A stretch of 29,071 nt of DNA from a virus. Shown piece after piece: positions 1-29,071 of this stretch. The DNA lies in the IMG/VR virus record IMGVR_UViG_3300042691_006032, positions 1 to 29,071 of that record; one strand, given 5' to 3'. A model generated the notes under the pieces. It ran no database searches and was not told the DNA's origin. It saw only the letters and a program-made list of their open reading frames with translations. The position numbers and the translations under genes are program-made. The number at the start of each line of letters is the position of its first letter. Positions within the stretch are counted from its first letter, which is position 1.

Positions 1-25
1 TGTTATCATGGGTTTATGAATAGAA

Positions 26-47
26 AAGCGGGGCAAGGGGGCCGCTT
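26..47 (+). promoter_or_regulatory. Small hairpin presenting the terS ribosome-binding site
   Basis: AAGCGG (26-31) can pair with CCGCTT (42-47). The 10-base loop contains a purine run (AAGGGGG, 35-41) that is the only Shine-Dalgarno-like sequence ahead of the ATG at 51, about 9 bases away. The pairing is seen directly. Any role in translation is inference, and the stem is short. Confidence 0.35.
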
Positions 48-50
48 GTC

Positions 51-833
51 ATGACAAAAAACGCGGGACCGGATTCGCATTTAGATTTACCGCTAGAGTC
101 GGCACGTATGGCGCGGGAATTGACTCCCCGCAAAGGCCGGAAAGCGGCGGGGGACAATGCCACGCAAAGCGGGGAAGAAAAGCCCAAGCGAAGGCGGCGG
201 ATGACTCCTGAAGAAAAGGCCGCATGGCGCGCGGAAAGGGACAAAGCCCAAGCGGCGGAAGAGTCCCTAGTATGGGCGGACATAAGAGAACGCGGACAAG
301 CGGAAGGCCGCAAGGGACAATTAAAGCGGCAAGGGATGCTACACGGTGGCACACACTATAACAGGGATGAATTGATCCCTATCATCCTAGACCGTATGGC
401 GAACGGGGAAGCCCTAGCCAATATTTGCAGAGAAAAACAATTCCCGCCGCCTAGCACGGTTTTGTTTTGGCTCGCAAAAGAGCCCCTCTTCGCTGAATCG
501 TACCGCCACGCGCGCGAAAGCATGGCGGATGTTCTATTTGATCAATGCCTAGCAATAGCGGATGACGCGGCCGGGGACGTGATACAAAACGCCCAAACGG
601 GTGAAACTATTGTGAATCATGCCAATATTGCGCGCGCAAAGCTAAGAATTGAGACGAGATTCCGCATGGCGGGGAAGATATCTAGCAAATACGCGGATAA
701 GGCGGCGGCGGACGGGACGCCTGTTACGGTCAATAATGTGACAATCAATGCGCGGGACCTAGACGCGGATCAGCGGGATAAGCTTCGCAATCTGCTATTA
801 GTGGCACGTGCCAATGCCAGCGGGGAAGGATGA
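51..833 (+). CDS. terS: Terminase small subunit
   Basis: Probable DNA-recognition subunit of the packaging motor, 260 aa. Residues about 118-170 match the Sf6-type small-terminase pattern: a helix-turn-helix (ICREKQFPPPSTVLFWLAKE), then a helix with RHARE and an AIADD motif. The C-terminal helix (ARAKLRIETRFRMAGKIS) also fits the family. The first ~95 residues are a charged extension with a KPKRRRR patch and a coiled-coil-like stretch. The family is usually shorter, so M51 or M96 could be alternative starts. The ATG at 51 is used because it follows a purine-rich loop at 35-41. Codon use differs from the other genes: about 10 of 21 leucines are CTA, and CTAG tetramers are frequent. This gene lies 4.7 kb from the large subunit, with a gene-free control region directly downstream. 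Confidence 0.85.
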   Translation: MTKNAGPDSHLDLPLESARMARELTPRKGRKAAGDNATQSGEEKPKRRRRMTPEEKAAWRAERDKAQAAEESLVWADIRERGQAEGRKGQLKRQGMLHGGTHYNRDELIPIILDRMANGEALANICREKQFPPPSTVLFWLAKEPLFAESYRHARESMADVLFDQCLAIADDAAGDVIQNAQTGETIVNHANIARAKLRIETRFRMAGKISSKYADKAAADGTPVTVNNVTINARDLDADQRDKLRNLLLVARANASGEG

Positions 834-835
834 CA

Positions 836-854
836 AATCAAGCCCCGCTTGATT
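836..854 (+). repeat. Stem-loop just downstream of terS
   Basis: AATCAAGC (836-843) and GCTTGATT (847-854) form a perfect 8-bp stem with a 3-base loop, immediately after the terS stop. It is not followed by a U tract, so it is a weak terminator candidate. The half sequence ACAAATCAAGCCC is repeated directly at 833-845 and 866-878. Confidence 0.5.
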
Positions 855-878
855 AATCCACGTTTACAAATCAAGCCC

Positions 879-991
879 ATGCCATGCCATGCGGGGGCCA
901 ATACTAGACCCCCCCCTAAACGGTAGCACGGTGGGGTGACGCAACGTAAAGCCGCTTTATGCCATGCCATTGCCCCGTCATGCCATGCCAC
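879..991 (+). repeat. Three ATGCCATGCCA iterons
   Basis: Direct copies of ATGCCATGCCA lie at 879-889, 959-969 and 980-990, all in the same orientation; the last two start 21 bp apart. A reverse-complement copy (TGGCATGGCA) lies at 15460-15469 in the other main intergenic region. Iterons of this kind are known binding sites for replication initiators. That role here is inference. Confidence 0.55.
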
Positions 992-1198
992 AAGGCCGCG
1001 CGTCGATTCCGTGTGGCAACCCCATTATGGGGTGGCAGCTCGTTTCCGACAAAAACGCCCGATTGCGCAGGGTCCCGCACAGATTGACCACCGGGGGGCC
1101 GCTGGCAAAAGGGCCGGGGCGTGTTCGGGTCCCTTTTCCCCTCCCTCAAATTTTTCCCCCAAAAAAATTTCTGGGTCCCCTTTTCACCTCCCCAAACA

Positions 1199-1232
1199 AT
1201 TCCGGAAAATCCCCCCACATATTCCGGAAAAA
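1199..1232. repeat. Paired TTCCGGAA palindromes, 22 bp apart
   Basis: ATTCCGGAAAA lies at 1199-1209 and ATTCCGGAAAAA at 1221-1232. The 22-bp repeat distance is about two helical turns, placing both palindromes on the same DNA face. This geometry is common for cooperative dimer-binding sites. They lie ~40 bp upstream of the DnaA box. Confidence 0.5.
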
Positions 1233-1259
1233 TTTTTGGCATTTTAGACCAACCCCCAC

Positions 1260-1268
1260 TGTGGATAA
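1260..1268 (-). promoter_or_regulatory. Perfect consensus DnaA box
   Basis: TGTGGATAA here is the reverse complement of TTATCCACA, the strongest DnaA-binding site type known from E. coli oriC. It lies five bases upstream of the -35 element of the promoter at 1274 and next to A/T tracts. By chance a given 9-mer is expected about 0.2 times on both strands of a window this size. Either origin function or DnaA control of the small-gene operon would fit. Confidence 0.6.
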
Positions 1269-1273
1269 CGGAC

Positions 1274-1302
1274 TTGCAAGTAGGGTCCCCTTTTGCTATA
1301 GT
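1274..1302 (+). promoter_or_regulatory. Sigma70-type promoter for the small-gene operon
   Basis: TTGCAA (1274-1279) and TATAGT (1297-1302) are separated by exactly 17 bases. The expected start is near 1309, giving a short leader to the ribosome site GGGGGA (1315-1320) and the ATG at 1327. It precedes a run of overlapping genes with no later terminator until 15429, so it could drive a very long transcript. Confidence 0.6.
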
Positions 1303-1326
1303 GATTCATCGATAGGGGGATCAGTG

Positions 1327-1596
1327 ATGGCTAATGGGCATATTTTGATAGGTCGCCAGTTTGAGGGCGAGGTTTGGGTAAAGGCTTCTGATGTTCAGGA
1401 GTTGTGGGGATTAGACTCGCAACGGAAGATGCATGTTTGGGAGGCATATACGGATGCCTTGAATGCGGTGGATCAGATTATGAATGAGCCATTGACGAGC
1501 ATTACGATTGGGAAGCCGGGCGGCTGTCGCGCCATCATCGATGACATTGTTGGTGAGATTAAGCGCCGCCGTGACAAGAATGCGGGAGGCAAGTGA
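1327..1596 (+). CDS. Small hypothetical phage protein (89 aa)
   Basis: The open frame runs back to 964, but the upstream part is low-complexity translation of the control region. The ATG at 1327 has a good ribosome site (GGGGGA at 1315-1320) and follows the promoter at 1274. The protein starts MANGHILIGRQFEGEVWVKA and ends in a basic tail (EIKRRRDKNAGGK). The end of the gene carries GGGAGG, the ribosome site of the next gene, which starts within its stop codon (TGATG). I do not recognise the family. It is first in the promoter-proximal operon. Confidence 0.7.
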   Translation: MANGHILIGRQFEGEVWVKASDVQELWGLDSQRKMHVWEAYTDALNAVDQIMNEPLTSITIGKPGGCRAIIDDIVGEIKRRRDKNAGGK

Positions 1597-1994
1597 TGGT
1601 TAGGAAGGATAAGTTCTTTGATAGGCTGGTTGGCTTACGGGATGAGTATTGGAAGTTAGAGGAAGAGAACGTCCGGCTGGCTAGTGATGCTGTTGAGTTG
1701 GATGGGAAGCTTCGGGCTAGGGACGCTTTGATCGGGGATTTGTGTCGGGCCTTGGAACGGGCGCAAGAGATTATCGTTGTTCTTGGCGAGACATCCGGGG
1801 ACGAGGCTTTGCTCAAAGAAGCCAAGGTCTATGCCAATGCCATTGGTGGGGTGGTGACTGAGCAGGGGCCTAAGCCTTTCACCCACTATGCGGATAATCC
1901 GGTCATTAAGAAGCACCGGACCAAGACCCCAACCAAGGGGCGGACTAAGGCGGCTCCTAAACCCAAAGCTAAATCTAAGCGGGGGAAAAAGTGA
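1596..1994 (+). CDS. Coiled-coil hypothetical protein with basic tail (132 aa)
   Basis: The ATG at 1596 shares its first base with the upstream stop codon, and the ribosome site is in the upstream gene. Residues about 10-60 are a heptad-like charged helix (YWKLEEENVRLASDAVELDG), followed by a second helix. The last ~30 residues are a Lys/Arg/Pro-rich tail (KGRTKAAPKPKAKSKRGKK), which would suit nucleic-acid binding. No recognised domain. Such helical proteins with basic tails are common in phage early-type blocks. Confidence 0.7.
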   Translation: MVRKDKFFDRLVGLRDEYWKLEEENVRLASDAVELDGKLRARDALIGDLCRALERAQEIIVVLGETSGDEALLKEAKVYANAIGGVVTEQGPKPFTHYADNPVIKKHRTKTPTKGRTKAAPKPKAKSKRGKK

Positions 1995-2377
1995 TGACTG
2001 ACCTTGTGGCGCGGCTCCTTAAAGTAGCCAAGGGCAAAGATGAGGTTTGGCCGATTGAGGAAGAGGCGGCTGAAGCTATCGATAATTTGAATGAATGGCT
2101 GGATGAGTTTGAGGAGACTGTAGAGCAGCTACAGGATGAGAAACTTGAATGGGTGGCACGGTGCATGGCGCTGATGGATGCCATACCCCCGCATATGATG
2201 GTCGGTGACGTTCGCCGCATGTCAGAGGAAGCTAAAGCTAAAATTGATGAAGAGCGAGCCAAATTCAAAGAAGCCGTGCCAGCAGAAGGCGAAACCATGG
2301 GGCGGCTTGTGAATTGGGTTCGGGCCAACCCAGAACGGGTTCGGATGATGCGCGTCGCCTTGGGGGATGCGCCATGA
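1994..2377 (+). CDS. Helical hypothetical protein (127 aa)
   Basis: Starts at ATG 1994 overlapping the previous stop (TGATG). It begins MTDLVARLLKVAKGKDEVWP and continues as an acidic, almost wholly helical protein with a coiled-coil segment (LNEWLDEFEETVEQLQDEKL) at about residues 33-52. This resembles the many small phage proteins that start M-T-D-L-[IV]-x-R-L, whose function is not known. It overlaps the next gene by four bases. Confidence 0.7.
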   Translation: MTDLVARLLKVAKGKDEVWPIEEEAAEAIDNLNEWLDEFEETVEQLQDEKLEWVARCMALMDAIPPHMMVGDVRRMSEEAKAKIDEERAKFKEAVPAEGETMGRLVNWVRANPERVRMMRVALGDAP

Positions 2378-2595
2378 GCTTTACCCAGCTTAATCCGCCC
2401 ATCCCTATGTTCGTCATTGGCAAGGGAGAAGGCTATGCCATTGCCGCTATCGACTACGGGCCGGACTATGACTTGATGTGGACCGTGATCATTACGGACA
2501 CGGGCGAGATTTGGACCGCAACCAACAAAGAAATTCGTGGCATTGTGAACTGGACTTTAGGGCGTGGCGCGGGGGTGAAGCATGAGCAAAGTTGA
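2374..2595 (+). CDS. Conserved small phage protein (73 aa)
   Basis: The ATG at 2374 overlaps the upstream stop (ATGA). The protein starts MSFTQLNPPIPMFVIGKGEG, then AIDYGPDYDLMW, and ends with EIWTATNKEIRGIVNW. From memory this is a widespread small phage family with conserved LNPPIP, KGEG, DYGP and DTGE(I/V)W motifs and no known function. It is predicted as a compact beta-rich domain without membrane segments. It overlaps the next gene by 14 bases. Confidence 0.75.
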   Translation: MSFTQLNPPIPMFVIGKGEGYAIAAIDYGPDYDLMWTVIITDTGEIWTATNKEIRGIVNWTLGRGAGVKHEQS

Positions 2596-2851
2596 TATTA
2601 CCGTCCTACTCCGGGCGGCAGATGGATATGACTTTGACTCAAACCTGCGGGCTGACGCGGCCGACATGATTGACCGGCTTAGGGACGCACTGCGGGAGAT
2701 CGCAGCAGCAGACATTCAATTCTGGGTGCAGACCGCACTCATGGAAGCCGAACCAAAAGCATGGCGGCATATGCTCGAACACATAGCCCAATACGACATG
2801 CAGAAGGTCGCTATCAATGCGCTCATGGAGGGGAACGATGCAGTGGATTGA
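2582..2851 (+). CDS. Small helical protein with RLRDAL motif (89 aa)
   Basis: Begins at ATG 2582 inside the preceding gene. Residues 28-41 read MIDRLRDALREIAA, the coiled-coil motif shared with the proteins encoded at 2838, 4373 and 4645. The rest is helical and acidic with no recognised domain. Its last codons contain GGAGGGG, the ribosome site for the next gene at 2838. Confidence 0.65.
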   Translation: MSKVDITVLLRAADGYDFDSNLRADAADMIDRLRDALREIAAADIQFWVQTALMEAEPKAWRHMLEHIAQYDMQKVAINALMEGNDAVD

Positions 2852-3050
2852 CGGACAACCATGCCCCACTTGTGGCGCGGCCCCTAAAGACTGGGAGTAT
2901 CACTACCCCCGTGGGGACAGTGACAAGGATGCTGAGATCAACCGGCTGCGCGAGGTGCTGAGTATTGTGATGAATTATTTCGATGCCATCGATGATGTAG
3001 AAACAGCAAACAAAATCCGCACGGCACTCGCACTTGGGGAGGGCAAGTGA
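2838..3050 (+). CDS. Small CPxC / RLR-motif protein (70 aa)
   Basis: The ATG at 2838 is chosen because GGAGGGG lies just upstream; a longer frame from 2817 lacks a comparable site. Residues 9-12 are CPTC, half of a zinc-ribbon-like knuckle with no second pair, so metal binding would need dimerisation or other ligands. Residues 33-43 (EINRLREVLSI) belong to the shared RLRdAL family, and the protein ends ALALGEGK. That C-terminal coding sequence doubles as the ribosome site for the next gene (GGGGAGGGCAAG, then TGATG). Confidence 0.7.
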   Translation: MQWIDGQPCPTCGAAPKDWEYHYPRGDSDKDAEINRLREVLSIVMNYFDAIDDVETANKIRTALALGEGK

Positions 3051-3367
3051 TGAATGACAGGCACACCCTTGGCTGGGACAATGGTGGCCAGCGCCGCCCC
3101 AAAGGAGTCCGCGTTGGAACCTTATGGTTCAGCGAACCCACAGAAGAAGGTGAAGTCACCCTCGCTGAGAAGTTCGACACGCTGGATACAGTCTATCGGA
3201 TCGACCTGCTGGATGATTTCATCGGTCTTCTGACACGGGAGCGCGATGAACTGCTCCGCCAATACCCAGACCATATTTGCGAAGCTTTGGGCTGGCCTAC
3301 CTCTAAAGAACGAACACCTAACTCATCACCTAAGCTAACCGTCATCGACGGCGATAAGGAGAAGTAA
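3050..3367 (+). CDS. Hypothetical protein (105 aa)
   Basis: Starts at ATG 3050 overlapping the upstream stop, with its ribosome site encoded in the upstream LGEGK tail. The N-terminal half is basic and then beta-like (GVRVGTLWFSEPTEEGEV). Residues about 40-70 form an amphipathic helix (RIDLLDDFIGLLTRERDELL), and the C-terminus is polar. I do not recognise a family. Confidence 0.6.
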   Translation: MNDRHTLGWDNGGQRRPKGVRVGTLWFSEPTEEGEVTLAEKFDTLDTVYRIDLLDDFIGLLTRERDELLRQYPDHICEALGWPTSKERTPNSSPKLTVIDGDKEK

Positions 3368-3368
3368 G

Positions 3369-3701
3369 ATGGCACTAAAATTAGATGCAATCGAGGATTT
3401 ACTTATGCGTGGCTCACCCTACCGTGTGACACATGACCCCGGCAGCAACGAGGAAGTTCGCGTAATGCTTCAACTTAAAATACTGCGCCGCAATGACGCC
3501 GGGAAAGATCACACTCTGACGCTGGAATACGATAGCGGCAAAGCCGATGGTGTCACCATCATCGATGAACTTCAAAAAGGCGCTGGCAAGTTAAACCTGA
3601 CGCGCCACGAGCTTGGACTGATCAGCTATGCTGTGAATGAGTGCGAGATAATCGTCGCTAGAGCGCAAGCGAGAGAGAGTGAAGAACGTGGCCCATTCTA
3701 A
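3369..3701 (+). CDS. Hypothetical protein (110 aa)
   Basis: The ATG at 3369 follows the previous stop by one base, with AAGGAGAAG as ribosome site. The protein looks like a mixed alpha/beta domain: ISAI-like helix at the start (LDAIEDLLMRGSPYRV), a beta-rich middle (VRVMLQLKILRRND, HTLTLEYD) and a C-terminal helix. No known motif or membrane segment is visible. Confidence 0.6.
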   Translation: MALKLDAIEDLLMRGSPYRVTHDPGSNEEVRVMLQLKILRRNDAGKDHTLTLEYDSGKADGVTIIDELQKGAGKLNLTRHELGLISYAVNECEIIVARAQARESEERGPF

Positions 3702-3894
3702 GAAAGAATACCTTGGTGACGGAGTCTATGCATCATTCGACGGCTATCAGATTTGGCTGGCAGTCAACACGCCAGACAATGATGTGATTGCTCTTGATGC
3801 TGACGTGACTGGCGCGTTGGTGCGATACATTCACCGGCTGCGCCAAGAGCAAGAGCCTGTCGAGCAAGCCTACAGCGAATACCACGAGGGTTGA
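3679..3894 (+). CDS. Conserved small phage protein, KEYLGDGVYASFDGY type (about 71 aa)
   Basis: The motif EYLGDGVYASFDGYQIWLAV is, from memory, a widespread small phage family of unknown function whose members usually begin a few residues before K-K-E-Y-L-G-D-G-V-Y. There is no in-frame ATG. A GTG at 3679 or one at 3688 is the likely start; 3688 gives the family-like MAHSKKEYLG. The gene overlaps the preceding gene. The middle is a small beta domain and the end is a charged helix. Confidence 0.7.
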   Translation: MKNVAHSKKEYLGDGVYASFDGYQIWLAVNTPDNDVIALDADVTGALVRYIHRLRQEQEPVEQAYSEYHEG

Positions 3895-3895
3895 G

Positions 3896-4060
3896 ATGAA
3901 GCCCATTCGCACTGGCACGTTTCGATATGCCAAGTTTGCTGACATCGAACAGCACCATCGTAATGGCTGGATGATGGTGGCAGACCTTGGGCCAACTCAT
4001 GGCATGTGGTCTGTCCTCATGTGGCGCTGCGATTGTTTTGAAGGGGGAGAGAATGCGTAA
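3896..4060 (+). CDS. Very short conserved phage protein (54 aa)
   Basis: The ATG at 3896 directly follows the previous stop (TGAGATG). The 54-residue product starts MKPIRTGTFRYAKFADIEQH and carries NGWMMVADLGPTHGMWSVLM. The G-W-M-x-x-A-D-L-G-P-T-H-G-x-W-S-V-L-M-W signature is familiar from small phage proteins of unknown function, which makes this a real gene despite its length. It ends with two cysteines and overlaps the next gene by eight bases. Confidence 0.75.
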   Translation: MKPIRTGTFRYAKFADIEQHHRNGWMMVADLGPTHGMWSVLMWRCDCFEGGENA

Positions 4061-4376
4061 GGTTATTGCACTTGCTGCCACACTAATGGCGGCTCCTGCA
4101 TTGGCAAAACCCGCCAACACTGAATGCGTGTCCGCTGACGGCACCCGCTTCTACATGGTCGCATCCAAGGGGCAGGTGATGGTCCAATGGGAACGCGGCG
4201 ATTGGAACGAAGCCTTTGCGGATGTCGAAGGCAACATGATCACGGTGACGCAACTTGCGCCTTATGGCGTGATCGTCATTGCGTGGGATGTGAAAACGAA
4301 CTCGGCTTATGTCGTGATGAAGAACGACAAGACGGGCAAGCGCCATGAGACGCGTGCGAGGTGTTGGTTCAAATGA
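4053..4376 (+). CDS. Secreted small hypothetical protein (107 aa)
   Basis: The ATG at 4053 has a strong ribosome site (AAGGGGGAGAG). Residues 1-18 are a clear Sec signal peptide: basic start (MRKVIALAATLMAAPALA), hydrophobic core and an ALA-like cleavage site. The mature part is ~89 residues, beta-rich, with two cysteines (NTECVS and RARCWF) well placed for one disulfide. It is the only exported protein in this block. It may act in the periplasm, for example in envelope alteration or superinfection exclusion, but nothing identifies the function. Confidence 0.7.
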   Translation: MRKVIALAATLMAAPALAKPANTECVSADGTRFYMVASKGQVMVQWERGDWNEAFADVEGNMITVTQLAPYGVIVIAWDVKTNSAYVVMKNDKTGKRHETRARCWFK

Positions 4377-4645
4377 GCAAAGAAGAAAAGGTTATCAACA
4401 GACTGATCGCAGACGTTCAGCATCTGAATAAGCTTGTGCAGTGGCAAGCCGCAGAGAACAGGCGGCTGCGCGAGGCGCTGCGGACTATTGCGGACGGAGA
4501 TACGCCAAGAGAACACGCAATCGTATATCGCTCTGACGGCGTTCATTCAAAGCATGACAAGTGCAAGCATGGCGCATGGATGTATGACGGGTGTGAAGAT
4601 TGTGTGGCTGAATATGCCCGCGCCGCACTTGGGGAGGGGAAGTGA
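4373..4645 (+). CDS. Coiled-coil plus Cys/His protein of the RLR family (90 aa)
   Basis: The ATG at 4373 overlaps the upstream stop (ATGA). The N-terminal helix contains ENRRLREALRTIADGD (residues 28-43). The C-terminal part has DKCKHGAWMYDGCEDC (C64, H66, C74, C77), a likely small zinc site, then YARAALGEGK. C-K-H-G-x-x-x-Y-x-G-C-E-x-C is, from memory, a recurrent motif in small phage proteins. The coding sequence of the LGEGK tail gives the ribosome site GGGGAGGGGAAG for the next gene. Confidence 0.7.
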   Translation: MSKEEKVINRLIADVQHLNKLVQWQAAENRRLREALRTIADGDTPREHAIVYRSDGVHSKHDKCKHGAWMYDGCEDCVAEYARAALGEGK

Positions 4646-4875
4646 TGGTTGATTACAAGAAGATCATCAAAGAACATTCCTGCAAAACCAATCAAGGCTG
4701 CGGCGTTGCCGAAACGTGCATGTGTGCCTTGGCAGAAGACATGGCATATGAAATAGATCGGCTGCGCGATGCGCTGCTTGAAATAAAAGATATGCCGATA
4801 AGGAAATCACAACCGCCATGGAGCATTCACGCTGAATATTTCCACATTGCCCGCGCCGCGCTGGAGGGGAAGTGA
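4645..4875 (+). CDS. Cys-containing RLR-family small protein (76 aa)
   Basis: Begins at ATG 4645 inside the TGATG junction. Cysteines at residues 13, 19, 25 and 27 (KTNQGCGVAETCMCALAED) could form a metal site. EIDRLRDALLEI (36-47) is the shared coiled-coil motif, and the protein ends IARAALEGK. The N-terminus differs from its relatives at 2838 and 4373, while the middle motif and tail are shared. The tail again encodes the ribosome site of the next gene (GGAGGGGAAG). Confidence 0.7.
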   Translation: MVDYKKIIKEHSCKTNQGCGVAETCMCALAEDMAYEIDRLRDALLEIKDMPIRKSQPPWSIHAEYFHIARAALEGK

Positions 4876-5078
4876 GCCTCCCGCCGGAATACTTCCGCAA
4901 CAATTACGGCCAATGCCGACTTGGTAACGACTGTCACTGTCTTCGTAATCTGGGGAATTGGTTGGGCGCTCTTTGCGCGCAATGGGAACCGACAAAGGCA
5001 ACAAGCTGGGAAGAGCTAATGGAGGAAGCCCGTGCAAGGCGTACAAAGCAGAAGGAAATTCAAAATGGCACGGTTTAA
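4872..5078 (+). CDS. Cys-rich small hypothetical protein, GTG start (68 aa)
   Basis: The GTG at 4872 overlaps the previous stop (GTGA) and has a strong ribosome site (GGAGGGGAA) at a fitting distance; there is no better ATG. The protein begins MSLPPEYFRNNYGQCRLGND and has cysteines in CRLGNDCHC. The C-terminus (SWEELMEEARARRTKQKE) is a charged helix. No known family recognised. Confidence 0.6.
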   Translation: MSLPPEYFRNNYGQCRLGNDCHCLRNLGNWLGALCAQWEPTKATSWEELMEEARARRTKQKEIQNGTV

Positions 5079-5298
5079 GTCCATCCCTGATAACGCTCAC
5101 CCCGTTATCCGCGCCATCTTCATCCGCATGAATGAGCTAAACCTTAGCTACATGCAGGTCGCGGTAAGGGCCGGGATTAACCCAAAGATACTTGAACGCT
5201 GGCGCGGGGCCTCTGATCCCAAGCTATCAACGCTCGACAAAGTGATGAAAGCTATCGGCATGTCTCTTACAACGGAGAAGACCAATGAACGCCATTAA
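5065..5298 (+). CDS. Cro/XRE-like helix-turn-helix protein (77 aa)
   Basis: Residues about 20-66 form a lambda-repressor-type HTH: NELNLSYMQVAVRAGINPKI, then LERWRGASDPKLSTLDKVMK and a final helix. In such domains the second and third helices bind operator DNA. The ATG at 5065 gives a domain-sized protein with an AAGGA ribosome site. A GTG at 5032 with a stronger GGAGG site would add 11 residues and cannot be excluded. It lies two genes upstream of the large terminase, so it may regulate the late genes or the promoter at 1274. The target is unknown. Confidence 0.75.
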   Translation: MARFKSIPDNAHPVIRAIFIRMNELNLSYMQVAVRAGINPKILERWRGASDPKLSTLDKVMKAIGMSLTTEKTNERH

Positions 5299-5560
5299 TC
5301 GCCTTGGTGCGCAGATCGACCAGAACGAAGCCATCGATCATCTCACCGCCGCCCAAGCAATGAGTGAGGCGTTTGATCAAATGCACATGCTGATGGAAGA
5401 GAATGTAAGAATGGCCAACGCCCTAAAAGCCATCATCGAATACGAAAAGGATAAGGCCACAGCTACACAAGGCACGGCTCCGGGCTTATCTGTTATGCTG
5501 GGGCCACCGGCTTGCATCGCAATGAACGCCCTCTTAGGAACCACTCATGGCAATTCTTGA
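5285..5560 (+). CDS. Helical hypothetical protein (91 aa)
   Basis: ATG at 5285, overlapping the HTH gene by 14 bases and overlapping terL by 14 bases. Mostly helical (AAQAMSEAFDQMHMLMEENV, then MANALKAIIEYEKDKA), with a Gly/Pro/Ala-rich end. No family recognised. Tight overlap on both sides supports it as a real, translationally coupled gene. Confidence 0.65.
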   Translation: MNAINRLGAQIDQNEAIDHLTAAQAMSEAFDQMHMLMEENVRMANALKAIIEYEKDKATATQGTAPGLSVMLGPPACIAMNALLGTTHGNS

Positions 5561-7292
5561 TATCGACGGCCAGCCAGTAGATATCGACCTTACGCTGGCC
5601 GAACTCGACAAGGCCGACTGTGAGGAAAGCCTTTACTTCTTCCTAGAGAAAGCGTGGCCCTACATCGATGGGTCAACCTTCACCCATGGCTGGCCTATTC
5701 AAGCCGTGGCAGAACATCTTGAAGCCGTGGCACGCGGTGACATACGCCGCCTTATCATCAACATCCCGCCACGTTGTGCCAAATCATCGCTGGTGTCCGT
5801 GGCATTCCCAGCGTGGACATGGGCGCAACCAAAAGAAAACTGGGGGCCAACCTGTGGTCCGCAAGTGCAGTTTCTCCATGCGTCCTATGCCCAACAGCTT
5901 TCTCTGCGCGATTCGACCAAGTGCCGCCGTCTGATTGAAAGCCCGTGGTATCAAAAGCTGTGGGGCGAAGGGTTTAGACTCCAAGGCGACCAGAACACCA
6001 AAACCCGCTTCGACAACAATATGAACGGGTCCCGCCTCGCCACATCGGTAGGGTCCGCCCTGACCGGTGAAGGCGGCTCTATCATCATCGTTGACGATCC
6101 GAACGCCGCGCAGGAAGCCTTCTCAGAGGCAACCATTGCCGCCACGATTGAGTGGTGGGACAGCGCGCTCTCGACCCGTCTCAATGATCCTAAGACTGGC
6201 GCGTTTGTTGTCATCCAGCAGAGACTGTCAGAAGAGGATTTGACCGGCCACATCCTGTCAAAAGACCAAGGTGACTGGACTCATCTGTGTTTGCCCATGC
6301 GTTATGAGTGGCAACGGCATTCCCAGACCATCTTAGGTTATGATTTGGAGGAAGAACCGGTCATCTGGAACGATCCGCGCGGCTGTATTGAGCTAGATGG
6401 CGAGGAAGTCTGCCTTGTTGAAGTCGATGAGGATGGCGGGCGTGTCCCCATCGGGCCAGAAGCACAGATTGAACTAGAAGAGCGAGAAGGAAAGCTGCTT
6501 TGGCCAGAGCGTTTCGGGCCAAATGAAGTGCGAATCCTAGAAAGACAGCTTGGCCCATGGGCTGCGGCCGGTCAGTTGCAGCAAAGACCAGAGCCAAAAG
6601 GCGGCGGCATCATCAAAAGAGACTGGTGGATGCCATGGGATAGCTCTGTTTATCCCAATATGGACATGATTATCGCCTGTCTCGACACCGCCTACACCAC
6701 AAAAACCGAAAATGACCCCTCTGCTATGACGATTTGGGGCGTTTTTTCGGGCGATGTGGTCGCTCAGAACATGAAACAGATTGGCGGATGGTCAGAGAGG
6801 TCGTTTTCTGAGAGCCACCCCCGCGTTATGCTCATGTATGCGTGGCAAGGTAGGTACGAATTGCATGAATTGGTCGCAAAAGTGGGCCAAACATGCCGAA
6901 ATATGCGCGTTGACCAGCTTTTGATCGAAAATAAAGCCGCTGGACACTCTGTTGCCCAAGAAATCAGGCGTCTTTACGGGTTTGAGAGCTTTGGGGTGAC
7001 GATGTTTGACCCTAAATCGCAAGATAAGATGGCCAGACTGTACTCAGTGCAGCATTTCTTCGCTGAGGGGTTGATTTACGCGCCAAATATGAGTTGGGCA
7101 GAGATGGTCATTACCCAAGTTGGCCAATTTCCCAAAGGAAAGCACGACGATTTGGTTGATACAGCATCGATGGCATTACGCCACCTACGCGATATCGGCA
7201 TATTGATTCGCGGGCAAGAGTGGGCGGCAGAAGCGGAAGCTAATCTCCGCTATAGCGGCTCTAGTAGCGTGGAGCCTCTTTATCCGGCATAA
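5547..7292 (+). CDS. terL: Terminase large subunit
   Basis: DNA-packaging ATPase and nuclease, 581 aa. The ATPase half shows a degenerate Walker A (INIPPRCAKSS, about 71-81), where the classical second glycine is Ala, and Walker B SIIIVDDP (178-185). The nuclease half shows the three acidic sites expected of the RNase H-like fold: CLDTAYTTKTENDPSAM (D380), LLIENKAAG (E461) and KGKHDDLVDTAS (D534, D535, D538). The length is typical. It works with the small subunit and docks on the portal encoded downstream. The start at ATG 5547 overlaps the preceding gene. Confidence 0.97.
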   Translation: MAILDIDGQPVDIDLTLAELDKADCEESLYFFLEKAWPYIDGSTFTHGWPIQAVAEHLEAVARGDIRRLIINIPPRCAKSSLVSVAFPAWTWAQPKENWGPTCGPQVQFLHASYAQQLSLRDSTKCRRLIESPWYQKLWGEGFRLQGDQNTKTRFDNNMNGSRLATSVGSALTGEGGSIIIVDDPNAAQEAFSEATIAATIEWWDSALSTRLNDPKTGAFVVIQQRLSEEDLTGHILSKDQGDWTHLCLPMRYEWQRHSQTILGYDLEEEPVIWNDPRGCIELDGEEVCLVEVDEDGGRVPIGPEAQIELEEREGKLLWPERFGPNEVRILERQLGPWAAAGQLQQRPEPKGGGIIKRDWWMPWDSSVYPNMDMIIACLDTAYTTKTENDPSAMTIWGVFSGDVVAQNMKQIGGWSERSFSESHPRVMLMYAWQGRYELHELVAKVGQTCRNMRVDQLLIENKAAGHSVAQEIRRLYGFESFGVTMFDPKSQDKMARLYSVQHFFAEGLIYAPNMSWAEMVITQVGQFPKGKHDDLVDTASMALRHLRDIGILIRGQEWAAEAEANLRYSGSSSVEPLYPA

Positions 7293-7317
7293 TGCACCCT
7301 GATATAAGGGGGATAAA

Positions 7318-7536
7318 ATGGAACCCGTTCTTGCCAATGCCACGGTCGATGTCATCCGTGAATCGACCCCGCAGAAGATTGGATTATTTCGCGTCAACGT
7401 ATGGGGCCAGCCGCCTTATGCGGAGACGCGCATCTATGAAATTATGGCAAAAAACGATACACTAGCGGCCCAACAAGGCATCCGGCGCTTTGTTTCAGAA
7501 ATGCAAACAGTCTCCCAACAGGGGAACGATCAATGA
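7318..7536 (+). CDS. Conserved small phage protein between terminase and portal (72 aa)
   Basis: ATG 7318 follows AAGGGGGATAAA, a strong ribosome site; a 4-bp CCCT/AGGG hairpin (7297-7310) may partly cover it. The sequence VNVWGQPPYAETRIYEIMAK followed by NDTLAAQQGIRRFV resembles a small phage family commonly found here, with W-G-x-x-P-Y and D-T-L-A-A-Q-x-G-I-x-x-F-V motifs and no known function. It overlaps the portal gene by four bases. Confidence 0.75.
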   Translation: MEPVLANATVDVIRESTPQKIGLFRVNVWGQPPYAETRIYEIMAKNDTLAAQQGIRRFVSEMQTVSQQGNDQ

Positions 7537-9824
7537 GCATGACCCCCGGCCTAATCCCGAATATCCGCGAGTTGTTCCCGCAGGAGCAGCCTGCTGGCGA
7601 GGGGGAAGATGTCATTGTCGAAATCATCGAAGGTGATGACAAGCCTGTATTTGATACCGATGGCAACATCCTAGAAATCCAGCACGCTGACGGCTCAATC
7701 ACGGTTTCCATGGACGGCAAGCCGATTGAGCAAAGCCGTGAAGAGCGCGACACATCATCGTGGTTCCGCAATCTTGCTGAAGAGATTGCCCCGATGGAAT
7801 TGAGCCGCATTAGCGGCGACCTCATGCGCGCGATCAAAGAAGACCTCGACAGCCGCAAAGACTGGATTGAAGACCGCGCCCAAGGCATCAAGCTTCTGGG
7901 ATTGAAGATTGAAATTCCCGGCGTGCAAGGCGCGTCAGATGGTGCGCCCGTCGAAGGCATGAGCAAGGTTCGCCACCCGCTCTTGCTTGAAGCTGTGCTG
8001 CGCTTCCAAGCCAATGCTCGCTCTGAACTTCTGCCGACCGATGGCCCTGTCAAAATTCGCAATGACAGCAATTATGCCACGTTGGAGCAGGACCAAACTG
8101 CCAATGCTCTTCAGCGTGACATGAACCACTATCTGACGAGCGTTGCCAAAGAATACTACCCTGACACCGACCGCATGTTGCTCATGCTTGGCTTTGGTGG
8201 CACCTCGTTCAAGAAAGTTTACTTCTGCCCTCTGCGTGGCAGGCCGGTGTCAGAATCTGTCGATGCTGACGATTTGATCGTCAACAATGCTGCGACAGAC
8301 CTAAGCAATGCCAAGCGCATTACTCACCGCACGAACCTAAAGCCATCGACGGTCAAGCGCCTGCAAATCCTTGGTGTATATCGTGACGTTGCTCTCTCGA
8401 CTCCCGATTATGCAAATCCTAACGCTGCACAGAGAGAGAAGATGTCGCAGCAGGGTATCTCACAGGATAGTTTTAATCCTGAAGACCGTGACCGCGAAAT
8501 CTACGAGTGCTACTGCGAACTCGACATTCTTGGGTTTGAGCATCGATATAAGGGCAAAGAAACGGGCCTTGAAATCCCGTATCGTGTCACGATTGATGTC
8601 TCTTCAAAAGAAATTCTATCGATTGTGAGGAACTATGACGAAGAAACTCAGGAGCTTCCTGAAGCGCGCGTTAACTTTGTTAAATATACGTTCGTTCCGG
8701 GCCTTGGGTTCTACGACATTGGACTCCTCCACATCCTTGGTAACACAACAAACGCCATTACTGCCGCATGGCGTGAACTACTCGACGCTGGAATGTATAA
8801 CAATTTCCCCGGCTTCCTCATGGCAGACACGGGAGCGCGTCAAAACACAAACATCTTCCGCGTCCCGCCCGGAGGCGGCGCACTCGTAAAAACAAACGGT
8901 ATGCCGATCACGCAAGCCATCATGCCGCTCCCGTATAAGGAGCCATCTGGCGCGTTGATGAACCTTGTCACGCAAATGGCAGACACGGGCCAGCGCATTG
9001 GTGGAACATCCGAAGCGCAGGTCGGTGAAGGCAAGGCAGACATGCCGGTTGGCACAACCTTGGCGCTGATTGAGCAAGCAACCAAGGTGCTTAACGCTGT
9101 TCACAAGCGTATGCACACAGCCCAAGCTGAAGAGTTTGCGCTTCTTATGCGCTGCTTCAAAGAACATCCTGAGTCTTTCGTTGGCCGTTGCAAAAAGCCG
9201 TCGATGGAATGGACCGTTGATAATTTTGTGAAGGCTTTGGAAGATTGCGACCTTGTTCCGCAAGCTGATCCGAACACAGCTTCGCAAGCGCAGCGCATCA
9301 TGAAGGTGTCGGCGCTGAAGCAGTTGGCAATGGCAAACCCGTCTCTCTATGACGCGACCGCCGTTGACACGGCTGCGTTGCAAGCGATGGGTTGGAGCAA
9401 CCCGCAGCAATTTATGATCCCAGCAGAAAAGATGGGCGAGCCAAGCCCAGAAATCCTGAAGGGCCTTGCGGAGATCGAAAGCGACAAGATGTCGGCCGAA
9501 GCGCGGATGCTGGATTCTCAGACGCGCGCACGGCAGGTCGATGCAGAAATCGAACTCAAAAAAGCCGAAGCGCAGCGCGAAATGCAAGAAGGTCAATCTG
9601 GCATTTCCGAAGAGATGATGAAAATGGCATCGGATCGACAGAACCGGTTGTCAAACGAGCGCGTTCAGTTGATCGATTTGGCACAGGATGTGTTGCAACA
9701 TCCTGAAGCTATGGCGATGATCCAGCCGTTGATTCAGCCCGCTTTGCAAGAGTTGGCAGTCAACAAACCGCAGCCTGCCCCAGATGGCGTTATGCCACCA
9801 GTTCCCGGTGTCATTCCGCAATAA
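7533..9824 (+). CDS. Portal protein (P22-like)
   Basis: Dodecameric ring at the packaging vertex, 763 aa. The sequence has the layout of P22-type portals: an acidic N-terminal arm, a core with the pattern RHPLLLEAVLRFQANARSEL (about residues 148-167), the stem/clip region with YTFVPGLGFYDIGLLHILGN, and a long helical C-terminus rich in Gln/Glu (ARMLDSQTRARQVDAEIELK) that may form the barrel. The start ATG 7533 overlaps the upstream stop (ATGA). It follows the large terminase as expected. Confidence 0.93.
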   Translation: MSMTPGLIPNIRELFPQEQPAGEGEDVIVEIIEGDDKPVFDTDGNILEIQHADGSITVSMDGKPIEQSREERDTSSWFRNLAEEIAPMELSRISGDLMRAIKEDLDSRKDWIEDRAQGIKLLGLKIEIPGVQGASDGAPVEGMSKVRHPLLLEAVLRFQANARSELLPTDGPVKIRNDSNYATLEQDQTANALQRDMNHYLTSVAKEYYPDTDRMLLMLGFGGTSFKKVYFCPLRGRPVSESVDADDLIVNNAATDLSNAKRITHRTNLKPSTVKRLQILGVYRDVALSTPDYANPNAAQREKMSQQGISQDSFNPEDRDREIYECYCELDILGFEHRYKGKETGLEIPYRVTIDVSSKEILSIVRNYDEETQELPEARVNFVKYTFVPGLGFYDIGLLHILGNTTNAITAAWRELLDAGMYNNFPGFLMADTGARQNTNIFRVPPGGGALVKTNGMPITQAIMPLPYKEPSGALMNLVTQMADTGQRIGGTSEAQVGEGKADMPVGTTLALIEQATKVLNAVHKRMHTAQAEEFALLMRCFKEHPESFVGRCKKPSMEWTVDNFVKALEDCDLVPQADPNTASQAQRIMKVSALKQLAMANPSLYDATAVDTAALQAMGWSNPQQFMIPAEKMGEPSPEILKGLAEIESDKMSAEARMLDSQTRARQVDAEIELKKAEAQREMQEGQSGISEEMMKMASDRQNRLSNERVQLIDLAQDVLQHPEAMAMIQPLIQPALQELAVNKPQPAPDGVMPPVPGVIPQ

Positions 9825-9934
9825 GCATCTGTGACAGGTGGCAAACTTATGTTAGTCTTTGACAAGACTTGATGTCGCCCAAGTCAGCAGGTCAGGCGGC
9901 ACCGGGGACGCCCGGTTAACTCCATGGAGCAGTC
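9825..9934 (+). promoter_or_regulatory. Structured leader with alternative hairpins before the 945-aa gene
   Basis: AGTCTT (9854-9859) can pair with AAGACT (9864-9869). Alternatively GACTTG (9866-9871) can pair with CAAGTC (9880-9885). The two share 9866-9869 and so exclude each other. A further perfect hairpin, ACCGGG/CCCGGT (9901-9906 with 9911-9916), precedes the palindrome CTCCATGGAG (9920-9929), which contains the GGAG ribosome site for ATG 9935. A TTGACA lies at 9859-9864, but no good -10 follows. The pairings are seen; attenuation or translational control is inference. Confidence 0.4.
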
Positions 9935-12772
9935 ATGTCTGATATGGCGCGTAAGGCCCGTCTGGCCCTCAAAGCAAAAGCAAAGTCGCTTGCTGGTGAA
10001 AAAGACACCAAGGTTGATTCGTCCGATTGGACGCAGGCCGAACCTCTAAATGCTGATGTTAAGACGGGTGCGCGCCCTATTTCGCGCCGCGCTTTTAAGA
10101 AGGGTGGCAAGGTTGTTGGCGAGAAAGCCAAGGCCAACATGGGCCGCAAGCCCCGCGCTGCTGGTGGCATGTCACCGAAGGCTTATGCCGATGCCAAGAT
10201 TAACCGCAATGTGAAGGATGCCAACGAAGAGCGCGAAGGCAAGAAGCACATTGGCGGGTTTAAAAAGGGTGGCCGCACGCATCGTGAGGATGGCGGCGGT
10301 GTCATGCCTTCTCCTGAAGAAAAAGCCAAAACTCCTTCTCAGTTTATAGTTGTTGACCCGGATGGAACTCAATACGGTGGCGTGTACTCGTCTCGTAGCC
10401 GCGCCAATCGCGCGATGGACAAAAGAGACAATGAATACGGTGCATACCGCTATCGCGTGAAAGAAATCACCCCCAAAGCTAAGGGTGGCCGCACTCGCCG
10501 CCAAGAAGGCGGGCAGGTTGATCAGTATGATCGTGAGGCCCTGAAGAAGCTCATTGAGCGTGAATCGACAGGCGTGAAGCCGCGCGGTGAAAGCCGTGAA
10601 GTCGAAGCCTCTGATCTTTATACTCCAGAGCAGTTGAAGCGCCTTGAAGCTGGCCGCAAGAAGGGTGGCCGCACTAAGCGCGAAGAGGGCGGCCGCACCG
10701 GTATGCGCTCTGAATCGACGGAATACGCGAAAAAGAGCCGCGCGGCCGACGAAGAATACAAAAACGCCCAAGAAAAATATTTCAAAGGCGGCATGAAGAA
10801 TTGGGAAGAAAGCGGCGGCTACGAAGACAAGCATGGCCAGTACCACAGCCGCAAAAAGGGTGGCCGCGCCAAAAAGCAGGCTGGCGGAGCCATGATGATG
10901 GACCCGCGTCTTGGCATGGTTAGCCCGCGCGCATTGGAATTCACGAATGGTTCCATGGTCCCCGGCTTGAAGAAGGGTGGCAAGGTCAAGGCTGGCGCGT
11001 CCTTTGATGAAATGCGTTCCAAGTTTGGTACGCAGGTCATGAAGAAGGGTGGCAAGGCACATGGCGATGAAGCCATGGATAAGGCTCTCATCAAGAAGAT
11101 GGTTAAGAAGGAAGCTCGCACTGGTCGCGCTTCCGGTGGCCGTCAGTCGTTCAACTCTGCATTTGCTGAAGCCCGCAAGAACGGCATGGACCTGTTCGAG
11201 TGGAACGGCAAAAAGTACAACACGAAGCTTGCGGAAGGCCCCAAGAACGTGCCGCTGCCGCCGTCTTCGCGTGACCGCCCCGGCGCGGACATTGGCACGG
11301 GTGAGCGCCCAGAGCAGTCTGGCCGTGAACTTATGAATGAGCCGCCGCGCCGCCGCACTACAACGATCAATGAAACGGATGCCATGGGTTCGCCTACCGG
11401 CATGACCCGTGAGGTTGAAGCGCCACGGGCCGCATCAGAAGAAAGCGGCATGATCAACCGGTTGGTGCGTGAAACCCCGCTCAGTGGCTGGGGCTCGCGT
11501 TATCGTGGTTGGAGCGAGCGTGACAGCAGCGAAGGTGCTCGCAAGAAGGGTGGCCGGGCCAAGCGTGCCTGCGGCGGTTATGCCGGTGGTGGCATGGCTG
11601 AAGAAGGTGGCAAGCGTGGCAAGAAGGGTTCGGGCAAGACGAACATCAACATCGTCATTGCCGCTGGAAAGCCTGCTGACCAACAGCAGATGCAGCAGCC
11701 GCCTGCCGGTCCTCCTCCGGGCATGATGCCTCCGCCGCCTGCTCCGCAGGGTGGCGCTCCGATGCCGCCGCCTGAAATGATGGCTGGCATGGGCGCTCCT
11801 CCGATGGGCCGTAAGCGCGGTGGCCGTGCTGGCTATGCGGCGGGTGGACAGCCTGTCACAACGACAACGACAGCGCGCCCTGTCACACCTACAACGACAA
11901 CGACAACACGCCCTGCGGCTCAACGCGGGCCTGTTTCGCCAAATCTTGGAACAACCGCTGGTCCGGGTGGTGGTCGCCCTGCTCCAATCACGGTGCAGCC
12001 GCCCATTATGCCGCCGTCAGCTACCCCAAAAGCCCCCGGCTTTGGAATTGGCGGCCCAAATCCGGGCCGCCCAGCGCCTATGCCAATCCGCGATCCGGGT
12101 TTTGGCAATCCGCAAATCGGTCAACCCGGTATCGGCAATCCGCCAATGGTTAAACCGGGATTTGACGCTCCCATGCCGGGTGTTGGCCGTCCCGGCACAG
12201 TTGTCGATGTGAACCGTCCGGGCGCTCCGCCGCAAATCGGTCAACCCGGCATCGGCGGTATGCCAATCCGTGACCCCGGTTTTGGCTATCCTCAGATGGG
12301 TGGCCCTAAGATGCCGATTGCTAGTGTTCCAATGCCGATGCCTATTGGTACCGGTATTGGTCGTGAGCCCGGTTTTGGCAGCCCGCAACTTGATACGAAG
12401 TCGCCAGAAGCCTTGGCCGCTCTGTATCAGCAATTCCTCGCTCAACAGCAAGTTGGCGCGATGCCGCGCAAATCCGGTGGCCGTGTCACCAAAGTAGCCA
12501 AGTCCTATCAAGACATGGAAGCTGGTGCTGGTTCGGGCGAGGGCCGGTTGCAGAAGACGGACATTGCCAAGCGTCTGCCGAAAAAGCAGGAGAATGGCGA
12601 GAACGTCTATGAAGGTCGCGGCTACCCGAACAAGGTTTTGGGTGCCACAGGTGGTCGCACGGCTCGCAAGACTGGTGGCAAAACCTACGGCTCTTATAAG
12701 GACATGGATGCTGGCGCGGGCTCTGGTGAAGGCCGTCTTGAAAAGACGGAAATCCAGAAGCGTAAGCGGTAA
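9935..12772 (+). CDS. Large modular basic Gly/Pro-rich protein, probable virion component (945 aa)
   Basis: No classical domain recognised. Residues 1-550 carry repeated basic linkers of the form K-K/R-x-G-G-[RK], for example RAFKKGGKVVGEKAKANMG (52-70), FKKGGRTHREDGGG (109-122), RKKGGRTKREEGG (241-253) and RKKGGRAKRACGG (536-548). They separate small modules: a beta-like unit QFIVVDPDGTQYGG (136-149) with NEYGAYRYRV (166-175), and a unit SFNSAFAEARKNGMDLFEWN (405-424), the latter familiar from other phage proteins. Residues 568-640 are hydrophobic then Pro/Met/Gly-rich, 641-660 Thr-rich, and 680-820 repeat PGFGxPQ and QPGIG. The C-terminus has two copies of SYxDMxAGAGSGEGRL. The start has GGAG at 9926. 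Its position between portal and scaffold suggests a head-associated or ejected protein that binds DNA through the basic linkers; that is inference. Confidence 0.8.
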   Translation: MSDMARKARLALKAKAKSLAGEKDTKVDSSDWTQAEPLNADVKTGARPISRRAFKKGGKVVGEKAKANMGRKPRAAGGMSPKAYADAKINRNVKDANEEREGKKHIGGFKKGGRTHREDGGGVMPSPEEKAKTPSQFIVVDPDGTQYGGVYSSRSRANRAMDKRDNEYGAYRYRVKEITPKAKGGRTRRQEGGQVDQYDREALKKLIERESTGVKPRGESREVEASDLYTPEQLKRLEAGRKKGGRTKREEGGRTGMRSESTEYAKKSRAADEEYKNAQEKYFKGGMKNWEESGGYEDKHGQYHSRKKGGRAKKQAGGAMMMDPRLGMVSPRALEFTNGSMVPGLKKGGKVKAGASFDEMRSKFGTQVMKKGGKAHGDEAMDKALIKKMVKKEARTGRASGGRQSFNSAFAEARKNGMDLFEWNGKKYNTKLAEGPKNVPLPPSSRDRPGADIGTGERPEQSGRELMNEPPRRRTTTINETDAMGSPTGMTREVEAPRAASEESGMINRLVRETPLSGWGSRYRGWSERDSSEGARKKGGRAKRACGGYAGGGMAEEGGKRGKKGSGKTNINIVIAAGKPADQQQMQQPPAGPPPGMMPPPPAPQGGAPMPPPEMMAGMGAPPMGRKRGGRAGYAAGGQPVTTTTTARPVTPTTTTTTRPAAQRGPVSPNLGTTAGPGGGRPAPITVQPPIMPPSATPKAPGFGIGGPNPGRPAPMPIRDPGFGNPQIGQPGIGNPPMVKPGFDAPMPGVGRPGTVVDVNRPGAPPQIGQPGIGGMPIRDPGFGYPQMGGPKMPIASVPMPMPIGTGIGREPGFGSPQLDTKSPEALAALYQQFLAQQQVGAMPRKSGGRVTKVAKSYQDMEAGAGSGEGRLQKTDIAKRLPKKQENGENVYEGRGYPNKVLGATGGRTARKTGGKTYGSYKDMDAGAGSGEGRLEKTEIQKRKR
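12503..12763 (+). repeat. Direct duplication of a 24-codon unit at the 3' end of the 945-aa gene
   Basis: Copy 1 (about 12503-12573) and copy 2 (about 12692-12763) both encode S-Y-[QK]-D-M-[ED]-A-G-A-G-S-G-E-G-R-L-x-K-T-[DE]-I-x-K-R. The DNA differs at many third positions, so the repeat is kept at protein level. KSGGR or KTGGK precedes each copy. Confidence 0.75.
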
Positions 12773-12773
12773 T

Positions 12774-12882
12774 TCACAGGAGGGTTGGACAAGCCGACCT
12801 GTGACTGGGCGGGGAAGAACCCCCTTCATCCCCGCCCAGAAATATCATCAAGGGGGTCCGTCAAAAGGGGGGACGGGACGCT
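12774..12882 (+). promoter_or_regulatory. Tandem stem-loops and predicted H-type pseudoknot in an intergenic leader
   Basis: TCACAGG/CCTGTGA (12774-12780 with 12798-12804) forms a first stem. Directly next to it, a perfect 10-bp stem joins 12805-12814 with 12830-12839 around a 15-base loop. Loop bases ACCCCCTT (12819-12826) are exactly complementary to AAGGGGGT (12850-12857), giving an H-type pseudoknot with an 8-bp second stem. The same loop can instead pair with AAGGGGG (12865-12871), the likely ribosome site for ATG 12883. No U tract follows the hairpin, so simple termination is less likely. Confidence 0.5.
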
Positions 12883-13089
12883 ATGCTGACCTATCACGCT
12901 AAGTTTTTGCACGAATATCGCAAAATGATGCAGCAAGAGATTGAGCGCATCAAAGAATACATGACCGTAGCCTACATGCAGGAAGGGTTTGATTTTTCCA
13001 ATTACCGACACCAAGTCGGTAAGGTGGAAGGGCTTCGCACGGCATTGGAATTCTGTGACGAAGTAGATTCTGAGCTTAACAAAGAGTGA
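12883..13089 (+). CDS. Small helical phage protein (68 aa)
   Basis: ATG 12883 is preceded by purine runs (AAAAGGGGGG at 12863-12872 and GGGACG). The protein is helical: FLHEYRKMMQQEIERIKEYM, then NYRHQVGKVEGLRTALEFCD and an acidic end. The Y-x-H-x-V-G-x-[IV]-E-G-L-R-x-A-L pattern is, from memory, common in small phage proteins upstream of head genes. A scaffold or assembly helper is possible but unproven. Translation may be controlled by the pseudoknot leader. Confidence 0.7.
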   Translation: MLTYHAKFLHEYRKMMQQEIERIKEYMTVAYMQEGFDFSNYRHQVGKVEGLRTALEFCDEVDSELNKE

Positions 13090-13100
13090 AGGGGGAATTT

Positions 13101-13493
13101 ATGCCGTTTATGATCATGGAACATCAGACTGACCCTAAAGAGGCCATTCTGAAGGAGTTGGGGGACATCTCATCCCTCGAAATCTACAATAATCAGGTGC
13201 TTGTGGCGGTCTATATCCGCCCTGAGAAGACCAAAAGTGGCATTCTCTTGCCCGGCCAGACCCGTGACGAAGACAAGTTTCAGTCAAAAGTCGGCCTTGT
13301 CCTGAAGAAAGGCCCGTCAGCGTTTGAAGACACAAACGGGCAATGGTTCAAAGACGTTCAAATCAATGAAATGGACTGGGTTGTGTTCCGCCCTAGTGAC
13401 GGATGGAGCATTACGGTCAACAATGTCCTGTGCCGCATGATTGATGACATGAATATCAGAGGCCGCGTCGATCACCCTGATCGCGTGTGGTGA
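13101..13493 (+). CDS. GroES-like co-chaperonin
   Basis: 130 aa, with the Cpn10 layout: a first beta strand (NNQVLVAVYIRPEKTKSG, residues 30-47), a mobile-loop region SGILLPGQTRDEDKF (46-60) whose hydrophobic I-L-L resembles the GroEL-binding I-V-L of GroES, then KVGLVLKKGPSAF, and a C-terminal sheet MDWVVFRPSDGWSITVNNVL. Phage co-chaperonins such as T4 gp31 replace GroES so that host GroEL can fold the capsid protein. The location just upstream of the scaffold and capsid genes supports that role. The 30-residue N-terminal extension and 10-residue tail are extra. ATG 13101 is chosen for its AAGGGGGAA ribosome site. Confidence 0.85.
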   Translation: MPFMIMEHQTDPKEAILKELGDISSLEIYNNQVLVAVYIRPEKTKSGILLPGQTRDEDKFQSKVGLVLKKGPSAFEDTNGQWFKDVQINEMDWVVFRPSDGWSITVNNVLCRMIDDMNIRGRVDHPDRVW

Positions 13494-13504
13494 TGGAGAA
13501 CAAT

Positions 13505-14449
13505 ATGTCTGGCAAAGAAGAGCAAATTGACATGGATTTGGGTATTGATGACGCCCCTCCGGCCGCCAAGGTTGAAGAAACTGAGGTTGTAGAAGAGGTT
13601 GTTGTTGAATCTGCCACCGAAGGCGATGCTGCAACGCAACAAGAGCCTACTTTAGATGGCGATCAAGGTATCCAAGAGCTAAAACGGCGTTATGAATCCG
13701 AAAAACTGGCAAGAATTGAAGCTGAAAAGCGCGCTCGTGATGCCGCTCGACAGGCTGAAAAGGCCAATTCTCAGGTCCACGATGTCCAAATTAACCTTGT
13801 TCAGACCGCTTTTGACAATTTAAAGCGGGATCAGGAAATCCTCAAAAACTCCCTCAAAGAGTCCATGGCGATTGGTGACTTCGACCGCGCCGCTGAGATT
13901 CAAGAGGCCATGTCGATGAATTCGGCCAAGATTCTCCAGTTGGAGCATGGCCTGAGCGACATGAAGGCGCGGCCCCCGCAGCCGCAAACACCGCCCGTCC
14001 AACAGGGTGAGATGACGGTTGATGACCTTATCCAACGGGTCAATTCGCCAATTTCCAAGAATTGGCTGATGAACAACCGCAACTTCATCAGTGACAGCCG
14101 GTCTATTCGTATCATGGCGCGGGCTCATGAGGACGCCATTGATATGGGCGTCATTCCTGAGAGCCCTGAGTATTTCTCCATGATTGAGAACAGGCTTGGT
14201 ATTAACCGCCAGCCGCCCCCGCAACAGCAGCCTGTCTATCAAGATCAGGCTTTGTCGGGAGCTTCTGCCCCAACGCAGCGCCGGTCTAGCCCTGCTGCGG
14301 CCCCTGTATCTCGTAGCCCTGTCAGCAATAATGGCACGCGCCAGCAGACAATCCGTCTGACCCCGGAAGAGGTTGAGGCGGCCAAGATCAGCGGCCTGAC
14401 AACGCGAGAATACTGGGAACTGAAGCAAAAAGAGCGCAACCGCAATTAA
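13505..14449 (+). CDS. Probable capsid scaffolding protein
   Basis: 314 aa. Acidic low-complexity N-terminus (AKVEETEVVEEVVVESATEG), a long coiled-coil (about residues 60-150, for example ELKRRYESEKLARIEAEKRA), a Pro/Gln-rich linker and a short C-terminal helix (EEVEAAKISGLTTREYWELK). This composition and the place before the capsid genes are typical of scaffolds that line the procapsid and then leave. A basic C-terminal end (KQKERNRN) could contact the capsid shell. The start is the ATG at 13505 with TGGAGA upstream; ATG 13493 (overlapping the previous stop) is the alternative. Confidence 0.75.
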   Translation: MSGKEEQIDMDLGIDDAPPAAKVEETEVVEEVVVESATEGDAATQQEPTLDGDQGIQELKRRYESEKLARIEAEKRARDAARQAEKANSQVHDVQINLVQTAFDNLKRDQEILKNSLKESMAIGDFDRAAEIQEAMSMNSAKILQLEHGLSDMKARPPQPQTPPVQQGEMTVDDLIQRVNSPISKNWLMNNRNFISDSRSIRIMARAHEDAIDMGVIPESPEYFSMIENRLGINRQPPPQQQPVYQDQALSGASAPTQRRSSPAAAPVSRSPVSNNGTRQQTIRLTPEEVEAAKISGLTTREYWELKQKERNRN

Positions 14450-14460
14450 GGTGAACCAAA

Positions 14461-15072
14461 ATGGATAACTTATTCGCTGATAAACCCCGCCGTGGCCGTC
14501 CGCCGAAGGACAAGGTTCAAGCAAAAGTAGGAGAAGCCGTTGTGACTGAAGAAGCCCATGAGCCGGTTGCTCCGGTTGTTGACCGCCCCGCAATGAGGCC
14601 GCCCATGCGTGATGATGACCCGCGTACTGCCGCCGCCCGCCGTGCTGCTGAGATTCGTCAGCATCGTGGTGGAACGATGGATGATGGCATTGACGAGTTT
14701 GCTGCTCCGCCGCCGCCGGATGGTTGGAGTTACGAGTGGAAGCGCAAATCTGTCATGGGACAGGAAGATCATGGCTATCAGGTCAAACTGGCCCATGATG
14801 GCTGGGAGCCGGTCCCGACCGCGCGTCACCCGCATATGATGCCAGAGGGCAATCATCCGACCATTGAGCGCAAGGGCCAAGTGCTTATGATGCGCCCGAA
14901 GGTCATTACGGATGAAATGCGCGAAGTTGAAATCCGCCGCGCCCGCCAGCAGGTTCGCTCGAAAGAGCAGCAGTTGACGCAGGCCCCGGATGGTCAGTTT
15001 GAGCGCAATGATCCGCGTGTCCGGCCGCAGATCAAGAAGGGCTATGAGCCCATGGAAGTTCCGAAGGAGTAA
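14461..15072 (+). CDS. Head-region hypothetical protein with AT-hook-like start (203 aa)
   Basis: Starts MDNLFADKPRRGRPPKDKVQ; RRGRPPK matches an AT-hook, a minor-groove DNA-binding motif. A flexible Pro-rich linker follows, then a globular part from about residue 84 (PPPPDGWSYEWKRKSVMGQE, then AHDGWEPVPTARHPHMMPEG, VLMMRPKVIT) and a long charged helix. The D-G-W-S-Y-E-W-K and G-W-x-P-V-P-x-x-R-H-P signatures recur, from memory, in uncharacterised phage head-region proteins. A virion or assembly role is inferred from the context. Confidence 0.75.
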   Translation: MDNLFADKPRRGRPPKDKVQAKVGEAVVTEEAHEPVAPVVDRPAMRPPMRDDDPRTAAARRAAEIRQHRGGTMDDGIDEFAAPPPPDGWSYEWKRKSVMGQEDHGYQVKLAHDGWEPVPTARHPHMMPEGNHPTIERKGQVLMMRPKVITDEMREVEIRRARQQVRSKEQQLTQAPDGQFERNDPRVRPQIKKGYEPMEVPKE

Positions 15073-15077
15073 AGTTC

Positions 15078-15398
15078 ATGGCTCGTAAGAAAAAAGAAGA
15101 GGTTGTGAACAAGGCCGAAGTCGAGGCTGTTGTCGAGCAGTTTGCTCCTGTCAAACAGGAGCAGGTGCCGATTGTGCCGAAGGTTGAGGCTGCACCGGTC
15201 AAGGCTAATCCTATTGAACACTTCGATGGCTACTCCGTCGAATGGTTTAAGGACGAGAGGGACGCCATGGCATTCCATCGCACTGTCCGCGAGCGCGGTG
15301 ATGTGTATGGCAGTGGCAAGCTGGCAGGAATGTCATGTGGCAGGGAGAACACCCTTGACCGCGATGGCATGTTTGCGGTGGCATTCAACAAGCGTTGA
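15078..15398 (+). CDS. Hypothetical protein before terminator (106 aa)
   Basis: ATG 15078 with AAGGAGTAAAG upstream. The N-terminus is basic (MARKKKEEVVNKAEVEAVVE) and Lys/Glu/Val/Pro-rich to about residue 45. The C-terminal ~55 residues look like a compact domain (HFDGYSVEWFKDERDAMAFH, then a Gly-rich stretch and MFAVAFNK). Family not recognised. It is the last gene before the strong terminator at 15429. Confidence 0.65.
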   Translation: MARKKKEEVVNKAEVEAVVEQFAPVKQEQVPIVPKVEAAPVKANPIEHFDGYSVEWFKDERDAMAFHRTVRERGDVYGSGKLAGMSCGRENTLDRDGMFAVAFNKR

Positions 15399-15428
15399 CT
15401 CGATCAAAACACAATCAAAAGTTGTGGC

Positions 15429-15460
15429 AGGCCGTCCTTCGGGGCGGCCTTTACTTTTGT
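15429..15460 (+). terminator. Intrinsic terminator with UUCG tetraloop
   Basis: AGGCCGTCC (15429-15437) pairs with GGGCGGCCT (15442-15450) around a TTCG loop, giving a nine-pair stem with one G-U pair and the extra-stable C(UUCG)G closing. A T-rich tail (TTACTTTTGT) follows. It closes the transcription unit ending at 15398. Confidence 0.9.
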
Positions 15461-15597
15461 GGCATGGCAAAGTATTCTCGTGGCATGACCCAATAGGGTC
15501 CGGCTCTCCACGCTGTGAGGGTCTCGCCTTAAAACGGTCCCTAGTTGCCACGCTGCGCAATGAGCGGGACTTTTCCTAAGATTTAGGAGATTCCGTA
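15461..15597 (+). promoter_or_regulatory. Leader of the capsid transcription unit
   Basis: This ~140-base gap follows a strong terminator and precedes the capsid genes, so a promoter or antitermination site is expected, but no convincing -35/-10 pair was found. It contains TGGCATGGCA (15460-15469), the reverse complement of the iteron at 879-991, and a partial second copy TGGCATGA (15481-15488). The ribosome site TTAGGAG ends about 8 bases before ATG 15598. No gene is seen. Confidence 0.4.
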
Positions 15598-16200
15598 ATG
15601 GCGAACACAAACGCGCCTTTCGGATTCCGTCAGTGGTCTGGCACCGGCTCTGCTCCGACATATGAGCAGGTCGCAATGGTCATTGATAAGGATGACACGA
15701 ATGCTGTTTACTGGGGCGACCCGGTAGTTCCTCTTAATACTGGCTATGTTTCCAAGGGCGATCCGTCAGGCGCTCCCACGGTTCAGGTCGCTGGTATCTT
15801 CTACGGCTGCAAGTATCTTTCCACGAGCCAGAAGCGCACGGTTTGGTCCAACTATTGGCCCGGTTCCGATGCTTCGGCTGACGTTGAAGCATACGTTGTG
15901 AACGATCCGAATGCTAAGTTCATCGCTCAGGTCGGCGGCTCTTCGTCGGTCGGCGCAGTTTTTGGCGACCTCAATGCGAACGTCCAGTTTGCATATGGCA
16001 CCGGCAACGCGAACACGGGCATTTCGGGCGCTTACGTTGACATCAGCGTTACCCCGACAACGACAGCTACGCTTCCCTTCCGTCTTATCAGCCTTGTGAC
16101 GCAGCCTCCGGGCGGTCCGGGTACGGAAGCTGGCGCGTACAACTATGTCATCGTCGCCTTCAACAACGTGAGCACCAAGCAGCTCACTTCGGTTGGTTAA
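15598..16200 (+). CDS. Abundant head protein, probable capsid-associated (200 aa)
   Basis: Starts MANTNAPFGFRQWSGTGSAP. The N-A-P-F-G-[FL]-R start, the central VAGIFYGCKYLSTSQKRTVW with SNYWPGSD, and the end FRLISLVTQPPGGPGTEAGA are, from memory, typical of a conserved structural protein encoded directly before the major capsid protein in related phages. The composition is that of a beta-rich virion protein with no Cys-rich or charged regions. It is probably a capsid-stabilising or decoration protein. It has its own strong ribosome site. Confidence 0.8.
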   Translation: MANTNAPFGFRQWSGTGSAPTYEQVAMVIDKDDTNAVYWGDPVVPLNTGYVSKGDPSGAPTVQVAGIFYGCKYLSTSQKRTVWSNYWPGSDASADVEAYVVNDPNAKFIAQVGGSSSVGAVFGDLNANVQFAYGTGNANTGISGAYVDISVTPTTTATLPFRLISLVTQPPGGPGTEAGAYNYVIVAFNNVSTKQLTSVG

Positions 16201-16213
16201 GGAGTAAGGACCA

Positions 16214-17125
16214 ATGGCCGTTAATCTTTCCGCCATTAAAGACCTTCTCCTTCCCGGTCTCCGTGGAGTTGAAGGCAAATACGAGCAGATTCCGTCCCAG
16301 TACGACAAAATCTTCACGAAGCACGAGTCGCGTATGGCTCTGGAACGCACCGCTGAGATGCGTTTCCTTGGCCTCGCGCAGTTGAAGACTGAAGGTGGTC
16401 AGACGGCGTTTGATAACAACGCAGGCGAACGCTACGTCTATAACCAAGAGCATACTGAAATTGCTCTGGGTTATGCCATCACGCGCAAAGCGATTGATGA
16501 CAACCTCTATAAGACGCAGTTTGCCCCGTCGAACCTTGGCCTCATCGAGTCCTTCCAGCAGACGAAGGAAATCTATGGTGCCAACGTCCTCAACACGGCG
16601 ACAACGTATAATGCGTCTGTCGGCGGCGACGGTAAGGCGCTGATTGCCACGGACCACCCGATTGACGGTGGCACGGTTGCGAACCGCCCGACAACGGACA
16701 CTGACCTTAACGAAGCTTCGCTGCTGAATGGCATGATTGCCGTTCGTACAAACTTCAAAGATCAGGCCGGTCTGAAGGTGTTCGCCCGCGCTCGTAAGCT
16801 GATCGTTCCCCCGGCTCTTGAGCCGGTTGCGATCCGCCTTACGAAGACGGAACTCCGTCCGGGTACGGCAGATAACGATGTCAACGCAATCATGATGACC
16901 GCTGGCGGCCTGCCAGAAGGTTACATGGTCAACGACTTCTTGACCTCGACATCTGCTTGGTTCCTGCTCACGAACATCGATGGTCTCTCCTACATGGAGC
17001 GCATCAAGTTCGAGACCGACATGCAAGTTGACTTTGTGACAGACAATTTGCTGGTCAAGGGCTACGAGCGTTACTCGTTCGGCTACTACAACTGGCGTTC
17101 TATCTGGGGCTCGTTCCCATCGTAA
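16214..17125 (+). CDS. Major capsid protein (HK97-fold, Mu gpT-like)
   Basis: 303 aa, forming the head shell. The pattern matches the gpT-like branch of HK97-fold capsid proteins: a helical N-arm (PGLRGVEGKYEQIPSQYDKI), the E-loop region (NNAGERYVYNQEHTEIALGY, about 72-91), the long spine helix after AITRKAIDDN, and the ending with FETDMQVDFVTDNLLVKGYE and a final RSIWGS. The context agrees: scaffold and co-chaperonin upstream, AAGGAG ribosome site and a terminator right after the stop. Confidence 0.92.
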   Translation: MAVNLSAIKDLLLPGLRGVEGKYEQIPSQYDKIFTKHESRMALERTAEMRFLGLAQLKTEGGQTAFDNNAGERYVYNQEHTEIALGYAITRKAIDDNLYKTQFAPSNLGLIESFQQTKEIYGANVLNTATTYNASVGGDGKALIATDHPIDGGTVANRPTTDTDLNEASLLNGMIAVRTNFKDQAGLKVFARARKLIVPPALEPVAIRLTKTELRPGTADNDVNAIMMTAGGLPEGYMVNDFLTSTSAWFLLTNIDGLSYMERIKFETDMQVDFVTDNLLVKGYERYSFGYYNWRSIWGSFPS

Positions 17126-17132
17126 TGCCACG

Positions 17133-17158
17133 GGGCGGGGTCAAAAGCCCCGCCCTTT
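17133..17158 (+). terminator. Intrinsic terminator after the major capsid gene
   Basis: GGGCGGGG (17133-17140) pairs perfectly with CCCCGCCC (17148-17155) around a 7-base loop, followed by TTT. It lies eight bases after the capsid stop codon. Confidence 0.85.
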
Positions 17159-17175
17159 ATCGTCTTGGATTTCTG

Positions 17176-17234
17176 ATCACGTTGACCGGCCAAGCGGACA
17201 CTGCACAGACAACGTGATTGCATCGTGCAGGAGG
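17176..17234 (+). promoter_or_regulatory. Predicted pseudoknot covering the ribosome site of the gene at 17240
   Basis: ATCACGTTG (17176-17184) and CAACGTGAT (17210-17218) form a perfect 9-bp stem, extendable by two wobble pairs. Loop bases CTGCAC (17201-17206) are complementary to GTGCAG (17225-17230). That second strand lies downstream of the first stem, which gives H-type pseudoknot topology, and it overlaps the first two bases of the ribosome site AGGAGG (17229-17234). No convincing promoter was seen here. Translational control is inference. Confidence 0.5.
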
Positions 17235-17239
17235 CTCTT

Positions 17240-17716
17240 ATGGGCGTTACTACGTTTACCGGTCCGGTGCGGGCTGGGAACATCCTGAATACGACTGGCA
17301 CCACTGTCGGCTCTGATGTCGCCAATGTGGGCTATGTTGTGATGTCGCAGTCGGCGGCGGTGGCGCAGGCCACGAACGTCTCGTCGGCTGGCGTTTACAA
17401 AACAAACATCGTCATTCCGGCTGGCAGTCAGATTTTGCGGATTACAATCCTCAAAACGACTGTTTGGAGCGGCGCTGCCACCACGATCAATGTTGGCACG
17501 AACTCGACTGCAACACAGCTTGCCGTCGCTGCTGACAATGATCTTTCTACCACTCTTGGCATTTCGTCTGTCATTCCGGGTGACAACTCCACGCGGGTTG
17601 GCAACTGGAAGGATGTTGGCACAACTGACATCCAGATTTGGACGAAATCCACAAACACCGGAACGGGCGTCGGTATCATCACCGTCGAATACGTTCAGGC
17701 TCGTGATCTCACTTAA
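17240..17716 (+). CDS. Head decoration / surface protein candidate (158 aa)
   Basis: ATG 17240 follows AGGAGG; a GTG at 17225 would sit in the ribosome site itself and is rejected. Gly/Thr/Val-rich, beta-structured protein starting MGVTTFTGPVRAGNILNTTG, with IVIPAGSQILRITILKTTVW in the middle and VGIITVEYVQA at the end. The F-x-G-P-V start and I-I-x-P-A-x-S-x-I motif resemble decoration-type proteins encoded after the capsid gene in related phages. It is probably made in high amounts. Its leader is highly structured. Confidence 0.75.
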   Translation: MGVTTFTGPVRAGNILNTTGTTVGSDVANVGYVVMSQSAAVAQATNVSSAGVYKTNIVIPAGSQILRITILKTTVWSGAATTINVGTNSTATQLAVAADNDLSTTLGISSVIPGDNSTRVGNWKDVGTTDIQIWTKSTNTGTGVGIITVEYVQARDLT

Positions 17717-17738
17717 TTAGGGCTTGTAGGAGGCTCAC

Positions 17739-18005
17739 ATGAAAGGTCGTAGTGGTCGTAAGACTGGTGGCACGGTCGTTAGAAATTCGCCTGTCACATC
17801 CGCTTATGCAGGCGGTGATTCCAACGTGGCAAAGGAAGCCCGCGCTGCTCGTAAGAAGGGCGGCAAAGTTATGGGCGAGAAGGCCAAGATGAACATGGGC
17901 CGTGCGCCGCGTAAGTCGGGCGGCATTTGCAGTGCCGATTGGACTGCCGCGCAGGGTCCGGGTACTTCGCCTCCCGGTCGTACCACGGATGGTTCCCTCT
18001 CCTAA
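17739..18005 (+). CDS. Small basic protein echoing the 945-aa protein (88 aa)
   Basis: Starts MKGRSGRKTGGTVVRN with TAGGAGG upstream. Residues 38-59 read RKKGGKVMGEKAKMNMGRAP plus RK, nearly the same as FKKGGKVVGEKAKANMGRKP at residues 54-73 of the large protein at 9935. The flanks differ: here RKTGG at the start and a polar Ser/Gly/Thr tail (PGTSPPGRTTDGSLS). Shared basic linkers suggest a common partner such as DNA or the capsid interior. The position among capsid genes supports a virion role. Function unknown. Confidence 0.75.
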   Translation: MKGRSGRKTGGTVVRNSPVTSAYAGGDSNVAKEARAARKKGGKVMGEKAKMNMGRAPRKSGGICSADWTAAQGPGTSPPGRTTDGSLS

Positions 18006-18065
18006 TCGCACGCGGTGATTAGGATTTGGCAGTCTGATGGGGCGGGGGCTTAACGGCCCCCGTTT
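18001..18065 (+). terminator. Hairpin plus intrinsic terminator after the 88-aa gene
   Basis: CCTAATC (18001-18007, containing the stop codon) can pair with GATTAGG (18017-18023). Further on, CGGGGGC (18043-18049) pairs perfectly with GCCCCCG (18056-18062) around a 6-base loop, followed by TTTCCC. The second is a good rho-independent terminator; the first may slow or protect the RNA end. Confidence 0.75.
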
Positions 18066-18082
18066 CCCTAAGAGGTGGCGAA

Positions 18083-18352
18083 ATGGCAAAGACACCAGCA
18101 TGGCAACGCTCTGAAGGGAAAAACCCGGAAGGCGGTTTGAACGCAAAAGGCAGGGCGTCTGCTAAGGCAGAAGGCCATAATCTGAAGCCTCCCGTTAGCA
18201 AAGAACGGGCTCAGGCAAGTGAAATGGATGCCGCTCGTCGGCGCTCATTCTGTGCCCGGATGACGGGGATGAAGAAGAAACTTACTGGCGCGGCTGCCGC
18301 CGCAGACCCAGATAGCCGTATCAACAAGTCACTCAGAAAGTGGGATTGCTAA
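18083..18352 (+). CDS. DUF6321-like small protein (89 aa)
   Basis: Pattern MAKTPAWQRSEGKNPEGGLN, then AKGRASAKAEGHNLKPPV, a basic middle and RRRSFCARMTGM near residues 53-64, ending SRINKSLRKWDC. P-A-W-x-R-x-E-G-x-N-P-x-G-G-L-N-x-x-G and the R-R-x-S-F-x-A-R-M block are characteristic, from memory, of DUF6321, a phage family with no known function. Basic and probably partly unfolded. ATG 18083 follows AGAGGTGG. Confidence 0.8.
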   Translation: MAKTPAWQRSEGKNPEGGLNAKGRASAKAEGHNLKPPVSKERAQASEMDAARRRSFCARMTGMKKKLTGAAAAADPDSRINKSLRKWDC

Positions 18353-18353
18353 G

Positions 18354-18524
18354 ATGTCTGATAAGCCTTTCTGGGAGAAAGACGCGCCAAAAGATGCTAA
18401 AGTGAAGCATCTGAACCGGAAACAGATTCAGTCAGCGAAAGCTCGCGCTCGTGCCGCAGGTCGGCCTTATCCGAACCTAGTGGACAACGCAGCAGCAGCC
18501 CGCGCTGGCAAAAAGGAGAAGTAA
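18354..18524 (+). CDS. Short basic phage protein (56 aa)
   Basis: ATG 18354 lies one base after the previous stop. The 56-residue product starts MSDKPFWEKDAPKD and contains HLNRKQIQSAKARARAAGRP with YPNLVDN near the end. The S-A-K-A-x-A-x-x-A-G-R-P-Y-P-N-L-V-D-N signature recurs in small phage proteins, so this is probably a real gene. The C-terminal KKEK codons contain AAGGAG, the ribosome site of the next gene. Confidence 0.75.
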   Translation: MSDKPFWEKDAPKDAKVKHLNRKQIQSAKARARAAGRPYPNLVDNAAAARAGKKEK

Positions 18525-18525
18525 G

Positions 18526-18873
18526 ATGCAGCCGATTACGGTTTCGACAACGGATGCCACGGCAGGCACAACCTATAGCCGTTCGGTTCGTATGGACACT
18601 TGGGCCAATGCTCAGTCGATCATTCAGGTGAATGTCACTGGCACGGCAACTTATACCGTCGAAACTTCGATGGATGATCCTGACAGCCCGACAAACCCTG
18701 TGGCAGTTGGCAGCATGGTTTGGCTTAACTGTGCTGATTCGGCTGTGGTGAACAAGACAGCATCGGCGCAGGGCGTCGTTGCCGCTACACCGGTTTTTGT
18801 CCGCATCAAGCAGACGGCGGGCAACGGCTCTTGCAAAATGACGATTGCTCAGTTTGGCAACGCCCCATACTAA
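18526..18873 (+). CDS. Small beta-rich structural protein (115 aa)
   Basis: Starts MQPITVSTTDATAGTTYSRS. Beta-rich, Thr/Val/Ala-rich, with a single domain: ATYTVETSMDDPDSPTNPVA, then PVFVRIKQTAGNGSCKMTIA. It looks like a compact virion accessory domain of jelly-roll or Ig-like type, but the family is not recognised with certainty. It sits two bases after the preceding stop and just before the connector gene. Confidence 0.7.
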   Translation: MQPITVSTTDATAGTTYSRSVRMDTWANAQSIIQVNVTGTATYTVETSMDDPDSPTNPVAVGSMVWLNCADSAVVNKTASAQGVVAATPVFVRIKQTAGNGSCKMTIAQFGNAPY

Positions 18874-18882
18874 GAGGCCGTT

Positions 18883-19803
18883 ATGGCGACGAGCGGGACT
18901 TACACGTTTAATCCCTCGCTTGGCGAGTTAACGCTTTATGCGTTCAACCTCGTTGGCGTGCGGAACACTGCCATTTTGCAAGAGCATATGGAAAGTGCCC
19001 GCATGGCATCGAACCTGCTGCTTTCGCGGTGGTCGAACCAAGGCGTTAATTTGTGGGCGGTGGATAAGGTTACTGTCCCGCTGGCGCAGGAAGTGCCGAT
19101 TACCGGGGCTTCTGGCACGGGGGCTATTGCTACGCTAACATATGCCAGCGTTAATACCCCTGTTTACACGGTTGGCACCACGATCATTGTCAGCGGCATG
19201 AACCCCTCAACCTACAACGGCAATCATATCGTTGTGGCATCTTCTCCGGGTTCTGTCTCTTTTGCCTCGACAGCAACCGGTGCCTTTGTGTCTGGTGGCA
19301 CTTGCGAAGCGCCAAATGAAGTGGCGACGTTTGCTGTGGACCCCAACACGGTCATGATCTTGGATGCCTATGTCACGAATGATGACAGTGGGGCCAATAT
19401 CGACCGCATCATTTTGCCTGTTAGCCGCACTGAATATGCGTCTTACCCCAATAAGCAGCAGTCGGGTTATCCCACTGTTTATTGGTTTGACCGTCTGATT
19501 TCCCCAACTGTGACCCTTTGGCCGGTTCCGAACACTGACAACGGCCCGCAGGAATTGCAGTATTACCGGGTGCGTCGGTTGCAAGACTCGTCACTTGGTA
19601 ACGCGCAGCAGGTAGAAATACCTTATTTGTGGTTAGAGGCATTCGCTTATGCGCTAGCTCAGCGCCTAGCTATGATCTGGGCACCTGACAAAGTTGTAAT
19701 GCTGAAGCCCATGGCTGATGAGGCGTATCAGATTGCGGCGGATCAGAATGTCGAAACGGCGCAACAATACATTTCGCCCATGATTTCGGGTTATTTCCGA
19801 TAG
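18883..19803 (+). CDS. Head-to-tail connector (P22 gp4-like) with inserted module
   Basis: Packaged-DNA stabilisation / adaptor protein that binds the portal, 306 aa. The N-terminus (LGELTLYAFNLVGVRNTAIL and ARMASNLLLSRWSNQGVNLW) and the later NTVMILDAYV, YWFDRLISPTVTLWPVP and LWLEAFAYALAQRLAMIW match the gp4-like family. Between DKVTVPLAQE (61-70) and EVATFAVDPNTV (146-157) lie ~75 extra residues forming a Gly/Thr/Val-rich beta module with TYNGNHIVVASSPGSVSFAS and GAFVSGGTC. Relatives I remember run straight from the VTVPL strand to the DPNTV strand. ATG 18883 follows AAGAGG. Confidence 0.85.
   Translation: MATSGTYTFNPSLGELTLYAFNLVGVRNTAILQEHMESARMASNLLLSRWSNQGVNLWAVDKVTVPLAQEVPITGASGTGAIATLTYASVNTPVYTVGTTIIVSGMNPSTYNGNHIVVASSPGSVSFASTATGAFVSGGTCEAPNEVATFAVDPNTVMILDAYVTNDDSGANIDRIILPVSRTEYASYPNKQQSGYPTVYWFDRLISPTVTLWPVPNTDNGPQELQYYRVRRLQDSSLGNAQQVEIPYLWLEAFAYALAQRLAMIWAPDKVVMLKPMADEAYQIAADQNVETAQQYISPMISGYFR
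19093..19317 (+). repeat. Beta-module inserted in the connector gene
   Basis: Codes for residues ~71-145 of the connector. It resembles a similar-sized module at ~20263-20490 in the next gene: both contain a G-x-x-[IV]-x-V strand, an N-G-[ND]-[HF]-x-[IV] turn and a closing G-A-[FY]-x-x-G-G. Similarity is weak at DNA level. Confidence 0.5.
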
Positions 19804-19812
19804 GAGGGCTTT

Positions 19813-20547
19813 ATGGGCTATGCCTCCCGGTCTGGCCGCGCCAGAACGGATGCCAGAAACCCCCGGGCTTTTGGCGTCTGTGATCGTTGCGCTCTTTGGT
19901 ACAATCATTCCGATTTGAAGTGGCAATATGATTGGGCTGGTGCCAGCCTGATCAATAAGCGCATTTTGGTGTGCGAAACCTGCTATGATGACCCGCAAGA
20001 ACAGCTTCGTGCCATCGTTCTTCCGGCTGATCCAGTGCCGATTGTTAACCCACGCACTGAGCCGTATTTGTGGGACAGCACTGATTACCGGCAGGTGTCC
20101 GGTTACAACACTACCAATCAGGCAACGGGCATCCCGGTCCCGCAGGGTGATGTTCGTGTCACATCTGAAAATAGCCTGCCGACGCCTGATAAGCGTGTCA
20201 CGCAGCAGACTGGCGAGCCGCCTTACGGCACCAATCAGAAGCCGGGCACGGACCCGAATGCGGTTACTTACCGCAACATTACAAACTGCTTCAACAATGG
20301 TTCTGGCGCGGTCAGGATTGTGGTCAGCACCACAAACGGCATGATTACGGGCCAAAAGGTGACTGTGCAGGATGTTGGCGGAGTGACATCTGCCAACGGC
20401 GACTTTACAATCACTGTTGTTAGCGGGACGGTCATTGACTTGGATAACACCACATTTTCTGGCGCTTATACCGGCGGCGGGTATGTGATTAATGATCCAA
20501 GCTTGCCACGCGGGTTTGATGAGATTCCGAAGACGGGGCCGCTCTAA
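19813..20547 (+). CDS. Zinc-ribbon structural protein with inserted module (244 aa)
   Basis: N-terminal zinc ribbon with CDRC (C23, C26) and CETC (C54, C57), within GVCDRCALWYNHSDLKWQYD and KRILVCETCYDDPQEQLRAI. The rest is a long flexible strand (IVLPADPVPIVNPR, TTNQATGIPVPQ, PGTDPNAV) that ends GFDEIPKTGPL. This architecture is, from memory, typical of an uncharacterised virion protein next to the connector in related phages. Residues ~151-226 look like an extra beta module interrupting the usual run from TDPN to the DPxLPxGFDE tail. AGGAGGG precedes ATG 19813. Confidence 0.8.
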   Translation: MGYASRSGRARTDARNPRAFGVCDRCALWYNHSDLKWQYDWAGASLINKRILVCETCYDDPQEQLRAIVLPADPVPIVNPRTEPYLWDSTDYRQVSGYNTTNQATGIPVPQGDVRVTSENSLPTPDKRVTQQTGEPPYGTNQKPGTDPNAVTYRNITNCFNNGSGAVRIVVSTTNGMITGQKVTVQDVGGVTSANGDFTITVVSGTVIDLDNTTFSGAYTGGGYVINDPSLPRGFDEIPKTGPL

Positions 20548-20822
20548 TGCCAAGGTATGCGTCGAATATCCAAATCCCCAATCTTGGGGTGGCTATTGCG
20601 CTTAACGGCCAAGAGCAAGTTGAGGTTGTGCAGGCGGGCACTTCGCGCCGCACCACAACCCAAGCTATTGCCAATTTGGCGCAGATTGCGAATGCCCCGA
20701 CTTATACGACATCTCAAAAGAATGCCCTTGTCGTTAATCCCGGCGCTATAGTTTTTGACACTACACTTCAGAAGCTATGCGTTTATACTGCAACCGGCTG
20801 GGAAACGGTGACATCGGTTTAA
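20547..20822 (+). CDS. Small tail-fibre-related protein (91 aa)
   Basis: The ATG overlaps the preceding stop (TAATG). Residues 8-45 (QIPNLGVAIALNGQEQVEVV, then QAGTSRRTTTQAIANL) match the N-terminus of the next protein, so both probably carry the same virion-attachment peptide. The C-terminus (NPGAIVFDTTLQKLCVYTAT) is the familiar short fibre-end motif that closes many phage fibres. It may be a minor fibre or the stub of a fibre whose shaft was lost. Confidence 0.75.
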   Translation: MPRYASNIQIPNLGVAIALNGQEQVEVVQAGTSRRTTTQAIANLAQIANAPTYTTSQKNALVVNPGAIVFDTTLQKLCVYTATGWETVTSV

Positions 20823-23000
<2,178 letters not shown>

Positions 23001-23001
23001 G

Positions 23002-23817
23002 ATGCCAATTACGATTAGCGGCTCAACAGGTATCGCTGGTGTTGATGGATCAGCCGCAACACCGGCTGTTCAAGGGACAGACGCAAATACTGGTGTGGTA
23101 TTTCCCGCTGCTGACACGGTATCCATTTCGACCGGCGGCTCTGAACGGATGCGTGTTGATAGTTCAGGCAACGTAGGGATTGGGACCACTAATCCAACAA
23201 GTGGCAAACTTGTTATTTCTGGATCATCAGTAACAACGAGCCAAGGAATACGTCTTGTTGGCGACACAGCAGACGCGCGATTTATTTGTGAAAGCGCAAC
23301 GCTTGGCGCAGGAATTATTGGGACATTTTCAAATCATAGTCAGCTTATTTATACAAACTCAACAGAACGCGCTCGGATAGATTCATCTGGCCGGTTCACA
23401 ACACCTTTCCAACCTAGATTTTCTGGCTACAGAACAGACGCAGCGCCAAATTGGGCTGGCTCTTCTGCTGCAACTACATTTGCCGCCAATAATGCATATA
23501 TTAATGTAGGTAATTGCTATAATACATCAACAGGTGTTTTCACTTGCCCAGTAGCAGGAAATTACAGAATATCTTTTGGCGCACTAATGGGCAATGTTGG
23601 CTGGGCAATGTTGTATTATTTTAAGAATGGGGTAGTTAGCGCATCATTAGCGCATGGTAATGCAAACGGGTATGCCTTATGGTTTACAGTTGGGTATGAG
23701 GTAATAGTATCATGCGCTGCTAATGATACATTAGCCGCCGCTTTTAATACAAATGGCGGTGGGGGATATTTATATAATTCTCAATACAATTATTTGGTTA
23801 TAGAGCTTGTCGGGTAA
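23002..23817 (+). CDS. Tail fibre with C1q-like tip (copy 1)
   Basis: 271 aa. N-terminal strand region MPITISGSTGIAGVDGS; a shared fibre linker NTGVVFPAADTVSISTGGSE with RMRVDSSGNVGIGTTNPT; then a C-terminal C1q/TNF-like jelly roll from ~residue 140 (YRTDAAPNWAGSSAATTFAA, VFTCPVAGNYRISFGALM, YNYLVIELVG). F-T-x-P-V-A-G-x-Y is the hallmark of bacterial and phage C1q-like tips, which form trimers. The tip DNA is noticeably A/T-richer than the neighbouring genes, which suggests exchange. Probably a receptor-binding tip. Confidence 0.8.
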   Translation: MPITISGSTGIAGVDGSAATPAVQGTDANTGVVFPAADTVSISTGGSERMRVDSSGNVGIGTTNPTSGKLVISGSSVTTSQGIRLVGDTADARFICESATLGAGIIGTFSNHSQLIYTNSTERARIDSSGRFTTPFQPRFSGYRTDAAPNWAGSSAATTFAANNAYINVGNCYNTSTGVFTCPVAGNYRISFGALMGNVGWAMLYYFKNGVVSASLAHGNANGYALWFTVGYEVIVSCAANDTLAAAFNTNGGGGYLYNSQYNYLVIELVG

Positions 23818-23827
23818 GGAGAGCAAA

Positions 23828-24106
23828 ATGGTAGAATACATCGTCACGCTGACAGATGAAGAAAATAAAGCTCTTTCATTTGTTGCATATTCGCAGCAAG
23901 AATGGATTGATAATGCAGTCCATGAACGCTGCCGTGTTGCGATTGATGAAATTTGTCAAATCTGCGTAGAAAAGTGCCTTGAAACCGGAACGCAAATTCC
24001 GGGGTCAAAAGATGCAATGGTAAATTTAGCATTTCAGATGGGTTGGGTTGTGGCTGCTAAAGACCGGCCTATACCGCCACCGCCTCCGACTATGGGAAGT
24101 GTGTGA
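23828..24106 (+). CDS. Small fibre-associated protein, copy 1 (92 aa)
   Basis: ATG 23828 follows AAGGAGAG; an upstream in-frame extension is rejected. The protein starts MVEYIVTLTDEENKALSFVA, then YSQQEWIDNAVHERCRVAID, ICQICVEKCLE and a Pro-rich end. It is almost the same as the product at 24814, with 11 differences by eye in the first 86 residues. Each copy follows a C1q-type fibre gene, so a fibre-assembly chaperone or fibre-attached cap is likely, by analogy with fibre/chaperone pairs. No direct functional evidence. Confidence 0.75.
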   Translation: MVEYIVTLTDEENKALSFVAYSQQEWIDNAVHERCRVAIDEICQICVEKCLETGTQIPGSKDAMVNLAFQMGWVVAAKDRPIPPPPPTMGSV

Positions 24107-24801
24107 TGCCTCTTAAGCTTAACTCGACTGGCGGCGGCTCTGTCACATTAGATGTGCCAAACACCGCATCTACTTATACAGTGACTATCCCGGCATCGAC
24201 AGGGACGATGGTCACAACGGCGGCTGGGCAAACTGTGGAGTTTGCCGCCGGTACTGCGGCTGCGCCGTCAATCACAACAACAGGTGATACAAATAACGGC
24301 ATTTATTTCCCTGCTGCGGACACGGTAGCTGTTGCAACAAACGGTATAGAAAGGGTCAAAGTTGATTCTTCTGGCCGCTCCACATTCCCCTATCAACCTC
24401 TTTTCCATGTATATGGCACCACAACACAAAGTTGGTCAGGTGCTGCTGCATATCAAACGCTTGCGTTTAATACTTCAATCACATTTAGCAATCATCCGTC
24501 AGGATGGAATACAAGTACATATACATTTACGGCACCGGTAGCTGGCACTTATCTGTTTATTGCAAAAATTACTCAGACAGGAGCAGTAACAGGTCCGCAA
24601 GGCTATTTATTTGTAAATGGTGTAGCGACCGGAACGGAAATGATGATTTCCTATAGCGTTGCTTATTTGTCTTCAACCGGGCAGCAGTTTTTGCAATTAG
24701 CCGCAAATGATGCTGTAACATTTCGCGTTATTAATAACAATAACGTATCCCAAACACTTGATTTGGGACGATGCAGTTTGACTGGTATCCTCATTGGGTA
24801 A
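24106..24801 (+). CDS. Tail fibre with C1q-like tip (copy 2)
   Basis: 231 aa; ATG 24106 overlaps the previous stop. N-terminal fibre motif (MPLKLNSTGGGSVTLDVPNT, then YTVTIPASTGTMVTTA), the shared linker NNGIYFPAADTVAVATNGIE with RVKVDSSGRSTFPYQP, then a C1q-like domain (TSTYTFTAPVAGTYLFIAKI, end DLGRCSLTGILIG). The linker is homologous to that of the gene at 23002, while the tip sequence is quite different. The two may be alternative or heteromeric receptor-binding tips. Confidence 0.8.
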   Translation: MPLKLNSTGGGSVTLDVPNTASTYTVTIPASTGTMVTTAAGQTVEFAAGTAAAPSITTTGDTNNGIYFPAADTVAVATNGIERVKVDSSGRSTFPYQPLFHVYGTTTQSWSGAAAYQTLAFNTSITFSNHPSGWNTSTYTFTAPVAGTYLFIAKITQTGAVTGPQGYLFVNGVATGTEMMISYSVAYLSSTGQQFLQLAANDAVTFRVINNNNVSQTLDLGRCSLTGILIG

Positions 24802-24813
24802 TAGGAGAGGCAA

Positions 24814-25080
24814 ATGGTTCAATATACGATCACGCTGACAAACGAAGAGGATAAAGCACTATCGTTTGTTGCCTATTCTCAACAAGAGTGGATTGATAAT
24901 GCGGTTCATGAGAGATGCCGCGTAGCTATCGACCAAATCTGTCAAATCTGCATTGAAAAATGTCTTGAAACTGGAACGCAGATTCCCGGTTCAAAAGAAG
25001 CTATGGTGAACTTAGCTTTTGACATGGGGTGGGTTGTTCCAGCAAAGGATAAGCCAATTCCGCCTCCGCCAGCAGTGTAG
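24814..25080 (+). CDS. Small fibre-associated protein, copy 2 (88 aa)
   Basis: Near-duplicate of the product at 23828 (MVQYTITLTNEEDKALSFVA, YSQQEWIDNAVHERCRVAID, Pro-rich end). The DNA copies differ at many synonymous positions, so the duplication is not recent, or one copy came from a related phage. TAGGAGAGG is its ribosome site. The fibre-plus-small-protein pair thus occurs twice in a row. Confidence 0.75.
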   Translation: MVQYTITLTNEEDKALSFVAYSQQEWIDNAVHERCRVAIDQICQICIEKCLETGTQIPGSKEAMVNLAFDMGWVVPAKDKPIPPPPAV

Positions 25081-25106
25081 AGATGGTAGTATAAAAGGTG
25101 TTGTAA

Positions 25107-25787
25107 ATGTCCACCGTAAAAGCAATTAACATTCAGCATCCAACAGCGTTATCGGTCAACATGACGCTGGATAGCTCTGCGAATGTGGGCATCAACACTG
25201 CTACGCCGGGTTCGACTCTGGATGTTAAGGGCACGATACGCCTTTCTGGCTCGTCTTCTGGCTATGTAGGAATTGCACCAGCAGCAGCGGCTGGCAGCAC
25301 CACATACACCATGCCAAGCGCAGATGGATCATCTGGGCAGGTGCTTTCGACGAATGGAAGCGGCACACTATCTTGGGCTAGCGCCTCTGCTTTCCCGGCT
25401 GGCACGGCAATGCTGTTCGTGCAGACGGCGGCTCCAACAGGCTGGACTAAATCTGTTACGCATGACAACAAGGCGCTCAGAATTGTGTCTGGTGCTGCTA
25501 GCTCTGGCGGTTCTGTTGCATTTACAACTGCTTTTGCATCGCAGGCAGTAAGCGGTTCAGTTGGAAGCACAACACTGGCAACCAGCCAAATCCCAAGCCA
25601 TGCTCATTCTTATACGGCTCCGTCTATACTTGGGGGCGGCGGCTTTGGGTGCGGAAACTATCCATCAACAACAGGAGCCACAACTGGCGCTCAAGGCGGC
25701 GGCGGGTCGCATAACCACTCGTTTAGCGGCACAGCTATCAACCTAGCCGTTCAATATGTAGATGCAATCATAGCGACAAAAAATTGA
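25107..25787 (+). CDS. Tail fibre with His-rich metal-binding-type tip
   Basis: 226 aa. N-terminal fibre repeats (TLDSSANVGINTATPGSTLD, TYTMPSADGSSGQVLSTNGS), then the region FPAGTAMLFVQTAAPTGWTK and KALRIVSGAASSGG, and a Gly-rich tip with HAHS and HNHSFSG ending VQYVDAIIATKN. H-x-H repeats in such tips bind metal ions along the trimer axis in the T4 long tail fibre. The P-T-G-W-T-K and L-R-I-V-S-G pattern is typical of this tip family. The ribosome site is weak (AAAAGG). Confidence 0.8.
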   Translation: MSTVKAINIQHPTALSVNMTLDSSANVGINTATPGSTLDVKGTIRLSGSSSGYVGIAPAAAAGSTTYTMPSADGSSGQVLSTNGSGTLSWASASAFPAGTAMLFVQTAAPTGWTKSVTHDNKALRIVSGAASSGGSVAFTTAFASQAVSGSVGSTTLATSQIPSHAHSYTAPSILGGGGFGCGNYPSTTGATTGAQGGGGSHNHSFSGTAINLAVQYVDAIIATKN

Positions 25788-25808
25788 TATAAGTATCAGG
25801 AGGGGGCG

Positions 25809-26102
25809 ATGCTTAAGTCAAAAGACTTAATTATGGGGGGGCTGAGAGGCGCAATCTACGACTTTGAAGAAGTTGGTGATGAACTGCCTTTGCACACGCA
25901 TGCTGATTTAGACGTTCATATTAGCATTGTCGGACGTGGCAAGTTTCTTATTTTTGGGAACGGCTGGGAACAAGAAGCAGGCACTGGGGCTGTCATGGAT
26001 TGGGAGCCCGGCAACTATCATGGGTTTAAGGCTTTAGAGCCAAACTCACGGCTAATTAACATATTGAAGGTGATGTACAATGGCCCGCAAACCACAGTCT
26101 GA
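25809..26102 (+). CDS. Cupin-domain protein (97 aa)
   Basis: Single small cupin barrel. Motif 1 is GDELPLHTHADLDVHISIVG (residues 23-42) with metal-ligand candidates H29, H31 and H37; the usual glutamate is replaced. Motif 2 is GAVMDWEPGNYHGFKALEPN (60-79) with H71. Cupins bind a divalent metal and act as enzymes or sugar/ligand binders. Here the gene lies directly after the fibres and overlaps the next gene by 23 bases. Possible roles are virion-bound sugar binding or metabolism of host surface sugars. AGGAGGGGG precedes ATG 25809. Confidence 0.8.
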   Translation: MLKSKDLIMGGLRGAIYDFEEVGDELPLHTHADLDVHISIVGRGKFLIFGNGWEQEAGTGAVMDWEPGNYHGFKALEPNSRLINILKVMYNGPQTTV

Positions 26103-26424
26103 AAGCACTTATCTGTGCCCCCTGTTTAAAGAAAAGCAGGAAGATGTATGCCATAAGTGCGCGTTTTATACATACATCCGTGGCGCAAACCCAAATGATG
26201 GTAAAGAGATAGATCATTGGGGCTGCACAATAGAATTCCTGCCAGTGCTGCTCATTGAAAACTCGCAACAGTCTAGGCAAACGGGCGCGGCTGTAGAGAG
26301 CTTTCGTAATGAAATGGTCAAGGCAAATGAAGCCCAGCTTCATACAATGATCCAGCTCGCCCACACGGCTCAAGAGCCAGAACAGAAGGTAGTCAACAAT
26401 GCACTTCACTATCATAAAGATTGA
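26080..26424 (+). CDS. Conserved Cys-cluster phage protein (114 aa)
   Basis: YLCPLFKEKQEDVCHKCAFY gives C13, C24 and C27, and HWGCTIEFLPVLLIENSQQS gives C49, a probable zinc or Fe-S site. RGANPNDGKEIDHW and RQTGAAVESFRNEMVKANEA are, from memory, strongly conserved in a widespread but uncharacterised phage family usually found in the late tail region. The second half is a long helix. Start at ATG 26080 inside the cupin gene. Confidence 0.8.
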   Translation: MARKPQSESTYLCPLFKEKQEDVCHKCAFYTYIRGANPNDGKEIDHWGCTIEFLPVLLIENSQQSRQTGAAVESFRNEMVKANEAQLHTMIQLAHTAQEPEQKVVNNALHYHKD

Positions 26425-26728
26425 TAATTCAGTGGGCGTAGATGGTGTGTTTTACACCATTGACTGTTCAGAGCTTCCTGACAATTTTTGGGCTCTGCAA
26501 TGGACAGGGCCGACAACGGGCATTGGTGGAGAAGGTGAGATTGAGTTTACCGGCAACCCTAAGCCGCCCAATGAGCCAATCACAGACCTTGGCGGGTTTT
26601 ACCCATATTACGAGGCGTGGGAAGTGGAAGACTACAACCACAAGCACCCAGTGCCGCCTGCCCCGACTGGTCCGACTGGCCCAACTGGGCCAACAGGAAC
26701 CGTTCAAGGACCGCCAACTCAAATTTAG
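26399..26728 (+). CDS. Conserved small virion-type protein with collagen-like tail (109 aa)
   Basis: Starts MHFTIIKIDNSVGVDGVFYT with IDCSELPDNFWALQW; this N-terminal part and EPITDLGGFYPYYEAWEVED are, from memory, a recurrent phage protein of the tail region. The last ~20 residues are a short Gly-Pro-Thr tract ([17 protein letters not shown]) like those of the big fibre at 20826, which relatives I remember lack. It overlaps the preceding gene by 26 bases. The tail could co-assemble with collagen-like fibres. Confidence 0.75.
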   Translation: MHFTIIKIDNSVGVDGVFYTIDCSELPDNFWALQWTGPTTGIGGEGEIEFTGNPKPPNEPITDLGGFYPYYEAWEVEDYNHKHPVPPAPTGPTGPTGPTGTVQGPPTQI

Positions 26729-26762
26729 TTTGGCGTAAAATACGCAATGAAGGGGGACAATC

Positions 26763-27869
26763 ATGAGCGAAAAATTAAAAATATGCGTTTACGCAATATC
26801 TAAAAACGAGGCGCATTTTGTGCCTCGTTTCATGGAAGGGGCAAAAGACTCTGATTTGGTATTAATCGCTGACACAGGGTCGAGCGATGGGTTGCCAGAA
26901 GTGGCCCGTTCACTTGGCGCGGAAGTCCATCACATCTGCATTACGCCATGGCGGTTTGACAAAGCCCGTGACGCAGCCTTGGCCTTAGTGCCACGGGATA
27001 TGGATGTCTGTATCAGTCTCGACATTGATGAAGTTTTACAGCCCGGCTGGCGGGAAGAGATTGAGCGTGTTTGGGAAAAGGGAAAAACAACTCGCCTCCG
27101 GTATAAGTTTGATTGGGGCTGCGGGATTGTTTTCTACTATGAGAAAATCCATGCCCGGCATGGCTATGGCTGGAAGCACCCGTGCCATGAGTACCCTATG
27201 CCTGATGGCCGTATTACTGAGGTTTGGGCACAGACTGATATGCTGTTGGCAATCCATAAACCTGACCCAACTAAGAGCCGGGGCCAGTATATAGATTTGC
27301 TAGAATTGTCGGTCAAAGAAGACCCCGAATGCCCACGCAATGCTTTCTATTATGCCCGGGAACTGTCATTCCATGGCCGGTGGCAAGAGTCGATTAATGC
27401 CTGCAATCGTTACTTAAAGCTGCCACGAGCCGATTGGCCTAATGAACGGTGCTATGCTTACCGGGTTATTGGCCGGTGCCAAAGTGAACTAGGGAATTGG
27501 CCAGAAGCTGAAAAGGCTTTCCATGCCTCCGCCATGGAAGCGCCCAATACCCGGGAGCCGTGGTGCGAGCTTGCTATGCTCATGTATCGCCAGAGTCGAT
27601 GGGAAGAGTGTTTTGCTTATGCCATGCGGGCACTTCGCATCCAGAACAGGGAACTGGTCTATACTTGCGACCCAGCCGTATGGGGACATCAGGCGCATGA
27701 CTTAGCGTCTATTTCTGCCTATCGCTTGGGAATGAAAGAATTGGCACTAGAACAAGCCAAACTGGCGCTAGAAAAAACGCCGGGTGATCTTCGTCTAAAG
27801 CAAAATGTAGAGTATATTCAGGCGTCTTTGACAGAGGCCCCACCGGACCCCGAAGAGTTAGTGGCATGA
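26763..27869 (+). CDS. GT-A-type glycosyltransferase with TPR-like C-terminus
   Basis: 368 aa. The N-terminal half is a GT2-like nucleotide-sugar fold: CVYAISKNEAHFVPRFMEGA, DTGSSDG (37-43), FDKARDAAL (65-73) and the metal-binding DID motif in SLDIDEVLQPGW (85-96). From ~190 on it is all helical with TPR-like pairs (YYARELSFHGRWQESINACN, RCQSELGNWPEAEKAFHASA, LAMLMYRQSRWEECFAYAMR). Such enzymes transfer sugar to a protein or polysaccharide; TPRs often bind the acceptor. In a late tail region it could glycosylate virion proteins (for example fibre threonines) or alter host surface glycans. AAGGGGGACA precedes ATG 26763. Confidence 0.88.
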   Translation: MSEKLKICVYAISKNEAHFVPRFMEGAKDSDLVLIADTGSSDGLPEVARSLGAEVHHICITPWRFDKARDAALALVPRDMDVCISLDIDEVLQPGWREEIERVWEKGKTTRLRYKFDWGCGIVFYYEKIHARHGYGWKHPCHEYPMPDGRITEVWAQTDMLLAIHKPDPTKSRGQYIDLLELSVKEDPECPRNAFYYARELSFHGRWQESINACNRYLKLPRADWPNERCYAYRVIGRCQSELGNWPEAEKAFHASAMEAPNTREPWCELAMLMYRQSRWEECFAYAMRALRIQNRELVYTCDPAVWGHQAHDLASISAYRLGMKELALEQAKLALEKTPGDLRLKQNVEYIQASLTEAPPDPEELVA

Positions 27870-28117
27870 GCATTGAACCCCAGACCTTAATAAATGCGGC
27901 TATCGCAACAACCATGGGTGTGGGGGGATGGTTTGCCCGTGAGCTATGGGGCGCTGTGGCAGAATTGCGCCGTGATGTACGGCAAATTGAAATAGATTTA
28001 CCTAGCCACTATTTGAGAAAAGATGAGTTTAGAGAAGGGCTAAACGAGATAAAAGGTATTTTACGCGAGATATTTGTAAAAATAGATGATTTGAAGGATA
28101 AAAAGGCTGACAAATGA
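27866..28117 (+). CDS. Membrane-anchored coiled-coil protein (83 aa), lysis-region
   Basis: ATG 27866 overlaps the upstream stop (ATGA). Residues ~8-30 (LINAAIATTMGVGGWFAREL) form one membrane segment, followed by a charged helix (VAELRRDVRQIEIDLPSHYL, RKDEFREGLNEIKGILREIF) and a Lys/Asp-rich end. The layout of one N-terminal membrane helix plus a coiled coil is seen in phage lysis accessory proteins (spanin-like or holin-like) and fits the adjacent holin. The exact role cannot be assigned. Confidence 0.7.
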   Translation: MSIEPQTLINAAIATTMGVGGWFARELWGAVAELRRDVRQIEIDLPSHYLRKDEFREGLNEIKGILREIFVKIDDLKDKKADK

Positions 28118-28584
28118 ACTTGGACGCCGACCGTATAACCAAATCTGTTGGGGCAGTAACCGCTGTCTTTGCTATGGTTGGCGGCGGCTATACTGTGACA
28201 GATAAGCTTGGTGTCTTTAACAAGCCTATCCTTGAATGGTCAGCAGAGAATTTTAGCATTTCGGACGGCCCTGCGAATGAAGAGTTTTATGTTGTGGTGG
28301 CACGCCGCAAGATCAGAGACGATTGTTCTGTAGAACAGTTTAACCTTGAAGTGCGTGATTCACGGCACATCGTGCATACTGCCTCTCCGTCTATCGCAAG
28401 GTTCTCTGGCCCCGCTGCGAATAAGGTGGAGAAGTTTGGGTACGCAATCACAATCGACAATCCGGGCCGTGTTGCTGCCGGTAAGGCAACATTACTGGCG
28501 CGTATCAAGTATAAATGCCCAGAAGGCGAGGTTCTGATTAGCTACCCAGATCACGCTAATCTGACATTCAACATCACCAAATAG
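28114..28584 (+). CDS. Membrane-anchored periplasmic-domain phage protein (156 aa)
   Basis: ATG 28114 overlaps the previous stop. Residues ~10-30 (SVGAVTAVFAMVGGGYTVTD) are one membrane segment. The remaining ~120 residues form an all-beta domain starting PILEWSAENFSISDGPANEE and ending EGEVLISYPDHANLTFNITK, with two cysteines (DDCSVE, YKCPEG). The family seems conserved in late regions of related phages, but its function is not known to me. By position it may belong to lysis or superinfection control. Confidence 0.7.
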   Translation: MNLDADRITKSVGAVTAVFAMVGGGYTVTDKLGVFNKPILEWSAENFSISDGPANEEFYVVVARRKIRDDCSVEQFNLEVRDSRHIVHTASPSIARFSGPAANKVEKFGYAITIDNPGRVAAGKATLLARIKYKCPEGEVLISYPDHANLTFNITK

Positions 28585-28602
28585 CGGCGCAGGGAGAAAG
28601 CT

Positions 28603-29071
28603 ATGGATTTTGGCAAAATGGGTGGCCTACTGGCCCAAGTCGCACCTACCATCGCCTCCGCCCTTGGCGGCCCTTTAGCTGGCCTTGCTGTCAAAACTCT
28701 ATCGTCTGCGCTGCTTGGGACGGAACAGGGAACTGAGCAAGAGGTGGCTGCGGCTTTGGGGTCTGCCACGCCGGAACAGTTGGCGCGGCTTAAAGAGATT
28801 GATGCCAACTTCGCTGTTACCATGAAGAAGCTGGACATTGATCTTGCCCAGATTGATGCCACAGACCGGAATAGCGCCCGTCAGCGTGAGGTAAGCCTTA
28901 AAGATAAGACACCGACCATATTGGCCGGGGTTGTGTGTGTCGGGTTTTTCGGAACACTTAGCGGTCTCATGTTCTATGGCCTCCCCCAAAGGGGCCAAGA
29001 TGCCTTACTTATCCTGCTGGGTGCTTTGTCATCGGCCTTCACGGCAGTAATTGGCTACTATTACGGTTCAT
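28603..29071 (+). CDS. 3-TM holin (GTA_holin_3TM-like), incomplete at window end
   Basis: ATG 28603 follows AGGGAGAAAG. The visible 156 residues start MDFGKMGGLLAQVAPTIASA with a glycine-rich hydrophobic stretch. A helical region (ATPEQLARLKEIDANFAVTM, then DATDRNSARQREVSLKDKTP) follows, then two C-terminal membrane segments (ILAGVVCVGFFGTLSGLMFY, LLILLGALSSAFTAVIGYYY). The D-R-x-S-A-R motif before the last two helices is typical of the 3-TM holin family. It permeabilises the inner membrane for lysis. The stop codon is beyond the window. Confidence 0.85.
   Translation, partial: MDFGKMGGLLAQVAPTIASALGGPLAGLAVKTLSSALLGTEQGTEQEVAAALGSATPEQLARLKEIDANFAVTMKKLDIDLAQIDATDRNSARQREVSLKDKTPTILAGVVCVGFFGTLSGLMFYGLPQRGQDALLILLGALSSAFTAVIGYYYGS

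Follow-up and report, generated by a model that had tools for sequence, protein, structure and literature searches.

A family of cassette-built phage proteins encoded downstream of the portal: candidates for exchangeable virion cargo

Introduction

What is the role of a long, strongly basic protein, built of small units joined by glycine-containing linkers, that a phage encodes directly after its portal? The question is raised by a 29-kb virus record (IMG/VR record IMGVR_UViG_3300042691_006032), analyzed here over its entire 29,071 nucleotides and referred to as the window. Injected phage proteins are a main route past host defences in the first minutes, and their rapid evolution and lack of known domains make them difficult to detect. 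The original prediction, drawn from the sequence of the window, rightly described the protein as modular, basic, non-standard and encoded between portal and scaffold; it overlooked the large family to which the protein belongs, the constant ends and exchangeable middle of its members, and the linkers as the joints of cassettes. These newly recognised features, read from sequence comparison, suggest a cargo of the virus particle that undergoes stepwise remodelling.

Linkers, composition and predicted structure

Eleven separate linkers of the form [KR].?GG[RK] punctuate the 945-aa protein (residues 55, 110, 183, 242, 307, 346, 370, 537, 627, 846, and 912), which bears out the earlier count of at least ten. 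The stricter motif KKGG[RK] occurs seven times, against 0.034 expected and a maximum of one in 2,000 shuffles. When overlapping matches are admitted, which counts some linkers twice, the general pattern gives 19 hits, compared with a mean of 1.5 and a maximum of 7 in 2,000 shuffled sequences. Lysine and arginine together account for 170 residues, and aspartate and glutamate for 98. The NINIVIAAGK segment, the Pro/Met stretch, the Thr tract and the PGFGxPQ repeats described beforehand are all present (Table 1).

In the ten listed linkers of the window gene the two glycines are invariably encoded by GGT GGC. This uniformity may reflect recent homogenisation or chance; a general nucleotide-level signal in the linkers is unsupported, since identical linker codon pairs within a protein, at 0.305 among 70 non-redundant relatives, are hardly above the 0.295 obtained with codon positions shuffled.

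Comparison of the 945-aa protein with Pfam, PHROGs and PDB sequences gave no match, in support of the view that it is unlike any standard head protein, and no known enzyme or tape-measure domain was detected in Pfam or PHROGs. AlphaFold2, run with 32 relatives, returned short helices only (mean pLDDT 46, pTM 0.23), and the protein is accordingly predicted to be mostly disordered, with no beta-rich fold. The best-predicted part is an N-terminal helix at residues 3-19 (pLDDT 83-85 over residues 1-20). A role resembling that of ejection proteins, in the sense of a channel former such as T7 gp14-16 or P22 gp7/16/20, found no support: neither an ejection-protein nor a transglycosylase domain of these systems was matched in Pfam or PHROGs, and the model consists mostly of disorder.

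A head-gene setting

The gene lies in a head operon, with the portal upstream and the GroES-like and putative scaffold genes downstream, which agrees with the position between portal and scaffold given earlier; the terminase gene (5547-7292) is near by. No significant profile match was obtained for the putative scaffold. The order portal, variable genes, a gene of about 65 aa, GroES, scaffold-like gene, two small genes and capsid is common to the window and its annotated relatives, namely pelagiphage HTVC027P, phage DSL-LC04, Roseobacter phage CRP-901, and phage 023Pt_psg01, and because these relatives keep the same order, the region is the head module.

Table 1. Features of the 945-aa protein gene and its surroundings in the window.
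Feature	Coordinates	Strand	Evidence or remark
SU10-type portal	7533..9824	+	Directly upstream of the KGG gene; Pfam SU10_portal 3.9e-15, PHROG portal 1.2e-27
945-aa KGG-linker cassette protein	9935..12772	+	ATG start; pI 10.2
Conserved N-terminal block, residues 1-123, MSDMARKAR...KVDSSDW...KTGARPISRRAFKKGGKV...NRNVKDANEEREGKKHIGGFKKGGR	9935..10303	+	Near-invariant columns in 34 relatives
KKGGKVVGEKAKANMGRKPRAAGG module, residues 55-78	10097..10168	+	Also in small ORF 17739-18005
Linker KKGGR, residues 110-114	10262..10276	+
Other linker starts	10097, 10481, 10658, 10853, 10970, 11042, 11543, 11813, 12470, 12668	+
Variable cassette TPSQFIVVDPDGTQYGG...YRYRVKEI	10331..10468	+	Singletons c31/c32; absent from other relatives sampled
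DEAMDKALIKKMVKKEARTGRASGG / DEAMDKALIKKMVKP cassette	11063..11140	+	Cluster c4; commonest middle cassette of the family, 50/82 proteins
FEWNGKKY module, residues 403-433	11141..11233	+	Predicted helix and beta-hairpin; in many other phage proteins
KGKTNINIVIAAGK hydrophobic segment, conserved	11630..11671	+	Cluster c1, 81/82 proteins; columns K566-I575
Pro/Met-rich stretch, Thr tract (about 11858-11930), PGFGxPQ repeats (about 12080-12390)	11672..12460	+
C-terminal repeat copy 1, SYQDMEAGAGSGEGRLQKTDIAKR	12503..12574	+	Clusters c9/c0
C-terminal repeat copy 2, SYKDMDAGAGSGEGRLEKTEIQKRKR	12692..12769	+	Cluster c0
GroES co-chaperonin-like protein	13086..13493	+	PHROG 1.3e-9
Putative scaffold	13487..14449	+	Acidic N-terminus, position, composition
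Major capsid protein	16214-17125		PHROG/Pfam; downstream of putative scaffold
Second, small KGG protein, 88 aa	17739..18005	+	Downstream of capsid gene; one module common with the 945-aa protein

A place between the portal and GroES/scaffold might point to a head assembly factor that acts outside the finished virion, for example a partner of the scaffold or portal that leaves or is degraded, and the acidic N-terminus of the putative scaffold could offer a binding site to a long, basic, disordered protein. However, in phages that are more distant yet of the same structural class, nothing comparable occupies the portal-GroES slot; a Synechococcus/Planktothrix-type relative that carries the same head genes is one of them. 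For this reason the KGG protein looks accessory rather than core. Against a core assembly role this absence weighs most heavily, and a middle made of exchanged modules (see below) is likewise unlike a core assembly factor; we consider this explanation decidedly unlikely.

That the protein sits on the surface or is associated with the tail, its variable modules contacting the host or the environment, is highly improbable: variable regions are typical of host-contact proteins and a collagen-like fibre gene occurs in the same genome, but the KGG gene sits with head genes rather than with tail fibres and its product lacks a predicted beta-rich fold. The fibre-like protein itself (20826-23000; 724 aa) has long GPTGPTG repeats (Pfam Collagen 2.2e-43). 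Each of two tail-fibre-like genes is followed by a gene for a small protein of 88-99 aa (23807-24106 and 24814-25080); the two products are closely similar, apparently a duplicated pair.

The module common to the small KGG ORF and the large gene, KKGGKVxGEKAKxNMGR, is 84% identical in DNA over 51 bp. A similar small KGG ORF lies at about the same distance downstream in three relatives (L040, L046, and L048). A further small protein of the window, encoded at 18083-18352 downstream of the capsid gene, belongs to DUF6321 (E 2e-20) and, like the product of ORF 17739-18005, is basic; in HTVC027P, DUF6321 is found between the portal and GroES.

A large family with fixed ends

An alignment-based scan of viral contigs confirmed at least 533 loci of the family, which is defined by the TGxRP[IV]SRR N-terminal block, repeated [KR]xGG[RK] linkers and the KTNINIVI block, all of which the window protein possesses. 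The deposited phage genomes contained one member, in an uncultured complete genome from Manatee Spring, and the collection searched therefore holds no cultured representative. Searches with the window protein retrieved both identical and more divergent copies. Anchoring on the SU10-type portal gave 29 loci with 6 kb or more of sequence beyond that gene. In 28 of them a homologous KGG protein follows, either immediately or as much as several kb further on; copies of the window phage account for three of these loci. The remaining locus (L080) possesses in that slot a KGG-rich ORF without the N-terminal signature.

With 945 residues against a median of 502, the window copy is the longest of 82 distinct complete proteins. 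These contain 5-19 linker-pattern hits each (mean 11.3, compared with 1.7 after shuffling), and 80 of the 82 exceed all of their own 50 shuffles; the linkers are a property of the whole family. All members are basic, with pI values of 9.8-10.7 and a median net charge of +46. Nine loci occur in genome bins of unrelated phyla, probably viral contigs binned together with cells, and no host is claimed. The family member in MW202675.1 (11914-13062) is annotated as 'yenB', which looks like an automatic misannotation; this identity was set aside because no search supports such a relation.

Three blocks make up the constant part of the family. An N-terminal block of about 120 residues is common to all members, 81 of the 82 proteins have the KTNINIVIAAGK segment with a Pro/Met-rich stretch after it, and 66 have C-terminal SYKDMDAGAGSG repeats, SYKDMDAGAGSGxGRLEKTEI. 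Such fixed ends combined with GG linkers provide a recognisable signature for hundreds of uncultured phages.

Cassette exchange and selection

Between the fixed blocks lie short cassettes bounded by linkers. Clustering of all segments of the 82 proteins gave 69 recurring clusters, some of which are the conserved blocks themselves, and 103 singletons. The same cassette occurs with different neighbours and at different relative positions. Among three close relatives (L008, L009, and L010), DNA of 92-99% identity flanks two sites at which a cassette is either absent or substituted by an unrelated cassette. Comparison of close pairs identified 40 exchange or indel events, which, coming from related phages, are only partly independent. 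Of their breakpoints, 61% fall no further than 3 aa from a linker GG, as opposed to 17% of random positions, and 72% no further than 5 aa, as opposed to 25%; alignments tend to extend through a linker common to both sequences, which favours linker-proximal ends by a few residues. On these comparisons, cassettes are swapped, gained and lost, with exchange taking place at the linkers.

Estimates of dN/dS, averaged without error bars over 58 overlapping pairs in stretches 80-98.5% identical, were 0.109 for the N-terminal block, 0.146 for the middle cassettes, 0.175 for the C-terminus, 0.180 for the linkers, and 0.195 for the Pro-rich part. The cassettes are thus under purifying selection and, on that ground, not filler but kept as proteins between exchanges. 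The family thereby yields about 170 candidate mini-modules that are both selected and exchanged.

These values also bear on an internal DNA-condensing or charge-neutralising function of a protamine-like kind, in which only the basic linkers would matter and the cassettes would be spacers. The charge of the family, the purifying selection on the linkers and the predicted disorder are all in keeping with such a protein. Spacers should drift, though, whereas the cassettes are as constrained as the linkers and remain recognisable units across phages, and the Synechococcus/Planktothrix-type relative does without any such protein in the slot. Selection on the cassettes being the strongest argument against pure DNA condensation, we regard this possibility as rather unlikely.

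Modules shared with other phages

The FEWNGKKY module (consensus xSFKEAFAxARxxGxKTFEWNGKKYTT), modelled alone with 19 relatives, is predicted to form a helix plus hairpin (AlphaFold2 pLDDT 81), and a search of this fold against the PDB gave no match (best E 1.0). Elsewhere the module belongs chiefly to small, basic KGG proteins from other phages, whose genes, in the loci examined, are grouped with other short genes in the interval from the capsid region to the tail genes. Over 31 residues it shares 74% identity with part of gp38 of the crAss-like phage cr107_1, which by gene order occupies the slot of cargo protein C1 (gp45) of phi-crAss001, a protein detected by mass spectrometry and cryo-EM in capsid and tail (PMC10172136). 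The sequence similarity of gp38 to gp45 is not significant, and the crAss_CARG1 domain of gp45 was not found in gp38; the link to cargo consequently rests on position and one short module. Nor is the module specific to cargo, since a microvirus M15-type peptidase ends in a FEWNGKKY-type module and a csAss 'tail lysozyme' contains one internally. Two microvirus proteins (ON840023.1, 2314-2892; MK765623.1, 2151-2765), M15-type peptidases by eye and one of them unannotated in its own record, end in F-W-NGKRY-T. In csAssE-Sib, the 'tail lysozyme' (4501-6921) follows the muzzle gene and has an FTWNGKRYNT module just before its best lysozyme match.

A second link leads to cultured pelagiphages. The family cassette KWIQKAIKHPGALHKSL... 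corresponds to the stand-alone 88-aa gp44 of HTVC027P (47% identity over 83 aa, E 2e-19), encoded directly after the portal and followed by ten more tiny genes, several of them with KGG motifs. This free homologue in the same slot, beside further tiny basic proteins, would agree with a polyprotein whose GG linkers are cut to release the cassettes as separate mini-proteins, as would the coincidence of cassette boundaries with linkers; against it, no protease for linker cutting was identified, and we hold a polyprotein to be very unlikely.

The gene directly after the portal in MW202675.1 encodes a polyvalent protein with GNAT, peptidase M15 and ART-PolyVal domains, preceded and separated by the xGG linkers HADGGRV, YASGGYV, and YADGGEV; the KGG protein is encoded three genes later. 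For polyvalent proteins, packaging in the head and subsequent injection have been predicted (PMC5512222). Large ORFs occupy the place after the portal in most relatives, and profile searches of four of them gave a single weak ART-PolyVal match, so that a polyvalent neighbour is established in this one genome and only suggested in others. The window has no large or polyvalent-type ORF between the portal and the KGG protein.

Pfam scans of the window protein and 33 relatives detected DUF6496 (PF20106) once, as a cassette of one member (L103, E 2.6e-10), and one weak hit; DUF6496 is absent from the window protein. The open literature yielded nothing on DUF6496 or on disordered modular ejection proteins.

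Comparison with known systems and proposed role

The internal proteins IPI, IPII and IPIII of T4 are small and basic, with a common targeting end and a body poorly conserved between related phages; they are packaged, then ejected, and IPI inhibits a restriction enzyme of the host (PMC9026906). Across the 82 mapped proteins the KGG family similarly combines conserved ends with a variable body. T4 encodes its internal proteins as separate genes with a short N-terminal capsid targeting sequence that is removed by the prohead protease, whereas the KGG modules are joined on one chain, predicted to be disordered, by repeated basic GG linkers behind a conserved N-terminal helix. The likeness is one of architecture; a sequence relation to the T4 proteins is not claimed.

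Polyvalent proteins, known from phages and conjugative elements (Iyer et al., 2017), resemble the KGG family in having several modules and in being encoded among virion and portal genes, but they combine at least two domains of disparate biochemical activities, whereas no enzymatic domain was found by Pfam in the 34 KGG members. Crassvirus cargo protein 1 (gp45 of phi-crAss001) can also be likened to the KGG protein, being 842 aa long, mostly unresolved in the virion and provided with a C-terminal KGGKVRTKKKKG tail, and the protein in the corresponding position of cr107_1 contains the FEWNGKKY module. It differs in showing no overall similarity, and in having a predicted transmembrane helix and the portal-binding crAss_CARG1 domain (PF25725), which gp45 matches at 2.3e-66 and the window protein and its relatives do not.

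We propose, at about even confidence, that the KGG protein is an accessory virion cargo with exchangeable modules, probably ejected. An intrinsically disordered, basic protein made alongside the head genes would be enclosed in the head and would probably leave it together with the DNA. Fixed handles, for targeting to the head or portal or for retention, would be supplied by the N-terminal block, the C-terminal repeats and the KTNINIVIAAGK/Pro-Met block, while the basic GG linkers would give the chain flexibility and may tether it to the packaged DNA; a flexible chain would traverse the narrow portal easily. The modules between linkers would constitute a changeable payload, swapped between phages as whole cassettes at KKGGR linkers, and, if T4 internal proteins and polyvalent proteins are a guide, this payload would most likely serve to cope with the newly infected host.

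A more specific version of virion cargo, which we consider unlikely, takes the protein as one disordered chain of mini-proteins strung between basic GG linkers, delivered with the genome and re-edited by cassette swaps. The mini-proteins would be released by cutting at the linkers or be active while still joined, and pelagiphages would keep the same kind of mini-proteins as separate genes in the same slot. The small KGG genes of HTVC023P-type pelagiphages (HTVC027P gp44-gp54; 023Pt_psg01) indeed occupy that slot, have the linker motif in several cases and include the one module common with the KGG family; they are separate and encode 36-128 aa each, whereas the clade of the window has one long chain. 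As these phages are cultured, their genes allow direct testing of the cargo idea. In another phage with the head gene order of the window (L020), four short basic genes, most of them with KGG motifs, lie between the capsid region and the tail genes (9036-11547).
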